Positions 1 to 64,000 of a DNA stretch of 64,000 nucleotides are shown here, piece after piece. Where the stretch lies: NCBI RefSeq assembly GCF_033971325.1, contig NZ_CP117180.1, forward strand, positions 1,422,472-1,486,471, given 5' to 3'. Every line of letters begins with the position of its first letter. Position 1 is the stretch's first letter. The stretch is from Hydrogenobacter sp. T-2. Lineage in GTDB: Bacteria > Aquificota > Aquificia > Aquificales > Aquificaceae. The notes beneath the pieces were generated by a model, which saw only the letters and a list, made by a program, of their open reading frames with translations, was not told the origin of the DNA and did no database searches. Made by a program: the position numbers and the translations under genes.

Positions 1-1
1 T

Positions 2-976
2 ATAGCCTACGAGCCCATAGATAAGGAAACCGCACTAAAACTTTTGCAAATACCAGACCAATACATTGCTCTTATGGTCTATCTGGCACAAAAGGTAAAA
101 AATCACTTTCATCCACCAGACAAAGTAGAGTTCTGCTCCATAATAAACGCAAAAAGTGGTGCCTGTTCAGAAGATTGCAAGTTCTGTGCCCAGTCCAAGT
201 TTTACAAAACGCCCATAAACATATACAACCTTGTGCCTAAGGAGGAAATCTTAGAGGGTGCCTATAGAGGTGTGGAGTTTGGTGCAAATAGATATTGCGT
301 TGTTCTTAGTGGTAGGTCTGCAACGAAAGAAGAAGTAGAAAAAATATGTGAAGGCATAGAAGAGATAAATAAGGAGGAGCTACCCATAAATGTCTGTGTC
401 TCTGCTGGAACTCTTGATGAGGAATCCCTCAAGAAGTTAAAATCCGCAGGAGTTAGAAGAGTAAACCATAACCTTGAGGCATCGGAGAACTTTTTCCCTA
501 AGATAGTAAGCACACACACGTGGAGAGAGAGGTATGAGACCATAAAAAGGATTAAGTCCGTGGGGCTTTCCACTTGTTGTGGTGGAATTTTTGGCATGGG
601 AGAGTCCGACGAAGATAGAGTTGACCTTGCACTTACATACAGAGAGTTGGAGGTGGATTCTATACCGCTTAACTTCCTTATGCCTATAGAAGGAACGCCT
701 ATGGAAACTGCTCCGGGCGTAAGCCCCCTTGAAGCTCTCAAAATAATAGCCATGTTTAGGTTTACAAACCCAAAAGCGGAGCTAAGGCTCTGCGGAGGAA
801 GAGAGCAAAACTTGAGAGACTTTCACGGTATGGCAGTTCTTATGACTAACGCCATGATGGTGGGTGGCTATCTCACAAGAGCAGGAAGGGACATAAAGAA
901 GGATTATCAGCTTCTTAAGGACTTAAGATACGAAAGGCTCCTTCAGATAGAGGTGCCTAATGGAAACATCTCGTAG
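2..976 (+). CDS. bioB: Biotin synthase, 5' end cut by window edge
   Basis: Radical SAM enzyme that inserts sulfur into dethiobiotin, the last step of biotin synthesis. The frame is open to the left edge (it reads DKETALKLL before QIPDQYIAL), so the true start lies outside and the TTG at 44 is internal. The SAM-cluster motif CSEDCKFC is visible, followed by family blocks YCVVLSGR, CCGGIFGMGE and PLNFLMPIEGTP that match BioB along its length. It stops at the TAG at 974-976. The protein is nearly full length, missing only a short N-terminus. The repeat-rich gap follows. Confidence 0.95.
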   Translation: MAYEPIDKETALKLLQIPDQYIALMVYLAQKVKNHFHPPDKVEFCSIINAKSGACSEDCKFCAQSKFYKTPINIYNLVPKEEILEGAYRGVEFGANRYCVVLSGRSATKEEVEKICEGIEEINKEELPINVCVSAGTLDEESLKKLKSAGVRRVNHNLEASENFFPKIVSTHTWRERYETIKRIKSVGLSTCCGGIFGMGESDEDRVDLALTYRELEVDSIPLNFLMPIEGTPMETAPGVSPLEALKIIAMFRFTNPKAELRLCGGREQNLRDFHGMAVLMTNAMMVGGYLTRAGRDIKKDYQLLKDLRYERLLQIEVPNGNIS

Positions 977-1370
977 CGTCCCTTTTCACCTCGTATGTTT
1001 AGAAACCCGCTGAGATAAGCGGTAGGCTTTTTCCGTCTATTTAACAAGTCAAGCGGGTTCTCACTGACGGGCTTGGATGTGAAATTCCTATTCTTCTTCT
1101 TATATATTTTCTTTTATTTCTATCTAATATTAATAATAATAATAGACCCCTGCAAATTTCACACCCCCTTAGGGAAAACCTTGAGAATCAAGCACTTGCG
1201 GAAAAAGAATTTCACACCCCCTTTCAAATGCTTGATATTCCTTGATTTTACGATTATAGCAAACCCTTGAGAATCAAGCACTTCAGAGGAATTTCACAAT
1301 TTCACAGGTCCGCATTCTAAGTATGGACTTTTCCGTAATTTTTCTGTTTTTGTTTATGTTAGAAAATGTT

Positions 1371-1589
1371 GGAAAAAGCCATATTTAGAAACATCCCCTA
1401 AAGAATTTCACAGGGTGTGAAATTTTCCTGTGAAAAACCGAAAAACCTGTGAAATTCGTCTCTAAAAACACACGGAAAAAGCCATATTTAGAAATATGAT
1501 TTGTATCAGATATGAAATTCCACCTTAGGGTGTGAAATTCCCTGTGAAATTCGGGCTAAAAAAGTTATGGAAAAAGCCATACTTAGAAA
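1371..1589 (+). repeat. Three direct 21-bp repeats about 100 bp apart
   Basis: Copies lie at 1371-1391, 1474-1494 and 1569-1589; the third differs by one base. Each is preceded or followed by TGTGAAATTC-type motifs, so the underlying unit appears to be a diverged tandem repeat of roughly 95-103 bp. The intervening sequences are themselves similar, unlike CRISPR spacers. Confidence 0.8.
1404..1424. repeat. Perfect 9-bp inverted repeat around GGG
   Basis: Arms AATTTCACA and TGTGAAATT are separated by GGG. This is the best palindrome in the repeat field and a plausible dimeric protein-binding site or short hairpin. There is no T-run after it, so it does not look like a terminator. Confidence 0.75.
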
Positions 1590-1618
1590 CAGGGTGTGAA
1601 ATTCTTTTATGATTTATA

Positions 1619-3145
1619 TCATAGAGTAGGTGCTTTTTCGTTTATCCTATACTGTAGGGCTTCCGCTATGTGATGACTGGCTATTTTTTCCTCTCCTTCA
1701 AGGTCTGCTATGGTTCTTGCCATCTTCAGTGTCTTCATATAACCTCTGCCAGTGAGGTTTAGCCTATCCATGGCACTTTGAAGTAGAGATTTAGCTTCTT
1801 GGGTCATCTCGCAGTATTTCTTAACTTGGTCGTTTGTCATGCGTGAATTGTATTTAGTAGGGCTATTCTTAAAACGCTCCCTTTGAATTTCAACAGCTTT
1901 CACAACCCTTTGTCTAATCTGTGCTGAGCTTTCGCCTGAGGACATCTTTAGCAGGTCTTCTTTTTCTACTGGATATACCCAAACCTTTAGGTCTATCCTA
2001 TCCATTATGGGACCAGATATCCTTGACTGGTAGGCTTTTAACTGCATGGGAGTGCATACGCAGGCTTTGTATGGATTTCCGTAGTTGCCACAGGCACAGG
2101 GGTTCATGGCTACCACTAACAGAAACTCCGCAGGAAAGGTTATCCTGCCTCCAACCCTTGACACGGTGACCTTTCCATCTTCCAAGGGCTGTCTTAGAGA
2201 CTCTATAGCCTTTCTGCTGAATTCTGGAAACTCATCAAGGAAAAGCACTCCTCTGTGTGCTAAGGATATTTCACCGGGTTGTGGCACTGTGCCACCACCT
2301 ACAAGAGCAGAATCTGAGGCGTTTGTTAGAGGGTTTCTAAAGGGTCTTTTTGTTATAAGAGGTTTGTCCTCGCTCAAGAGACCTGCAACGCTGTATATAC
2401 GCGTTATCTCCACCGATTCTTCAAAGCTCAAGGGTGGCATAATGGTAATGAGCCTTTTGGCAAGCATGCTTTTGCCAGCACCGGGCGGACCCACTAAAAG
2501 GACGGGATGAAAGCCTGCTGCGGATATTTCCATAGCCCTTTTTGCCTGATGCTGACCATAAACCTCGCTAAAGTCCACATCAAAGGAAAGGTTTTGTTCA
2601 AAGACCTCCTCTAAGTTCACCTCCACTGGCTTTTTGGAAAGACTCCCACTGAAAAAATCCAACACATCCCTTAGGCTCTCAAAACCATAAACTTCTACAT
2701 CTTTGACAAGACCGGCCTCCTTTGCGTTTCCTTCTGGAACAATAAACCTTTTGTAGCCAAGACCTCTTAGAGAGAGGACTATTGGTAGGACACCCTTAAC
2801 TGGGTTTATCTTACCATCAAGAGACAGCTCACCAAGAACCACATAGTCTTCGGGAAAATCTATGCCTGTTGAGAGCTTAAGGATACCCAAGGCTATAGGT
2901 AGGTCATAGTGCGTTCCCTGTTTTTTGAGGTGTGAGGGTGAGAGGTTTACGGTTATCCTTTTTACAGGTAGTTGAAAGCCAATGTTTTTGAGGGCAGACC
3001 TTACCCTCTCCCTTGCTTCGTTTATGGCTTTGTCTCCAAGACCTACAATAGAAAACTGAGGCAAGCCGTTAGCAATATCTACCTCTACATCTACTTCAAA
3101 ACCCTCTATTCCCAGAACCCCACCGCTTTTTACACGACAGAACAT
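1619..3145 (-). CDS. yifB: YifB/ComM family Mg-chelatase-like AAA+ ATPase
   Basis: AAA+ protein of the YifB/ComM family; ComM is a branch-migration helicase that helps integrate incoming DNA during natural transformation. The 508 aa match the family length. Domains: an N-terminal Lon-protease-like domain (about residues 1-170), then the Mg-chelatase ATPase with Walker A GPPGAGKS near residue 220, Walker B LFLDEFPEF and the cysteine-rich NPCACGNYG loop, then a C-terminal helical lid domain. Transcribed divergently from the fliJ-like gene across about 40 bases. The repeat field lies immediately downstream of its stop. Confidence 0.92.
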   Translation of the reverse strand: MFCRVKSGGVLGIEGFEVDVEVDIANGLPQFSIVGLGDKAINEARERVRSALKNIGFQLPVKRITVNLSPSHLKKQGTHYDLPIALGILKLSTGIDFPEDYVVLGELSLDGKINPVKGVLPIVLSLRGLGYKRFIVPEGNAKEAGLVKDVEVYGFESLRDVLDFFSGSLSKKPVEVNLEEVFEQNLSFDVDFSEVYGQHQAKRAMEISAAGFHPVLLVGPPGAGKSMLAKRLITIMPPLSFEESVEITRIYSVAGLLSEDKPLITKRPFRNPLTNASDSALVGGGTVPQPGEISLAHRGVLFLDEFPEFSRKAIESLRQPLEDGKVTVSRVGGRITFPAEFLLVVAMNPCACGNYGNPYKACVCTPMQLKAYQSRISGPIMDRIDLKVWVYPVEKEDLLKMSSGESSAQIRQRVVKAVEIQRERFKNSPTKYNSRMTNDQVKKYCEMTQEAKSLLQSAMDRLNLTGRGYMKTLKMARTIADLEGEEKIASHHIAEALQYRINEKAPTL

Positions 3146-3174
3146 TTCCCCTCCATCATGTTAAACCATCAATT

Positions 3175-3180
3175 TATAAT
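3175..3180 (+). promoter_or_regulatory. -10 box of the fliJ-like gene, leaderless type
   Basis: TATAAT ends six bases before the ATG at 3187, so transcription would start at or next to the start codon. No Shine-Dalgarno is visible in between. Inferred from sequence only. Confidence 0.5.
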
Positions 3181-3186
3181 TTTAGC

Positions 3187-3594
3187 ATGCCACTAAGGAA
3201 AATAATAAGACTTAAGGAGTTTGTAAAAGATTCAAGGGTAAGGGAATTAAAAGAGGTAAATATGCAAATTGAGGCACTAAAAGAAGAAGTAAGGCTTTTA
3301 GACCTTAAGGCAGAAAGCATAAATGAGGAGCTAAAGGTTTCCTTTTCTCATAGTCTTCTTATCCGATACAAAGCCATCATGGCAAAAAAGAAAGAGCTAA
3401 CAGAAAGAATTCGTCAATTGGAGCTTTTGAAGGTAGAAAAAAGGGAGAGGTTAAAAGAAGCATACAGAGACCTGAAGGCTCTTGAGATATTAAGGATAAA
3501 CAAAGAAAGGGAAAACATTAGAAAGAACCTAAATATTGAATTTCAGAGGATGGGTTTTATACATCTCATAAGGCGGAGGCAGAAAAATGCTTAG
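3187..3594 (+). CDS. fliJ: FliJ-like flagellar export coiled-coil protein
   Basis: A 135-aa, highly charged, almost wholly helical protein with heptad-like spacing across its whole length and no membrane segment, as in FliJ, the small coiled-coil stalk of the flagellar type III export ATPase complex. The sequence itself is weakly conserved, so the call leans on length, coiled coil and the next gene, a MotE-like flagellar protein overlapping it by 8 bases. The ATG at 3187 is used, with a TATAAT box just upstream. Another small coiled-coil protein cannot be excluded. Confidence 0.6.
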   Translation: MPLRKIIRLKEFVKDSRVRELKEVNMQIEALKEEVRLLDLKAESINEELKVSFSHSLLIRYKAIMAKKKELTERIRQLELLKVEKRERLKEAYRDLKALEILRINKERENIRKNLNIEFQRMGFIHLIRRRQKNA

Positions 3595-4009
3595 GAGTTT
3601 AATCCTTCTGCTTATGGTTTTTAGTATTTCACTCCCTCAATCTGCTCTTCAGAAAAAACTTAGAGAAGACAGAGAGAGGAAGGCAAAAGAGGAGATAAGC
3701 TCCATCTCAAAAGACCTTGAAGAGAAGCTGAAAAGGATAGAAGAGGAGCGTAGAAAACTTGAAGAACTTAGAAAGACGCCAACACCAAGAGAGGAGCAAA
3801 GACCTGAAGTCCAAAAACTTGTGGATATATTCAATAAAGCATCTCCCGACGAAGCAGGTGCTATTATGAACAACCTTGAACCAAGCCTCGCTGCGGAGAT
3901 TTTACTAAATCTAAGGGAAAGACAAGCGGCCGCCATATTGGAAGCTATGGACCCTCAGAAGGCGGCGGAAGTTTCAAGGATTGTGCTGGAGAGAAGAGGA
4001 AAAAGATGA
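3587..4009 (+). CDS. motE: MotE-like periplasmic flagellar chaperone
   Basis: 140 aa: an N-terminal signal peptide (about residues 1-20, hydrophobic LILLLMVFSISL), a charged coiled coil (about 25-65), then a FliG/MgtE-N-like helical module (about 75-135) with SPDEAGAIMNNLEP and ERQAAAILEAMDPQKAAEV. This layout matches MotE-type proteins, which assist folding of the stator protein MotC, and related MgtE_N-domain proteins. It overlaps the fliJ-like gene by 8 bases, which suggests a two-gene flagellar operon separated from flgK/flgL. The family assignment is good; the exact partner is inferred. Confidence 0.7.
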   Translation: MLRSLILLLMVFSISLPQSALQKKLREDRERKAKEEISSISKDLEEKLKRIEEERRKLEELRKTPTPREEQRPEVQKLVDIFNKASPDEAGAIMNNLEPSLAAEILLNLRERQAAAILEAMDPQKAAEVSRIVLERRGKR

Positions 4010-4040
4010 GCTTATGAGACTATAAGAAATTGTTAAAAGT

Positions 4041-4056
4041 GCCTTCGTAGGAAGGC
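4041..4056 (+). terminator. Hairpin after the motE-like gene
   Basis: GCCTTC and GAAGGC pair perfectly around GTAG, 30 bases after the motE-like stop. The following TTATAATAACTCTTT is T-rich but not a clean T-run, and TATAAT at 4058-4063 may serve as the -10 of the next gene. Confidence 0.45.
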
Positions 4057-4083
4057 TTATAATAACTCTTTGGAGGTGTAAGG

Positions 4084-5199
4084 ATGGACAGGTTGGTTTT
4101 AGAGAGGCTCACAGAACAAAAGGAAAGCCCAGAATACCTTCAGATAAGCATGGCTGCAGCTATGACCCTTGGTATAGTGCCCGGTCAGTTTTATAGAAAT
4201 ACAAGGCTAAGCTGTATAAACACACTTCTTACGTATCCTTCTGGTTGTCATGCCACCTGTGCCTACTGTGGTCTTCAAAAGGCGAGGGAGATGGAATACT
4301 CAAAGAAGAACTTTATAAGGGTTGAGTGGCCTACGGTAAAGCTCGACGATATTATAGAAAGGGCAAAAAGGGTAGGACACGTGGAAAGGCTCTGCATAGC
4401 CCAGATAACCCATCCAAGAGCTATAAGGGATACAAAGTATGTGCTTAAAAAAGTGCTTTCTGAGCTGGGAGACCAGATTTTTGTCTCTTTGCTTATAAAC
4501 GCAACGGGGACAACCTACGAGGACATGGAAGATTACAAAAAACTTGGTGCGGACACGGTTACCATTGCTATAGACTGCGGGACTCCAGAGGTCTTTGAAA
4601 AACTTCGTGGAAGACCAATGAACAGCCCTCACAGATGGGAAACCTTTTGGAAGGTCCTTGAATGGGCGGGTGATGTTATGGGAGATGGATACGCAGGATG
4701 CCATCTTGTGGTGGGTCTTGGTGAAACAGAGCAGGAGATGATAGAAACCATACAGAAAGTGAGAGACCTTGGAGCAAGGACGCACCTCTTTTCCTTCTGG
4801 CCAGAGGAAGGGTCTATGATGGAAAAGGAGAAACCCTGCCCTGCACCTCAATACAGAAGAGTGCAGTTTGCCAGATATCTCATAGACAATCAAATAGCTC
4901 GCTACGAAGATATGAAGTTTAACGAAAAGGGTCAGGTGATAGACTTTGGCATAGACAAGGACACCTTTGAGGAGCTCTTTTGGAGCGGAAGACCCTTTAT
5001 GACCTCAGGTTGCAGAGGCAAGACCACAGAGGTTGCTTGCAACAGACCCTTTGGAGACAGCTCTGTGAGCGACATAAAGAGCTATCCCTTCAAACCAAAC
5101 AGGTCAGACCTTCAGAGAATAAGAAAACAGCTCTTTGACTATGAGATGACCACCAACTATCCAGATGTGCTAAACCCAAGCGTTTTTAGGTATCAATGA
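4084..5199 (+). CDS. Radical SAM protein, biotin-synthase-related; possible lipoyl synthase component (LipS-like)
   Basis: A 371-aa radical SAM protein with the cluster motif CHATCAYC near residue 55-62 and a TIM-barrel core; later blocks include GADTVTIAIDCGTPE and CHLVVGLGETEQEM. Additional Cys residues near the C-terminus (TSGCRGKTTEVACNRP) could bind an auxiliary Fe-S cluster, as in sulfur-inserting enzymes. The arrangement resembles the biotin-synthase-related LipS1/LipS2 proteins that replace LipA in some archaea and sulfur oxidisers. A lipoate-ligase-like gene lies at 62513-63304. The SD GGAGGTG precedes ATG 4084. Radical SAM is certain; the lipoyl role is inference. Confidence 0.6.
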   Translation: MDRLVLERLTEQKESPEYLQISMAAAMTLGIVPGQFYRNTRLSCINTLLTYPSGCHATCAYCGLQKAREMEYSKKNFIRVEWPTVKLDDIIERAKRVGHVERLCIAQITHPRAIRDTKYVLKKVLSELGDQIFVSLLINATGTTYEDMEDYKKLGADTVTIAIDCGTPEVFEKLRGRPMNSPHRWETFWKVLEWAGDVMGDGYAGCHLVVGLGETEQEMIETIQKVRDLGARTHLFSFWPEEGSMMEKEKPCPAPQYRRVQFARYLIDNQIARYEDMKFNEKGQVIDFGIDKDTFEELFWSGRPFMTSGCRGKTTEVACNRPFGDSSVSDIKSYPFKPNRSDLQRIRKQLFDYEMTTNYPDVLNPSVFRYQ

Positions 5200-5486
5200 A
5201 TTGGAGTGAGCTTATTTTTGATATGGGGTATGCGGGTTTTGCAGGCTTTGTGGTGGGCTTTGCAATAAAGAGAGTTCTTAACTTCTTTCTCCTCCTGCTT
5301 GGTCTTTATATTTTGTCTCTCATGTGGCTTGCCAGCAAGGGTATAATCACAGTTGAATGGGAGCAGTTATTTGCATTGTTTAAGGGTATGTTTGAAGGCT
5401 TTACTGCCTTTGTGCATGGACTTATAAGAAAGTTGGCTTTCGCTGGCAGTTTTGCAGTGGGCTTTGCCATAGGGCTAAAAACTTGA
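5196..5486 (+). CDS. FUN14-family small membrane protein
   Basis: 96 aa with glycine-rich hydrophobic segments (about residues 10-45 and 80-95) and the family-type middle stretch ending in VEWEQL. It matches small prokaryotic FUN14-domain membrane proteins, whose function is not established. The ATG overlaps the TGA of the radical SAM gene (ATGA), and its own stop overlaps the next start, so three genes are translationally coupled. Confidence 0.6.
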   Translation: MNWSELIFDMGYAGFAGFVVGFAIKRVLNFFLLLLGLYILSLMWLASKGIITVEWEQLFALFKGMFEGFTAFVHGLIRKLAFAGSFAVGFAIGLKT

Positions 5487-5845
5487 GCGAGAGAGAGCTT
5501 CTAAGGGAAGTTAAAAGCCTATGGGACGAAGGCGATTTTTACTCCGCTCACGAAGTGCTTGAGGATATATGGAGACTTTTCCCAAAGGAAGATAAGTTTT
5601 CACGAAACTGCTACCAAGGGCTAATAAGGCTTGCCATCGCTTACAACCATTATATATGTGGAAGAAGAGACAGCTGTATAAGGGTTCTAAAGATGGTTTA
5701 CCACCAGCTTCAACCTTGTAGAGATAAATTTAGGGGCATAGACATAGCATATCTCCTTGAGTATGTAATCAAACACTTACAAATTTTAGAGGCTGGTGGT
5801 GATGTGCATGACTTTCCCATATTTCCAAGCTCAGGAGATCTCTAA
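5483..5845 (+). CDS. DUF309 family protein
   Basis: 120-aa helical protein with the DUF309 signature: an LWDEGDFYSAHEVLEDIW block near residue 12-30 and a QGLIRLAIAYNHY block near 50-62. The family includes small soluble proteins of unknown biochemical role. The start is a TTG overlapping the previous stop. It converges with dnaE, overlapping its 3' end by 15 bases. Confidence 0.75.
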   Translation: MSERELLREVKSLWDEGDFYSAHEVLEDIWRLFPKEDKFSRNCYQGLIRLAIAYNHYICGRRDSCIRVLKMVYHQLQPCRDKFRGIDIAYLLEYVIKHLQILEAGGDVHDFPIFPSSGDL

Positions 5846-8800
5846 GTTTATTCCCATCTCCTTTAGTTTTTCCCTTAGTTTTACGATGTTTGTTCCCACC
5901 CTTATTCTTGGGTCTGCGTGGAGTATGGTTCTATAACCGTTTATCCTTAGTTCAAGGGTAAGTTCTTTGCCCTCTGGGTCTTCACATTCTCTTATAAGCT
6001 CTCTTAGTTTTAGGAGTGCCTCTTCTTGTAGCTCTCTGAGAAAGACCAGCCTTATTTTCATGTCTTCGCTCCTTAGGAATTCCTCTGGCGTGTATACTTC
6101 TCTCAGGAGAAGTTTTATCTCTTCTGTTTCTTGGTCTATATCCAAATCAAACTTACCCACTATTACCTTGTCCTCTTTTATCTTCTCACTATTCTGTGAA
6201 TAAGTTTCTGGAAAGACAAAGACCTGTGCTATGCCCGTCTTGTCTACGAGGTTAAACAAGGCAACTTGGTTGCCCTTTTGGGTCTTTTTTGTCTTAAGGT
6301 CTGTTATAACACCCGCAAAGGTGTATGTTCCTCCCTCTGTCTCTTCAAGGACTTCAAGGTTAGATACCTTGCTCTTGAGGAGATTTTCATAGGGGTCAAG
6401 GGGGTGAGAGGATACATAAAAGCCAAGCACTTCCTTTTCATACTTAGAGTAGTCCTCTTCTCTTTTCTCTTCCCTTGTGGCAAAAAGACCCTTACCAAGC
6501 AGTGCAGAGCTTCCCTCCAGCCTTTGGAGTAGTTCTCCTCTCTTTTCTCCAAAGGAGTCAAAAGCTCCCGCCTTTATGAGTGCTTCAAGGGTCTTTTTGT
6601 TTACCTTCTTGCTATCCACCGTTCTTACAAAGTCTCCAAGAGAAGTCCACGCTCTTTTTCTGCTTTCTACTATTAGGCTTGCGGTGTCCTCGCCCACACC
6701 CTTTATCCTCGCAAGACCAAACCTTATGGTCTTTTCACCTTCTATCACAAAGTCTACACCGCTCTTGTTTATATCTGGTGGCAATATCCTAAAGCCTTCG
6801 TTTTTTGCATCCTTTAGGAGATTTATAAACTTCTTGTCGTTCTTTTCTGTAGACAGCTTTACGCAGAAAAACTCCTCTGGATAGTGTGCCTTCAGAAAGG
6901 CAGTCCAGTAAGAGAGATATCCATAAGCCACAGAGTGAGATTTATTAAAGGAATAGCTGGCAAACTTCTCTATGTCTTCCCATAGCTGAGTTATCTTTCC
7001 TTCATCGTATCCTCTTTCCACTGCACCCTTTATGAACTTTTCCTTCATCTGAGCCATTAGGTCTGCCTTTTTCTTACCTATGGCTTTTCTTAGTGTATCC
7101 GCTTCACCTGGTGTAAATCCTGCGAGTATCTGCGATGCTTTCATTATCTGCTCTTGATATACCCATACGCCATAGGTTTCTTTTAGGACTGGTTCAAGCT
7201 CTGGGAAGGGATATTCCACTTTTTCCTTTCCATGCTTTCTGTTTATATAACTATCCACAAGACCGCTTTTTAGAGGTCCAGGTCTGTAAAGAGCAAGCAC
7301 CGCCACTATGTCATCAAAGCTGTCTGGGGCAAGCCTTTTGAGTAGGTTCTTCATGCCACTGCTTTCTAACTGAAAGACTCCCGTAGTGTTTCCTTCTCTC
7401 AAAAGCTCAAAGACCGCTGGGTCATCAAGGGGTAGGCTTAGGTAGTTTATATCCACACCGTGCCTTTCTTTGATGAGCTCCCTTACCCTCTGAAGTTCTG
7501 TGAGGGTCTTAAGACCCAAAAAGTCCATCTTTATAAGACCTATCTCCTCCAACTTTACCATATCAAACTGGGTTGCAATAGCACCCTCTTTGTCATAGTA
7601 AAGGGGCAGGAGCTCCTCAAGGGGCTTGGGTGCTATCACCACACCCGCTGCATGCAAAGAAGTATGCCTTGTAAGACCCTCAAGCCTAAGGGCTATCTCC
7701 ACAAGGCTTTTTAGTTCTGGGTTCTCTTCGCAGAGCTTTCTGAATTTTCCTGCGTTTTCTTCTATATCTGTTCTGTGCCTTCCGTATTTGTTCAAAAGCT
7801 CCTCTATGGGAGTTAAAAACATCTCCTCCAAAGAGAGCCATGTGCCTTGCACATCACCCTGTGGTATAAGTTTGGCTAAGGTGTCTGCGGTCTGATAGGG
7901 TATGCCAAGGGCGCGAGCGGTGTCCCTAAGGGTTTGTTTTGCCTTCATTACGTTATAGGTGATTATCTGTGCCACGTTTTCAGAGCCATATTTGTTTTTC
8001 ACATACTCTATGACCCTGTCCCTGTTTTCCATGCAAAAGTCCACGTCAATATCTGGCATAGAGACCCTCTCGGGGTTTAGAAACCTCTCGAACAAAAGCC
8101 CGTGCCTTATGGGGTCTACGTCCGTTATACCTAAGGCAAAGGCAAGGAGAGAACCTGCCGCAGAGCCTCTGCCAGGACCCACAGGGACACCTTTAGACTT
8201 TGCCCAGTTTATAAAGTCCTGGACTATAAGGAAATATCCTTCAAAGCCCATACGAGAAACCACATTAAGCTCAAACTCAAGCCTATCCCAGTATTCTTTA
8301 CTATCCCTTGCCAGACCCTGTGAAATTCTCTGTCTTAGACCCTTTATGGCAAGCTCTTTGAGAAAATCTCCAAGAGACACTCCCTCTGTGGGAAAATGTG
8401 GCATAAGGTATGAACCACCTTCCAAAAGTTGAAAGCTATCTGCTGTCTTTTCTGCCACCTCAAGGGTGTTTAAAAGTGCGGTCTCCCACCCTTCAAACCT
8501 TCCACGAAACTTTTCCCAAACTTCTTCAGGACTGGCAAAATGAAGCCCATCGTTGGCACATTTAAAACCATTACCCTGTTGAATCTCTGTAAGGGTCTTT
8601 TTCATCTGTATCGCCATAAGCACCTGATGGGCAAGCCTGTCTTCTGGCATAAGGTAGTGTGAGTCATTAGTGGCAATTAGCTTTACTCCAAGCCTTTTGG
8701 CTATTTCTATAAGGTTTTTGTTGGCAGTTTCCTGCTCTGGCAAAGAGTTAGATTGAAGCTCAAGGTATAGGTCCTCGCCAAAGAGGTCAAGGAACTTTTT

Positions 8801-9295
8801 GACCCACTCTTGAGCCTTTTCTCTTTCGCCAATGCTTGCGTAGTATGTGGGAACTCCCTTCAGACATGCGGTTATGGCTATTAGCCCTTCGTGATGCTGA
8901 CTGAGAAGCTCATAGTCTATTCTCGGCTTGTAATAAAAGCCTTCCTTATAAGAGAGGGTAGAGAGCCTCATAAGGTTTTTAAGACCCTTGTCATCCTTTG
9001 CGATAAGTATAAGGTGGTGGTTGTAGCGGTCTGTTATGTTATCCTCCGAACCCTTACCCTTTCTGTCAAAGCGAGAGCCGGTGGTAAAGTAGGCTTCCAT
9101 ACCTATCAGAGGCTTTATGCCTACAGACTTCATGCTTTTGTAAAAGTCCAAAATGCCAAAGAGGTTTCCATGGTCTGTTATGGCAATCGCCCTATATCCC
9201 AGTTCCTTTGCCCTCTTTGCCAAGTCCTTTATCTTTATAGCACCATCCAAAAGAGAATACTGTGTATGAAGATGTAAATGGACGAAGTCTCTCAT
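5831..9295 (-). CDS. dnaE: DNA polymerase III alpha subunit
   Basis: Catalytic subunit of the replicative polymerase, about 1154 aa as usual for DnaE. The N-terminal PHP domain begins with FVHLHLHTQYSLLDGA; the polymerase core carries PGRGSAAGSLL and the catalytic PDIDVDF; the C-terminus has an OB-fold region (TFAGVITDLKTKKTQKG). I place the start at ATG 9295, giving MRDFVHLHLH as in homologues; a GTG two codons earlier (9301) is possible. It stands alone on the minus strand, with holA and dnaN elsewhere in the window. Confidence 0.97.
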   Translation of the reverse strand: MRDFVHLHLHTQYSLLDGAIKIKDLAKRAKELGYRAIAITDHGNLFGILDFYKSMKSVGIKPLIGMEAYFTTGSRFDRKGKGSEDNITDRYNHHLILIAKDDKGLKNLMRLSTLSYKEGFYYKPRIDYELLSQHHEGLIAITACLKGVPTYYASIGEREKAQEWVKKFLDLFGEDLYLELQSNSLPEQETANKNLIEIAKRLGVKLIATNDSHYLMPEDRLAHQVLMAIQMKKTLTEIQQGNGFKCANDGLHFASPEEVWEKFRGRFEGWETALLNTLEVAEKTADSFQLLEGGSYLMPHFPTEGVSLGDFLKELAIKGLRQRISQGLARDSKEYWDRLEFELNVVSRMGFEGYFLIVQDFINWAKSKGVPVGPGRGSAAGSLLAFALGITDVDPIRHGLLFERFLNPERVSMPDIDVDFCMENRDRVIEYVKNKYGSENVAQIITYNVMKAKQTLRDTARALGIPYQTADTLAKLIPQGDVQGTWLSLEEMFLTPIEELLNKYGRHRTDIEENAGKFRKLCEENPELKSLVEIALRLEGLTRHTSLHAAGVVIAPKPLEELLPLYYDKEGAIATQFDMVKLEEIGLIKMDFLGLKTLTELQRVRELIKERHGVDINYLSLPLDDPAVFELLREGNTTGVFQLESSGMKNLLKRLAPDSFDDIVAVLALYRPGPLKSGLVDSYINRKHGKEKVEYPFPELEPVLKETYGVWVYQEQIMKASQILAGFTPGEADTLRKAIGKKKADLMAQMKEKFIKGAVERGYDEGKITQLWEDIEKFASYSFNKSHSVAYGYLSYWTAFLKAHYPEEFFCVKLSTEKNDKKFINLLKDAKNEGFRILPPDINKSGVDFVIEGEKTIRFGLARIKGVGEDTASLIVESRKRAWTSLGDFVRTVDSKKVNKKTLEALIKAGAFDSFGEKRGELLQRLEGSSALLGKGLFATREEKREEDYSKYEKEVLGFYVSSHPLDPYENLLKSKVSNLEVLEETEGGTYTFAGVITDLKTKKTQKGNQVALFNLVDKTGIAQVFVFPETYSQNSEKIKEDKVIVGKFDLDIDQETEEIKLLLREVYTPEEFLRSEDMKIRLVFLRELQEEALLKLRELIRECEDPEGKELTLELRINGYRTILHADPRIRVGTNIVKLREKLKEMGINLEIS

Positions 9296-9406
9296 GACCA
9301 CCTATAGGTTATAAAGCTATATGCCTTTTATTGCAAGCCTTTAAAACCTTGAACTATAAAAGCAAGCCCATACTAGCACCAAACCTCAAGAAACTCTGAA
9401 CTTTTT

Positions 9407-10168
9407 TTAGCCAGTGGGCACTTTGTATTTTTCCTGCGTCAAGAGGTCTATACCCACCTCAAGGTTTTCCACCCACTCTATAAAACGGTTTACCATGTCT
9501 TTACCTTTGAATATAGCCCCGTGCTGTGGCACTATCATCTCAATGTCAAGCTGACGCACCATGTTTGCCCAGAAACGCAGAATCTTGTTGCTCGTCATGT
9601 ATCTCCTGTGGAAGCCTTCCATATACTTTATATGCTTGTCAAAGTCCTCCACCACAAAGTAGTCCTGCCCAAGGGATGCTCCCAAGTCTCCGGAGAAAAG
9701 TATCTTTGAGCAGGGGTCGTAAACTTGAAAATTGCCCTCTGAGTGTAGGAAGTGTGCAGGTATGATGTAGAGCTTACAATCTCCACCGAGAGTTAACACC
9801 GTTCCACCATCGTCTATAGGAAATACTCTATCTTCAAGTTGAGAGTCCAACCCAAAGTGTGGTAAGAACCTCATCCAGAGTTTGGAAATGTAAGCGACCG
9901 CCTTTGTAGTCATAAGCCAGCCGTTTATAGAGGCAACTATGTCTGGGTCTTGGTGAGAGAGGAATATATACTTTATCTGGTTGGGTGGTATATAAAGAGA
10001 TAGGTCTGACAATAGCTTTGAAAAAACCTTATGACCTCCAGGGTCAAGGAGCATGCCTTCACCCTTATGGATGATAAGCACTTGGTTTGCCTGCACTGCA
10101 GAAGCAGGGGTCAGCTCTTCAAAGAAGACCACCTTGTGGTCTGGAGTGTTGAATATAACATTTTTCAT
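9407..10168 (-). CDS. ODP-type di-iron metallo-beta-lactamase-fold protein
   Basis: A 253-aa metallo-beta-lactamase-fold protein resembling the oxygen-reducing domain of flavodiiron proteins but with no flavodoxin domain, as in stand-alone ODP oxygen-sensor or oxygen-reducing proteins. Likely metal ligands are visible in SHQDPD (His, Asp, Asp), HFLHSEGNF, LFSGDLGAS and VPQHGAIFKG. The Glu of the classic HxExD is Asp here. It is transcribed alone, with a good SD (GGAGGTG) before the ATG at 10168. A role in oxygen sensing or detoxification is inferred from family. Confidence 0.75.
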   Translation of the reverse strand: MKNVIFNTPDHKVVFFEELTPASAVQANQVLIIHKGEGMLLDPGGHKVFSKLLSDLSLYIPPNQIKYIFLSHQDPDIVASINGWLMTTKAVAYISKLWMRFLPHFGLDSQLEDRVFPIDDGGTVLTLGGDCKLYIIPAHFLHSEGNFQVYDPCSKILFSGDLGASLGQDYFVVEDFDKHIKYMEGFHRRYMTSNKILRFWANMVRQLDIEMIVPQHGAIFKGKDMVNRFIEWVENLEVGIDLLTQEKYKVPTG

Positions 10169-10242
10169 ATCACACCTCCAACATGATAAAGGTCATAATT
10201 TAAATATAGCACGCAAGTAATGAGATTTAAAGTGTTTTAATT

Positions 10243-10941
10243 TTAATCCACCTCAAGGTATCCAAAGCCTTGACCTGTCCTTAGACCAAGCCCATATTGG
10301 TAGACAAACCTCAATATTTCCGGATTGCTCGTTTTTATGCTAAACCTTCCAAGAAAAGCCCTTATATGCCCTCCGTAGTGCTTTATGAATTCTTCCTTGA
10401 AATATTTAAAGCTAAAAGAAAACTCTCCTATCTCTGGCTCGTAGCCCTTTATGACCCTAAAGCGTCTGAGTATGTTCTCAAGAAGAGCATCCTCAAAGCC
10501 TTCTTCCATAGGAATTGGATATCTTACCCTCTGGCTGTCTTGTGAAAATCCTGGCTTTTCCACTACTACAGGAGACAGGCTTTTAAAACTGCCCTTTGAC
10601 CAATCTCCTTCCCTTTCTAACTTAATCTCCTTTATAACAAACTCCGCATCTCCTACCTTGTGGGTTTTACCCTTCAGAGAAGATAACCCATTGTAGAGCC
10701 TTAGCCCATACACTGGGTCTCCTGTGGAGATGCGTAGGTTTATAAACTTTACACCGCTTATGGTTTCTTCCTCAAAGACCACATCCTTTCCAAGGTATAC
10801 CGCAAAGGTGTAGGGTCTTACTGGATTTTCAAGAAACTCCCTAACTCCAAAAACCCTCTTCATCAGGGATATGAGCCTGCGTCTGTAGTCTATGGGTATT
10901 TGCTCTCCCCTTTGACTTTCCATTTTTACTAAAAAACGCAT
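10243..10941 (-). CDS. cas6: CRISPR-associated endoribonuclease Cas6
   Basis: A 232-aa Cas6-like RAMP protein that would cut pre-crRNA within repeats. The C-terminus has the diagnostic glycine-rich loop GLRTGQGFGYLEV; the N-terminus has the ferredoxin-fold start MRFLVKMESQRGEQIPIDY. The frame is open and full length, so it looks functional. It is divergent from a wrecked cas7 at 11021, and no other intact cas gene or array is in the window. It may serve arrays elsewhere in the genome or be a survivor of a dying locus. Confidence 0.82.
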   Translation of the reverse strand: MRFLVKMESQRGEQIPIDYRRRLISLMKRVFGVREFLENPVRPYTFAVYLGKDVVFEEETISGVKFINLRISTGDPVYGLRLYNGLSSLKGKTHKVGDAEFVIKEIKLEREGDWSKGSFKSLSPVVVEKPGFSQDSQRVRYPIPMEEGFEDALLENILRRFRVIKGYEPEIGEFSFSFKYFKEEFIKHYGGHIRAFLGRFSIKTSNPEILRFVYQYGLGLRTGQGFGYLEVD

Positions 10942-11020
10942 AGAGAAAATTTTAAACTGTCAGAAACTGCAAAAAGTGTCTGTTAATATAAGTAAGTAGA
11001 ACAACTAAGGGAGGTCAAAA

Positions 11021-11630
11021 ATGGCTGGATTAACCCTTACGGTAATAACCCACAGGGCAAGCTCTATCAACTACGGAGAGAGTATAGGTAACGTGTCTGT
11101 GCTTAAGAAGGCTACTCTTGCAGATAACACATAGCTAACCTATGCATCTGACAAAGCCCGAAAGTATGGGATAAGAAGGCATGAAAAGGTTTGGGTGGAA
11201 GCTTTTGGATGAGAAGCTAAAGGAGTATATTGCAAAACACTCCTCTAAGGATACTCTTGATGAGGATAAATTTGACGAGGACCTGATAAAAGACTAAGAG
11301 GAGTCTGACCTTTTTGGCGGACTTTTTACAAAGCCTAAGGATAAAGTTAGTAGGAATAATCCGCTGAGTTCGTTGGATGCTGATGCGGTAATAAGTGTAG
11401 TCAAGTTAAGTTACGCTTTTTCCATAAGTCCCTTTAAATCTGATATGGATTTTATAGATATCTAAAACACCTCTATGGAAAAATTGAAAGGGAGCTTGCT
11501 ATAGTAAACTCCGAACAGCACACCTCACATTACATTTACATCCTTACCTTAGACCTTACAATATTGCACTCAACCTTGCAGGACCTGGCACTTCTGGCAA
11601 ACCACCTTCACTTGGGAGGGGTGCCCATTT
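11021..11630 (+). pseudogene. Degraded cas7 (type I-B Cst2/DevR-like)
   Basis: Starts after a strong SD (GGGAGGTC) with ATG 11021 and reads MAGLTLTVITHRASSINYG..., then ESIGNVSVLKK and TYASDKARKYGIRRH after an in-frame TAG. Further stretches in shifted frames give KDTLDEDKFDEDLIKD, EESDLFGGLFTKPKD, AFSISPFKSDMDF and ELAIVNSEQHTSHY. These resemble successive parts of type I-B Cas7. At least three in-frame stops and two or more frame changes are present, and the C-terminal part is lost. No intact protein can be made. Confidence 0.8.
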
Positions 11631-11677
11631 GACAAAAGGCTTGATATGTCTTATTATTCTTTATGTGGCAAGTTGAG

Positions 11678-11706
11678 GTTGCTAATCCACCGTGTGAAGT
11701 TGAAAC
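11678..11706 (+). CRISPR. Solitary CRISPR-like repeat (remnant)
   Basis: 29 bases beginning GTTGCTAATCC and ending GTGTGAAGTTGAAAC. From memory this closely resembles Aquificales CRISPR repeats, which start GTTCCTAATG and end GTGTGGAGTTGAAAC. Only one copy is present, directly after the broken cas7. It is best read as the last trace of a lost array. Confidence 0.6.
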
Positions 11707-11712
11707 CCTAGA

Positions 11713-11739
11713 TTGAAAATATAGAGCTTAGGCTATAAT
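11713..11739 (+). promoter_or_regulatory. Promoter of the MoeB/ThiF gene
   Basis: TTGAAA at 11713-11718 and TATAAT at 11734-11739, a 15-base spacer, with the ATG only nine bases after the -10. The 5' leader would be a few bases at most. Confidence 0.5.
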
Positions 11740-11748
11740 TTATTAGCC

Positions 11749-12564
11749 ATGTTCCAGTTTACGGAAGAGCAGATAAAGAGGTATGCAAGGCATATTATCC
11801 TGCCGGAGGTTGGTGGCAAGGGGCAGGAAAAACTTCTCAAGTCAAAGGTGCTTGTTGTAGGTGCTGGTGGGCTTGGTTCTCCTGCCATATACTACCTTGC
11901 TGCTGCTGGTGTAGGCACGATTGGCATAGTGGACTTTGACGTGGTGGACTATTCTAATCTTCAAAGACAGATACTCCACAACACAGAAAGGGTAGGCGTT
12001 CCTAAGGTAGAGTCCGCACGCATGACGGTGGAAAAGCTAAACCCAGACGTGAAGGTAATAACCTACAACACTATGATAAATAAGTCCAACATTATGGATA
12101 TCATAAAGGACTACGATGTGGTGCTTGATGGGACTGATAACTTCCCTACGAGGTTTCTCATTAACGATGCTTGCTACTTTCTTGGAAAGCCTCTTGTTTC
12201 CGCGGCAATGTTGAGGTTTGAGGGTCAGATATCTGTTTTTGACTACAGAGACAAGGAAAACTCGCCCTGCTATAGATGTTTGTATCCAGAACCACCACCA
12301 CCGGGGCTTGTGCCTTCTTGCCAAGAGGCAGGAATATTGGGGTCCATAGGTGGTATAATGGGCTGTATTCAGGCAACAGAAGCTATAAAGGTTCTCTTAG
12401 GTATAGGTGAACCTTTGGTGGGTAAGCTTCTCATAATGGATGCTTTGTCTATGGACTTTAGAAAGGTAAAGCTCCGCAAGGACCCCGGCTGTCCTCTGTG
12501 CGGAAAAGAGCCGAAGATAACCGAGCTTGTAGAATACGAACAAGTTTGCGAGGCGAGGTTTTAG
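11749..12564 (+). CDS. moeB: MoeB/ThiF-family adenylyltransferase
   Basis: E1-like enzyme that adenylates the C-terminal glycine of a ubiquitin-fold sulfur carrier (MoaD or ThiS) for molybdopterin or thiamine synthesis. The 271 aa show the Rossmann motif GAGGLGSPA near residue 38, DFDVVDYSNLQRQ, DGTDNFPTR, and two zinc CxxC pairs (CYRC and CPLC). A candidate conjugation Cys is in PSCQEAG. MoeB and ThiF cannot be separated by eye. A terminator follows, so it is probably independent of the nuclease-helicase cassette. Confidence 0.85.
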   Translation: MFQFTEEQIKRYARHIILPEVGGKGQEKLLKSKVLVVGAGGLGSPAIYYLAAAGVGTIGIVDFDVVDYSNLQRQILHNTERVGVPKVESARMTVEKLNPDVKVITYNTMINKSNIMDIIKDYDVVLDGTDNFPTRFLINDACYFLGKPLVSAAMLRFEGQISVFDYRDKENSPCYRCLYPEPPPPGLVPSCQEAGILGSIGGIMGCIQATEAIKVLLGIGEPLVGKLLIMDALSMDFRKVKLRKDPGCPLCGKEPKITELVEYEQVCEARF

Positions 12565-12583
12565 TCAGAAAAGCTGACTTTTT
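12563..12583 (+). terminator. Small intrinsic terminator after the MoeB/ThiF gene
   Basis: AGTCAG (12563-12568) pairs with CTGACT (12574-12579) around AAAAG, followed by a run of T to 12583. It starts at the stop codon of the MoeB/ThiF gene. Confidence 0.6.
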
Positions 12584-12600
12584 GGCGTTAAGTATTGTAT

Positions 12601-15600
12601 ATGAGAGACTTGACCATTCTTGAGGGTTTTGTCTTTGAGGGGGCTTTTAAGATAGGATTTCTACAAAGGGTAGCACCTGATTATCTCAAAGGTTTTAAAA
12701 GAATTTTCTTTGACCTTTTGAAAACCGAAGGGTTAAAGGAAGAGCTTATAGAGGAGCTTCAAAAGCCTATAGAGGAGTGGGGCAATATTGGCACAACTAT
12801 AACACCTGAAAGTGCGGAGAGGGTATATACACTTACCACTTACTTGCTTGGATATTATGGTGGTCTTTTGTATGCGGAAGATGGCAAAAACATACATCTT
12901 GAGAAGTTTGAAATGGGTGAAGAGTCCTCAGAGATTGTTTGGAAAAACGCAGACCTTGTCTACACAAAAGGTAAGACTTTATACATAGTGGACTTTAAGC
13001 TCTCTGGACTTCTCTCCTGGCTAAAGGAAGTCTTTGATAGGGGAAGAAGTGAAGACTTTAGAGACTTGCCAAGACTTCCGGTGGTTAACCCCGGAGTGCC
13101 AGTTAACATTTCCTTGGGAGAGTTGGACTTTTCTAAGTTTGTTAAAAACTTCCTATCTCTTAAACAAACGCTTATGGACCTAAAAGATGTCTTTGTGGAA
13201 ATAAAGGGCTTTTCTCAGTTGATTTGTTATGCGGTGGACTATCTTACGGAAAAGGGAAATCAGGGACTAAGGGAGCTATGCCTTGAGCTGTTGTATCCTG
13301 CTGCGGAGTCCTATAGGATAAGGTTTGTGCTTTCTAAAGATGTATCTGAGCTTTCCAAATATAGTGAGGAAGTAAAGGAGATATACAAGAGTTTAAAAAG
13401 CAAGGAATGGGCTTATAGTGAGATTGACGAAACTGTAGAAAAGAGGGCAGGAAAGAGAAGAAGGTTAGAAGAGAAACTAAAGGAAGAAATACAAGGGTAT
13501 CTACAAGAGATAAAGCAAAGAGAGAATAGCCCTGTTGTTGTAAACACAAATCCTATACAAGAAGCAAGGAGAGATGTTAAGGAAAAATTGGAAAAATTCC
13601 TCTCCTCTCAAGGAGACTGCAAAGCTATTGCACTACTTCATTCCGCAGGTAGTGGAAAAACTTCTACTTTGAGAAACCTCATACTTAACTCTCAAGGAAA
13701 ACACATTGTGCTATACATGGCAACGAGGGTAAGCCTTGTAGAAAAGGAAAAGTATAGTGTGGAAAACAGCGGAAAACCTGTAAAGGTTATATACGAAAGA
13801 AAAAAAGCACAAGAAGGTAAATTTGTAAGACATATAGGTGAGGGCTTTACGGATGTGGAAGATAGAGAGGGTATAATCAGGAGAATTGTGGACAGGGTCT
13901 TGGAGGCAGTAAGAGAAAACCATTCACAGATATGGGGCTTTGCAACTATACAGGCTATTGTGGAAACACCCAATAAGAATACCGCAAAGTACCTTGACAA
14001 ACTCTTAAGGTCAGGCATACATACCAAAAATTACCACATCCATATTATTCTTGACGAGTTTTTGGGCTACAGAAACGGTCTTGATGCGGTGCATAGAATG
14101 TTTGAATTTCTTTCAAAGGTGAAGAAAATGGGAGGGAAGGCTTATTTGTATCTTTTTGATGCCAATGGATACTCTCCAGAGCTTTTGGAAAGGCTTATGC
14201 ATGAGTTTAAGTCTTATGGGGTTGTCCCAGATTCTCTTATCCTTTGTGATTATAAACCCTCTTTGCAAGTTCAATATGATGGGATTCCCTTTGAGATATA
14301 TGCTAAGCACGGATACCCTGCAAAGGGTCTATACATACACAAGAAGTTTATACTTGACGTAGAACAAAGGGAACAAGAAGAGCTAATAGAACTTATAGGG
14401 GACCACGTTATCCAAAACCTGCAAAAGGAAAGCACTGCCTTCTTGTATGTGCAAGACAAGGAGATGATAGCAAAACTTTCTAACTACTTTAACACCAGAG
14501 GTGTTTCTAACCTCTACATAACCGCAAGTTCCAGAAAAAGTCAAAAGGATATAAACGAGGGAAGCCAGGATGTTATTATGGGCACTTCTGCAGTTTCAAG
14601 GGGTCTTGATTTTAGCAGACCGCACAAACCTGTGGAAAAAATCTTTATAGTCATAACAGACTGGGGTATTGAACAAAACCTTGTTGAAGTTATACAAGCT
14701 ATTTCAAGGGCAAGGGGTGATGAAATCACAGAACAAAAACCCAGGCATATTCATCTTATTCATGTAATTCAAAAGGAAAATCCATACACTGTTGAAAAGA
14801 TAACCCAGCTTGTGGAATATCAGGACAAAGACTTGGTAAGTCTTTTTTACAGAAGAGAACAGTTAAAACAGAAACTATTGCTTGATTCGGTGGTCCAAAG
14901 GATTATAGAGGACTTTCTTAGAACTCCAGAAAGGTATGTTATAGTGCCTATTCCTGCACAGCATATCACTATTTATAAACCGCATCGCTTTTCTGAGCTT
15001 GAAAATATAATAAAGTTTCTTGAAGATGTCTACATGATGGAATCAAAAGACCAGGAGGTATCAAAGTATATACGTTTGCTGGCAAAAGAGATTCTATCCG
15101 GCATGTTTATGTATACAAATGATGTGCCAAGAAAACTTGAAAACGTGGAATATTATCATCCATACATACTTATAAGAGGCAGATTGCATATGGGCTTTGA
15201 TAATGAAAAGAGAAAGAAGGCAAAGTTTTATTTAGAAAAGGTCAAATCTAAACTTATGGAGCATAACGAAGAAAGAACAAGAGAAATAGAAGAATTTCTA
15301 AACGTTATTGCACCTAAGGAGGTATACGAGACCATCTTTCTTATACCAGTTTACTCTTGGGTCTTTACACAGTATGTTTTGGGCGAACCAAAGGACGAGT
15401 ATCTTAGGTTTAATATCTCAAGCAGGGTGGGCAGAGGTGGTGCGGTGGTGCTTGGTGCAAGCATGGACATAACCACAAGCTGTAAGAACATCCAAGGGCA
15501 AAAGGAATATGCAGTTATTCCTCTTGGAGAGGATTATCCTTACAGAGAGGTTTTAAGTGGACGCTTTGCCAAGTTTCCTATAGAATTTATTTACAAGCTT

Positions 15601-15615
15601 CTTGTGGAGGGGTAA
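12601..15615 (+). CDS. Fusion of RecB-like nuclease and SF2 helicase, candidate defence protein
   Basis: About 1004 aa, not a family I recognise as a whole. The N-terminal third has PD-(D/E)XK features of RecB/Cas4-type nucleases: Asp118 in ADLVY, Asp131-Phe-Lys133 (IVDFK) and Gln206-Tyr210 in SQLICY. No Fe-S cysteine cluster is seen. An SF2-like helicase follows: Walker A AGSGKT near residue 349-354, ATRVSLVEKEK as motif Ia, DEFL at 485, GTSAVSRGLDF at 661 and QAISRARGD at 699. The last 200 residues are unassigned. ATG 12601 is preferred over TTG 12595. It forms a tight operon with the next gene, three bases away. Confidence 0.7.
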   Translation: MRDLTILEGFVFEGAFKIGFLQRVAPDYLKGFKRIFFDLLKTEGLKEELIEELQKPIEEWGNIGTTITPESAERVYTLTTYLLGYYGGLLYAEDGKNIHLEKFEMGEESSEIVWKNADLVYTKGKTLYIVDFKLSGLLSWLKEVFDRGRSEDFRDLPRLPVVNPGVPVNISLGELDFSKFVKNFLSLKQTLMDLKDVFVEIKGFSQLICYAVDYLTEKGNQGLRELCLELLYPAAESYRIRFVLSKDVSELSKYSEEVKEIYKSLKSKEWAYSEIDETVEKRAGKRRRLEEKLKEEIQGYLQEIKQRENSPVVVNTNPIQEARRDVKEKLEKFLSSQGDCKAIALLHSAGSGKTSTLRNLILNSQGKHIVLYMATRVSLVEKEKYSVENSGKPVKVIYERKKAQEGKFVRHIGEGFTDVEDREGIIRRIVDRVLEAVRENHSQIWGFATIQAIVETPNKNTAKYLDKLLRSGIHTKNYHIHIILDEFLGYRNGLDAVHRMFEFLSKVKKMGGKAYLYLFDANGYSPELLERLMHEFKSYGVVPDSLILCDYKPSLQVQYDGIPFEIYAKHGYPAKGLYIHKKFILDVEQREQEELIELIGDHVIQNLQKESTAFLYVQDKEMIAKLSNYFNTRGVSNLYITASSRKSQKDINEGSQDVIMGTSAVSRGLDFSRPHKPVEKIFIVITDWGIEQNLVEVIQAISRARGDEITEQKPRHIHLIHVIQKENPYTVEKITQLVEYQDKDLVSLFYRREQLKQKLLLDSVVQRIIEDFLRTPERYVIVPIPAQHITIYKPHRFSELENIIKFLEDVYMMESKDQEVSKYIRLLAKEILSGMFMYTNDVPRKLENVEYYHPYILIRGRLHMGFDNEKRKKAKFYLEKVKSKLMEHNEERTREIEEFLNVIAPKEVYETIFLIPVYSWVFTQYVLGEPKDEYLRFNISSRVGRGGAVVLGASMDITTSCKNIQGQKEYAVIPLGEDYPYREVLSGRFAKFPIEFIYKLLVEG

Positions 15616-15618
15616 TCT

Positions 15619-17922
15619 ATGGAAAAGGAGTTGCCTGCAAGACAGTGGGATGATAGGATGGATGCCTTTTCTAAGGGTGAGCCTTTTAGCAGAAACTTTG
15701 TTTGTGCTGGACTTTTCCACAATAGAAACTCACAATACTTAGACAATATGGCAAAGATAGCAAAGAAGTTTATAGATAAGCAGAGTGTGGATGCAGAACT
15801 CAAGAAGTTTTTAGAAAATCTAAACTACATGGTCTCTGGAAATGCCATATATAGTAGGCAGGCGGTCAATAGATGGGTAAGCCTATTTAAGGTTATGAAG
15901 TCAGAGCAAAAGGTAGGTTTTTATAGGAAGGATGAAAATGAAAGGTTTAATGTTGCAGAGCTGGACTTGGGAAACCCCTCTGATATTCAACACTATGCGG
16001 GTATTATCTTTTTGAGGATAAGAGGGCACGAAGACGAAGAGCTTTCTGAGGAGCTAAAGTATGACCTAAGGCAGGAACTTTTAGAAGACCTGCTTGAGGT
16101 AGCAGAAGACCAATGGGTAAGAGAGTATCTTGAAAGGGTCAAGGAAATCTTAGAGGACATTAAGCTTGGAGTGTATGGTTCACACTATCGCTTTCCCTTC
16201 TCTACTTTAGCTTACTACCTTTTCCCTGTAAACTTTGACCGTTTTGAGAACGTTATACTCGTTTCAAGCGTTAGTATGTATAGCAGGAGACCAGATACCA
16301 AGCAAAATCTCTGGCAGGAGCTACAAAAAGCCAAAGACTTTGAAGACTTAAAAGGACACTTGGAGAGCACAGGTAAGAGCCTGAAGGACTTGGAGGAGCT
16401 TTTAGACCAAGCTTTTAAAGAGGAGAATCTCACCAAGCTTCGCAAGGAGTGGCTAAGGTTTATTAAAAAGGTGCTAAGTGGAGGAATAAAAAATAAAAAA
16501 CTTGTGGGTGCTTTCCTTAAGAAAAGGGATACAGGCAAGAAAACTTCCGTAAGCTACGGTTATTACCAAGTGCCAGCAAGGAACTTGGAGCTTTTTATAC
16601 TTTACGAGGATGGAATAGACAACAGGCAGATAGAAGCCTTAAAGAACAGATTGGCTAAATTTAGATATGCTGGAGATGTGAAGATTAGTGTGAAGGATGT
16701 GAGACCTATACACAAACTTTTTGGAGGAAAGGAGTATTTTGAGATTTTAAAGGGTTTGGAAAACAACTCAAGAGAGCTAAAACACGAGGAATCTTTGAAA
16801 CTTCTCCATGCCCTTATGTATTTTACCGCAAGATTGAACGGATTTTTGAGACTTAGTTTGGAGCAAAAGGAAAATGTCTCAGGAGCACTTTTGCTTTTGA
16901 ATACAGACCTTGAAAGGGACCAGAGGTATGACTTTTGGGATAGTATAAGTTCTCTGTATGATTACTATGGCTTGCCCTTCCAGACTGCAACAAAACGTTT
17001 TCTTTCCACGATTAAAAGCGATGCGGTGATTAAAAATATGCTTATAAGCCTCTATAAGGACTCCAAGATACTACACTTTAACTTTGATGGCTTTAAACTT
17101 CCAGAAGAAGTTGTAGTCTACGTTATACTTGAAAAGCCATCGCCACGCTTCTTCTATGAGAAAGGTGAAATGTCCTTAGTTTCTGCAAGTAGACACTACA
17201 TGTATGAGGTTTACACTATTGAAACAAAAGGTAATACCGCAAGCATCGGGCTTGAGGATAAGTTCTTTGTGATGTGTGATTATTTTGGAGAAGATGTGGA
17301 TAGATTGAGGGAATACATAAGGCAGAGGATGGAAGACAAAAGGAACAGGTTCTGTTTTATTAGTGCGTTAAAGGACGGATATGCAAAGGTCCTCTATGAG
17401 GATATGTGTAGCTACAGTGATTTTGAAAGAAAAGCCCTTTTCGTGAGATACAAGGAACTAAAGACCGCATATGTTTCTCAAAAGGCGGACAATGACTGTC
17501 TTGTTATATACACCCAACAGTTTAATGAACTTGCAAAGAGCTTGGGTATTAGGCTTGAAGAAGACGCAGCAGCCATAGCCATAAAACCTGCAAGACCTTC
17601 AAAGGAATTTGAAGACATACATCATCCTGCCCTGCAGGTCTTTTATACAGAGAAGATAGGATGGTCTTCTGATGAGGTTTACTCTCAACAGCACAATCTT
17701 TTCCTCTTCACCCTTATAGCCCTTTCCATGTATGAGAGTGAAGCCTTTCAAGTGGCTTATAGCAAACTAAGCCTATACTCAAAGGAAAGGAATGTTTACT
17801 TGACTATAAATCGTCAAGCCAATGATGGAGTTAAAAGTTCCTACGTGTTTCCTCTAAGAACTATCTTGTATGAACTGGTAGAGTTTTTCAGACATCTCCC
17901 TGGTGATAAGGAAGTGAGTTAA
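15619..17922 (+). CDS. Unrecognised 767-aa protein, partner of the nuclease-helicase
   Basis: I do not recognise this protein. It is soluble-looking, charged and mixed alpha/beta, with a helical charged stretch around residues 140-190 and another around 235-300 (LKDLEELLDQAFKEENL). No Walker, PD-(D/E)XK, methylase or HD motif is evident. The C-terminal part (about 490-767) alternates strands and helices; a distant RNase H/PIWI-like fold is possible but no catalytic tetrad could be assigned. GGAGGGG, overlapping the previous gene's end, is the SD. It starts three bases after the nuclease-helicase stop, so the two are almost certainly co-expressed. Confidence 0.6.
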   Translation: MEKELPARQWDDRMDAFSKGEPFSRNFVCAGLFHNRNSQYLDNMAKIAKKFIDKQSVDAELKKFLENLNYMVSGNAIYSRQAVNRWVSLFKVMKSEQKVGFYRKDENERFNVAELDLGNPSDIQHYAGIIFLRIRGHEDEELSEELKYDLRQELLEDLLEVAEDQWVREYLERVKEILEDIKLGVYGSHYRFPFSTLAYYLFPVNFDRFENVILVSSVSMYSRRPDTKQNLWQELQKAKDFEDLKGHLESTGKSLKDLEELLDQAFKEENLTKLRKEWLRFIKKVLSGGIKNKKLVGAFLKKRDTGKKTSVSYGYYQVPARNLELFILYEDGIDNRQIEALKNRLAKFRYAGDVKISVKDVRPIHKLFGGKEYFEILKGLENNSRELKHEESLKLLHALMYFTARLNGFLRLSLEQKENVSGALLLLNTDLERDQRYDFWDSISSLYDYYGLPFQTATKRFLSTIKSDAVIKNMLISLYKDSKILHFNFDGFKLPEEVVVYVILEKPSPRFFYEKGEMSLVSASRHYMYEVYTIETKGNTASIGLEDKFFVMCDYFGEDVDRLREYIRQRMEDKRNRFCFISALKDGYAKVLYEDMCSYSDFERKALFVRYKELKTAYVSQKADNDCLVIYTQQFNELAKSLGIRLEEDAAAIAIKPARPSKEFEDIHHPALQVFYTEKIGWSSDEVYSQQHNLFLFTLIALSMYESEAFQVAYSKLSLYSKERNVYLTINRQANDGVKSSYVFPLRTILYELVEFFRHLPGDKEVS

Positions 17923-17935
17923 AATATATATTCCT

Positions 17936-18262
17936 ATGGAGCTTATAGGCATAGAGGACTTTCTCAAATTAGACATAAGGCTTGCGAAGGTGCTTTCTGC
18001 AGAAAGGGTAGAGGGTTCAGAAAAACTTTTAAAGTTGAGGGTTTCTCTTGGAGAAGAGGAAAGAACCCTTATGGCTGGTATAGCAAAGCACTATAGCCCA
18101 GAGGAGTTGGTGGGTAAAAAGGTGCTAATGCTGGCAAACCTAAAGCCAAGAAAAATATTCGGCGTGGAGTCTCAAGGTATGGTGCTGGCACTTTCTGACG
18201 GAGAAAACCTATCTGTGATTGTTCCAGATAGAGATATAAAAGAGGGTGCAAAGGCAAGTTAA
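17936..18262 (+). CDS. metG: Methionyl-tRNA synthetase beta subunit (tRNA-binding OB fold)
   Basis: A 108-aa stand-alone EMAP/Arc1p-type OB fold that binds tRNA in trans to the catalytic MetRS subunit. The family run is clear: FLKLDIRLAKVLSAERVEGS, LMAGIAKHYSPEEL and VGKKVLMLANLKPRKIFGVE. Most bacteria have this as the C-terminal domain of MetG; in Aquifex it is a separate beta subunit. It ends three bases before the ParB-domain gene. CsaA-like use is possible but less likely in this group. Confidence 0.82.
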   Translation: MELIGIEDFLKLDIRLAKVLSAERVEGSEKLLKLRVSLGEEERTLMAGIAKHYSPEELVGKKVLMLANLKPRKIFGVESQGMVLALSDGENLSVIVPDRDIKEGAKAS

Positions 18263-18265
18263 GGC

Positions 18266-19045
18266 ATGAGGTTTATAGAGCCTATAAAAGGACTTGAGCT
18301 TGAGTTTGCTATTATACCTGCTGAAAGGATAGTTATACCCTCTATTCAGCGTGAGCTTTCGGATATGCATATAAAGAGGCTGATGGAGTCTATGGAAAAG
18401 GTGGGTTTTGTAGAGCCTATATCAGTAGTTCCTACAGAGGATGGCTATTATGAGGTTATAAACGGACAACATAGGGTTGAGGCTGGTAGACAGCTTGGCA
18501 TGAAGGAGTTCCCAGCCATAATACTGCCACCTTCTGCAAAAGACTACATAATAGCCTTAAACATAGAGAAAGTCCCTTCCTTAAAGGACAAAGCCCATCA
18601 GGCTTATGAGATATTTATGTCCTATCTCCAAAGGGACGCAAACCTTCCCGAATACCGTTTGGAAAAGTTCATAGAGGATGCTTATCTAATTACTGTAGGC
18701 TTTGTAGTAGACAAATACGGAGACAAGAAATTCCCCGGCTACGCCTTTGAAAAAGTTCTCAAGAAGGTGGATGCCTTTCTGGAAAAGCCTTTGAGTGAAG
18801 CGGAAAAGGAAAGGGAAGAAAGAGCTAAGGTTCTCCTCAATGCAAAAGAGGTTCTAAACAAAAGATACGAAGAGCTTGGACTAAGAAACGCACTCCAAAA
18901 GGAAGCCATAGTATCAAAAGCCTTTCAGAGTGTTTATGGAAAGTATGTGAAAATGCTAAGCGACGACTTTTATCAGGTTTTTGACAAACTTATTCCTGCT
19001 ATAGAAAGCGTTAGCTTTGAAGAGGGAGAGCTTGAAGAATTTTAG
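18266..19045 (+). CDS. ParB/Srx-domain DNA-binding-like protein
   Basis: 259 aa with an N-terminal ParB/sulfiredoxin fold (about residues 15-95): QRELSDMHIKRLMESM, FVEPISVVP and the core ING-QHR box in YYEVINGQHRVEAGRQLG. There is no obvious ParB helix-turn-helix region; the remainder is helical and charged. Chromosomal Spo0J is usually longer and next to parA, which is absent here, so this may be a nuclease- or CTPase-like relative. It is translated immediately after MetRS beta. Confidence 0.7.
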   Translation: MRFIEPIKGLELEFAIIPAERIVIPSIQRELSDMHIKRLMESMEKVGFVEPISVVPTEDGYYEVINGQHRVEAGRQLGMKEFPAIILPPSAKDYIIALNIEKVPSLKDKAHQAYEIFMSYLQRDANLPEYRLEKFIEDAYLITVGFVVDKYGDKKFPGYAFEKVLKKVDAFLEKPLSEAEKEREERAKVLLNAKEVLNKRYEELGLRNALQKEAIVSKAFQSVYGKYVKMLSDDFYQVFDKLIPAIESVSFEEGELEEF

Positions 19046-19047
19046 TT

Positions 19048-19392
19048 TGGTGGAGGCGGCGGGAATCGAACCCGCGTCCGAGAACCTTCAGAACCCAGAG
19101 CCTCTACAGGCTTAGCCAGCGTTTTACTTCTGACCTCTTAGGCGTCCACTGGCAAACTCCCAAGAGGCGAGCAGGGAAGTTTTTCGGTGTGAGCCAGCCC
19201 TGCACCAGCTCGCACCTACACCCCTGTCTCTAAGCCCTGTCAACCACCCAGAGGCACAGCGGTTGCAGAGCCACTGCCTTTAGTTAGGCAGCGAGAGCGA
19301 GTTCCCTTTCGGGAAGTGTTTTTAGTGGCTCTTTAGGTTGCCACCCTGCCTGCAACCCTGTCCTACAGTCCTCGTCGAACCCATTCGCCCCC
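19048..19392 (-). ncRNA. ssrA: tmRNA
   Basis: The minus-strand RNA begins GGGGGCGAATGGGTTCGAC and ends in GGTTCGATTCCCGCCGCC plus TCCACCA, so the 5' GGGGGCG pairs with the 3' CGCCTCC as in an Ala-type acceptor stem with encoded CCA. The tag reading frame ends CTCGCTCTCGCTGCCTAA, giving a tag C-terminus PERELALAA, close to the ALAA consensus. The resume codon is uncertain. At 345 nt the length is typical. It rescues stalled ribosomes with SmpB. Confidence 0.93.
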
Positions 19393-19421
19393 TAAGGGAA
19401 CTCTATAAAATATAAATACAC

Positions 19422-20552
19422 ATGCCAAAGCTGTCAAGACTAAAGGGTATAAGGAGAAGGCTCAAGCTGAAAAAGAAAAGGGAAAAGCAGTTGATAGAAA
19501 TATATCAAAGTAGGCTAATAGAATCCCTCAAGGAGCTGAGAATACCTCTTCTCCTAATACATTTTTCCCTAAGTATAGGCACGTTGGGATATATGCTACT
19601 CTCTGATGGCAACTTTATAGACTCCATATATATGACTGTTATAACCATAGGAACCATAGGCTTTGGAGAAATAGCCAAAGGGACAGACACTCCAGCAGGC
19701 AGAATATTCACCACCTTTCTTGCCCTAATGGGTATAGGCGTATTTACTACATCGGTAACGGTAATTGTCAGACTTTTTCTTGTAGGCGATGTGCTAAACC
19801 TAATAAAATACATAAAGATGCTCACAGATATTGAAAAGTTAAAAGACCACGCCATAGTGTGTGGATACAATAAAACCTCTGCATGGCTTGCGGAGGCTCT
19901 GCGTAAAAGGAAAATTGATTTTGTGGTAATAGATGCAAGGGAGGAAGCCCTAAAGTATTTACAGCTACACAACATAAGGTATTTCATAACAGAGGAGCCT
20001 TTTAAAAAGACCGCCCTTAACTCTGCAGGAATACATAGGGCAAAGTATCTTATTGCCAATATGGAGGATGAGGCAAAAAACATAGCGGTTATTGCCACTG
20101 CAAGACTTCTTGTGCCTGATAAGAATAAGCTATTTATATATTCTACCGCACCCACTGACGGCACAGCCCAGAAGTTGGAAGAGCTTGGTGCCAACAAGGT
20201 TATAGTTCCAGACAAGCTAATAGCCAACAGGATATTCTCATATATGCTACACGAGGCGGGAGGCTATGTTTCTGACCTCTTTGATAGGATAGCTTATGGT
20301 GAGGAGGCGGATCTTGAGATAGTGGAATTACTTGTCCAAAGTGGTAGCTCTCTTGTGGGTAAGAGACTTAAAGAGATAGACCTAAGGAGAGTATACGGCG
20401 TTACTGTTGTGGGTATAAGGAGGTTTGATGGAAGCCTGGAGCTTACAGTGTCAGGAGACACGCAGATAGAAGAAGGGGACACGCTTTTATTGCTTGGTAA
20501 GCCTTCAAACATAAAAAAGGCTATGGATTTCTACAAGGAGGTTTTAATATGA
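19422..20552 (+). CDS. Two-TM potassium channel with RCK (TrkA) domains
   Basis: 376 aa. A charged N-terminal tail is followed by TM1 (about residues 40-60), a pore loop with filter TIGTIGFGE near 77-85 (TIGFG in place of TVGYG) and TM2 (about 95-120). Then come a TrkA-N/RCK Rossmann domain (HAIVCGYNKTSAWLAEAL, about 140) and a TrkA-C domain at the end (LVGKRLKEIDLRRVYGVTVVGI). It would gate K+ flow in response to a cytosolic ligand. It overlaps the next gene by four bases, so the two are coupled. Confidence 0.88.
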   Translation: MPKLSRLKGIRRRLKLKKKREKQLIEIYQSRLIESLKELRIPLLLIHFSLSIGTLGYMLLSDGNFIDSIYMTVITIGTIGFGEIAKGTDTPAGRIFTTFLALMGIGVFTTSVTVIVRLFLVGDVLNLIKYIKMLTDIEKLKDHAIVCGYNKTSAWLAEALRKRKIDFVVIDAREEALKYLQLHNIRYFITEEPFKKTALNSAGIHRAKYLIANMEDEAKNIAVIATARLLVPDKNKLFIYSTAPTDGTAQKLEELGANKVIVPDKLIANRIFSYMLHEAGGYVSDLFDRIAYGEEADLEIVELLVQSGSSLVGKRLKEIDLRRVYGVTVVGIRRFDGSLELTVSGDTQIEEGDTLLLLGKPSNIKKAMDFYKEVLI

Positions 20553-20887
20553 GGTTTAAAAAGATAATGACAGACTTTTTCCTGCTTATGGCTCTTACTA
20601 CGAACATTAGCTTTATATTTAATCCTAATCCCTACGAGCTGGTAATAACAGTTATAGCAAACCTAACTGCCACCATACTGAAGCTCGGCGAGGGTAAGAT
20701 ATTGGCAACTGAGATGACCGCAGCGAGCCTTGTGGCAGACCTTCACCTCATACCTGCGGCCTTTATATACTTCTTGGGAAATATCCCAGAGGCGGTCAGC
20801 CTTGCTATTGGTGCCCTTGCAGCAAACATCATATCCATACTCCTCTCCATCATAGAAGCCATCTTTAGCTATCTGTCAGAGGAGTAG
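20549..20887 (+). CDS. Small membrane protein coupled to the K+ channel (DUF6394-like)
   Basis: 112 aa with about three hydrophobic helices (residues 8-27, 30-50, 68-108). The sequence ITVIANLTATILKLGEGK and its position behind a K+ channel resemble small membrane proteins of the DUF6394 type, but I am not certain of the family. The ATG overlaps the channel stop. A role as a channel accessory subunit is inferred from context. It converges with the tRNA nucleotidyltransferase gene, overlapping by 12 bases. Confidence 0.6.
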   Translation: MRFKKIMTDFFLLMALTTNISFIFNPNPYELVITVIANLTATILKLGEGKILATEMTAASLVADLHLIPAAFIYFLGNIPEAVSLAIGALAANIISILLSIIEAIFSYLSEE

Positions 20888-23332
20888 GCTATCCATCAGC
20901 CTTAGCTTTTCTCCTTCTATAGCCTGTCCAAGCTCTTTACCTTCAAGCCCTTTAAACCTTTCAACATCTACCTTTACATGGCGAAGTTTTTCCAGATACA
21001 GCTTTACCTTGTCTCTTTGATAGACCATAAGAATTAGAAGAAAGGCTGTGGGCTTGCCCTTAAGGGTTAGGTAGACTTCTGAGTTTTTCTCTGCGGTTTT
21101 TAGGGTCTGTATGACCTTGTGTAGGCTATCCTTTAATAGCTTGTAGCTTTCTCTTACCCAAGAGGGTGCGCTAATGTCTCTTAGGATAGGCTCTCCTGTT
21201 TCCTCTTTGAGGTTCTTTATAAGCAGTAGAAAATATACCCAGCCATAATCTATTTTCTCTTGAGGAAACTCTATTTTATGCCAGCTTATTATCTCCCTTA
21301 GCCTTTCTAAGCTCGTTTCTATTTCTGGCTTGAACTCAAAGCCTTCTATTACCTGCTCAAGAACCCTATACCTTTTGTAAAGCCTGAGAACCTCCAAGAG
21401 TTTTTCTTCTCTGAGAGCGAGTCTGAGCTCGTTTAGTATCCTTCCCTTCGGAGCTTTTTTTATTAGACCCATCTCCACCGCACTCTTAAGGAGCTTTTCT
21501 GTGCCCTTGGATAGTTTAAAGTCAAACCTACCTGCAAATCTCAAAGCTCTGAGGATTCTCACTGGGTCTTCTACAAAGCTCATAGGATGCAAAACTCTTA
21601 TTATCCTGTCCTTGAGGTCTCTAAGTCCTCCAAAATAGTCTATTAGCGTGCCGAAGTCTTCTGGGTTTATAGAGAGAGCCATGGCGTTTATGGTAAAGTC
21701 TCTACGAAGCAGGTCTTCCCTTAGGGTAGCCCATTCCACCACTGGGTAAGACCCAGGATGAGGGTAGGTTTCCCTTCTTGTGGTGGCAAACTCTAACTTG
21801 TAACCTTCTACTTTCATGTGTGCGGTTCCAAACTCAGGAAAAGTGTGACAATCCACATTCCACTCTTTTGCCAGCCTTTGTGCCAACCTTACCGCATCGC
21901 CCTCCACCACAAGGTCAAGGTCCCATATGCTTTTTTTCATAAGCAAGTCCCTTACCACACCTCCCACAAGATAAACTTTATAGTCAAGCTCCTGTGCCAT
22001 ATTTCCTATTTTCTCTAACATAGGCTTTAATTCTTCTGGCACGGAGAGCCTTCTCTCGTAGGCTTTTGTTTGCTCTATATGTTTTCTGTAGGCATGAAGC
22101 AGGTCAAATCTTGTTATTACACCCACCACCCTTCCTTCCGAAAGGACTGGTATGAGCTTTTCTCCGTGTTTTGAAAGGATATTCTCCGCATCCCATACAA
22201 AGTTTTCTGAAAGGAGTGTATGAAACTCTTCCACCATAAAGTCTCTAACCTTTCCACTCAAGCCGTGCTTTTGAGCTCTAAGAAGGCTCTTCTTGTATAC
22301 AACTCCCACAAGCCTGCCCTCGTCATTTACCACCGGCGCACCCGCAAAGTTCCTTTGAGTTAGCTCAAGAAGTGCAAGGCTTATATCCATATCCTCATGA
22401 AGAACAAAGGGTGGATAGCTCATTATATCTCTCACCCTTAGTGGAACTCTCTCCCCCCTCAGTAGAGCCTCCAATACAGCCTTGAGCCTTTCTCCAGAAA
22501 CTCCTTCAAACTTCCCCGCACTTGCAAATTCATGCCCACCACCACCCAGCCTTTTGAGCACCTCAGACACATCAAACTCACCCTTCAGAGAGCGTCCAAA
22601 AAGGTAAGTTTTGCTACCTGCCTCAACTATAACGAAAAAGGCACAAGACTCCCTTATATCCCTAAGCTCGTATACAAGGCTCAGAATCTCTGGCTCGTAT
22701 TCTTCCATTCTTAGAACCACAAGGCTTACCCTTTTGCCTTCCACAAACAGGTTCTCAAGGCTAATTAAATGCTTTGAAAGAAGGTCTATATGTTCCTTGC
22801 TTATGCCACCACTTAGAAAGTTTCTAAGAAGTTTAAGGTTTAAGCCTTTTTGCAAGAGCCACTCTATCGCCCTTGCATCTCTGTGCGTAGTTCCCTCGTA
22901 AGTAAGCATGCCCGTGTCTTCGTATATACCAAGAGCCAATATGGTGGCGGACTCGCTGTCTATGTCCTTTCCCTTTTCCATAAGCTCCTCTACAATAAGG
23001 GTTGTGCAACTTCCCACCGCATCCACTTTTCCCTCAAAGCCTTTGGGTGCAGAGGGATGGTGGTCAAATATGTATATCTTGCCTATTTTTTCACCGAACC
23101 TTCGCAGGTATTCCTCATAGTTATGGCTGTCTACAAGCACAAGCTCAAAGCTCCCGGGCAGGTCTTCCAAAACTCTAAACCTTTCTTTGAAGTGGCTAAG
23201 CACCTCGCTGGCTCTCTTGGAAAGGTAAGAGGGTTTGAGAAGGAAAGCATCCTTGTAGAGAAGCATAACACCGTAGGCAGAGGAGAGGGCATCTAAGTCT
23301 GCTCCTTCCTGAAGAACAATTATTTTAGTCAT
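20876..23332 (-). CDS. DHH-CBS-tRNA nucleotidyltransferase fusion (CCA- or A-adding enzyme)
   Basis: 818 aa with three parts: a DHH phosphoesterase domain (about 1-300; VDSHNYEEYL and the DHH in IFDHHPSAP), two CBS modules (about 305-425; VRDIMSYPPFVLHE and a second LIPVLSEGRVVGVITRFD), and a class II poly(A)/CCA nucleotidyltransferase (about 430-818; YLVGGVVRDLL, WDLDLVVEGDAV with the metal-binding DLD, and RRDFTINAMA). Homologues in Aquifex split CC- and A-addition between two enzymes; which activity this one has cannot be read by eye. Transcribed alone. Confidence 0.85.
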   Translation of the reverse strand: MTKIIVLQEGADLDALSSAYGVMLLYKDAFLLKPSYLSKRASEVLSHFKERFRVLEDLPGSFELVLVDSHNYEEYLRRFGEKIGKIYIFDHHPSAPKGFEGKVDAVGSCTTLIVEELMEKGKDIDSESATILALGIYEDTGMLTYEGTTHRDARAIEWLLQKGLNLKLLRNFLSGGISKEHIDLLSKHLISLENLFVEGKRVSLVVLRMEEYEPEILSLVYELRDIRESCAFFVIVEAGSKTYLFGRSLKGEFDVSEVLKRLGGGGHEFASAGKFEGVSGERLKAVLEALLRGERVPLRVRDIMSYPPFVLHEDMDISLALLELTQRNFAGAPVVNDEGRLVGVVYKKSLLRAQKHGLSGKVRDFMVEEFHTLLSENFVWDAENILSKHGEKLIPVLSEGRVVGVITRFDLLHAYRKHIEQTKAYERRLSVPEELKPMLEKIGNMAQELDYKVYLVGGVVRDLLMKKSIWDLDLVVEGDAVRLAQRLAKEWNVDCHTFPEFGTAHMKVEGYKLEFATTRRETYPHPGSYPVVEWATLREDLLRRDFTINAMALSINPEDFGTLIDYFGGLRDLKDRIIRVLHPMSFVEDPVRILRALRFAGRFDFKLSKGTEKLLKSAVEMGLIKKAPKGRILNELRLALREEKLLEVLRLYKRYRVLEQVIEGFEFKPEIETSLERLREIISWHKIEFPQEKIDYGWVYFLLLIKNLKEETGEPILRDISAPSWVRESYKLLKDSLHKVIQTLKTAEKNSEVYLTLKGKPTAFLLILMVYQRDKVKLYLEKLRHVKVDVERFKGLEGKELGQAIEGEKLRLMDSLLL

Positions 23333-23349
23333 GGGTTTAAAATTATATT

Positions 23350-23619
23350 GTGGAGAAGATAATAATGACTTTTGCTGGACTTTTTTTGGGCTTTGCCTTT
23401 GTGGAATTCACCTACAGACTTGCAAGCCTTAGACTAATGCCCGTTTATATGCTTAGTCTTCCTCTTAAGCTCTTTATGTTTGCTCTCGTCCTTTTTGCCT
23501 GCTATACTTTTAAGGATGCATACCATTTCCTTTTATGTTTTATTGGCTTTATCCTTGGCTTTTTTCTTTCATTAATTTTTAGAGGGTATACAAGAAATGG
23601 AAGACCTGAAAGTGCTTGA
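23350..23619 (+). CDS. Small hydrophobic membrane protein
   Basis: 89 aa (84 if ATG 23365 is used instead of GTG 23350). Three hydrophobic segments (residues about 3-22, 30-52 and 58-78) separated by short loops, with a basic C-terminal tail. I do not recognise the family. It overlaps the next membrane gene by 23 bases and runs divergently from the nucleotidyltransferase gene. Confidence 0.55.
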   Translation: MEKIIMTFAGLFLGFAFVEFTYRLASLRLMPVYMLSLPLKLFMFALVLFACYTFKDAYHFLLCFIGFILGFFLSLIFRGYTRNGRPESA

Positions 23620-23974
23620 GCCTCTCTTTAGGAATACTCTTTTTCAGTTTTTCCTCTGGATGGCATTAATTCAGCTTCTTGCTCAGGTGTTTCTAGATAG
23701 GCGTATAGCCTTTTGGGTTTCCTCCATAAGCACTACCCTTTTGTGGCTTAAGGTTTTTGACCCCATAACTCCCATAAAGGCTTGGCTGACTATCCTTCTA
23801 ATATTTTCCCTATACCTTCTTCCTAAGGTCTTTTTCCATTTCAACCTATTTCTATATCTAAAAGGGAAAAAAAGATGTCCCGACTGCTACAGTGAGGTTC
23901 ACTGGAGAGCTAAAAAGTGTCCCTTCTGTGGTTATGTCTTCAAGGGTGTGGAAATACCAGGCGGGGAGGAATAA
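23597..23974 (+). CDS. Membrane protein with C-terminal zinc ribbon
   Basis: 125 aa: three hydrophobic helices (about residues 14-32, 36-53 and 60-84), then a cytoplasmic zinc ribbon with CPDC and CPFC pairs (about 94-112). The family is not recognised. Such layouts are seen in small membrane proteins that may sense or scaffold. It overlaps the preceding small membrane gene and is probably co-translated. Confidence 0.65.
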   Translation: MEDLKVLEPLFRNTLFQFFLWMALIQLLAQVFLDRRIAFWVSSISTTLLWLKVFDPITPIKAWLTILLIFSLYLLPKVFFHFNLFLYLKGKKRCPDCYSEVHWRAKKCPFCGYVFKGVEIPGGEE

Positions 23975-24008
23975 ATTATAGATAACTCTATCCACAAGGG
24001 GGCAAGGT

Positions 24009-24152
24009 ATGGCAATGGTTGACCTGTACAGAACTTTGAAAAAACAAGTCTTTAAGGTTTTTATGGAAGAAAGGGAAAAGAGAAGGACAGCCTTGAGGCT
24101 TAGGTTCGAAGTTCAGAAAAAGTCCTTTGACAAAAAAGGAAACCTGCATTAA
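24009..24152 (+). CDS. Small basic hypothetical protein (47 aa)
   Basis: ATG 24009, preceded by a G-rich stretch (AAGGGGGCAAGG) that can act as SD, runs to TAA 24150-24152. The product is very basic (VFKVFMEEREKRRTALRLRF is the core) and probably helical, so it could bind nucleic acid. It fills the gap before tRNA-Ala. There is no recognised family; it is real only if conserved in relatives. Confidence 0.4.
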   Translation: MAMVDLYRTLKKQVFKVFMEEREKRRTALRLRFEVQKKSFDKKGNLH

Positions 24153-24167
24153 AATATTTAGCCTGTA

Positions 24168-24243
24168 GGGGCGGTAGCTCAGTTGGGAGAGCGCCTGCTT
24201 GGCGTGTAGGAGGTCGGGGGTTCAAGTCCCCTCCGCTCCACCA
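24168..24243 (+). tRNA. tRNA-Ala (GGC anticodon)
   Basis: Cloverleaf by eye: acceptor GGGGCGG pairs with CCGCTCC, D-arm GCTCAGTTGGGAGAGC, anticodon stem CCTGC/GTAGG with loop TTGGCGT (anticodon GGC), T-loop TTCAAGT. CCA is encoded at 24241-24243. Reads codon GCC. Confidence 0.95.
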
Positions 24244-24250
24244 ATCTCTT

Positions 24251-25549
24251 TTATATTCCCATATCCTGAGCCTGCTCTTCTGTTAAGTGTCTATCCTCCT
24301 TAGACTCCCTCTGCAGAGATTCACACCTATCAAGAAGTTCCTTCAGCCTTATAGGTGCTTCAGTAAGTGGCAGAGATGAGTCATATATTTCCGCTTTTAC
24401 TCTACACTCCTTCATGGCTTCGTAGAGCATCCTGAGACCCTTTTCCGCTTCTGGTCCGTTTCTACGCACCACCCATATCCAGTCTGGATTGAGTTTTCCC
24501 TCTTTGTAGAGGTCTCTTATGGCGTTTGCCACGCCTTCACCCAGAGTTACATCTATCCTTGTATTGTTGGCGGTTCCACCACAGACCAATACTCCCCTTA
24601 TACCGGGCTTGGAGAGTATTATCCTTGTTATCTTATACATCTTCTCCGCAGGAGGGTTTCCTCCTATGTCGGTAAAGTTGGCAGGCTTTAGACCCATGGC
24701 ATAGGTGGTTTCTATGGTAACTGTTGAACCTCCACCTCCAAAGGTCATCATGGCAATATCCCCGTCCACTTCCACATAGGAGCCAGCCTTTCCTCTGTGG
24801 TCATCTCTGTCTATGAGAGAGGCTTCTATCTCCCTTTCTGTGGGTGGTCTCTTCATAGCGGTTCTCACTCCGTATATCTTAGCGGGTGGGACGCTGGCAT
24901 CGTCGTCAATGGTTACTACCGCATCAAGGGCGAGGACTCTCTGTTTGCCACCCACATTGCATATGGCAAGGGGGTTTATCTCCAAAAGCCTTGCCTCCGC
25001 TTCCCAGAAGGCTCTCCACATGTTGGCTATAACTTCAGAAAGCTCTCTCAAAACTCCCATGTATTCCTGAGGAAAGCCAAGCTCAAGGAGATAGTTTCTA
25101 ACCATATGGGGATATAGCCCCTTCATTGGGTCAATGACCCAGCTTTTAACCTTTTCTGGTGGGACCTCCTCTATGTCCATACCTCCCTCAAGGCTGAGGG
25201 TAAGCACCGGTGCCCTAACCTCTGTAGAATAGGTAATAGAGGCATAGAGCTCCTTTAGTATGTTAGCCTTTTCGCTCACAAGCAGACCCACGGGCATCTC
25301 ACCGTAAACTGGGTAGTTAAGAAGGGCGTTAAAGGTTTCTACCGCTTCTTCAGGGTTTTTGCAAAGTTTTACCGCTCCAGCCTTACCCCTTTTGCCTACG
25401 AGCACTTGAGACTTTATTACGCACTCACCCAGCTGGCTCATGAAGTTTACAATATCATCGCTCAGGTGGTCTCCGAACATATACTTTGGAGTAGGGACTC
25501 CGTATTTTTTAAAAAGTTTGTCGTAGGCTTCATATTCATAAAGGTTCAT
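24251..25549 (-). CDS. ccsA: Citryl-CoA synthetase large subunit-like ATP-grasp protein
   Basis: 432-aa ATP-grasp acyl-CoA synthetase subunit. It follows the SucC plan (MNLYEYEAYDKLFKKYGVP, CVIKSQVLVGKRGKAG, EINPLAI, FTDIGGNPPAEK), but it is longer than SucC and has diverged blocks such as TFGGGGSTVTIETTYAMGL. This fits the large subunit of citryl-CoA synthetase, which with citryl-CoA lyase replaces ATP-citrate lyase in the reductive TCA cycle of Hydrogenobacter. The small-subunit gene is not adjacent. A strong SD (GGAGG) and extended -10 promoter precede ATG 25549. Succinyl-CoA synthetase beta is the alternative. Confidence 0.72.
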   Translation of the reverse strand: MNLYEYEAYDKLFKKYGVPTPKYMFGDHLSDDIVNFMSQLGECVIKSQVLVGKRGKAGAVKLCKNPEEAVETFNALLNYPVYGEMPVGLLVSEKANILKELYASITYSTEVRAPVLTLSLEGGMDIEEVPPEKVKSWVIDPMKGLYPHMVRNYLLELGFPQEYMGVLRELSEVIANMWRAFWEAEARLLEINPLAICNVGGKQRVLALDAVVTIDDDASVPPAKIYGVRTAMKRPPTEREIEASLIDRDDHRGKAGSYVEVDGDIAMMTFGGGGSTVTIETTYAMGLKPANFTDIGGNPPAEKMYKITRIILSKPGIRGVLVCGGTANNTRIDVTLGEGVANAIRDLYKEGKLNPDWIWVVRRNGPEAEKGLRMLYEAMKECRVKAEIYDSSLPLTEAPIRLKELLDRCESLQRESKEDRHLTEEQAQDMGI

Positions 25550-25585
25550 AGGCTTCCTCCTTTCTTGGAAATTGGTATGATTAAA

Positions 25586-25594
25586 ATTATACCA
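25586..25594 (-). promoter_or_regulatory. Extended -10 promoter of the citryl-CoA synthetase gene
   Basis: Reading on the minus strand, TGGTATAAT forms an extended -10 box, 36 bases before the ATG at 25549. No convincing -35 was found, as expected for an extended -10 promoter. Confidence 0.5.
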
Positions 25595-25638
25595 TTCTGG
25601 TAGTTAACAGAAGCCACAAATAGAGTTAATATATTAAT

Positions 25639-27852
25639 GTGCGTAAAGTCCTTTTTATCTTTTTGGGTTTCTTGGGTGTGTTCCTCTTAATGTCCTTAGC
25701 CTTTATACTAATCTTGTCTGCCAATCTTCCTCCAGTGGAAGCCTTAAGGGACTGGAAGCCTCCGGTGGCTACAGTGGTCTATGACGCAAAGGATAGACCC
25801 TTTGGTGATGTGGCGGTGCAAAGAAGATACTATGTAAGTCTCAAGGATATACCACCTCATGTTAGGCATGCTTTCATATCCGCAGAGGATAAGAACTTCT
25901 ACAAGCACCCTGGGGTCGACCCTGTAGCCATACTTAGAGCTACCCTTACTAACATAAAGCATAAAGAAATTCGTCAAGGTGCATCCACTATAACCCAACA
26001 GGTGGCAAGAAACCTCTTTCTAACACCAGACAGAAGCCTAAAGAGAAAAATAAGAGAAGCTCTTTTGGCACTTAGGATTGAAAGACGTTTTACAAAAGAC
26101 CAGATATTAGAGATGTATCTAAATTACATATACCTTGGTCAAGGAGCCTACGGCGTGGAAGCGGCCTCAAGGATATACTTTGGGAAATCTGTAAAGGAGC
26201 TCACTATTGATGAAGCTGCAATCTTGGCAGGTCTTCCAAAGGCACCTACACGCTATAATCCCTTTAGAAATCCAGACAGGGTAAGAGAGAGAAGAGATTA
26301 CGTGCTTCGTCGCATGTATGAAGATGGATATATCACTGAAGAGGAATACAGAAGGCTTATAGAAAAGCCTATAAAAGTTAAGTTAGAGAACAGATATTAC
26401 GGGATGGATTATTTCCTTGATTATGTAAAGGACTATCTTGCGGACAAGTATGGTGAGGTTATCTTAGCCGGAGGATACAAGGTATACACCACCGTGGATA
26501 GGGACCTTCAGGAGCATGCAAAGGACGTGTTGAAGCGAGGTATTATGAGAGTTGCCAGGGCAAACCAAATACCCTTTTTACCAGAGGACCCGTATGAAAC
26601 TGCAAAGAAGTATGAGGAACAAAAGGTTGAACTAAAACCCGGTAAGGTATACATAGGTAAGGTGCTTTCTGTAAAGGGACAAAAACTTAAGTTGGAGCTG
26701 AGGGAATACCAATTTGAGCTTGAAAGAAGGAGCCTGCCTGTTGAGAAGGGAGACTTTGTGCTTGTAAGACTCTATCAGGACAGAAGGAGCAGGGAGATAA
26801 AAGCGGAAGTGCTTCCAGACCTACAGGGTGCTCTTGTAAGTCTTGATGTGAAAACGGGTGCCATAAGGGCTATGGTGGGTGGATATTCCTACTTAAGAAG
26901 CCCCTACAACAGAGCTGTTTACGCAAAGCGTCAGCCTGGGTCCGCTATAAAGCCTGTAATATACCTTGCAGCTCTCATGAAGGGTTATACGCAAGCCAGT
27001 TTAATAGATGCTACTCCAAGGAGTTTTTATGATCCATCTACAGGCAGGAATTGGACTCCTGATAACTATGATGGTGCGGAGTATGGGCAGATTACTCTAA
27101 GAACCGCCTTGGCAAAAAGTGTGAACACTGCTACGGTAAACCTTCTTGCGGACATAGGCTTTGACCTGCCTATAGAATTGGGAAGACTTCTTGGTATTGA
27201 CCTAAAACCCTACTATTCTATGGCTCTTGGCAGTATAGAGGTTACTCCTCTACAGCTAACATCCGCCTTTCAAACCTTCGCAAACCTTGGGGTAAGATGT
27301 GAGCCATACTTTATAAGAAAGATAGTAGCACCCGATGGCTCTGTTATTGAAGAAAACTCTCCAAGGTGTGAGCAAGTTCTTCCTCCACAGGAGACAAGAG
27401 TTCTCGTGGACATGCTAAGAGCTGTAGTGCTTGAGGGGACTGCGGTGTCCGCAAGCTCTTTGCAAAGGGTAGTGGCGGGCAAAACTGGAACTACAAACGA
27501 TTACATGGACGCATGGTTTGTAGGCTTTTCACCTGACATAGTGGCTGGCGTATGGGTAGGCTTTGACATAAGGAGGAGCATGGGCAGAGGAATGGCAGGC
27601 TCAAGGGTTGCACTTCCCATATGGATAGACTTTATGTCTGTTGCTGGCTATATGTATCCTAACAATGATTTTCCCATACCACATGGTGTAGTGTTAGTGG
27701 ACTGTCCAAAGCCTATGCTTTTTGTGGAGGGAACCGAGGGCGTATGTGGAGGTGAAAATCAAACAGAGTCTCAGGAGCAATGGAACGAGCTTGAGGGTAT
27801 TGTAGACCCTAAACATATAAGGAAAGAGCCAAAGGTTGAGGAAATTCCATAA
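25639..27852 (+). CDS. mrcA: Penicillin-binding protein 1A, bifunctional
   Basis: 737-aa class A PBP that polymerises and cross-links peptidoglycan at the outer face of the inner membrane. An N-terminal TM anchor (about 5-27) is followed by a GT51 transglycosylase domain with EDKNFYKHPG and GASTITQQVARN (about 80-130). The transpeptidase motifs are SAIK (SxxK), SVN (SxN) and KTGT, all intact. The start is GTG 25639. The exonuclease gene begins at its last base, so the two are probably co-transcribed. Confidence 0.95.
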   Translation: MRKVLFIFLGFLGVFLLMSLAFILILSANLPPVEALRDWKPPVATVVYDAKDRPFGDVAVQRRYYVSLKDIPPHVRHAFISAEDKNFYKHPGVDPVAILRATLTNIKHKEIRQGASTITQQVARNLFLTPDRSLKRKIREALLALRIERRFTKDQILEMYLNYIYLGQGAYGVEAASRIYFGKSVKELTIDEAAILAGLPKAPTRYNPFRNPDRVRERRDYVLRRMYEDGYITEEEYRRLIEKPIKVKLENRYYGMDYFLDYVKDYLADKYGEVILAGGYKVYTTVDRDLQEHAKDVLKRGIMRVARANQIPFLPEDPYETAKKYEEQKVELKPGKVYIGKVLSVKGQKLKLELREYQFELERRSLPVEKGDFVLVRLYQDRRSREIKAEVLPDLQGALVSLDVKTGAIRAMVGGYSYLRSPYNRAVYAKRQPGSAIKPVIYLAALMKGYTQASLIDATPRSFYDPSTGRNWTPDNYDGAEYGQITLRTALAKSVNTATVNLLADIGFDLPIELGRLLGIDLKPYYSMALGSIEVTPLQLTSAFQTFANLGVRCEPYFIRKIVAPDGSVIEENSPRCEQVLPPQETRVLVDMLRAVVLEGTAVSASSLQRVVAGKTGTTNDYMDAWFVGFSPDIVAGVWVGFDIRRSMGRGMAGSRVALPIWIDFMSVAGYMYPNNDFPIPHGVVLVDCPKPMLFVEGTEGVCGGENQTESQEQWNELEGIVDPKHIRKEPKVEEIP

Positions 27853-28427
27853 TGAGAGAAATCTTGCTTGAAAGCACCTTCGTGAGTATAGATGTGGAAG
27901 CTACAGGGTTTGACCCTTCAAAGTCTGAGATAATTGAAATTGCCTGTGTTAGAGTTGAGGGTGGAGTTATAACAGAAAGGTTTTCAAGCCTTGTATATCC
28001 GGGATACCCCTTGCCTCAGAGAATAACAGACCTCACAGGCATAACCAACGCCATGCTTGTGGGAAAGCCAAAAATGGAGGAAGTTCTTCCAAAGTTTCTC
28101 AAGTTTGTAGGTGATAGTGTTATAGTCGCCCATAGGGTGGAGAAGGATATCGCCTTTGTAGACAAGTATTACAAACAGCTATATGGCAAAAGGTTTAGAC
28201 ACCCTCACATATGCACTCTCAACCTTGCCAAAAACATACTTCCGGACCTTAGGAAGTATTCTCTGAAGGACCTCGCGGACTACTTTGGGATAGAATACAA
28301 ACGCATCCACAGAGCTATGGATGATGCCCAGATTACTGCCCTTGTATTCCTTGAGCTCCTAAAGCTCCTATGGTACAGGCTTGGCATAGGAGATTACTTA
28401 GGAATAAAGAAACTCTCAAAGGGGTAG
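27852..28427 (+). CDS. dnaQ: DnaQ-like 3'-5' exonuclease
   Basis: 191-aa DEDDh exonuclease. ExoI motif DVEATGFDP near residue 14 (Asp and Glu), HRVEKDIAF as ExoII, and HRAMDDAQ with the His-x4-Asp as ExoIII. The size fits a proofreading epsilon-like subunit or a stand-alone exonuclease. It starts at the last base of the PBP1A gene and converges with dnaJ, overlapping by 12 bases. Assignment to Pol III epsilon rather than another DEDDh nuclease is inferred. Confidence 0.82.
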
Positions 28428-29486
28428 AAGGTTTCTTATTTTCTCAACAAGTCCACTTCTTACCTCTACTCCATCATCCTTTAGCTCTTTGGCAAGCTTT
28501 TCAAGAAGCCCCCTTAATGCACCGTTCACATCTTTGGGAACTTCTATGCGAAAGGTTATTATCAGGTTTCCCGCCGCATTGCTCGTTGGAAATCCGTAGC
28601 CCGGTAAAGTCTTGGTTGACCCGCACTCTGTTCCCGGCTGGATAAATACTTCTATTTCTCTCCCATCAAGCCACCCTATCTTTGTAGTTCCGCCGAGCAC
28701 CGCCATAGGAAAGGATATGAACTTTTCCATATAGAGGTCTTTGCCTATTTTCTTAAAAACTTCATGTGGCTTTATGCTTATTCTCAAATACAGGTCTCCC
28801 GGCTCTCCACCCCTTTCTCCTGTATGACCGAAGCCTGAAACCTTCAAAACCTCACCCTCGTCCGTCCCGGGTGGAATGCTTACCCTTACCTTGCTTCTTT
28901 TTGCAACCCTACCCCTTCCACCACAGGTGGGACATAGGTTCTTTATTATGTAGCCCCTTCCTTTACAAACAGAGCAAGGTCTTGGGAAGTTAAATATGCC
29001 ACTAACCCTTCTACCAGTTCCTTCGCAGGCATTACAGCTCACCTTTTCCATCTGACCCCTATATCCCTTGCCTTCACAATCGGGACAATCTACCCAACGG
29101 TCGTATTCTATTTCCCTTTCGCATCCGAGGGCGGATTCTTCAAGACTTAGCTCTAACTTTAACCTTATGTCCTGTCCCCTTTTGGGTTTTGGTGCTCTTC
29201 TCATACCCTGCCATATGCTTTCAAGGAAGTCTTGAATGTATTCCATGAAGTCCCTGTATTTCTTCTCATCTCCGCTCTGAAGTATACGGTCGTATTCCTC
29301 TCTTTTTTGCTCGTCAGAAAGTATATGGTAGGCTTCGTTTATTTCTCTAAAACGTTCACTTGCCTGTGGGTCGGGGTTTACGTCAGGATGCCACTCTTTG
29401 GCGAGCCTCCTGTAGGCTCTCTTTATCTCCTCTTTGCTGGCGTTTCTTGATACACCTAAGGTCTGGTAATAGTCTTTTATAGGCAT
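28416..29486 (-). CDS. dnaJ: Chaperone DnaJ
   Basis: 356-aa type I Hsp40 co-chaperone of DnaK. J domain (about 1-70) with HPD in WHPDVNPD; four zinc CxxCxGxG repeats ([32 protein letters not shown]) around 130-200; then the substrate-binding C-terminal domains. The glycine/phenylalanine linker is replaced by a charged, less glycine-rich stretch. Transcribed alone, opposite to the exonuclease gene. Confidence 0.95.
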
Positions 29487-29527
29487 TGGGGATATAATAT
29501 AAGCTCTTTTTTGTTAAAATTAAAGGT

Positions 29528-30367
29528 ATGTTGGTGATTATCCTAACAGTGTTTCTTATCTCCACCTTAGGCTATGCTAAGGACCTTTTGATGGCTTCCT
29601 CCTATCCTATATACTATCCCTTGAAGTATTTGGCGGGCGACAGGTTTGAGGTGGATGTGCTTATAAGGTCTCAGGCAGACCCTCATCACTACGAGCTAAA
29701 GCCCGATGACATCAGAAGGCTCCAGAGGGCAAGGGCTTTTCTGTATTTAGGTTTAGAGAGGTGGGAAAGGAGAGTAGCCAATACAGTGGGAAAGGGCAGA
29801 GCTTACCCACTCGCACAGGGTTTAACGCTTATAAGGTCAGGAAAGGGCTACGACCCACACCTTTGGCTCTCTCCCAAGGCATACATGGGAGTGGTGGAAA
29901 ACATACAAAAGGTTTTGTCTCAATTAGACCCAGCTGGTTCTGAACAATACAAGAGGAGAGCAAGTGAGTATATGGAAAGGCTAAGGGCTTTGGATAAGGA
30001 ATACAGGGAAGTGCTTTCCACGTGTAAGACAAGAACCTTGGTGATTACCCACCTCTCTACCGCATACTTGGGAAGGGACTATGGACTTGAAACGGTGGGT
30101 TTAAGGGGCGTGCATGCAGAAGAAGAACCAAAGCCCTCAGAGATAAGGCGTATGGTAGAGAGAGCGAGGAAAGCTAAGGTGGGTGTTGTTTTTGCAGAGT
30201 TGGGGCACGACGAGAAGCTTGCAAAAAGAATAGCACAAGAGGTGGGTGCAAGGGTCTTACCCTTTAACTCATCTCTCTTTCCGGAAGAGAGAAATGACGA
30301 CTACTTTTCTATTATGAGAAGAAACCTAGAGAGGCTTTCAGAGGGGCTTGAGTGCCAGAGAAAGTAG
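29528..30367 (+). CDS. znuA: Zinc/manganese ABC transporter substrate-binding protein
   Basis: 279-aa periplasmic metal-binding protein of the ZnuA/TroA family with a signal peptide (about residues 1-19). Likely metal ligands lie in PHHYELKP, DPHLWLSPKAY and ITHLSTAYLG. The His-rich loop of enteric ZnuA is lacking, so the metal could be Zn or Mn. It overlaps the ATPase gene by 16 bases. No permease gene follows, which is unusual. Confidence 0.85.
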   Translation: MLVIILTVFLISTLGYAKDLLMASSYPIYYPLKYLAGDRFEVDVLIRSQADPHHYELKPDDIRRLQRARAFLYLGLERWERRVANTVGKGRAYPLAQGLTLIRSGKGYDPHLWLSPKAYMGVVENIQKVLSQLDPAGSEQYKRRASEYMERLRALDKEYREVLSTCKTRTLVITHLSTAYLGRDYGLETVGLRGVHAEEEPKPSEIRRMVERARKAKVGVVFAELGHDEKLAKRIAQEVGARVLPFNSSLFPEERNDDYFSIMRRNLERLSEGLECQRK

Positions 30368-31029
30368 TAGAGGTCAAAAACCTGCACTTTAGCTACAGGG
30401 AGGATGAGCCTCTTATTGAAAACTTGAGCTTTTATGTGGAAAAGGGGGAGTTTTTTGGAGTTCTTGGACCAAACGGTGCAGGAAAGAGCACGCTCTTAAG
30501 AATTTTACTTGGCTTTACAAAGCCTCAAGGGGGAGAGGTAAGGCTCTTTGGTGAGAGCTTAGATAACTTCAATCAGTGGGGTAGGATAGGCTACGTGCCT
30601 CAAAGGTTTTCTGTAGAAAAATCCTTTGCAGGTAATGTGGGGGAGCTTCTAAGAGCGGTCGCACCCAAAGAAAGGGTAGGTTGGGTTATAGCCTTTTTAC
30701 ACCTTGAAAACCTGCTAAATAGACCCTTCGTGAAGCTCTCTGGTGGAGAACAGCAAAAGGTTTTGCTCGCTCTTGCTCTTACCACAAACCCAGACCTTTT
30801 GGTCCTTGATGAGCCCATGACTGGTCTTGACATACACGCTCAAGAACATATAGAGCATATCCTAAAGGAGGTAGCAAAGGATAGAACAGTGATAGTGGTG
30901 TCTCATGACGTGGGCTTTGTGCTTAGGAACGCAAAAAGGATTCTGTGTATTGGTATGCCCTTCTGCAGGGTCATAAAGCCTGAGGAGTTTCAAGACCTTG
31001 TAAGAGAACTCTACAGATTGCATCCTTAA
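30352..31029 (+). CDS. znuC: Metal ABC transporter ATPase
   Basis: 225-aa ABC ATPase: Walker A GPNGAGKST near residue 37, signature LSGGEQQKVLLALAL, Walker B LLVLDEPMTGLD and H-loop VSHD. GTG start 30352 inside znuA. It pairs with the metal-binding protein just upstream. The permease expected next to it is absent; the next gene encodes a soluble hypothetical protein. Confidence 0.88.
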   Translation: MPEKVVEVKNLHFSYREDEPLIENLSFYVEKGEFFGVLGPNGAGKSTLLRILLGFTKPQGGEVRLFGESLDNFNQWGRIGYVPQRFSVEKSFAGNVGELLRAVAPKERVGWVIAFLHLENLLNRPFVKLSGGEQQKVLLALALTTNPDLLVLDEPMTGLDIHAQEHIEHILKEVAKDRTVIVVSHDVGFVLRNAKRILCIGMPFCRVIKPEEFQDLVRELYRLHP

Positions 31030-31038
31030 CGAAGACCT

Positions 31039-31392
31039 ATGGGACAGGTGGTAGCCCTAATCTATGGAGGTCAAGCAACTCCTGAAGTAAACTACAACCT
31101 TACAAAAGCTACCCTTCGCAGGCTTGCGGATGCGGACTACAAGGGTGCTATCTTTTTCCACCTTAGAATATGGGTTCCAAAGATGGTAGAAAGGGCAGTA
31201 CAAGAAGACCCAGTTATAGCTAAATATTTGGCTGAAAAGGAAAACCTCTATACGGTGACCGCAGACCTTCAAAACAAGGTAATAAGGCTATGGCAGGTTT
31301 ACGTAAAGGATGGAAAGCAGTCAACGGTAAAAGAACTTGGAACCATACCTATGAACCCTGCTTGGGAAGACCTTCTGCGTAGGTCTCTATAA
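31039..31392 (+). CDS. Soluble hypothetical protein
   Basis: 117 aa with no membrane segment or signal peptide: mixed alpha/beta, beginning MGQVVALIYGGQATPEVNY and rich in basic and aromatic residues. I do not recognise a family. It sits nine bases after the ABC ATPase gene, so probably in the same operon, and is closed by a GC-rich hairpin. Confidence 0.6.
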   Translation: MGQVVALIYGGQATPEVNYNLTKATLRRLADADYKGAIFFHLRIWVPKMVERAVQEDPVIAKYLAEKENLYTVTADLQNKVIRLWQVYVKDGKQSTVKELGTIPMNPAWEDLLRRSL

Positions 31393-31399
31393 ACCTTCT

Positions 31400-31422
31400 G
31401 CGGGCGAAAGCCCGCCTTCTTA
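31400..31422 (+). terminator. Intrinsic terminator-like hairpin
   Basis: GCGGGC and GCCCGC pair around the stable GAAA tetraloop, followed by CTTCTTACTTT. It lies eight bases after the hypothetical gene and before a TATAAT box (31426-31431) for the next gene. Confidence 0.7.
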
Positions 31423-31439
31423 CTTTATAATAAAGTTTT

Positions 31440-31859
31440 ATGTTACAATTCCTCGTTCTTTTTGTGTCTTTGCTCCTTGCCTGTCAACCTTTGCCAAAGG
31501 AAGTGCCTCTTGAAAAGTATAGAAATCAGTTTATAGAGGGTGAGGTTGTTCTTGATGAGGCTCTCAAGGACAAAGTTCCAAAGGGAAACACCTTTCTTAT
31601 AATATCTGTTAGAGACCTTGAAAATCCCATGCCTTTGGCAGTCTTGAGGGTGAAAAACCCAAAGCTACCCTACAAGTTCAAGATAACAGGCAAGCACAAG
31701 CTAAGCCACGATAGAATCATGGAAGGACTGGTTATAATAACTGCCAGATTGAGTGCTTCTGAAGGGGCGGAGGCTCAAAAGGGAGACCTCATTGGCTTTG
31801 CTAACGCACAGGTTGGAACGAGGGGTGTGATAATAAAAATAAACTCAGAGGTGGAATGA
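31440..31859 (+). CDS. Lipoprotein with CcmI-like C-terminal domain
   Basis: 139 aa with a lipoprotein signal peptide (LLLACQP; lipid-modified Cys near residue 15). The rest resembles the C-terminal domain of the cytochrome c maturation protein CcmI: LIISVRDLENPMPLAVLRV, LSHDRIMEGLVIITARLSASEGAEAQ and GDLIG. The TPR part of CcmI is missing. A periplasmic role in cytochrome c assembly, alongside ResB elsewhere in the window, is inferred. It overlaps the next gene by four bases. Confidence 0.65.
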   Translation: MLQFLVLFVSLLLACQPLPKEVPLEKYRNQFIEGEVVLDEALKDKVPKGNTFLIISVRDLENPMPLAVLRVKNPKLPYKFKITGKHKLSHDRIMEGLVIITARLSASEGAEAQKGDLIGFANAQVGTRGVIIKINSEVE

Positions 31860-32329
31860 TGGACAGGTTCGTGAAGGCTTTTGTGGAGAGAGGCAAGGCA
31901 ATTGCGGTGCTTCCAGCCTTGAGCCTTTTTATAAGTGCGGTTTTTCTTGGCTTTTATGGTGTTTATCTTTCCTTTGAAACCCTCTACAAGGTCTTTACAG
32001 ACCCAGAGTATTTGGATACCGCCATACTTTCCACTAAGTTTATAGCGGTTATGGACATACACTTACTTTCGGTGATACTCTACATCTTTGCGGTAGGTCT
32101 TTATGAGCTCTTTGTAGGAAAGTTAAACGTTCCAGATTGGTTAAAGATTGAAAGCATAGACCAGCTCAAGGCTAAGCTGGCAAGCGTAATAATCCTCATA
32201 CTTGCCATAACCTTTACAAAAAACGTGGTAAAGTGGAAAGAGCCTCTTGAAACCCTTCTCTTTGGTATAGCTATTGCCATAGTGGTTGGCGTGCTTATCT
32301 TTTATTACAGGGTAAAAGAAGAGCATTGA
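31856..32329 (+). CDS. UPF0114 (YqhA-type) membrane protein
   Basis: 157 aa with four predicted TM helices (about residues 20-42, 65-90, 108-125 and 132-152). The block MDIHLLSVILYIFAVGLYELF is typical of the UPF0114/YqhA family of small inner-membrane proteins of unknown function. Coupled by overlap to the lipoprotein before and to nifA after (TGATG). Confidence 0.75.
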   Translation: MMDRFVKAFVERGKAIAVLPALSLFISAVFLGFYGVYLSFETLYKVFTDPEYLDTAILSTKFIAVMDIHLLSVILYIFAVGLYELFVGKLNVPDWLKIESIDQLKAKLASVIILILAITFTKNVVKWKEPLETLLFGIAIAIVVGVLIFYYRVKEEH

Positions 32330-33837
32330 TGGAAAAGGGTTTGGACTTCAGGGAGCTTACCATAGTCAATGAAGTTGCCAAGATACTCAGTAAGGGTTTT
32401 GAGTTTACAAAAAGTCTTGAGGAGGTTCTAAAGGTTCTCTACTCCTACTGGGATGTAAGACACAGCTATGTGGCACTCTACAGTCCTGAGATAAAGGCTC
32501 TAAAGATAGTCAAAGCCTTTGGGTTAACAGAGGAGGAGGCGGAAAGGGGTATCTTTAGAAAGGGTGAGGGTATAGTGGGAAAGGTCTACAAAGACGGCGT
32601 GCCTGTCTTTTTGTCAGATACAAAGATAAACGCCTACCTAAACAAAACTGGTCTCAGGGAGAGGCTTGAGCCCGGTGAGAGTTTTGTGGCAGTGCCTGTT
32701 AGGGTGGGTGGTGAGATAATCGGCGTGCTTGCGGTCTTTAAGGACTTTGGAGAGGAGAGCGTAGAAAGGGGTGTGGAGCTTTTGCTCATAATGGGGACTA
32801 TGATAGGCATGCTCTACAAACTGGACGAGAGGATAAGCCAGGAAAGACAAGAGTGGGAGGAGGAAAAGAGACTTCTTACAAAGGCTTTAAGCGAAAGATA
32901 CAGTGTAGAGGGTATAGTTGGCAAAAGCCCAGTGGTGAGGAACCTTCTTGACCTTATAGAAAGGATTGCACAGACCGACGTGAACGTGCTTATAACCGGC
33001 GAGAGTGGGACGGGTAAAAGCCTTGTAGCTAAGGCTATACACTTTATGAGTAAGCGTAAGGAAAAGCCCTTTATAACCATAAACTGCAGTGCCATACCTG
33101 AGACACTGCTTGAAGCGGAGCTTTTTGGATACGAAAAGGGTTCATTTACTGGTGCATACACTTCAAAGAAGGGAAAGTTTGAGCTTGCAAGCGGTGGAAC
33201 CGTTTTCCTTGATGAGATAGGGGACATGCCTCTTTCTATTCAGCCCAAGATACTCAGAGTAATACAAGACAAGGAAATAGAAAGGCTTGGCAGTGAAAAA
33301 ACCATAAGGGTGGACGTGCGTATTATCTCCGCTACAAATAAGAACCTCTCTGAGCTTGTCTCTCAAGGACAGTTTAGGGAAGACCTATACTACAGGCTAA
33401 ACGTACTTCCAATTCATATTCCGCCTCTAAGAGAAAGAAAGGAGGATATACCCATACTGGTAGACCACTTTCTGGAGGTTTTCAATCAAAGATATGGCAA
33501 AAGGGTCAGGCTTGACCCAAGGGTCATTGAAGTTTTTATGGATTATCCTTGGCCTGGTAACGTAAGGGAGCTGGAAAACACTATAGAACGGCTCGTGATA
33601 CTCAGAGATGGTTTGATAAGAGAAGTGGACTTACCACCCTACTTTTTTGCAAGGCTTTATGACACAGGTCCCAGAAATATGCCACAGGTTATACAAAGCA
33701 CGGAAAGGGATGAGATAATAAAAGCTCTTGAAAAGACAGGTTATGTGAAATCCAGAGCGGCAAGGCTTTTGGGATATACCCTGCGTCAGCTTGACTATAG
33801 GATAAAAAAGTATCAGATTGAGATAAAGAGGTATTAG
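32329..33837 (+). CDS. nifA: NifA-like sigma-54-dependent activator
   Basis: About 502 aa. GAF domain (residues about 15-165), AAA+ domain with Walker A GESGTGKS near 225 and the sigma-54-contacting loop GSFTGA (usual GAFTGA), Walker B VFLDEIGDM, and a C-terminal Fis-type HTH (GYVKSRAARLLGYTLRQLDYRIKKY) typical of NifA. It would activate RpoN-dependent genes, classically nitrogen fixation. I use ATG 32329 rather than TTG 32326. Coupled to the UPF0114 gene before and two bases ahead of the Fe-S subunit gene. Confidence 0.85.
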   Translation: MEKGLDFRELTIVNEVAKILSKGFEFTKSLEEVLKVLYSYWDVRHSYVALYSPEIKALKIVKAFGLTEEEAERGIFRKGEGIVGKVYKDGVPVFLSDTKINAYLNKTGLRERLEPGESFVAVPVRVGGEIIGVLAVFKDFGEESVERGVELLLIMGTMIGMLYKLDERISQERQEWEEEKRLLTKALSERYSVEGIVGKSPVVRNLLDLIERIAQTDVNVLITGESGTGKSLVAKAIHFMSKRKEKPFITINCSAIPETLLEAELFGYEKGSFTGAYTSKKGKFELASGGTVFLDEIGDMPLSIQPKILRVIQDKEIERLGSEKTIRVDVRIISATNKNLSELVSQGQFREDLYYRLNVLPIHIPPLRERKEDIPILVDHFLEVFNQRYGKRVRLDPRVIEVFMDYPWPGNVRELENTIERLVILRDGLIREVDLPPYFFARLYDTGPRNMPQVIQSTERDEIIKALEKTGYVKSRAARLLGYTLRQLDYRIKKYQIEIKRY

Positions 33838-33839
33838 AG

Positions 33840-34532
33840 GTGAAAGTCAGAATAAAGAGGCATCCTAAAGGTGTTGAGGAGTTTGAAGTTGAGGTTTCTC
33901 AGAAGATAACCCTCCTTGAGCTTTTGTATAAAGTTAAAGAGGAACTTGACCCTACCCTCGCTTTTAGGAGTATGTGTAGGGCGGGTATATGTGGCACCTG
34001 CGCGGTAAAGCTCAATGGAAAGCCAGTCCTTGCATGCTCCACATGGGTTTCTGGAGAGGACATACTTGTTGAACCCATTGACCGTTTCTCCGTAATAAAA
34101 GACTTGGTAGTCGAAAATGAGAGTATGGAAAAGAAACTAAAAGTTGCTAAGATATGGCTAAGGGTTGGCAAAGAAGGTATAAGTTTGCACGAAGAGGTGA
34201 ACCGTAAAACCTCAAGGAGTTGGGATTGTATACTCTGCGGTGTATGTGATAGTGTATGTCCTGTGCTATCAGAAAGTGAGCTTTTTGGTGGTCCTCTGAG
34301 CCTCACAAGGTTATACAAATACCTTCATGACCCAAGAAATATGGACTACGAAGCTACTTTGAAAACTTTGCAAAACCTAAAGCCAGAGCTTTGCACCCAC
34401 TGTATGAACTGCTCTTATGCCTGTCCCAAAAGGCTTATGCCAGAGGGTCTAATAAGAGAGGAAGAAAACCTACTTGTGGAAAAGGGTCTGCTCCAAAGGC
34501 AGGTGGGTGGCTTTGACTTTTTGAGTTTTTGA
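33840..34532 (+). CDS. frdB: Fumarate reductase/succinate dehydrogenase iron-sulfur subunit
   Basis: 230 aa with three Fe-S centres visible: the [2Fe-2S] ligands in CRAGICGTC plus a downstream Cys, then CILCGVCDSVCP and CTHCMNCSYACP for the [4Fe-4S]/[3Fe-4S] clusters. It transfers electrons between the flavoprotein and quinone or another donor. In an autotroph running the reductive TCA cycle the fumarate-reducing direction is likely. No flavoprotein or membrane-anchor genes are adjacent, and it follows nifA by two bases, an odd neighbourhood. GTG start. Confidence 0.88.
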   Translation: MKVRIKRHPKGVEEFEVEVSQKITLLELLYKVKEELDPTLAFRSMCRAGICGTCAVKLNGKPVLACSTWVSGEDILVEPIDRFSVIKDLVVENESMEKKLKVAKIWLRVGKEGISLHEEVNRKTSRSWDCILCGVCDSVCPVLSESELFGGPLSLTRLYKYLHDPRNMDYEATLKTLQNLKPELCTHCMNCSYACPKRLMPEGLIREEENLLVEKGLLQRQVGGFDFLSF

Positions 34533-34574
34533 TATGCTTTCCGATTGGGAAATGTTTAATGTAGGAGGTTTTTT

Positions 34575-35579
34575 ATGAAAAACTTCTTGAACCTTGAACT
34601 TTCTGAGCTTGGTGTAGGCACGTATCTTGGAGAGCTTGACCAGAGGACCTCTCAGGGATACAAAGAGGTTATAAAGACTGCCCTTCAGAGTGGTATAAAT
34701 GTGGTGGATACCGCCATAGTCTACAGATACATGAAAAGCGAAAGGGACATAGGAGAAGTGCTAAGAGAAGTTCCAAGAGATAAGGTAATTGTGTCCACAA
34801 AGGGTGGCTATGTGCCTTACGATGTGGACTCAGGGATTGACCCAAAGGACTACTTTTACGAGAACTTTGTAAACACAGGAATAATAAAGTTGGAGGAAAT
34901 GACACCTCAGGGGCATTACCTGTCTGCCAAGTTCATTGAGTGGTGTCTTAACAAAAGCCTTGAAAACATGAACACAGACTACGTGGATATTTATTTTCTC
35001 CACAACCCAGAGGAACAGCTTAACTTCTTTGACAGAAAGACCTTTAATACAAAGATAAGGGAGTGTTTTGAGTATCTTGAGTCTGAGGTAAAGAGGGGTA
35101 GAGTAAGGTATTATGGGCTTGCCACATGGGGAAGCTTTAGGGTTTCTCCTGCAAGCATGCAGTATCTAAACCTTTCTGAGCTCCTAAGCTTCGCGGAAGA
35201 AGTGGCAGGTCAAGAGCACCACTTTAGGTTTATTCAACTACCTTATAACCTCGGAATGCCAGAAGCCTACACTTTGAAAAACCAAGAGGTAAAGGGTCAG
35301 AGGCTCTCCACCCTTGAAGCCTGCGAAAGGCTTGGTGTATACACTTACATAAGTGCCAGCATATATCAAGGCAGGGTTATAGGAAGAGTTCCAGAGGAGC
35401 TAAAGCAAAGGCTCAAGGTTGAAAAGGACGTGCATGCGAGCCTTCAGTTTGTCCTTAGCACTCCCGGTGTTGGCACTGCCCTTGTGGGTATGAGCAAGTT
35501 GGAGCACTTGGAGGAAAACCTTCAGATATTAAGCGTGCCAAGGCTAAGTGAGAGGGAGTTTTTAAGCCTTTTTAAATAG
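34575..35579 (+). CDS. Aldo/keto reductase family protein
   Basis: 334-aa TIM-barrel oxidoreductase of the aldo/keto reductase superfamily: ELGVGTYLGELDQ at the N-terminus, GINVVDTAIVYRYMKSERDIG (Asp and Tyr of the active site near residues 46-51), VDIYFLHNPEE and a C-terminal LVGMSKLEHLEENL. NADPH-dependent reduction of carbonyls is the family role; the substrate is unknown. An SD (GGAGG) precedes ATG 34575. Confidence 0.82.
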   Translation: MKNFLNLELSELGVGTYLGELDQRTSQGYKEVIKTALQSGINVVDTAIVYRYMKSERDIGEVLREVPRDKVIVSTKGGYVPYDVDSGIDPKDYFYENFVNTGIIKLEEMTPQGHYLSAKFIEWCLNKSLENMNTDYVDIYFLHNPEEQLNFFDRKTFNTKIRECFEYLESEVKRGRVRYYGLATWGSFRVSPASMQYLNLSELLSFAEEVAGQEHHFRFIQLPYNLGMPEAYTLKNQEVKGQRLSTLEACERLGVYTYISASIYQGRVIGRVPEELKQRLKVEKDVHASLQFVLSTPGVGTALVGMSKLEHLEENLQILSVPRLSEREFLSLFK

Positions 35580-35732
35580 CATCAAACTATCCAAGATTTA
35601 GGCTCACTGCTTTCGGAGGTTTAGCCTGTAAGCATTTCCTGATTTGAGGGTGCTCCAACTTAGGAGTTATGATTTAGATACAGTTTGAGGGGCAATAAAA
35701 AACCCTGCGTGCATAAGCGGTAAGCATGAGCC

Positions 35733-36932
35733 ATGAGGAACTTTTTACTTTTTGTGGAAAACAGAGACAGGTTTGCGGTGGGGCTTTTTAGACAGTTCAA
35801 GATTGAGGAAACACCCAGCAGGGTCCTTATAATCACGCCTACCCTTGAGCAGAAAAGGTGGGTGCTTGAATACATAAGGGCAAGGCTCTATGACTACGGA
35901 AAGGAAATATTGGTAAAATCTCAGGAAGAGGGTAAAAGGCAGGAAGAGGAGCTCACAAAGGACGGTCTTTTGTCCTCTTTTAGCTTTGATAACTTTGTGG
36001 TGGGAAAGTCCAACCAGCTCGCATACAAGGTGTGTCTTGAGGTTTCTAAAAATCCGGGTGTATATAGCCCTCTCTTTATATACGGCGGTGTGGGTCTTGG
36101 CAAAACTCACCTTTTACATGCGGTAGGTAATAGGTCAAAATCCTTAGGTTATAAGGCTATATATAGACAGGCATTGGAGTTTTCTGAGGAGATGATAAAA
36201 AGCCTCAAGAACGGGAAAATAGAGGATTTTAGGAAGACCTATTCCAACGTGGATATATTGCTTTTGGATGATGTGCAGTTTCTCTCTAGCAAGGAGAGAA
36301 CACAGATAGAACTATTTAGAGTATTTGAAGTCCTGCAATCTAAAGAAAAGCAGATAGTGTTTGTAAGCGATAGGCATCCAAAGGATATAAGAGATGTATC
36401 TGAGAGGCTTTTGAGTAGGTTTGCAAGCGGTCTCATCTTAGAAATAGGGCTTGATGCAGAAACAAAACTATCTATAATAAGGCATAAGCTACTACTTTTT
36501 GGACTTCCTACAGACAAAAGGTATATAGACTACGTTATGGAAAATACCGGCTACAGCGTAAGGGAGATAGAGGGCTTTATAAAAACCTTAAAGTTTACTG
36601 GCATACGGGAAGAAGACTCTACAAAAACAGCCTGCAAGGAAGAAGACTTAGTAAGACATGTGGCTAAATACTTCAGCCTTAGACCTGAAGACCTAAAGAG
36701 GGAAACAAAGGAAAGAAAGGTTCTAAAGGCAAGGCAGACCGCCATGTATCTTTGCAGAACTCTTCTGCATATGTCCTATTCAGAAATAGCAAGACTTTTT
36801 GGAAAACCAGACCACACCTCTGCTCTATACTCCATAAAAAAGGTAGAGGAGAAAAAACAGCAAGACAGGAAGTTTGCCTACATGCTTGAGATGTTGGAAA
36901 AGAGCGTCAAAAAACATCTGGGCTTAAATTAA
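35733..36932 (+). CDS. dnaA: Chromosomal replication initiator DnaA
   Basis: 399 aa. Short N-terminal domain, then AAA+ domain III with Walker A GGVGLGKTHLL near residue 119 and LLLDDVQFL, and DNA-binding domain IV with PDHTSALYSIKKV (the usual RDHTTV box, altered). Upstream (35580-35732) I saw no DnaA boxes of the TTATCCACA type, so the origin is probably elsewhere. recN follows nine bases later; dnaN lies 11 kb away. Confidence 0.93.
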   Translation: MRNFLLFVENRDRFAVGLFRQFKIEETPSRVLIITPTLEQKRWVLEYIRARLYDYGKEILVKSQEEGKRQEEELTKDGLLSSFSFDNFVVGKSNQLAYKVCLEVSKNPGVYSPLFIYGGVGLGKTHLLHAVGNRSKSLGYKAIYRQALEFSEEMIKSLKNGKIEDFRKTYSNVDILLLDDVQFLSSKERTQIELFRVFEVLQSKEKQIVFVSDRHPKDIRDVSERLLSRFASGLILEIGLDAETKLSIIRHKLLLFGLPTDKRYIDYVMENTGYSVREIEGFIKTLKFTGIREEDSTKTACKEEDLVRHVAKYFSLRPEDLKRETKERKVLKARQTAMYLCRTLLHMSYSEIARLFGKPDHTSALYSIKKVEEKKQQDRKFAYMLEMLEKSVKKHLGLN

Positions 36933-36941
36933 AAGATAGCT

Positions 36942-38492
36942 ATGCTTGTGAGGTTAAGCCTTGAAAACTTCTTCTTTATAAAAGGTGAGGAGCTATACTT
37001 TGACAGAGGGCTCACTGTTATAACTGGGGAGACTGGGACTGGAAAGTCCCTTACGGTTTCTTCTTTGCTTTTTCTAATGGGTAGAGAAGGTGAATATCCA
37101 GAGGGAACTTGTGTAGAAGCGGAGCTTGACCTTGGGGAGGAGCAGGTTGTCTTAAGAAGGGAGATAGTCAAAGGCAGGAGTAAGTATTATCTGAACGGGA
37201 GGGGTAGCACAAGAAGGGTGGTGGAAGAAGTTTTGAGTTCTAACATACTTCTTCAGGGTCAAAATGACAGGACGAAAATCTTAAGGGTGGACTTTCAGAG
37301 GGAAGTCTACGACCGCTTTGTGGGTTGTGTGGAACTAAGAAGAGCTGTAGAAGGAGCTTACGAGGAGGTCTTGGAGCTTGAAGAGAAACTAAAAAGCATA
37401 AACCAAAGGAAAATTGAAAGAGAGGTGAGAAAAAGGCTCATATCTGAAGAAATAAAACAAATAGAAGAGGTAGGGCTAAAGCCAGAGGAGTATGAGTTTG
37501 TGAAAAAAAGGATTGAGGAGATAAACTTAGCAGAGAGGGTAAACAACATTGTATTTCAGGGGCTATCTAACCTTGAGAGGTCTATGGAGGGTCTGAGGGA
37601 ATTGAAAAGGGCACTGAGGGAACTATTGAATATTGGAGTTTTGCAGGACAAAACCCAATCTTTTCAGCTTCTTGAGGATTACCTCGTAGACCTTGAAAGA
37701 GAGCTAAAGTCAAAGGTAATATCTTATAGCCAAGAGGAGCTTGACCAACTTAACGAAAAGGTATACAAGGTCCAAAGGCTTGAGAGGAAATACAGAAAGG
37801 ACTACAGGGACATATACGGGTATATGCTAATGCTGAGAGAGGAGCTTGACAAACTTCAGGAAGAGGAAAACACGGAGCTCTTAGAAAGGGGATTAAACTT
37901 AAAAAGGGATGAGCTTTACAGACTATATGAGGAGCTTAGTAAGAAGAGGCTCTTGGCAAGGGAAGAGTTTGAGAAAAAGGTAATGGAATACCTGAAAAGT
38001 ATGGGGCTTGAGGGTGCGAGCTTTAGGGTCTCCTTTGAGAGAAAGGAGGGAAGGTATGGCAGGGAACAGGTGAGGTTTTTGTTCTCTTCTTATGGAAAGG
38101 AGGAAAGGGACATATCTGAGGTGGCATCTGGTGGTGAAATATCAAGGCTTTCTCTTGCTCTCTTCATGCTCTCTCCACCTGCTCAGACCTACGTGTTGGA
38201 CGAGGTGGACACTGGCATAAGCGGTATAACTTCCATAAAACTTGCCAAGCTCCTCAAGGAGCTTTCAAAGAAAACCCAGCTCATAGTCATAACCCACTCG
38301 CCTGCCATAGCCAGTGCATCAGACAAGCACTTTACTACCAAAAGGGAAGCCATGGGAGATATTCCTCTTATTAGGGTAGTAGAGCTTTCTGAGGAAGAAA
38401 AAATTGAAGAAATAGCCAGGCTTATGGGGGCGGTAAACAGCAAAACAGTGGAAGGGGCAAGAGAGCTTATAAAGGAGGTCTGCGGTGTTTGA
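36942..38492 (+). CDS. recN: DNA repair protein RecN
   Basis: 516-aa SMC-like ATPase for double-strand-break repair. Walker A GETGTGKS near residue 27; long coiled coils (about 140-370); signature VASGGEISRLSLALFML and Walker B VLDEVDTGISG at the C-terminal head. Shorter than E. coli RecN (553 aa) but complete. It overlaps the glycosylase gene by eight bases, so dnaA, recN and the glycosylase gene form a likely operon. Confidence 0.93.
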   Translation: MLVRLSLENFFFIKGEELYFDRGLTVITGETGTGKSLTVSSLLFLMGREGEYPEGTCVEAELDLGEEQVVLRREIVKGRSKYYLNGRGSTRRVVEEVLSSNILLQGQNDRTKILRVDFQREVYDRFVGCVELRRAVEGAYEEVLELEEKLKSINQRKIEREVRKRLISEEIKQIEEVGLKPEEYEFVKKRIEEINLAERVNNIVFQGLSNLERSMEGLRELKRALRELLNIGVLQDKTQSFQLLEDYLVDLERELKSKVISYSQEELDQLNEKVYKVQRLERKYRKDYRDIYGYMLMLREELDKLQEEENTELLERGLNLKRDELYRLYEELSKKRLLAREEFEKKVMEYLKSMGLEGASFRVSFERKEGRYGREQVRFLFSSYGKEERDISEVASGGEISRLSLALFMLSPPAQTYVLDEVDTGISGITSIKLAKLLKELSKKTQLIVITHSPAIASASDKHFTTKREAMGDIPLIRVVELSEEEKIEEIARLMGAVNSKTVEGARELIKEVCGV

Positions 38493-39159
38493 GGAATTGC
38501 AGGAGCTAAAGGGCAAAATAAAGCCTTACGTGGACAAGAGGCTATCTGAATTCAAGGAGCTTGGAAGGACTGGAAAAACTACCTTTGACTTTAGACCCTT
38601 TGCCAACTACTCTTATGAGGCGGACATATTCTCTGAGCTCTGCTTTTGTCTTCTTACTGCCAACTCCTCAGCTCTTATGGGTATAAAACTACAGAGCCTC
38701 ATAGGGATAGAAGGCTTTATAAGTATGAGCCTTGAGGAGCTTGAAAAGACCATATCTTCTGTAGGACATCGTTTTGCCCGTCAGAGGGCGGAAAGAATAG
38801 TGAAGGCAAGGGAAAAGTTTGAAAGGATTAGGGAGCTCCTTTCCGGCTCAAAGGAAGGGAAGGTTATAAGAGACCTGCTAAGCGATACCTGTTCCAAATA
38901 CAAGGTGGAAGGGTTTGGCATAAAGGAGGCTTCTCACTTTCTGAGGAACATAGGCTTTGAAGATGTGGCAATAGTGGACAGACACATTTTTAGATATCTT
39001 AAAGAAAAGGCTCTCCTACCAGACTATAAAACCATTACAAGACGCATATACCTTGAGGCAGAAAGAAGGCTTGAGGAAATATGCCAAAGGCTTGGAATGT
39101 CTCAAGGAGAGCTTGACTTGTATATTTTTTACCACAAGACGGGGAAGGTGTTAAAATAG
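38485..39159 (+). CDS. ogg: 8-oxoguanine DNA glycosylase/AP lyase (Ogg2-type)
   Basis: 224-aa HhH-GPD DNA glycosylase removing 8-oxoguanine. The helix-hairpin-helix region FGIKEASHFLRNIGF is followed by the catalytic Asp in VAIVDRHIFRYL; the Ogg2 family Lys would lie in the region around FGIKE. The size and lack of the OGG1 N-terminal domain fit Ogg2 enzymes of thermophiles. GTG start inside the recN 3' end. Confidence 0.85.
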   Translation: MFEELQELKGKIKPYVDKRLSEFKELGRTGKTTFDFRPFANYSYEADIFSELCFCLLTANSSALMGIKLQSLIGIEGFISMSLEELEKTISSVGHRFARQRAERIVKAREKFERIRELLSGSKEGKVIRDLLSDTCSKYKVEGFGIKEASHFLRNIGFEDVAIVDRHIFRYLKEKALLPDYKTITRRIYLEAERRLEEICQRLGMSQGELDLYIFYHKTGKVLK

Positions 39160-39181
39160 CGTTATAAAAGGAGGTGAAGCC

Positions 39182-39586
39182 ATGGTTTTGGAACTTACAG
39201 AAGACCTAAAAACTGGTGTGGAGGAGATGGACAAGGACCACCAAATGCTCGTGGACTACCTTAACGAGGTTTACACACTCCTAAAAGAGGGCAAAAAAGA
39301 ACAAGCTATTAGGATTTTTAAAGAGGAGCTACTCCATTATGTGAACTGGCATCTTACAAGGGAGGAAAAATTTATGGAGGCTATCGGATATCCAGAGTTT
39401 GAAAGACATAAGAAGGCTCACGATATGTTTAAAAAAGTCATACTTGACCTACTACCAAAGGTAGGGAGCGGAGATGTGGAGGCTTTTAGAGAATCCTTAG
39501 CCCTTTCCTGGGGATGGCTCGCAGGACATATAGGAAAGGTAGACAAAAAATACGGAGAGTATGCAAGGGAGAAGGGTTTGATATAA
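39182..39586 (+). CDS. Bacteriohemerythrin
   Basis: 134-aa four-helix O2-binding di-iron protein. Expected ligands: DKDHQML, HLTREEKFM, HKKAH and HIGKVD supply the His, Glu and Asp set. SD AGGAGGTG precedes ATG 39182. Such proteins buffer or deliver oxygen in microaerophiles. Confidence 0.92.
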   Translation: MVLELTEDLKTGVEEMDKDHQMLVDYLNEVYTLLKEGKKEQAIRIFKEELLHYVNWHLTREEKFMEAIGYPEFERHKKAHDMFKKVILDLLPKVGSGDVEAFRESLALSWGWLAGHIGKVDKKYGEYAREKGLI

Positions 39587-39598
39587 TATATTATGTCA

Positions 39599-39672
39599 GT
39601 CCCCGTAGCTCAGAAGGACAGAGCGCGAGATTCCTAATCTCGAGGTCGGAGGTTCGAATCCTCCCGGGGACG
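39599..39672 (+). tRNA. tRNA-Arg (CCT anticodon)
   Basis: Acceptor GTCCCCG pairs with CGGGGAC, anticodon stem CGAGA/TCTCG with loop TTCCTAA (anticodon CCT), T-arm GGAGG TTCGAAT CCTCC, discriminator G at 39672. CCA is not encoded here, in contrast to the tRNA-Ala gene, so it needs the CCA-adding enzyme. Reads codon AGG. Confidence 0.95.
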
Positions 39673-39680
39673 CATTTGCC

Positions 39681-40172
39681 ATGATAGAGATAAGTGTAGT
39701 CCAGGGAAGTCTCCTTGAGGTTCAGGCGGATGCCATAGTAAACCCTGCCAACTCTCTTGGTCTTATGGGTGGCGGTGTGGCTGGAGTGATAAAAAGGTTT
39801 GGTGGTGAGGAGATAGAGAAGGAGGCAGTTTCAAAAGCTCCTATACCTGTAGGTTCTGCGGTCTTGACCTCTGCAGGAAAACTGCCTTTTAAGGGCGTAA
39901 TACACGCGCCTACTATGGAAGAACCTGCTATGGAAACCACAGAGGAAAAGGTAAGAAGAGCGGTAAGGGCGGTTTTGGAGCTTGCGGATAGGATGGGTTT
40001 TGAAAGCATTGCCATGCCTGGTATGGGAACGGGTGTGGGAAGACTTCCAAAGGATGTGTCCGCAAGAGCCATGATTGAGGAAATAAGGAATTTTCAACCA
40101 AAGAACCTCAAAAAGGTCGTACTTGTAGACCTTGATACGCAGATGGTAGAAGAGTGGAAAGGGCTTCTGTGA
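39681..40172 (+). CDS. Macro-domain ADP-ribose-binding protein
   Basis: 163-aa macro domain: QADAIVNPANSLGLMGGGVAG near the N-terminus and AMPGMGTGVGRLP form the ADP-ribose pocket. Family members remove or bind ADP-ribose or O-acetyl-ADP-ribose. It begins eight bases after tRNA-Arg and abuts pabB without a gap, so they are probably co-transcribed. Confidence 0.88.
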   Translation: MIEISVVQGSLLEVQADAIVNPANSLGLMGGGVAGVIKRFGGEEIEKEAVSKAPIPVGSAVLTSAGKLPFKGVIHAPTMEEPAMETTEEKVRRAVRAVLELADRMGFESIAMPGMGTGVGRLPKDVSARAMIEEIRNFQPKNLKKVVLVDLDTQMVEEWKGLL

Positions 40173-41195
40173 ATGCGTCTTATTCTTTCTGGTGGGTGGT
40201 TGGGTGAAGAAGGTTTTTTTAAAGCCAAGGTAAGGGATTTAAAGGTCTATAATTCTCTCAAGGATTTCAAAAACTTAAACTATGGCTTTGCCTTGTTTTC
40301 TTATTCTTTAAGCTCTGAAATCTTAGGCTTACAGATAAAAAGTGGAAATTTTCCACCTATTGTATGTCTTGAGATTGAAGGGTTTGAGAGGTTTTCTTAT
40401 GAGCAGAAGGAAATAAGACTTGAGAGGGTTTCCTCCTCCTTTACTGCAAAGGACTACATAGATGCGGTTAAAGAGGTCAAAAGGCTCATATCAAAAGGCG
40501 TAGTATATCAGCTAAACCTTACCTGTAGGTTTGATTTTTTGCTTTATGAAGACCCTCTTGACCTTTTTGTAAGATACTATATGCGTCAGCCAGTGCCATA
40601 CGCCTTTTTCCTTGACCTTGAGGGCTTTTATGTTATAAGTGGCTCTATGGAGCTTTTTCTAAAGAAGGAGGGAGACCTTATACTAAGCAAACCTATAAAA
40701 GGGACTGCAAAAAACAAAGAAGACCTTTTAAAAAGCGAAAAGGACAAGGCGGAAAACCTCATGATAACGGACATGGTAAGGAATGACTTATCAAGAATAG
40801 CTCTGTCTGGAAGTGTAGAAGTGACAGAACTTTTTAAGATAGAAGAATACAAAACGCTTTTTCAGATGCATTCCACAGTGAGGGCAAGAACAGAAAAAAG
40901 CCTGCAGGAGATACTCAAAGAGACCTTTCCACCCGCTTCCGTGGTAGGTGCTCCCAAAAGAAAGGCAGTAGAAGTCATAGACCAGCTTGAGCCTCACAGC
41001 AGAGACTACTACTGCGGAGCGGGGGGGCTTATAAAAGGCGGGGATTTTCTCCTAAGTGTGCTAATTAGAACTGCCACAGGCTCAGGTAGAAGGGTTTCCT
41101 ACTTTGCGGGTGCAGGCATAGTTTGGGATTCCTCTCCAGAAAGAGAATGGCAAGAAGTGATCTTAAAAACGCAAGCCTTTGACCCTGTGTATTAA
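40173..41195 (+). CDS. pabB: Aminodeoxychorismate synthase component I
   Basis: 340-aa chorismate-binding enzyme for 4-aminobenzoate (folate). It contains PIKGTAKN in place of the usual PIKGTRPR-like run; the Lys of PIKGT is the PabB nucleophile. It also has NLMITDMVRNDLSRIA, FPPASVVGAPKRKAVEVI and YYCGAGGLI. It is shorter than TrpE (about 500 aa), which favours PabB. Partners pabA and pabC are not in the window. Confidence 0.88.
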   Translation: MRLILSGGWLGEEGFFKAKVRDLKVYNSLKDFKNLNYGFALFSYSLSSEILGLQIKSGNFPPIVCLEIEGFERFSYEQKEIRLERVSSSFTAKDYIDAVKEVKRLISKGVVYQLNLTCRFDFLLYEDPLDLFVRYYMRQPVPYAFFLDLEGFYVISGSMELFLKKEGDLILSKPIKGTAKNKEDLLKSEKDKAENLMITDMVRNDLSRIALSGSVEVTELFKIEEYKTLFQMHSTVRARTEKSLQEILKETFPPASVVGAPKRKAVEVIDQLEPHSRDYYCGAGGLIKGGDFLLSVLIRTATGSGRRVSYFAGAGIVWDSSPEREWQEVILKTQAFDPVY

Positions 41196-41204
41196 AATTC
41201 ATAA

Positions 41205-42068
41205 ATGCCTTCAAAAGACATAGCCCTCAAAGACATCTTTGAAGAAATCCCACACAGGCTTAGCAAGATACTTGCACCAGCACCAATAAAGGAACTGCTA
41301 CCCACCAACTTCCCTTCCACAGAGTTAAGAGTGGACTTCTTGGCAAGGCTTGAGGATGAAAGCGTATTGCATATAGAATTCCAGTCCTTCAACGACCCTA
41401 ACATACCCTTCAGAATGCTACGCTATTACCTTGCCATATGGGAAAGATATCCAAACAGTCCCATAAAACAGCTCCTTGTTTATGTGGGAAACAGAAAGCT
41501 AAGGATGAAATCAAAGCTAAGGCTTAGAAACCTTACCTTTAGCTATGAGATGCTTGACATAAGGCAGATAGACTGCAGAGTGCTTTTGGAAAGCCCAGAC
41601 CCTATGGATAGGCTATTGGCATGTTTGTGTGGGGTAGAGGACGAGTTATATCTGATAGAGAAACTCATAAAGACCATGGAAGGCATGAACGAAGAAGAGA
41701 GAAAAGACTACCTTTTGAAAGCCTTGACGCTGACAGAACTAAGACCTAACTTAAGGATAAGGCTCACGGAGGAGGTCAAGCACATGCCTATAGTGGTTAG
41801 ACCTGAGGATGTAAGATTGCCAAAGAGGAAGTTGAGAAAGGATATTCTTTATAGGCTTGGATTGGAAGAGGGTAAGCAGATTGGAGAGTTAGAGTTTGCA
41901 CAAAATATGGTTATAACTCTCGTAGAGAGCAGGCTTGGCTATGTACCAGAGGGTTTGGCAGAAAGGGTAAGAGAGATAAAAGACAAAGAGTTTTTACATA
42001 CCTTGATTAAAAAGCTAATAAGCTCTGAGGATATTTTGGGAGTTCTGAAAAGAGAATTAAGTGTTTGA
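41205..42068 (+). CDS. Rpn/PD-(D/E)XK nuclease-like transposase-related protein
   Basis: 287 aa. The N-terminal domain shows a PD-(D/E)XK-type core, Asp in RVDFLARL and Glu/Gln in HIEFQSFNDP, followed by FRMLRYYLAIWERYP. This fits the Rpn/YhgA family of recombination-promoting nucleases and its relatives. The C-terminal half is helical and ends in a coiled stretch, also typical. Often multi-copy and mobile. It converges with tadA, overlapping by 12 bases. Biochemical role here is inferred. Confidence 0.7.
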   Translation: MPSKDIALKDIFEEIPHRLSKILAPAPIKELLPTNFPSTELRVDFLARLEDESVLHIEFQSFNDPNIPFRMLRYYLAIWERYPNSPIKQLLVYVGNRKLRMKSKLRLRNLTFSYEMLDIRQIDCRVLLESPDPMDRLLACLCGVEDELYLIEKLIKTMEGMNEEERKDYLLKALTLTELRPNLRIRLTEEVKHMPIVVRPEDVRLPKRKLRKDILYRLGLEEGKQIGELEFAQNMVITLVESRLGYVPEGLAERVREIKDKEFLHTLIKKLISSEDILGVLKRELSV

Positions 42069-42506
42069 TATTCTCCTCTTTCTGAAAAACTCCTTCAACA
42101 AACTCCTCGCTTCCTCTATAGGTAGATATTCCCACTTTACTCTGTGGTTAAAATATGGCTCGTCAAGGAGGTTAAACCTACTCATAACCGCACCATACTT
42201 TTCATCAACTGCAAGAAACACAACTCTTTCTACCCTTGCCAACACCATGGCATAGGCACACATGGGACATGGCTCAAGGCTTACATAGACCTCACAGCCA
42301 TAGAGGTATTTCTCACCGAGTTTTTGCATAGCTTCTCTAAGGGCGAGCATCTCTGCATGTGCGGTAGGGTCTTTTAACTCCTCTACTCTGTTGTGAGCCT
42401 TGCCTATTACCACGCCATCCTTTACCACCACACAGCCCACAGGCACTTCAGACCTTTCAAAGCCTTCCTTTGCAAGCTCAAGGCATACTTGCACAAACTC
42501 CTGCAT
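42057..42506 (-). CDS. tadA: tRNA-specific adenosine deaminase
   Basis: 149-aa zinc deaminase that converts A34 to inosine in tRNA-Arg(ACG). Zinc and catalytic residues: HAEM (His and Glu) and PCPMCAYAMVLARV (two Cys). VPVGCVVVKDG at the N-terminus and an FNLLDEPYFNHRV region fit TadA rather than cytidine deaminase. Transcribed divergently from the thioredoxin-like gene. Confidence 0.9.
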   Translation of the reverse strand: MQEFVQVCLELAKEGFERSEVPVGCVVVKDGVVIGKAHNRVEELKDPTAHAEMLALREAMQKLGEKYLYGCEVYVSLEPCPMCAYAMVLARVERVVFLAVDEKYGAVMSRFNLLDEPYFNHRVKWEYLPIEEARSLLKEFFRKRRISNT

Positions 42507-42523
42507 CGTATTAAATTTAAACC

Positions 42524-42790
42524 ATGCTTACAGTGGCCCTTGCCTTGTGCCAAGTTTTACTCTTTGAGCAACCCGGTTGTGCATCCTGTAAAGCCAGCTA
42601 CAGGGAGCTTAGCAAGTATCCAAACCTAAAAGTAGAGGTTTACGATATAACCAAGGATAGGGAACTGGCTAAAGCATATGGAATTGTAGGCTCTCCAACG
42701 GTTATATTCTTGAAAAATGGGCAGGAAATAGGCAGAGTTTTTGGATATATACCATCCATGATAAAATCTCTGGCGGAGAAGTGTTCCTAA
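42524..42790 (+). CDS. Thioredoxin-fold protein with CASC motif
   Basis: 88 aa. A short hydrophobic N-terminus (LTVALALCQVLLF, possibly a signal peptide) leads into a thioredoxin-type redox site CASC (about 22-25), then YDITKDRELAKAYGIVGSPTVIF with the cis-Pro loop. Redox partner unknown; CxxC with Ala-Ser between the cysteines is not the WCGPC of thioredoxin. Opposite strand to tadA. Confidence 0.75.
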   Translation: MLTVALALCQVLLFEQPGCASCKASYRELSKYPNLKVEVYDITKDRELAKAYGIVGSPTVIFLKNGQEIGRVFGYIPSMIKSLAEKCS

Positions 42791-42828
42791 ATGTATTAGA
42801 AACTAATCACTGAAACAATAGAAAGCTC

Positions 42829-42857
42829 TTGACAAATATAGAAGGTTAGTTTATGTT
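42829..42857 (+). promoter_or_regulatory. Sigma-70-type promoter upstream of tnpB
   Basis: TTGACA at 42829-42834 and TATGTT at 42852-42857, separated by 17 bases. A second TATAAT at 42936-42941 lies five bases before the tnpB ATG. The 42791-42946 gap holds no gene. An RNA from the first promoter would carry an 80-90 nt leader. Confidence 0.5.
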
Positions 42858-42946
42858 TTTTGTCATGAAACTTTCACAATGCGTTAAAAAAATAGGTATA
42901 AGCTATAAGAGAACTCGGAGGCTTTTCAAAGGGGGTATAATATCCA

Positions 42947-44383
42947 ATGCCTACAAATAAACCAATAGCAGTCGGAGAATATCCTCAATATGCTAACAGA
43001 GGAAAACAAAATAAACTCCTTACACTCCTCAAAGAATACAGAAAAACCGCATACAAAATAGCAAAGAATCAATGGTCTATCTTTTTTGCAGAAGCCAAGT
43101 TTGACAGATACGCCAATATAAAGCACATCCAAAGCAAACTATCTGAGAGATACAAACAAACACGCCTATGGCAAGTAGTATCCCTGCTTGAAAGCTGGAC
43201 TTCTAACCTCGCAAATAGATTTAGGCAAATAGTCATTAATTCAACTCTACCACAAGAAAGAAAAAGGGCTTTGCTGTATCTGAATAGTTTCAAAGGATGG
43301 TTTTTGAGAACACCACCAAAGGAATGGATAACTCAGAAAGATATGAAACTTGCAAGGAAGATATTCAAGCACATATACCACCAATGGAGAAAGCCATCCT
43401 TTAAACATATAGCAATGCATTTAGACCAGAAGGTTGCAGTGCTTGAGAAAAACACACATAGCAAAAGTTTTGATTACTGGCTAAAGGTCTCAACCCTTGA
43501 AAAGAGAAAGCCAGTTTATATTCCTCTCAAAGCAAACAAATACATAGAAAACCTTGAGGGAGAATTTATAAACTTCTATCAGTTAATAGAAGAGGACGGA
43601 AAGGTGAAAGTAAAACTTGTCAAGGAGATAGAAGATAAAAAAGACAGATACATTCCAGCGGTAGAGGAGATAGGGATAGACATAGGGCTAAGACCTTTGA
43701 TAGCAACCAGCGAAGGAGACCTGATAGGGAGGAACTTCTTTGAGTTTTTGAAAAGCTATGATAGTAAGATAACCAAGAGGATGGCAGAACTACAAAGGAA
43801 AGGACTAAAGCCATCAAAGGACAAGAAATACAGAGAAATCCTCCGAAGGTTTAGAGAGTTTTTGAGGAGTGAGATAAACAGGTATATAAACAGGTTGATA
43901 GAGGTGTATAGACCAAAGAAGATAGTAGTGGAGAAGTTAGACTTCAGAAGTCCAGAGTTATCAAAGAGGATGAACAGGCTAATTCAGAACTTTGGCAAGA
44001 GGTATATAAAGGAAAAGCTAAGGAGGTTGCAAGAGGTATATGGCATACAGGTGGTGGAGATAAATCCCGCTTACACATCGCAGGAATGCAATAGTTGTGG
44101 ATACATAGACAGAAGGAACAGGAAGGACACAGAGGAGTTTGAGTGCAAACTTTGTGGTAAAAGAGCAAATGCACAGGTAAACTCAGCTAAGAACATACTC
44201 AAGAGAGCGTCTCTCTTGGGTTTAAGACCTACTACTGCGAAAAAGAAAGTCCTTGAGGTGCTGATAAAAAGGCACCTTGAGAGACTAAAAGGCTGTAATA
44301 GTGCTGCCTTGGAAGTCCTAAGGGCTAATCCATACTACAGGGACTTCCTAAACCCCTGCGGTGGTAGGAATAAATTTCTATGA
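42947..44383 (+). CDS. tnpB: TnpB-like RNA-guided nuclease, third RuvC acid apparently Gln
   Basis: 478-aa IS200/IS605-type TnpB. The RuvC set is Asp245 (GIDIGLRP), Glu329 (VVEKLDF) and, where Asp is expected in the ADVNAA-type box, Gln410 (ANAQVNSAKNI). The zinc ribbon CNSC...CKLC is intact. No tnpA is nearby. Known TnpB proteins cut DNA guided by a 3' RNA from the element's right end; with Gln410 this one may not cut, if the alignment is right. It overlaps the EVE gene by four bases (ATGA), an odd fusion of transposon end and host gene start. Confidence 0.9.
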   Translation: MPTNKPIAVGEYPQYANRGKQNKLLTLLKEYRKTAYKIAKNQWSIFFAEAKFDRYANIKHIQSKLSERYKQTRLWQVVSLLESWTSNLANRFRQIVINSTLPQERKRALLYLNSFKGWFLRTPPKEWITQKDMKLARKIFKHIYHQWRKPSFKHIAMHLDQKVAVLEKNTHSKSFDYWLKVSTLEKRKPVYIPLKANKYIENLEGEFINFYQLIEEDGKVKVKLVKEIEDKKDRYIPAVEEIGIDIGLRPLIATSEGDLIGRNFFEFLKSYDSKITKRMAELQRKGLKPSKDKKYREILRRFREFLRSEINRYINRLIEVYRPKKIVVEKLDFRSPELSKRMNRLIQNFGKRYIKEKLRRLQEVYGIQVVEINPAYTSQECNSCGYIDRRNRKDTEEFECKLCGKRANAQVNSAKNILKRASLLGLRPTTAKKKVLEVLIKRHLERLKGCNSAALEVLRANPYYRDFLNPCGGRNKFL

Positions 44384-44790
44384 AAGGGGGGAACTATTAC
44401 CTTCTCAAAACAGAGCCTTCTGAGTATTCCTACGATGACCTTCTCAGGGATGGAATAACCCGATGGGATGGCGTTAAGAACCCTCTTGCACAGAAATATA
44501 TAAGTCTTATGAAAGTGGGAGACACATGCTTTATATACCATACGGGCAACATAAAGGCGGTAGTGGGACTTGCAAAGGTAATTTCTAAGCCCTATAAGGA
44601 TGATAATAATCTCTGGGTTGTGGATTTAGAGCCCGCGGGTCTTTTGAAAAAGCCTGTAAGTCTCAAGGTTTTAAGGACTGAACCACTTTTTAAAGATTCT
44701 CTTCTCCTAAGGATGCCAAGGTTATCTGTTGTGCCATTAAACAAAGAACAATCAGAAAGGATTATGGAGCTTTCAGAGGCTTTCAATTAG
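44380..44790 (+). CDS. EVE-domain protein
   Basis: 136-aa EVE domain (PUA-like), which binds modified bases in nucleic acids: YYLLKTEPSEYSYDDL at the start, WDGVKNPLAQKYI, VGDTCFIYHTGN and VVGLAKVISKPY. It covers the whole family length. Its ATG lies inside the end of tnpB and no good SD is visible, so its expression may depend on tnpB. EVE proteins sometimes accompany defence genes. Confidence 0.88.
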   Translation: MKGGNYYLLKTEPSEYSYDDLLRDGITRWDGVKNPLAQKYISLMKVGDTCFIYHTGNIKAVVGLAKVISKPYKDDNNLWVVDLEPAGLLKKPVSLKVLRTEPLFKDSLLLRMPRLSVVPLNKEQSERIMELSEAFN

Positions 44791-45069
44791 ACTTCCCGCT
44801 TGCACTATTTGACTGTTTGGCACCACAAGGTCTGCACCAAGCTCTTTGGCTTTTTTCATTAGTTCTACGTTTTTATGCCCACAGTAGGCTATAACCTTTG
44901 CACCCAAAGCTTTTAGCTCAGCAACCTTTTCCACAGGAAACTGCTCAAGGCTTATGAGAACCATATCCTCACCTTCGTAGTTGATGCCAACCCTTACCTC
45001 ATGACCACCGAGGGATGACCTTATCCTACTAAGAAGTATTAGGTTCTTTTCCATGAGAAGGATTTTCAT
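44773..45069 (-). CDS. Receiver-like (pseudo-response-regulator) protein
   Basis: 98 aa resembling a CheY fold: MKILLMEKNLILLSRIRSSL at the N-terminus and ALGAKVIAYCGHKNVELMKK later. The phosphoacceptor position reads LISLEQFP, not an LLDxxMP type, so it is probably not phosphorylated. It overlaps resB upstream by 41 bases and the EVE gene (convergent) by 18. Confidence 0.55.
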   Translation of the reverse strand: MKILLMEKNLILLSRIRSSLGGHEVRVGINYEGEDMVLISLEQFPVEKVAELKALGAKVIAYCGHKNVELMKKAKELGADLVVPNSQIVQAGSLIESL

Positions 45070-46696
45070 GCCTTAGCTCCTCCAAAGATTTTAGAAAGCT
45101 ATTTTTAAACTCTTCTTTAAACTTGTGAGACCAAAAGGCTACCTTTAGGGTATTACCTTCAAGCCTTGCCCATACTTTCCGATGGACTGTGTAAAAGGCA
45201 AGAATCATTCCACCCACAACCAGTATAGACCCAAGCCATATTATGGGTGTGCCAGGCTGGCGCGAAACCTGAAGACCACTAAAGAACTGAGGCTCAAAGT
45301 CCACAAGGAAAAAGACATAGGGAAACTCCGCAAGCTGTGGTATCACAGATTGGGCAAAAACTGTAAGCTCTGGCGAGTAGACCACAGGCACATCGTAAGC
45401 CTTCCCGTCCATAAGAACCTTTATCACAAGGGCAGGCTTGAGCTCACCTTCAAAGCCTTTTTGCTCGTCTTCTATGTTTAGAGTAGACCTATCTATTGCC
45501 AAGAGCATATTTTTAAACTCGGATACTTTGCCAGCTTTTAGTTCCACTTCTCCAACAAAAGCCTTCTGCGGGTCTTGTGGTGCGAGCTTTTTGTCAAAAA
45601 TGGCAATCTTAGCCCTGCCTGCATCTCCTGTTAGCCCGTAGGTTGCTTGAAATATTCTATATGTGCCAAAGTCAAAAGGGGAGTTTACAGCGGTCATACC
45701 TTCCGAAACTGCCTTTCCATCCTGAATTATCCTTATATCGCTCTCAAAGCTCGCTATGGCATCTTTGAAAGGTGTTTCTTTAGTTTTTCCCTTTCTCTGA
45801 AACTCTTCTTCGTAGCTAACTATTCTAAACTCTTCCAACTCTATCTGAAAAGGTAGCTTTATAGCTTTTTCTTTGGCAGGTATGAATAGGGTATCACTCC
45901 TTGAGCCCTCGGGAATTATAACTGTTCCCCTTATGCCCCATATGGCATCTATTAGTCCACCCGCCATTATAACAAGGAGACCTATGTGAACCACATAAAC
46001 ACCAAGACGAGCATACCTTCCCTTTTCTCCATAAAAGTAGGTCTTTCCACCCTCCTCTTCCATAAAAACCCTAAATCCGAGCTTTCCCAAAAAGCGTGCT
46101 ACCTTTTCCTTTGAAGGGTTTACCTCTATGGATATGGCTTTTAGGTGTCTTTCCATGTTTTCATCCAACCTTTGAAACCTTTCCTTTGTAAAGGTCTGGA
46201 CCCATACTCTTGGAAGTCTTTTGTAGGAGCAGGCTATGAGGTTTATGGCAAGGAGCACTATTAGTCCGATGTAATACCATGACCGGAAAACATCCGTTAT
46301 CCAAAGTCTCCAAAGCCAATAACCTACATCCGCACCAAACCTGTCAAGGTAAAACTCTATAGGTTGGTTTTGCTGAACGTAAGTGGAGCCAAGCATAGAG
46401 AAAATGGCAAGAACTACCATTATAAAAATGGCGAGCCTAAGGTCTGCAAGAAAGTCAAAGAGAAAAGTCCAAAGGCTTTTTTTCTTCGCGTATTCTTCTT
46501 TTAGGAAACTGTAGACGCTCAAGGCGTATGAGAAAAGGGCAAAGGTGAAAAGGGCGGACGTGCCACCAAGAAGGGCAAAGTAAAGAGTGCCTCTCTCCTC
46601 AAGATGAAAGAGTCCAACTATAACAATGGCGGTAAAGAGGAGAAAGGAAGCCACCAAGAAGGCGTAGCCTCTATAAGCGTTTTTTACCTCAACCAT
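45029..46696 (-). CDS. resB: ResB, cytochrome c biogenesis
   Basis: 555-aa membrane protein of the system II cytochrome c maturation machinery. TM segments near residues 12-30, 37-60, 83-105, 138-160 and 230-250, then a large periplasmic domain and a last TM near 485-505. The block FLADLRLAIFIMVVLAIFSMLGS is typical of ResB. It works with ResA/CcsA (system II), not seen nearby. The small receiver-like gene overlaps its end. Confidence 0.88.
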   Translation of the reverse strand: MVEVKNAYRGYAFLVASFLLFTAIVIVGLFHLEERGTLYFALLGGTSALFTFALFSYALSVYSFLKEEYAKKKSLWTFLFDFLADLRLAIFIMVVLAIFSMLGSTYVQQNQPIEFYLDRFGADVGYWLWRLWITDVFRSWYYIGLIVLLAINLIACSYKRLPRVWVQTFTKERFQRLDENMERHLKAISIEVNPSKEKVARFLGKLGFRVFMEEEGGKTYFYGEKGRYARLGVYVVHIGLLVIMAGGLIDAIWGIRGTVIIPEGSRSDTLFIPAKEKAIKLPFQIELEEFRIVSYEEEFQRKGKTKETPFKDAIASFESDIRIIQDGKAVSEGMTAVNSPFDFGTYRIFQATYGLTGDAGRAKIAIFDKKLAPQDPQKAFVGEVELKAGKVSEFKNMLLAIDRSTLNIEDEQKGFEGELKPALVIKVLMDGKAYDVPVVYSPELTVFAQSVIPQLAEFPYVFFLVDFEPQFFSGLQVSRQPGTPIIWLGSILVVGGMILAFYTVHRKVWARLEGNTLKVAFWSHKFKEEFKNSFLKSLEELRHENPSHGKEPNTS

Positions 46697-46717
46697 GACA
46701 GATAAAAATATAAGGTG

Positions 46718-46723
46718 TATAAT
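46718..46723 (+). promoter_or_regulatory. -10 box of gcvPB, leaderless type
   Basis: TATAAT ends six bases before the ATG at 46730, with no SD between them. A TSS at the start codon is implied. Confidence 0.5.
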
Positions 46724-46729
46724 TACAAA

Positions 46730-48166
46730 ATGCTAATCTTTGAGCTCTCTTCAAAGGGAAGAAGGGGCTATCGCCTGCCAGAGTTGGACGTAGAAGAGGT
46801 TAACCTCAAAGAGCATCTTGGTGAATACTTCCGAGAAGACCTTAAATTTCCAGAGGTCTCCGAGCTTGATGTGGTAAGGCATTATACAAGGCTTTCTCAA
46901 CTTAACTATGCCATAGATACCACCATGGTTCCTCTTGGCTCTTGCACTATGAAGTATAACCCAAGAATAAACGAAGAGCTTGCAAGACTTGAAGGTTTTT
47001 TGAACCTGCACCCTATGACGCCAGAGGACTATGCTCAGGGAACTTTAAAGTTTATGTATGAACTAAAGGAGTTTCTCAAAGAGATAGGTGGCTTTAGAGA
47101 GGTTTCTCTGCAACCCGCAGCTGGAGCTCATGGAGAGCTTCTGGGTCTTTTAATGATACTTGCCTATCACAGAGATAGGGGAAATTTCCACAAGAAAAAA
47201 GTCCTTGTTCCAGACACCTCTCACGGCACAAACCCTGCAACCGCTTCCTTGTGTGGCTTTGAGGTAATAACGGTAAGGAGCAACAGAGACGGAGAGCTTG
47301 ATTGGGAAGACTTTCAGAAAAAGCTAAGCGATGAGACCGCATGCCTTATGATAACGAACCCTAACACTTTGGGTATATTTGAGAAAAGGATAAGGGATAT
47401 AGCGGACGCCCTTCATGAAAGGGATGCCCTCTTGTATATGGACGGTGCTAACATGAACGCCCTTGTGGGGATTGCAAGACCAGGGGAGTGGGGTGTGGAT
47501 GTGATGCATTTTAATCTTCATAAGACTTTTTCCACACCTCATGGTGGCGGTGGCCCGGGTGGTGGTGCGGTAGGCGTTTCAGAAAGGCTCGTAGACTATA
47601 TTCCTGTCCCTCATGTGGTCTTTGAGGATGGTAAATACAAACTTGACTGGGATAGACCCAAAAGCGTGGGTAAGCTCCTTGCCTTTTATGGACATGTAGG
47701 TGTCTTTGTAAGGGCTTTGGCTTATATACTCTCTTACGGCTCGCAGATAGACTTGGTTTCAAAATACGCTATCCTCAACGCCAGATATTTGAGAACGCTT
47801 CTTAAAGACCTCCTACTTGACCCCTATGAGCATGTCCCTTGCATGCATGAGTTTGTCTTGTCCGCTCAAAACCTCTTAAAGTGGGATGTAAAGGCTATGG
47901 ATGTGGCTAAGGCTCTATTGGATAGAGGCTTTTATGCACCCACCGTATACTTTCCACTTACGGTAAGGGAAGCTCTTATGATAGAACCCACAGAAACGGA
48001 AAGTCCTCGGACCCTTGAAAGATTTGCTAAAGCCTTAGAGGAGATAGTAAAGACCGCACAAGAAAACCCCGAGCATCTCAAGTCCTCTCCTCACAAAACG
48101 CCAGTGAGAAGAATAAAAGAAGCGGAGGCAAACAGAAAGCCAATTCTTAGAGCCTCATTGGCATAA
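46730..48166 (+). CDS. gcvPB: Glycine dehydrogenase (decarboxylating) subunit 2
   Basis: About 478 aa, PLP-containing half of the split P-protein of the glycine cleavage system. PLP-lysine context NLHKTFSTPHGGGGPGGG; SHGTNPATASLCGF; YMDGANMNALVG. ATG 46730 (MLIFELSSKGRRGY) matches homologues and is preferred over the earlier TTG-type start at 46715. The subunit 1 gene and gcvT/H are not adjacent. Converges with dnaN, overlapping by 20 bases. Confidence 0.95.
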   Translation: MLIFELSSKGRRGYRLPELDVEEVNLKEHLGEYFREDLKFPEVSELDVVRHYTRLSQLNYAIDTTMVPLGSCTMKYNPRINEELARLEGFLNLHPMTPEDYAQGTLKFMYELKEFLKEIGGFREVSLQPAAGAHGELLGLLMILAYHRDRGNFHKKKVLVPDTSHGTNPATASLCGFEVITVRSNRDGELDWEDFQKKLSDETACLMITNPNTLGIFEKRIRDIADALHERDALLYMDGANMNALVGIARPGEWGVDVMHFNLHKTFSTPHGGGGPGGGAVGVSERLVDYIPVPHVVFEDGKYKLDWDRPKSVGKLLAFYGHVGVFVRALAYILSYGSQIDLVSKYAILNARYLRTLLKDLLLDPYEHVPCMHEFVLSAQNLLKWDVKAMDVAKALLDRGFYAPTVYFPLTVREALMIEPTETESPRTLERFAKALEEIVKTAQENPEHLKSSPHKTPVRRIKEAEANRKPILRASLA

Positions 48167-49232
48167 CCACGCAGAGGTATGGATCACTTTCTTTGTCATC
48201 GGACTCAATAACCACTGCACTATCTGGGTCCACTATCTTTATCCATACCCTATCCACATCAAAACTGTCAAGGGCTTCAATAAGGTATTTGCCGTTAAAA
48301 CCTACCTCTATAGGCTCACCGGTATAATCCACATCCACCTCATCCCTTCCCTCTCCATACTCTGGGTCTGATATTTCAAGAAGGGCAACGTGGTCGGAAA
48401 AGCTAATCTTTACAGGAAAGGCGGAAGACTCAGCTATGGCGGAAAGTCTCTTTAGACTCTCAAGAAGGGCGGATTTGTTAACAACCACTTCGTGGTTGAA
48501 GTGTTTGGGTATGACTATCATATAGTCTGGGTATTCACCTTCCAAAAGCCTTACTGACAGGCTCCAGTCCTCTCCTGTAAAATGGGCAAAGGACTCATCC
48601 TTACCACATTGCACAGACCCGATGTAATCTTTCATAAGACCTTGAATGACCTTTAGGCTCTTCCTTGGTATGAGAAGCTCCATAGGGAAAGGAGAATTCC
48701 TCCAAAAGAGGGCAAGCCTGTGTCCGTCTGAACCCACAAAGTGAGTCTTCCCATCCACCTCGTGAACATAAAGACCTTGCAGTGCATAACGAGTGTCATC
48801 TTTTGATATAGCGTATTCCACTTTGTCTATTGCCTTGATAAGGTCTACCGAAGGAAGCTCTGTGGAGGTTTCTGGTTGAGGAAATTCTGGAAAGTCCTCT
48901 GGGTCAAGGGTCGTAAGCCTAAAGGTGCTCCTGCCACCTCCTACAGTTAGCTTGTCTTCCTTTAGCTCAAGGTAAACGGTAGCAACGGACATACTCTTTA
49001 TCACGTTGGTGAGCTTATCTGCGTTAACTGCTGTTTTACCCTCATCTTCTATCTCTGCGGATATACGCAAGGACAAGAAGTTTTCAAGGTCTGTTGCCTT
49101 TAGAGTAAGAAACTCATCCTCTGCGATTAGAAGGAAGTTGTTCAATATGGGTAGAGCGGACTTCTTCTCTGTGGCGTTCTTTGCCTTCTGAAGGGCAGAC
49201 AAAAATTCTCCCTTGTCTATTCTTAGTTTCAT
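48147..49232 (-). CDS. dnaN: DNA polymerase III beta sliding clamp
   Basis: 361-aa ring clamp, three repeated domains; MKLRIDKGEFLSALQKAKNA at the N-terminus, ALPILNNFLLIAEDE, and a C-terminal VVMPMRL ending in the expected peptide-like PMRL motif. It tethers DnaE to DNA. Alone on this strand, divergent from a radical SAM gene with a 25-base gap. Confidence 0.95.
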   Translation of the reverse strand: MKLRIDKGEFLSALQKAKNATEKKSALPILNNFLLIAEDEFLTLKATDLENFLSLRISAEIEDEGKTAVNADKLTNVIKSMSVATVYLELKEDKLTVGGGRSTFRLTTLDPEDFPEFPQPETSTELPSVDLIKAIDKVEYAISKDDTRYALQGLYVHEVDGKTHFVGSDGHRLALFWRNSPFPMELLIPRKSLKVIQGLMKDYIGSVQCGKDESFAHFTGEDWSLSVRLLEGEYPDYMIVIPKHFNHEVVVNKSALLESLKRLSAIAESSAFPVKISFSDHVALLEISDPEYGEGRDEVDVDYTGEPIEVGFNGKYLIEALDSFDVDRVWIKIVDPDSAVVIESDDKESDPYLCVVMPMRL

Positions 49233-49257
49233 GGTATATATTATAACCCAAACTGTG

Positions 49258-50154
49258 ATGAAGAAATATCCATCCTATCTCAACTTAAGCGAGGAGGAGT
49301 GGCTCGCTCGCATAAACAGGGCTCTTGATATGCTCTCTAATTGCCGAGTGTGCCCTCATATATGTGGTGTAAACAGGTTGAGGGACGAAAGGGGGTATTG
49401 CAAAACTGGTAGATACGCAATTGTAGCGGACTACTTTCCTCACAGAGGCGAAGAAAAACCCATAAGAGGCAAAAGGGGTTCTGGAACGGTGTTTTTTTCC
49501 TATTGCAATATGAGGTGTGTTTACTGTCAAAACTACACCACAAGCCACTTGGGAGAAGGTGAGGAACTAAAACCAGAAGAACTTGCGGAGGTCTTTTTAA
49601 AGCTTCAGAGACTTGGCTGTCACAACATAAACCTTGTGAGCCCATCCCACGTGGTGCCTCAGATACTTCAAGCTCTGTATATTGCGGTAAAGGGTGGTCT
49701 AATAATTCCTATAGTGTATAACACTTCCTCTTACGACAGCCTTGAAAGCCTTAGGCTTCTTGACGGTATTGTAGACATATATTTGGCGGACTTCAAGTAT
49801 GGAGATGACCTCGCTGGCAAGAAATACTCAAAGGTAAAGGACTATCACAAGGTAACCCTTCAGGCGATAAGAGAAATGTATAGGCAGGTAGGAGACCTTA
49901 AAGTAGACCAAGAAGGCATAGCCATAAGGGGTCTTTTAGTGAGGCATCTCGTCCTGCCCCAAGATGTAGCCAAAACAAAAACTGTGATGGATGAGCTAAG
50001 GTCCATCTCACCTCGCATGGCGGTTAATGTAATGGACCAATACATGCCATACTATCAAGCCCACAAGTATCCTGAACTTTCAAGAAGGATAAGCAAAGAG
50101 GAATTTAGGAAAGCCCTTGAGCATGCTAAGAGCTTGACGCTTATATTAGACTGA
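49258..50154 (+). CDS. PflA-related radical SAM protein
   Basis: About 299 aa. Cluster motif CNMRCVYC, preceded by an extra Cys set CRVCPHICGVNR and YCKTG, a layout found in PflA-like (COG1313-type) enzymes. Later SPSHVVPQILQALYIAV and VYNTSSYDSLESL. Possible target: a glycyl-radical enzyme or unknown. The frame stays open 45 bases further upstream into dnaN, but ATG 49258 is preferred. Confidence 0.8.
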   Translation: MKKYPSYLNLSEEEWLARINRALDMLSNCRVCPHICGVNRLRDERGYCKTGRYAIVADYFPHRGEEKPIRGKRGSGTVFFSYCNMRCVYCQNYTTSHLGEGEELKPEELAEVFLKLQRLGCHNINLVSPSHVVPQILQALYIAVKGGLIIPIVYNTSSYDSLESLRLLDGIVDIYLADFKYGDDLAGKKYSKVKDYHKVTLQAIREMYRQVGDLKVDQEGIAIRGLLVRHLVLPQDVAKTKTVMDELRSISPRMAVNVMDQYMPYYQAHKYPELSRRISKEEFRKALEHAKSLTLILD

Positions 50155-50174
50155 ATAAGTTTTTCTAAAAACCC

Positions 50175-51527
50175 ATGGTAAGGCAAAGAGAACCTATAGT
50201 TGCCATAGCAACTCCTTTTGGTGAAAGTGCAATTGGAGCCATAAGGCTTTCTGGTCTTGGTGTGTGGGAAAGGATAAAAGAGCTATTTATCCTCAAAGGA
50301 AATTTAAAGCCAAGGTATGCACATTTTGTGAAATTAAAGGACAAAGATGGTAGCGTGCTTGATGAGGGAATTTTAATCTTTTACCCATCTCCAAGAAGCT
50401 ATACAGGTGAGGATATGGTGGAGCTTTTCCTGCATGGAAACCCTCTCATCTTAAAAAAAGCCCTTGAGCTTTTCCTTTCAAAGGGTATAAGGTTGGCAGA
50501 GCCTGGAGAATTTACCAAGAGAGCCTTTTTAAACGGAAAGTTGGACCTTCTGCAGGCGGAGGCGGTAGGAGACCTTATTGGTGCTAAGTCCGAGCTGAGT
50601 TTAAAGTCCGCCCAAAGACAACTCCAAGGAGAACTCTCTTCTCTTATAAGTTCCCTTAGAAACAGACTTCTTGAGCTTCTTGCCTATGTGGAGGCGGATA
50701 TAGAGTTTTCGGAAGAGGATATTCCCACTCTAAGCAAGGAGCAAGTAATAAGCCTTCTTAAGGAAATTCTCAAGGACATAGATAAACTTCTCTCAACGGT
50801 AAAGACTGGAGAGTTTCTCAGAAGGGGCATAAACCTTGCCATAGTGGGGAAGCCAAACGTAGGTAAATCCTCTCTCTTTAATGCCTTGCTTGGCAAAGAA
50901 AGGGCCATAGTTACAGATATTCCCGGGACTACAAGAGACTTTTTGCAAGAAATTCTAACTCTTAAGGGTATACCAGTAAACCTTATAGACACCGCAGGCA
51001 TAAGATATACCCAAGACCCAGTGGAGAAGATAGGAGTAGAAAGAAGTCTCCAAAAGCTCAAAAGTGCGGACATGGTCCTCTTTGTGGTGGACGTTAGCAG
51101 TTCTCTTGAGGAAGAAGACCTTAACATATACTCCATGGTCAAAGACCTTGAGCATATTGTGGTGGCTAACAAGATAGACAAGGGTGTTGTGGAAGAGGTG
51201 CTTAGGTCTTTCCCTGAGGCTGTGGGGGTAAGTGCTTTAACTGGCTATGGATTGGAAGAGCTAAAAGACGCCATTTTGCAAAGACTTGGTCTTCATGTAA
51301 GTAATAGCTTGCAGGTATACATAACTGTGAGACATGAAAACCTCTTGAAAAAATCCTCAGAGGTGTTAAAATCTTTAATATACAAACTGGAGAGAGAAGA
51401 ACTGTTTCCAGAGATACTCATGCTTGATTTGAAGGAAGCACTTAACTATTTGGAAGAAATTCTTGGGGTTGTAAGCACGGAGGATATTTTAGGTAGCATA
51501 TTTGCAAGGTTCTGCATAGGAAAATAA
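50175..51527 (+). CDS. mnmE: tRNA modification GTPase
   Basis: 450 aa: N-terminal folate-binding domain (about 1-115; GESAIGAIRLSG, PGEFTKRAFLNGKLDL), helical domain, GTPase domain with GKPNVGKSS (about 222-230) and DTAGIR, and a C-terminal FCIGK motif. With MnmG it forms the xm5U34 modification of tRNA. Followed 15 bases later by rho. Confidence 0.95.
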   Translation: MVRQREPIVAIATPFGESAIGAIRLSGLGVWERIKELFILKGNLKPRYAHFVKLKDKDGSVLDEGILIFYPSPRSYTGEDMVELFLHGNPLILKKALELFLSKGIRLAEPGEFTKRAFLNGKLDLLQAEAVGDLIGAKSELSLKSAQRQLQGELSSLISSLRNRLLELLAYVEADIEFSEEDIPTLSKEQVISLLKEILKDIDKLLSTVKTGEFLRRGINLAIVGKPNVGKSSLFNALLGKERAIVTDIPGTTRDFLQEILTLKGIPVNLIDTAGIRYTQDPVEKIGVERSLQKLKSADMVLFVVDVSSSLEEEDLNIYSMVKDLEHIVVANKIDKGVVEEVLRSFPEAVGVSALTGYGLEELKDAILQRLGLHVSNSLQVYITVRHENLLKKSSEVLKSLIYKLEREELFPEILMLDLKEALNYLEEILGVVSTEDILGSIFARFCIGK

Positions 51528-51542
51528 AGGAGGTTTTGGAGC

Positions 51543-52829
51543 ATGGAACAAGTTCAAGAGAAAAAGGTTTATACACTTGAAGAGCTTAAGAAGCTATCTC
51601 TGCAGGAGCTACAAAAAATAGGCAGAGAGCTTGAGCTTTCAAGGGTAACGGGGTTGAGGAAGGAGGAGCTTATAGAGAAAATACTCACTGTGCAGGCAAA
51701 AGAGGAGGGATTAAACTTTGTAAAGGGTGTATTAGAGATCCTGCCTGAGAGCTATGGCTTTATAAGAAGCTCCGAGAACAATTACATGCCCAACTACACT
51801 GATGTCTATGTGGCACCCTCCCAGATAAAAAGGTTTGGACTGAGAACTGGTGATACCATAGTAGGCTTTGCAAGACCGCCACAGGAGAAGGAAAAATACC
51901 AAGCTCTTATAAAGATTGAATCCGTTAATGGATTACCACCAGACCCAGATATTCTTAAGGCAAGACCCAACTTTGAAAAACTCACTCCCTACCACCCAAC
52001 AGAAAGGTTTAACTTAGAAACATCCCCCACAGAACTATCTACAAGGGTTATAAGCCTCATAGCACCCATAGGAAAGGGGCAGAGAGGTATGATAGTGGCA
52101 CCACCAAAGGCAGGAAAGACAGTGCTTCTACAGAAAATAGCAAAAGCCCTTATACAGAATCATCCTGAGGTGCATCTGATAATCCTGCTTATAGACGAAA
52201 GACCAGAAGAGGTCACAGAAATGAGGAGGATAGTGGGAGAGGGTGCGGAGGTGGTTGCCTCTACCTTTGATGAGCCACCAGAAAGACACATGCAAGTGGC
52301 GGAGCTGGTTGTGGAAAAGGCAAAGAGGCTCGTGGAGCTAAAGCAGGATGTGGTAATACTCTTGGACTCTATGACCCGTTTTGGAAGGGCAGCCAATGCA
52401 GTTACACCTCCCACGGGTAGAGTTTTGACTGGTGGTATAGAAGCTACCGCACTTCAAAGACCTAAAAAGTTCTTTGGTGCTGCACGGAACATAGAAGAGG
52501 GTGGCTCTCTAACAATAATAGCAACCGCTCTCATAGAAACTGGTTCAAAGATGGACGATGTTATATACGAAGAGTTTAAAGGCACAGGAAATATGGAAAT
52601 ACACTTAGACAGAAGGCTAATGGAAAGGAGGATATTCCCAGCCATAAACATAGAAAAGTCTGGCACGAGAAAGGAGGAGCTTTTACTTGAGGATTGGGAG
52701 CTTCAGAGGATATGGGTCTTAAGGAAATTCTTAGCCACTATGGACGCCATAGAGGCTATGGAGTTTCTTCTTGATAAACTCAAGAAGTTCAAAACCAACA
52801 AAGATTTCTTAAAGGCTATGCACTCGTGA
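51543..52829 (+). CDS. rho: Transcription termination factor Rho
   Basis: 428 aa; N-terminal helical domain, cold-shock-like RNA-binding domain ([21 protein letters not shown]), then RecA-type ATPase with [17 protein letters not shown] and the [13 protein letters not shown] Walker B block. SD GGAGG before ATG 51543. Overlaps holA by four bases. Confidence 0.97.
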
Positions 52830-53869
52830 TAAGCTTGCTTGAATACCAAAAAAACCTCGGAAAGGGGCAGATAAAGGCAGTAAACCTCATACACGGCGAG
52901 GAGGAATACCTCATAAAGAGCTTCCTTGACAAGCTAAGGGAAATGATGCCTGTGAGGATTTTGTGGAGTGATGAGCTAAGTCTTGAGGATTTTATCGGTT
53001 TTGTAGGCACAGCTGGTATGTTTGCAAAAACAGAGGCTCTATTTATCTACATGGCTGAAGAGTTCTTTAAGGGTATAAAAAACCACAAGAACCTAATTAG
53101 CTACTTGGAAAGGTTAAAGGACAAAAAGGTCTTTTTTTACGTGAGTTATAAGTTGAGTGATAAGGACCTTCAAAAGGAGCCTTTTTTGAGTTTGTCAAGG
53201 TTAGGTGATGTTATATATGCAGGCAAGCTGGATAAAAGAAAAGTGAGGGAGCTTGTAAAAAACAAACTTCAAAGGGAAGGTATAAGTATAGAAGATTCTG
53301 CCCTTGACTATCTTTTAGAAGCAAGTTCTTACCAGCTTCAAATCCTAAGAGCTGAAACAGATAAGCTAATACTCTATGGAAAAAGGAACATAACCCTTGA
53401 AGATATCAAGTCTGTGGTAATTGCGGAGCTTGACCTTAGCCTTTTTGACCTGTCTGATGGTTTGTTTCTCAAGGACTACGAGAAAGCTCTAAATTCTATC
53501 AACTCTGTTTTAATGGCTGGCATACACCCACTGCAGGTTTTAACTTTTCTTGTAAACTATACTCTAAAACTATACACCGCTAAGACCTTAGTGCAAAGGG
53601 GTTGGGAGGTAGAAAAAGCTCTCTCCGAGGTGGGTATAAAACACAAGTTTCAGGTTTTTAACTTTAAAAAATACCTTACAGCTAACTCCCTTGAAAACCT
53701 TAGCCTACTAATAAGAAAACTCTACCTTTTGGACATAAGCGTAAAGGTTTACTACTCTGACCCAGCACAAGCTCTAAAGAGATTTGTGATAGAATACATG
53801 CTACATGAGGAAGGCACATATAACCAGACAGACACGGGAAACCACAATAGAGCTGACACTGAATCTTGA
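52826..53869 (+). CDS. holA: DNA polymerase III delta subunit
   Basis: 347-aa clamp-loader subunit that opens the DnaN ring: [19 protein letters not shown] (N-terminal AAA-like domain without a functional Walker A) and a C-terminal helical collar domain ([18 protein letters not shown]). GTG start overlapping rho. Its 3' end overlaps hisB by 65 bases. Confidence 0.85.
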
Positions 53870-54383
53870 CGGTGTTGGAAACTACAAGGTGGAGACACCC
53901 GTAGGTTTTCTAAGCCACATGGTAGAGACCCTTGCAAGACATGGAAGGTTTGATATTGAGCTTTACGCAGAAGGAGATGTGCATGTCTCTTATCATCATA
54001 CCGTGGAAGACGTGGGTATAGTGCTGGGTATGGCTTTTTTACAGGCTCTTGGAGACAAAAAGGGTATAAATCGCTACGGACATGCTATAGTGCCTATGGA
54101 CGAAGCTCTTGTTCTTGCAAGCATAGACCTCTCTGGCAGACCCTTATTCTTTTACGAGGACTTAAACCTAAGGGGTAAGATAACAGACTTTGACTTTGAG
54201 CTAATATGGGAGTTTTTTAAGGGCTTTGCCTTAGAGAGCAAAAGCACCCTTCACGTTAAGGTTCTTTCTGGCAAAGTTCTTCACCATATAGCGGAAGCGT
54301 GCTTTAAAGCCTTAGCCCTTAGCCTCAGACAAGCGGTAAGTATAAGTGGCAACCTTATCCCCTCAACAAAGGAAAGCCTATAG
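53805..54383 (+). CDS. hisB: Imidazoleglycerol-phosphate dehydratase
   Basis: 192 aa, Mn-dependent dehydratase of histidine synthesis: [43 protein letters not shown] and [15 protein letters not shown] hold the metal-binding His residues. Its ATG lies in holA (65-base overlap in a different frame), which is long for this genome. It ends one base before the convergent TPR lipoprotein gene. Confidence 0.95.
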
Positions 54384-55514
54384 CTATTCATACACAATGA
54401 AGCCGTAAAGGTTTAAAGCACGAAGTCTTTCAAGTTCTTTAATGGTTTCCTCCCTGCTCTCAAACTTTCCATAAAGAACTTTAAACACCCCTGCACTTTC
54501 CACAACCACCACATCCTTTAGGTTTAACTCCCTTTCTAACCTGTCCTTCCAAGCTTTTGCTGAATTGGCTGAAGAGAATGCACCAACCTGTATTCTATAG
54601 AATCTACCCGTTTGCTGAGTAGGTTCCGTAATTTTGGACTTTGTCTGAGTATCCCTATTGGCTTCAGGCGCCCCCACTGGCACTTGCTGTTGTAGAGGTT
54701 GGGCTTGCTGAGCTGATTGAGGATGTGGTCTTTCTTGAAATCTTGGTGCATTCTGTAAATTTTGTTCAGCAATAAGAACAAGGCTCAAAAGCTCGTATGC
54801 CTGAGACTTTAGCTGACCAGAAACTTGCCTGTCTTCAATAACCCTTCTTATGTAGTCTTTTGCGGAAGTGTAATTACCAAGTTTGTATTCCGCCTTAGCT
54901 ATACTCAAGTATATGGAAGGGTTAACTATGCCATTACTTATTAGACGCTGATAAACATCCCTTGCAGTCCTATAGTCTCCCTCTTCCTCGTAAAACTGTG
55001 CAAGCTCAAACTGGGCATCAAGAAACATAGGGTTGTAAGCAACCGCTCTACGGAGGTTAGCAAGATAGTCCTCTCGCCTATCCATAGCCTGATAGACCTT
55101 TGCTAAGGAGTAAAAAGCCATGTGCTTTTGAGGAAATGCTTCGTCTTCAATAACTTCTCTAAGAACCCTTATAGCCCTCTCATAGTCCTTCTGTCTATAG
55201 TAGAGCACTCCTAAGTTGAGCTTTGCTTCTGTATATGTTTTATCCACTTGAAGGGCTCTAAGAAAGGCATTCTCTGACTTTTGGTATTCTTGCACCTCCA
55301 TATAGGCGAGCCCAAGGGCATTCCAAACCTTTGGCTCGTTGGGTGCAAGCTGTGAAGCTCTAAAGAAGTTGGCTATAGCCTCTGAGTAGTTTTTAGCTAT
55401 GTAAGAGGACATGCCAAGGTCATAAAGATATTGCCACTGGGATTTAGAAACATCTTCTTGCTTTGGAGCACAGGAAAAGATAAAGAGTAAAATTAAGAAT
55501 GTGAATTTTCTCAT
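54384..55514 (-). CDS. TPR lipoprotein with SPOR domain
   Basis: 376 aa. Lipobox FIFSCAP (Cys near 15), tandem TPR repeats about residues 25-240 (ALGLAYMEVQEYQKSENAF is one), a Gln/Pro-rich linker, then a SPOR domain (FYRIQVGAFSSANSAKAWKD, about 300-376). SPOR domains bind denuded septal glycans, so a role in envelope assembly or division is likely. Overlaps the next SPOR gene by four bases. Confidence 0.82.
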   Translation of the reverse strand: MRKFTFLILLFIFSCAPKQEDVSKSQWQYLYDLGMSSYIAKNYSEAIANFFRASQLAPNEPKVWNALGLAYMEVQEYQKSENAFLRALQVDKTYTEAKLNLGVLYYRQKDYERAIRVLREVIEDEAFPQKHMAFYSLAKVYQAMDRREDYLANLRRAVAYNPMFLDAQFELAQFYEEEGDYRTARDVYQRLISNGIVNPSIYLSIAKAEYKLGNYTSAKDYIRRVIEDRQVSGQLKSQAYELLSLVLIAEQNLQNAPRFQERPHPQSAQQAQPLQQQVPVGAPEANRDTQTKSKITEPTQQTGRFYRIQVGAFSSANSAKAWKDRLERELNLKDVVVVESAGVFKVLYGKFESREETIKELERLRALNLYGFIVYE

Positions 55515-56101
55515 TGCTTAACTATAGCACCTCCAAAGACTCCTCTCAGTTTCCTTAGCTCGCTGTTTATATCATCAGTCCTTACCAAAACCCTAACCTT
55601 GTAAAAGTTATCCTCCTCAACTATGTTGACCCTATAACCCATTTTTCTTGCTCTTTCCGCAGTTTTCTTTGCACCCTCTTCATTCGCAAAGGCTCCTATT
55701 TGAACTGTATAGGTTTTTAAGGTTGCTTTTGCAGCCTCTTTACTTTCTCTAACTTCCTGAGGTTTTTCCTTACCCTTTTCTTCTTTTGCTTTTTGAGAGG
55801 GTTCTATCCTCTTTTCCTCCCTTATCTTTTGAGCTATCACATCTTGCTCTTTGGTTTTTGGAGCTTCCTTTGTTTCTTGCTTCCCTTCCTGTTTCTTAAC
55901 TTCTGCTTTAGGTTCTAACTCTGCAGATGCAGGAGTTTGTTGAGCCTGTGGAGCTTCTTCTCTTTGTGGTGAGGGCTGAACCACAAGGGGCGGTGGCTGA
56001 ACCTGTTCTTCTTTGGTCTTTAGCCACTCATTCAAACCGAGATAAAAAAACACAAGGGCAACAAGTACTCCAAGAAGTATCACAAGCCTTTCTCTTTTCA
56101 C
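55511..56101 (-). CDS. SPOR-domain membrane protein
   Basis: 196 aa; N-terminal TM (LVILLGVLVALVFFYLGL, about residues 6-23), a long Pro/Gln/Glu/Lys-rich linker (about 33-125), and a C-terminal SPOR domain (TYTVQIGAFANEEGAKKTAE, about 128-196). FtsN-like layout, suggesting a division-related, glycan-binding protein. Coupled to the TPR/SPOR lipoprotein gene. Confidence 0.82.
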   Translation of the reverse strand: MKRERLVILLGVLVALVFFYLGLNEWLKTKEEQVQPPPLVVQPSPQREEAPQAQQTPASAELEPKAEVKKQEGKQETKEAPKTKEQDVIAQKIREEKRIEPSQKAKEEKGKEKPQEVRESKEAAKATLKTYTVQIGAFANEEGAKKTAERARKMGYRVNIVEEDNFYKVRVLVRTDDINSELRKLRGVFGGAIVKQ

Positions 56102-56124
56102 AGCTACCCTCCTTTATGATATTA

Positions 56125-57057
56125 TTATAACCCTACAAACCATCTTAAGGTTATTTTTAGACCCTCTTCAAGGGGTATTTGAGGAAACCAACCCAGCAGT
56201 TTATTTGCTCTACTTATGTCTGGACATCTTCTAGGTGGGTCATCTTCTCTTGCTGGGAGAAACTCAATCTTTGATGAAGATCCAGAAAGCTCAATAACCC
56301 TTTCGGCAAGTTCTAATATAGATACCTCCTCAGGATTTCCCAGGTTTACCACCGTGCCAGCAAGACCTTCTCTAACAGATAGTCTAAAAAGTCCTTCTAC
56401 AAGGTCATCTATGTAGCAAAAGCTCCTCGTCTGCAAGCCATCTCCATATATGGGTAATGGCTCACCTCTGAGGGCTCTTTCTATAAAGGTGGGTATTACT
56501 CTTCCATCATTTCTCCTCATGCGTGGACCGTAGGTGTTAAATATCCTTGCAATTCTCACATCAAGTCCATGTTCTCTGTGATAAGCCATACACAACGCTT
56601 CAGAAAACCTCTTAGCCTCATCGTAAACGCTTCTTGGACCCACTGGGTTTACATAGCCCCAGTAGTCTTCTGGTTGAGGATGGACCTGTGCAGAGCCATA
56701 GACTTCAGAAGAAGAGGCAAAGACATACCTTGAACCCTTTAGCTTGGCAAAACCCAAAGTGTTGAGAGTGCCAAGGGAGTCTACCTTCATGGTATGTATG
56801 GGATGGTTCATATAGTCCACAGGAGACGCAGGACAGGCTAAATGGACTACGAGGTCTACCGGACTTTCCACGTATATGTAGTTAACCACGTTGTAGTGTA
56901 TAAAGCGAAAGTTTTTCTTTTCAAAAAGGTGGGCTATGTTGTCAGGACTACCTGTAAGGAAGTTGTCCATGCCTATAACATAGAAACCTTCCTTTAAAAA
57001 CCTCTCCGCAAGATGCGAACCTATAAAGCCTGCCACACCGGTTATCAAAACCCTCAT
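56125..57057 (-). CDS. UDP-glucuronate decarboxylase-like NAD-dependent epimerase
   Basis: 310-aa extended SDR enzyme: GVAGFIGSHLAERFL (NAD binding), SSSEVYGSAQVHPQ, YDEAKRFSEA (YxxxK) and the UXS-like block NDGRVIPTFIERALRGEPLP plus QTRSFCYIDDLVEG. Makes UDP-xylose from UDP-glucuronate, fitting the neighbouring UDP-glucose dehydrogenase, with which it overlaps by four bases. Confidence 0.85.
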   Translation of the reverse strand: MRVLITGVAGFIGSHLAERFLKEGFYVIGMDNFLTGSPDNIAHLFEKKNFRFIHYNVVNYIYVESPVDLVVHLACPASPVDYMNHPIHTMKVDSLGTLNTLGFAKLKGSRYVFASSSEVYGSAQVHPQPEDYWGYVNPVGPRSVYDEAKRFSEALCMAYHREHGLDVRIARIFNTYGPRMRRNDGRVIPTFIERALRGEPLPIYGDGLQTRSFCYIDDLVEGLFRLSVREGLAGTVVNLGNPEEVSILELAERVIELSGSSSKIEFLPAREDDPPRRCPDISRANKLLGWFPQIPLEEGLKITLRWFVGL

Positions 57058-58355
57058 CTTCCCACAGGATAGTATTCAAAACCTAAAGCCCTTACCTCTG
57101 ATGGTTCGTATACATTTCTGCCATCCACTATAATGGGTAAAGCCATAAGGCTTTTTACCCTTTTTAAGTCCGCTTTTTTAAACTCTTCCCATTCTGTAAG
57201 TATAAGCAGGGCTTCCGCATTTTCTACCGCACTGTAGGGGTCTTTTGCATAGCTTATGCCCTTACCTTCCGGAAAGAGGAGTTTGAAGTTCTCCATAGCC
57301 TTGGGGTCATAAAGGGAAAGTTTTGCACCCTCCCTTAGTAGCATATCCACTATCTTTATGGATGGTGCTTCTCTTATGTCATCCGTATTGGGTTTAAAGG
57401 CAAGCCCCCAAACCGCCAGCTTTTTGTCTTTGACGCTCCAGAAAATACTTTTTACCTTTTCCACAAACCTTATGGGTCTTTCTTGGTTTATCCTGTCTAC
57501 CTCTTTCAAAAGTCCAAAGTCAAGCCCGTAGTCTTGGGCTATCCTTATAAAAGCCTTCACATCCTTTGGAAAGCAAGAGCCTCCGTATCCTATACCTGCA
57601 TTGAGAAACTCCCTTCCTATGCGTTTGTCATAGCCCATACCATCCGCAACCAGCTTTATATCCGCACCGGTCTTCTCACAAAGGTCTGCGACCATGTTCA
57701 TAAAGGATATCTTCATGGCGAGGAAAGAATTGCTTGCATGTTTTATGAGCTCTGCGGTAGCTGGGTCTGTAAAGATTATGGGACAGTTAAAGTCTTTATA
57801 GAGATCCTCAAATATCTTCTTTGCCCTTTCGCTTTCCACTCCCACCACTATCCTATCAGGTTTTAGAAAATCCTCTATGGCGGAGCCTTCTCTAAGGAAC
57901 TCAGGGTTTGACGCCACATCATAGGGTATATCTGGACTTTTTATGTATCTTTGCACTGTCTTTTTTATAAGCTGGTGTGTGTTTACTGGAACGGTGGACT
58001 TTTCTATGAGGAGCTTATAAGAGGTCATGAGCTTCGCGGTTTCTCTTGCAACCTCTTCCACCTGTGAAAGGTCCGCAGAGCCATCAGGTCTTTGTGGCGT
58101 CCCCACACAGATAAATATCACATCAGAAAACTCAAGCCCTTCTTTTAGGTCTGTGGTAAAGGACAACCTACCAGCCCTTAGAGATTCCTGCATAAGCTCC
58201 TCAAGCCCCGGCTCATAGATGGGAGACTTACCAGCCTTCAGGAGCTCCACCTTTTGAGGAATTTTCTCCACCACCATAACCTCATGCCCAAGGTGTGCAA
58301 AGCACACGCCCGTTGTAAGCCCTACGTATCCTCCTCCAACTACAGTTAGTTTCAT
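57054..58355 (-). CDS. ugd: UDP-glucose 6-dehydrogenase
   Basis: 433 aa; GGGYVGLTTGVCFAHLGH (NAD-binding), VGTPQRPDGSADLS, and the catalytic cysteine block GIGYGGSCFPKDVKAF. Oxidises UDP-glucose to UDP-glucuronate, substrate of the next gene's product. The two form a small operon for a nucleotide sugar used in surface polysaccharide. Confidence 0.95.
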   Translation of the reverse strand: MKLTVVGGGYVGLTTGVCFAHLGHEVMVVEKIPQKVELLKAGKSPIYEPGLEELMQESLRAGRLSFTTDLKEGLEFSDVIFICVGTPQRPDGSADLSQVEEVARETAKLMTSYKLLIEKSTVPVNTHQLIKKTVQRYIKSPDIPYDVASNPEFLREGSAIEDFLKPDRIVVGVESERAKKIFEDLYKDFNCPIIFTDPATAELIKHASNSFLAMKISFMNMVADLCEKTGADIKLVADGMGYDKRIGREFLNAGIGYGGSCFPKDVKAFIRIAQDYGLDFGLLKEVDRINQERPIRFVEKVKSIFWSVKDKKLAVWGLAFKPNTDDIREAPSIKIVDMLLREGAKLSLYDPKAMENFKLLFPEGKGISYAKDPYSAVENAEALLILTEWEEFKKADLKRVKSLMALPIIVDGRNVYEPSEVRALGFEYYPVGR

Positions 58356-58489
58356 GGCTTATATTTTAAACCATTGAAGTTTAGTCCAATGCGGAGAGTT
58401 GCGGATAAATGTCCTTAAAAGAGATGATCCTCAATACTGAAATGATACTCTTCTACCTTGGATTAAGCTACAAGGGAGTGTGGAGAGGG

Positions 58490-58969
58490 TTAAAGGTTGT
58501 CTGGAGGAAGGTAGTTTAGTCTTGAGATTATTTTTTCTTCTTGCTCATTTAGTTTTATATTTCTTAGTTCGTAAAGGAATCTTACAAATTCTTGCTCCGA
58601 AAGCACCCTATCCTTGCTTGCAAATTTAGACTGCTTAAGACTTTCTTCCGCATAAGAATTAATAGGTTTAACCTTAAAAGCCCAAGGGTTATCCCAGTAA
58701 TAAACCACAAAAAATGGAATTTTTGAGTTGTCCGCAAGTATAGAAATAGCCTTTATACTTTGCTGACTAAGATTTCGCAAGCTACCGGTATATCTTTTAT
58801 AGTCTATTAGGGCGACTGGAATACCTGTATTGTATTCTATCATTATAAAATCAATATCAATAGCAGGACAATTGAAACCCCACTCTCTATGCCTTCTGCT
58901 TAGCTTTTCATCCCTCCAACCAGTTCTCTCTTCTCGCGTTTTACTGTAATCCCTCATGAACTTATGCAT
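58490..58969 (-). CDS. Putative small restriction-type nuclease (PD-(D/E)XK)
   Basis: 159 aa, no full family recognised. A PD-(D/E)XK-like core is visible: Asp in DIDFIMIEYN and Asp-Tyr-Lys in IPVALIDYKRYTG, with strands around it. Downstream of and overlapping by 16 bases the DNA methyltransferase gene, an arrangement typical of restriction-modification. The target sequence is unknown; the nuclease call is by motif and context. The preceding 58356-58489 gap has no clear gene. Confidence 0.6.
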   Translation of the reverse strand: MHKFMRDYSKTREERTGWRDEKLSRRHREWGFNCPAIDIDFIMIEYNTGIPVALIDYKRYTGSLRNLSQQSIKAISILADNSKIPFFVVYYWDNPWAFKVKPINSYAEESLKQSKFASKDRVLSEQEFVRFLYELRNIKLNEQEEKIISRLNYLPPDNL

Positions 58970-59685
58970 ACTATTCCCTCCTCTATGAGCTCCTTTATTC
59001 TTGCTTCAGTAGTCTTTATACATTTCTCATCCACGTCCATTCCTATAAAGGAACAACCATGCAGAAGAGCGGATATGGCGGAGGCACCACCTCCTACGAA
59101 AGGGTCTAACACCACCTGTCCAGGGAAAACAAATTTATCCATGAGTAGATAAAAGCCCTCCACAGATTGCCCCCAGTGATGATACCTTTTATCGTTGTTG
59201 TTTACACTGGTTTTTACAACATCTCCAAAGCTTATATACTTATATTCCTTGCTTTTTGTAAATATAAGCAAAGGCTTCCAAAAGCTATTGCATCGGACTT
59301 TCCAAATGTAAGGTGATTGTCCACCGGGTGTTAAATACGCCATCGTCCACTGATAGTATAGCTTTTTAGAAAGTAGAGAAATGACCTCTGGTAGATAACT
59401 TTGACCCGTCATAACAATACATAGACCCTTTTCTTTTAGAGCATAGGCGGAAAGCTCTCCAAGAATTTCGTATAGATAGAGATATTTCTTTGAGTATGGA
59501 GGGTCTGTGATTACAAAATCTACAGATTCTGGCTCTATATACTTTTTGTAATTCTTAACATCATCGGGTATTAACCTATAAAATACAGGAACTTTTTCTC
59601 TTTTTAGCTTCATTCTCAGCTTTCGCCTCTCCCTTTTATCTTTTATTAATTCACACTGCTTCTGATAAAACTCTGCTATGTTCAT
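58954..59685 (-). CDS. DNA (adenine or N4-cytosine) methyltransferase
   Basis: 243 aa. Motif IV DPPYSKKY (about residue 60) and, further on, VLDPFVGGGASAISALLHG as motif I with GMDVDEKCIKT as motif II, i.e. motif order IV before I as in beta-class enzymes. Target recognition region lies between. Paired with the overlapping PD-(D/E)XK-like gene. DPPY allows m6A or m4C; no recognition site can be read. Confidence 0.85.
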   Translation of the reverse strand: MNIAEFYQKQCELIKDKRERRKLRMKLKREKVPVFYRLIPDDVKNYKKYIEPESVDFVITDPPYSKKYLYLYEILGELSAYALKEKGLCIVMTGQSYLPEVISLLSKKLYYQWTMAYLTPGGQSPYIWKVRCNSFWKPLLIFTKSKEYKYISFGDVVKTSVNNNDKRYHHWGQSVEGFYLLMDKFVFPGQVVLDPFVGGGASAISALLHGCSFIGMDVDEKCIKTTEARIKELIEEGIVCISS

Positions 59686-59696
59686 AGCTCTTTGAT

Positions 59697-60869
59697 TTAC
59701 CTTATGTATTTAATTATACTCATATCCTTTTGGTCTGCTATTATTCTCATAAGAGCCTCGTAGGCAATCCTGTAGCGAGTATAGTCCATTATACTCTGAG
59801 ACAGCTCTGCATCCTCAAAGTCAGATTTTTGTTTGTTCAGGTTATCCCTAAGATTTTCTTGCACTGGCTGGAGGTTTTTAACCTGAGATAGCACACTACC
59901 CACTTGAGACCTTCTATAAGAAACCCTATCAAAGGCTCTTTGCAAAAGCATAAGGTCAGAATCGTCGGGATAAAGTGAGGAGCTTAGCTTGTCCCCGACC
60001 CTTTTGACCGCCTGTAGCACATTGGGAGAATAAAAGTCCGCAGTTCCCGAATCAAAGTCTCCACCACTTGTATCGGAGACAGAAATTTCCTTGCTTATGT
60101 CCACTGGCATGAGCATAAGAGAGTATGTTCCATCTGGATTTTGGCTAACCTTTGCCTGAAGAAGGTTTGAGTAGTTAGAGTTTATAAACTGCACAAGGTC
60201 GTTAAGGGTCTGGGTTGTAGTGTAATTTATGTTAATAGCTGTTGTCCCTACACTTACGTTTAGAGTGCCAGAGGTATTAAAGTTTATCTCAGGGTTTGAA
60301 AAGGTAGCCCTTGATATAGCCACATTCAGACCAAAAGTCTCTCCTCCGTTTAAAAAGGCGTCTACCTTGTAGTTATCCGAAAGCCAAACCTTAAAACCTT
60401 CCGTGCTTGCCACATAATCGAGAGTATTTTCATCAAAGGGCTTTTGAGTAAGGCTTGCACCTCCGAAGATGTAGTTCCCTCCCAGTTGGTCATTGACCCT
60501 ATCAAGAAGAGCCCTAAGGCTTGAGGAGAAAAGTTCACCTATTGCTATAAGCTGGTCTGACTGAAGAACCTGATTCTTTGCCTGTATGGTCTTGGCATAA
60601 AGTAGGTTCAGACTGTCCGTAATCTTTCCAAGGTTAAAGTCCGCGTAGCTCAAAGCTGTGTCTGCAAAAAGTCTGTTCTTTGAATATTGAGAAAGCTGAG
60701 AGATATCCTTTTTAAGCTCAAGTATATTGTATGTAGTTGATGGATCATCGGATATATTTCTATACTTCCTGCCCGTGGATATTTCCAAAGATTTTTCTGC
60801 GAGCTGTCTCCTTATTCTTGCATCTTGTTCCTGAAAAAGAGAAAAAAGCAAATTATCTGGCACTTTCAT
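59697..60869 (-). CDS. flgL: Flagellar hook-associated protein FlgL
   Basis: 390-aa hook-filament junction protein. N-terminal coiled-coil region (RRQLAEKSLEISTGRKYRNI, DDPSTTYNILELKKDI) and C-terminal flagellin-like helices (RIAYEALMRI) are typical of FlgL/flagellin. It follows flgK by 11 bases on the same strand, confirming the assignment. Motility genes here connect with the fliJ/motE pair. Confidence 0.88.
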   Translation of the reverse strand: MKVPDNLLFSLFQEQDARIRRQLAEKSLEISTGRKYRNISDDPSTTYNILELKKDISQLSQYSKNRLFADTALSYADFNLGKITDSLNLLYAKTIQAKNQVLQSDQLIAIGELFSSSLRALLDRVNDQLGGNYIFGGASLTQKPFDENTLDYVASTEGFKVWLSDNYKVDAFLNGGETFGLNVAISRATFSNPEINFNTSGTLNVSVGTTAININYTTTQTLNDLVQFINSNYSNLLQAKVSQNPDGTYSLMLMPVDISKEISVSDTSGGDFDSGTADFYSPNVLQAVKRVGDKLSSSLYPDDSDLMLLQRAFDRVSYRRSQVGSVLSQVKNLQPVQENLRDNLNKQKSDFEDAELSQSIMDYTRYRIAYEALMRIIADQKDMSIIKYIR

Positions 60870-60880
60870 AGCTTTTCACC

Positions 60881-62452
60881 TCATACCATATTTAGCGTAG
60901 CTCTTAGCATCTCATCCATGGCATTTATGGTTCTTGCCAATGCTTCGTAGCTTCTTTGTATCTTCATAAGCTCAATAAATTCATTATCCACAGAAACGCC
61001 TTGCATTTCCTGAAGCCTTGTGTTTAGAGAGTTAAGAAGGGCATTTTCTATATCGTACTTAGTTCTTAAGTCTCTTTGTCTTGATGCCACACTATCCACA
61101 ATCTGATTGTAAATAGACTTTGAGCTTTCCCACCAGCTTCTTGAAAAATCCATAAACTCATCCACCTTTTCGTAGTCAAGGTTTTGTATGTAGTTGTTTA
61201 TGTTTGAATTTAGAGCCATATCTCCAATACCTGTTCCAGTAAAAAGAGGTTCAGACCTGTGTATTAAGTTGTTACTATCCTCTATTGTGTAAGATGGGTC
61301 ATTGGCAGTTATACGCATAGTGTAAGTGCCATCTGGGTTTTGAATAAGGCTTGCGGAAAAGCTACTGCTAAGTGCTGGGTCTGTGTTTATAGTGTTTATG
61401 ATATCGTTTAGGCTATCTGTAGATGAATAGCTAAGAACCAAAGGACCACCAGGGAAGTTAAAGGTTATACTTCCAGAAAAGCCAAGACCTGCATTTGGAT
61501 CGCTAAGGTTTCTTAGCCAAAACCAGCTGTTTCCCGCTTGACTGTTAAGAGGCAGTTTTACCTCGCTTATTAGCCTTTTAGAGAACTCTTCCAGCCTGTT
61601 TATATAGCCCAAAAGGTCTTGCTGAAAGTCCAAAAGCCCTCTTACTCTTCCACCACTTATGAGACCACTTATGTCTACTTCTGAGCCATCCTTTGACTTC
61701 CAAAGAACCCGCCTATTGCCAGCGTCGTATTTAAGCTCCCAGTTGTAGCGGTCTTCTACGAGCACAAAGCCGTGGCTGGTTTCTACTCTGACCCTGCCTA
61801 TATCATCCTCTTGGACTTGTATATTTATAAGCTCTGATAGCTCTCTAAGGTAGCTGTCCCTTTGGTCAAACAAGTTTTTGTAGTCCCTGCCCCTCGCATA
61901 AGTCTGGGCATAGCCGGTGAGTATTTCTTGGTTTATCTGAGCGAGCTTCTTTGACAGGGTATTTATCTTGTTTATGTATTGTCTCATATCGTAGTCTGTG
62001 CTGGCAAGAGACCTTTCCATGTCCCTTCTTCTATCCTTTAGATAAGAAATAAGGCTTTGTGCGGAATTTAATAGCTCACTCCTCGCTCCTTCGTTGGTGG
62101 GCTCTTTCATAAGGTTCTGATAGACGGTAAAGAAGCGGTTTACATATTCGCTACCACCGAGCCCCTGAGTAAACTCCTGAAAAAGGTTTTCCACTTGAGA
62201 GTTTCCCTTTATGGTGGTATCAAGAGCAGAAACCAGAGAGAGCTTTTGATTTCTCAAAGACATGTAGTAGAAATTCTGACTTCTTATTATGTCTTCCAGC
62301 CTTATACCCACAGGAGCAAAGCTCTTTACCACGGGGTCTTCTTGGGCATAGTCTGGATTGTTAGCGTTAAGTATGTTTCTGTTTCTTATGTCCGCAGACT
62401 TCCTAAAAAGCTCAAGTCCCTGAGCTACTATCCCAAAGGTAGCACCAAACAT
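60881..62452 (-). CDS. flgK: Flagellar hook-associated protein FlgK
   Basis: 523 aa. N-terminal flagellar-rod-type motif (ADIRNRNILNANNPDYAQED), C-terminal signature VSVDNEFIELMKIQRSYEAL with ARTINAMDEML. Joins hook and filament together with FlgL. First gene of a flgK-flgL pair. Confidence 0.93.
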   Translation of the reverse strand: MFGATFGIVAQGLELFRKSADIRNRNILNANNPDYAQEDPVVKSFAPVGIRLEDIIRSQNFYYMSLRNQKLSLVSALDTTIKGNSQVENLFQEFTQGLGGSEYVNRFFTVYQNLMKEPTNEGARSELLNSAQSLISYLKDRRRDMERSLASTDYDMRQYINKINTLSKKLAQINQEILTGYAQTYARGRDYKNLFDQRDSYLRELSELINIQVQEDDIGRVRVETSHGFVLVEDRYNWELKYDAGNRRVLWKSKDGSEVDISGLISGGRVRGLLDFQQDLLGYINRLEEFSKRLISEVKLPLNSQAGNSWFWLRNLSDPNAGLGFSGSITFNFPGGPLVLSYSSTDSLNDIINTINTDPALSSSFSASLIQNPDGTYTMRITANDPSYTIEDSNNLIHRSEPLFTGTGIGDMALNSNINNYIQNLDYEKVDEFMDFSRSWWESSKSIYNQIVDSVASRQRDLRTKYDIENALLNSLNTRLQEMQGVSVDNEFIELMKIQRSYEALARTINAMDEMLRATLNMV

Positions 62453-62512
62453 ATAAACCTCCCTCTTAATAGTATCGTAAAATAGGATCTAAAATTTAGC
62501 AACTTTTTCCTC

Positions 62513-63304
62513 TTAATATCGTGGCACATATACTCCTTCCCTTATCTTTATAAGGTGATGCTTTCTTCCCGTGTCTTCAAGAAGAGTTTCTTCAGAGGTC
62601 ATCTCCTCCCTTAACTCTTCCGCAAGCTCAATGGCATCCTGTGGAGCTTCTTCACAGACCTCAAGGTTAAAGTCCTTGGAGAACTCCTTAAGGAGAGCTT
62701 CCGTGACTTCCTTTAGGTTAAAAATCCTGCACAACTCTCTTTCTAACCACGATATGTTTTCCCAGAGGCTTTGTCTCACCTTCTCCCTCGCATACTTGTT
62801 TGGAAGATTAAAAAGCTCCGCCATAAGGTCTGGGTCAAACCTAAGGAGTATGTTTCCCACAAAGACAAAAAACTTTCCTACATCTCCAGCACCCTGACCG
62901 CTTATCTTTCTTTGAGATGAATTTACTACGAGGTCGTTTATGGGCTTGTATTCCACCTCAAGCCCAAGCCTTGCGTAAGCCCTTATAACAGGTTGTGAAA
63001 GTTTTCTGTAGGCATCTTCTACCTTGAAGGGAACAACCTCTTTGGGAAGTATGAGTTGATAAAAAACCTGACCTGGTGATAACAAAACCGCACCGCCACC
63101 CGTCTGCCTTCTTATGAGACCTATACCCAAATCCTTGCATTTTTTAAGGTCAATAAGTTCATAGGCTCTGTCAAAGTAGCCAAGACTTACGTAGGTATCC
63201 TCTGGTTCACAGAGTATGAGACCCTCATAGCCCAGCTGTGCCATAGCGTGGAAAAGCGTAGTAGACAGCATGCGAGGAAGTTTGCCAAGAAGGTAAGCCT
63301 TCAT
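62513..63304 (-). CDS. Lipoate-protein ligase A family protein
   Basis: 263 aa of the LplA/LipB/BirA fold: LIRRQTGGGAVLLSPGQV (substrate loop RRxxGGG-like), the lysine in QRKISGQGAG and FVGNILLRFDPDLMAEL. It could attach lipoate or octanoate, possibly for a LipS-like pathway (see 4084-5199). LipM-type octanoyltransferase is the alternative. Its ATG overlaps the atpC promoter region. Confidence 0.78.
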   Translation of the reverse strand: MKAYLLGKLPRMLSTTLFHAMAQLGYEGLILCEPEDTYVSLGYFDRAYELIDLKKCKDLGIGLIRRQTGGGAVLLSPGQVFYQLILPKEVVPFKVEDAYRKLSQPVIRAYARLGLEVEYKPINDLVVNSSQRKISGQGAGDVGKFFVFVGNILLRFDPDLMAELFNLPNKYAREKVRQSLWENISWLERELCRIFNLKEVTEALLKEFSKDFNLEVCEEAPQDAIELAEELREEMTSEETLLEDTGRKHHLIKIREGVYVPRY

Positions 63305-63312
63305 GGTATAAT
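63304..63312 (+). promoter_or_regulatory. Extended -10 promoter of atpC
   Basis: TGGTATAAT, with the TATAAT box at 63307-63312, ends nine bases before the ATG of atpC at 63322. It overlaps the start codon of the divergent lipoate-ligase-like gene, so the two transcription units share this short region. Confidence 0.5.
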
Positions 63313-63321
63313 TTTAACGCC

Positions 63322-63723
63322 ATGATAAAGGTAGAAATAGTTACACCTCAAGGGCTTCATTTTTCAAGGGAGGTCAACTCTGTAAACATACCCACTGCAG
63401 AGGGCGAAATAGGTGTTCTTGAAAAACACATGTATCTTATGACCATGTTAAAACCTGGACTTGTCTACTTTGATGGAAAGCAAGAAAATGGTATAGCGGT
63501 AACTTATGGCTTTGTGGATGTAACACCCGAGAAGGTCATCATACTTACGGAGGAAGCCTATAACATAGGAGAAATTGACCCCGGCAAAGAGAAGGAGCTC
63601 TTTGACCAAGCGATGAAAAAGTTGGCAACTGCTCAGACCATGGAGGAAATAGAAGAGTTGGAAAAAATCAAGGAAAGGGCAAGAACTCTCCTTGAGCTTG
63701 TAGAGAGGTTTGGAAGGGTCTAA
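63322..63723 (+). CDS. atpC: ATP synthase F1 epsilon subunit
   Basis: 133 aa: N-terminal beta domain (IKVEIVTPQGLHFSREVNSV, GEIGVLEKHMYLMTMLKPG) and C-terminal helical hairpin. Regulates F1 and links gamma to the c-ring. It is separated from other atp genes, none being visible here. Leaderless-type promoter. The downstream methyltransferase starts 14 bases before its stop. Confidence 0.93.
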   Translation: MIKVEIVTPQGLHFSREVNSVNIPTAEGEIGVLEKHMYLMTMLKPGLVYFDGKQENGIAVTYGFVDVTPEKVIILTEEAYNIGEIDPGKEKELFDQAMKKLATAQTMEEIEELEKIKERARTLLELVERFGRV

Positions 63724-64000
63724 GGAGTTTGAATTTTTTAGGGGAAAAGTAAGGTTTAAACAGCCAAAGGCACACAAATTGTCAATAGTAGAAATACTCT
63801 TTGTGGCAAATCTCAAAGGAATAAGGAGAAGCTCAAAAGTCCTTGACCTTGGTGCAGGCTTTGGCACTCTTTCCATACTAATTTCCCTCAAATACTCTTG
63901 CAAAGTTTGGGCTATGGAAAGGAACCCTATTATGCTCCAGCTTCTCAGAGAAAACATAAAGCTCAACAAACTTGAGGATAAAATCCATGTTCTTGACCTT
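63710..64000 (+). CDS. tRNA1(Val) methyltransferase-like protein, 3' end cut by window edge
   Basis: Class I SAM methyltransferase, only the first 97 codons visible. In the frame from TTG 63710 (the first possible start after TAG 63701): KEFEFFRGKVRFKQPKAHKL, then motif I VLDLGAGFGTLSILIS, and AMERNPIMLQLLRENIKLN. The pattern fits TrmN6/YfiC-type methyltransferases. It overlaps atpC by 14 bases. Start assignment and specificity are tentative. Confidence 0.65.
   Translation, partial: MEGSKEFEFFRGKVRFKQPKAHKLSIVEILFVANLKGIRRSSKVLDLGAGFGTLSILISLKYSCKVWAMERNPIMLQLLRENIKLNKLEDKIHVLDL

Follow-up and report, generated by a model that had tools for sequence, protein, structure and literature searches.

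A mobile two-gene cassette in Hydrogenobacter pairs a helicase-nuclease with a predicted Argonaute and resembles the DdmDE and ApsAB systems

In the two cases studied, the combination of an inactive Argonaute with a helicase-nuclease eliminates plasmids (PMC12409362, PMC11096173). In DdmDE, found in Vibrio cholerae and Lactobacillus casei, one operon of two genes encodes a protein that combines SF2 helicase and PD-(D/E)XK nuclease domains, together with a pAgo that lacks catalytic activity and escapes simple sequence searches; DdmD has its helicase at the N-terminus and its nuclease at the C-terminus (PMC12409362). ApsAB of Escherichia coli ST38 is a horizontally acquired operon of a helicase/nuclease and an Argonaute-like partner, again invisible to sequence search. 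ApsA carries the motifs GFGKS, DELH and QAVGRVER; about 310 residues separate motif I from motif II, its nuclease (K1435) is C-terminal, and the ApsB pocket reads Y-x3-K...QG...K (PMC11096173). In PIWI-RE systems, too, a helicase and a nuclease of the REase fold accompany a divergent PIWI protein, in a strict three-gene triad whose helicase is of the DinG type (Fe-S) and whose REase is a separate protein (PMC3702460). In Aquificota, classical long pAgos of the AaAgo type are detected by PF02171 in 15 of 136 genomes.

Here, we describe a gene pair from the hot-spring bacterium Hydrogenobacter sp. T-2, lying in an analysed stretch of 64,000 nucleotides (the window), that looks like an unrecorded and differently built relative of the plasmid-destroying DdmDE and ApsAB systems. 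The two genes, P1 and P2, are 3 nt apart and, with their flanks, are laid out as follows.

11749..12564, + strand: ThiF/MoeB-type gene (Pfam ThiF), left flank of the insertion site, outside the system
12601..15615, + strand: P1, 1,004 aa from an ATG start; a TTG start is possible at 12595 (frame 12595-15615)
Within P1: aa ~1-245, RecB-like PD-(D/E)XK nuclease; aa ~319-790, SF2 helicase core; aa ~790-1004, C-terminal domain without an assigned role
12637..13230, + strand: residues spanning the PD-(D/E)XK active site of P1 (E13, D118, D131-x-K133, E200, Q206-x3-Y210)
15619..17922, + strand: P2, 767 aa from an ATG start
Within P2, + strand, from the AF2 fold: N-terminal region; MID, aa ~385-483; PIWI, aa ~484-760, with a degenerate slicer tetrad
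17936..18262, + strand: tRNA_bind gene (Pfam tRNA_bind), right flank of the insertion site, outside the system

A preliminary description of this DNA had reported two adjacent genes and had read the first as a fusion of a RecB-type nuclease with an SF2 helicase. The open reading frames are as described, and so are the motifs, which, numbered from the ATG at 12601, comprise D118, D131-F-K133 and Q206-x3-Y210 in the nuclease and AGSGKT (K353), DEFL (485-488), SRGLDF (666-671) and QAISRARGD (699-707) in the helicase. E13, D118, D131, K133, E200, Q206 and Y210 are invariant in all 15 main-clade homologues, down to 23% identity, so that the RecB/Cas4-type order E, D, D-x-K, Q-x3-Y is present in every one of them, and the helicase residues K353, D485-E486, R667, Q699, R703 and R705 are equally invariant (15/15). 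Because of this invariance, and because both genes are under purifying selection (dN/dS 0.15 and 0.11), the motifs cannot be put down to chance.

P1 has SF2 motifs I, II, V and VI in its sequence and a tandem RecA arrangement in its predicted fold. Helicase_C matches all 16 P1 members at E<=1 (best E 9.7e-8), the window's own P1 falling below the cut-off and its cyanobacterial relative rising above it. The AF2 model (pLDDT 76, pTM 0.72) matches SF2 folds in Foldseek and VIA, the best with Z 19.4 and rmsd 3.9 over 327 aligned residues, and the helix-strand order of its nuclease region fits the alpha-beta-beta-beta-alpha-beta pattern. Searched alone against Pfam, the nuclease domain gave no nuclease match; an hhalign comparison of the P1 N-terminus with Aquificota Cas4 was not significant and did not exceed the highest-scoring shuffled columns, and P1 has no match to the DinG family. 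Motifs and helicase fold together bear out the fusion, and P1 is probably an enzyme that unwinds DNA and also cuts it. In distant relatives, K133 is lost and in some D131 as well, implying that the nuclease activity is not essential everywhere.

By sequence alone P2 could not be identified in Pfam, NCBIfam, PADLOC, PHROGs or phmmer and hmmsearch comparisons with the PDB. The PIWI family is absent from the Pfam matches of 12 P2 members, the pPIWI_RE models do not match P2, and PF02171 finds neither P2 nor a classical pAgo in the window's genome; hhalign of P2 with 13 classical Aquificota pAgos was not significant, lying inside the range of shuffled columns. The AF2 model, built on 14 sequences (pLDDT 72.1, pTM 0.66, with parts of PIWI below pLDDT 60), gave 37 Foldseek matches in the PDB at E<=0.001, all 37 of them Argonaute or PIWI proteins and the best being 6tuo (E 2.3e-8). 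VIA aligned the model with human Ago2 at Z 10.6 (rmsd 4.6, 308 aligned) and with an isolated MID domain at Z 10.5 (rmsd 2.8, 126 of 134 residues). P2 had at first seemed to match no family, and though sequence profiles miss it, it is by its predicted fold an Argonaute, one whose slicer looks inactive.

In the MID domain W440, Q455 and N473 are present in 12 of 12 members and K480 in 11, with S, N or R at position 444; the Q and the second K of the pAgo signature Y-x3-K...Q...K are therefore retained, whereas Y-x3-K itself is replaced by W440-x3-S/N/R. The spacing of Q455...N473...K480 is nearly that of classical Aquificota pAgos. The slicer tetrad (DEDX), its positions placed by motif and by alignment to classical pAgos rather than by a solved structure, appears degenerate: E505 stands for the first aspartate (12/12), conservation is lacking at the Glu finger, the third position is D/E586 and the last S/A715-K716, E505 and K716 being conserved.

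P1 is adjoined by P2 in every main-clade genome that has it (19/19), which is the conserved linkage that had been proposed as a check on the pair, and the distances of the two proteins co-vary (Mantel r 0.96). Within one genus the cassette is patchy (8 of 14 genomes); three relatives (G013, G004 and G009) have an empty site, and the ThiF and tRNA_bind genes lie at most 12 bp apart in genomes without the cassette. It is found at many insertion places, with a remnant in one further genome, one cross-phylum copy, one copy within a defence island (G006) and one beside type III-A cas genes (G027); no target-site duplication is evident at its junctions. The pair thus looks like a mobile defence cassette, and a role in genome defence, earlier raised as a possibility, is probable.

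P1 relatives also occur on cyanobacterial and proteobacterial plasmids, where the neighbouring gene is in most cases unannotated; on an Acinetobacter plasmid, the helicase is followed by a separate Cas9-like HNH protein. The cyanobacterial and proteobacterial partner proteins, which include one of 1,012 aa in cyanobacteria and one of 1,191 aa in Acinetobacter, match one another (E 8e-12), and the distant partners L149, L152, L154, L156, L091, L092 and L167 gave no significant match to P2. The C-termini of the distant partners resemble P2, judged by eye only. The viral contigs and phages searched contained no relatives.

The window also has a CRISPR gene close by, and the preliminary description spoke of a decayed CRISPR locus. 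A cas6 gene is indeed nearby (10243-10941); it is itself intact, and the roughly 800 nt after it are without a long ORF. G010 and G011 carry the same cassette beside the same ThiF gene with cas6 absent there, and in G007 some 450 kb separate the cassette from a cas6 of 94% identity. We therefore reject a functional tie to CRISPR: the adjacency is incidental and peculiar to the window's genome. PADLOC matches to BrxA, Cas3 and Cas2 (E ~0.002-0.04) were single and weak and were taken as chance.

The predicted fold of P2 makes the pair a pAgo-type system in logic, where it had been thought unlike one, and with the degenerate tetrad it becomes a helicase-nuclease accompanied by an Argonaute that looks inactive, on the same logic as DdmDE and ApsAB. 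With both systems it shares the two components side by side in one operon and an Argonaute that sequence search misses; with ApsAB it also shares horizontal acquisition. The differences lie in how the proteins are built. The nuclease of P1 is N-terminal, its motifs (aa 13-210) running ahead of the helicase, whereas that of DdmD is described as C-terminal (PMC12409362). P1 has AGSGKT, DEFL and QAISRARG with about 130 residues between motifs I and II, which together with the N-terminal nuclease sets it apart from ApsA, and P2 reads W-x3-S/N/R...QT...K against the Y-x3-K...QG...K of ApsB (PMC11096173). Neither DdmD nor DdmE occurred as a chain name among the PDB matches listed for the P1 or P2 profiles, among the best 50 Foldseek matches for P2 or among the VIA and Foldseek matches listed, and kinship may still exist. 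PIWI-RE is a triad, and P1-P2 is two genes. Classical long pAgos of Aquificota share the predicted MID-PIWI fold and a similar MID Q...N...K spacing, but P2 lacks the catalytic tetrad, has a helicase-nuclease partner and is missed by PF02171.

We consider it likely that P1 and P2 form a two-component, Argonaute-directed module that destroys invading DNA in the manner of DdmDE and ApsAB. The MID pocket of P2 would hold a short nucleic-acid guide, with which P2 would base-pair to foreign DNA, most likely plasmids and possibly phages; P2 would then recruit or activate P1, which would load on the opened strand, translocate by its SF2 motor and cut the DNA with its N-terminal RecB-type PD-(D/E)XK nuclease. 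The binding of a guide, the assembly of the two proteins into a complex, the choice of target, the cutting step and the role in defence are all points that we infer. We speculate further, at a little under even chances, that the pair is the founding member of a third line of helicase-nuclease immunity guided by an Argonaute, which came together separately from DdmDE and ApsAB: its RecB nuclease is N-terminal, its SF2 motor is a different one, and its Argonaute family has an altered 5'-end pocket. Such a system would be scattered sparsely across Aquificota, WOR-3, cyanobacteria and proteobacteria, in many cases on plasmids, and would have gone unrecorded since sequence profiles do not see its Argonaute.

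The altered pocket also allows for P2 to be an Argonaute-fold sensor that recognises an R-loop, a stalled fork or a DNA:RNA hybrid without a guide, after which P1 would degrade the DNA. The MID 5'-end lysine is replaced in P2 (W-x3-S/N/R), and R-loop sensing has been proposed for helicase-bearing PIWI-RE systems (PMC3702460); yet the near-invariant Q455, N473 and K480 are difficult to account for unless a strand is bound by its end, and we regard this reading as unlikely. Patchy presence in 8 of 14 genomes of one genus, empty sites, a remnant and many insertion places, together with a cross-phylum copy and plasmid-borne relatives, make it very improbable that the pair is a housekeeping or accessory repair or replication complex processing ends like RecBCD or AddAB, with P2 as an Argonaute-fold DNA-binding subunit, even though the fusion of a RecB-type nuclease to a helicase would suit such a complex and PF12705 (RecB/AddB-type nuclease) proteins were not detected in the window's genome.

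Several inactive pAgos with effectors, such as SPARTA and SPARDA, act by abortive infection. By this precedent, guide recognition by P2 could unleash P1 on the host chromosome and kill the cell, and the defence-island setting would fit. A processive helicase-nuclease suits a system that, like DdmDE, destroys its target locally, and the P1-P2 data give no sign of toxicity, so that we regard cell killing as very improbable.

If the Argonaute-directed module is real, the combination of an inactive Argonaute with a helicase-nuclease would have arisen or diverged on three or more occasions, the order of the domains differing between them. Many anti-plasmid systems would then be overlooked, as their Argonautes escape sequence search. 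It would also provide a heat-stable example, handy for structural work and of use for tools that unwind and cut double-stranded DNA at high temperature. The plasmid-borne copies would suggest that plasmids themselves deploy systems of the P1-P2 type against rival plasmids.

The genome of Hydrogenobacter sp. T-2 comprises 1.69 Mb in a single contig, and its nearest named relatives are Aquificaceae metagenome genomes. The cassette and its CRISPR neighbourhood occupy these positions in the window:

10243-11745: cas6, intact, then about 800 nt lacking any long ORF, before the ThiF gene
12601-15615 (ATG; alternative start TTG at 12595), same strand as P2: P1, the RecB-like nuclease and SF2 helicase fusion
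15619-17922, same strand as P1, 3 nt after it: P2, the 767-aa protein

The window's genome has cas4 at 533 kb and cas6 at 1,433 kb. About 6 kb separates the two genes in the sister genome G007, whose cas6 is 94% identical; the CRISPR locus therefore seems to be split. Two genes after the cassette (18266-19045), a protein with a ParB_N-like N-terminal domain and a sub-threshold GmrSD_N match is encoded, which is present in some relatives' versions of the locus and missing from others.

The preliminary description considered a new defence system possible and named co-occurrence of the two genes as a check. A search of 151 relatives detected P1 or a distant relative in 24 genomes, P2 in 19. P1 directly precedes P2 in every one of the 19 genomes of the main clade, including G025 and G044, whose P2 is too divergent for a single-sequence search. 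Pairwise distances of the two proteins correlate with r 0.96. Compared with an orthologous pair of 87% identity, both are under purifying selection, with dN/dS of 0.15 for P1 and 0.11 for P2; the adjoining ThiF gene has 0.03. Within the genus, P1 is carried by 8 of 14 genomes; in G013, G004 and G009 the genes that flank the window's cassette abut, at most 12 bp apart, and in other genomes the cassette sits at different places. In G027 it adjoins Cas10, Csm2, Csm3 and Cas6, in G009 a P2 remnant adjoins a PLD-helicase similar to that of G006, and in G006 the pair lies in a defence island:

L096:541-9795: PLD/SNF2 helicase, type IIG restriction enzyme, oligonucleotide-cyclase-like protein, AriA/AbiL-like ATPase and a small gene, then P1-P2

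This is the behaviour of defence cassettes; patchy presence, empty sites and varied insertion places speak against housekeeping repair genes. A Candidatus Caldipriscus (WOR-3) scaffold (LBFQ01000048.1; L047:9983-15059) carries a P1 that shares 87% identity with a Thermocrinis P1, and a P2 split into several frames and containing Ns; this copy either crossed between phyla recently or stems from a mix-up in binning.

The statement that P2 matches no family holds for sequence methods, which found none, but not for its predicted fold. The AF2 model (pLDDT 72, pTM 0.66, from a 14-sequence alignment), like that of P1 a single prediction of modest alignment depth, was compared with 350,542 PDB chains, and all 37 matches at E<=0.001 were Argonaute or PIWI proteins, ranging from archaeal AfAgo (2.3e-8) through RsAgo, SPARTA, SPARDA and AaAgo to animal PIWI proteins; the next match was unrelated (E 0.026). 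A second aligner gave Z 10.6 (rmsd 4.6, 308 residues) with human Ago2 and Z 10.5 (rmsd 2.8, 126 of 134 residues) with an isolated MID domain. Where the MID of L104, a classical Aquificota pAgo, reads Y-x3-K-x10-Q...N...K, that of P2 reads W440-x3-[S/N/R]-x10-Q455...N473...K480, with W440, Q455 and N473 conserved in 12/12 sequences and K480 in 11/12. The slicer residues appear lost: E505 replaces the first Asp in all sequences, the glutamate finger lacks conservation, D/E586 occupies the third position and S/A715-K716 aligns with the last Asp. Sequence profiles alone, in comparison with classical pAgos, do not establish an Argonaute identity; taken together, fold, MID and slicer positions make a slicer-dead Argonaute, predicted still to anchor the end of a strand, the best reading of P2.

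For P1, each motif quoted in the preliminary description was recovered at its residue. Sequence libraries gave nothing beyond a weak SF2 helicase signal, Helicase_C being detected in 16/16 homologues and sub-threshold in the window's P1. Among the matches listed for its AF2 model (pLDDT 76, pTM 0.72), all are helicases or helicase-fold proteins, over residues about 319-904 (best VIA alignment: Z 19.4, rmsd 3.9, 327 residues). N-terminal to the helicase, E13, D118, D131-x-K133, E200 and Q206-x3-Y210 are unchanged in 15/15 sequences, at identities down to 23%, and the modelled helix and strand order is compatible with a PD-(D/E)XK core. Because profile comparison of this region with Cas4 gave no significant similarity, the prediction of a PD-(D/E)XK nuclease is based on motifs and predicted topology rather than on demonstrated homology.

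Distant P1 relatives, reached by tblastn and profile alignment, extend the family to two-gene operons that lie on conjugative plasmids of cyanobacteria (1,012 and 1,223 aa; P1 profile E 1.2e-19 over the whole protein), on plasmids from Acinetobacter, Cupriavidus and Acetobacter (E about 1e-25 for the two that were compared with the broad profile), on a chromosome from outside the phylum whose B and A genes are cyanobacterium-like, and in two further Aquificota lineages. D118, E200, Q206 and Y210 are kept throughout the broad alignment; the distant relatives have lost K133 and some also D131. Their partner proteins (754-1,191 aa) have no library match and resemble P2 only by eye. Some Aquificota relatives lack such a partner, and one Acinetobacter plasmid operon is followed by a gene for an HNH protein:

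L093:7616-11101, L094:7416-10898 and L168:6873-10430: P1 relatives of 1,160-1,186 aa from a different Aquificota family, with no Argonaute-like gene next to them
L154:8694-9713 (Acinetobacter piscicola plasmid NZ_CP048660.1): HNH protein related to the Cas9/IscB HNH domain (TIGR01865, E 1.5e-8)

Two genomes of the former group, G068 and G072, encode a classical pAgo elsewhere, and the orphan P1 relative in L094 has as neighbours (12764-16790) a 262-aa DnaQ-like exonuclease-looking protein and a divergent one of 1,087 aa on the opposite strand. The HNH gene comes directly after the helicase gene of a distant pair, in which the fused PD-(D/E)XK domain no longer has its lysine, and its product is a possible replacement nuclease; in the related operon of L155 a different gene follows. 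The family is rare, occurring on 11 of 72,556 plasmids and in 27 of 391 genomes, one of these genomes outside Aquificota; searches of phages and viral contigs found no member.

Two systems that pair a helicase-nuclease with an Argonaute, inactive or divergent, have been characterised, DdmDE and ApsAB (PMC12409362, PMC11096173). DNA-guided DdmE recruits DdmD, which unwinds and cuts plasmids (PMC12409362); plasmid destabilisation by ApsAB depends on the helicase, on the ApsB MID-like motif and, in part, on the nuclease (PMC11096173). Sequence and models suggest the same division of labour for P1-P2, but the nuclease lies on the C-terminal side of the helicase in DdmDE and ApsAB and on its N-terminal side in P1, the helicase motifs of ApsA and their spacing differ from those of P1, and the ApsB motif Y-x3-K...QG...K is absent from P2. 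The comparison with DdmD and DdmE draws on their published description, and P1-P2 is accordingly filed as working like these systems, not as being one of them. PIWI-RE was ruled out by gene content and profiles.

We propose that P1-P2 probably works by bringing a motor-nuclease to foreign DNA under the direction of a guide: P2, as a slicer-dead Argonaute with a putative guide, would recruit P1, and P1 would act on that DNA as the motor-nuclease partner. The altered 5' pocket of P2 could point to an unusual guide end.
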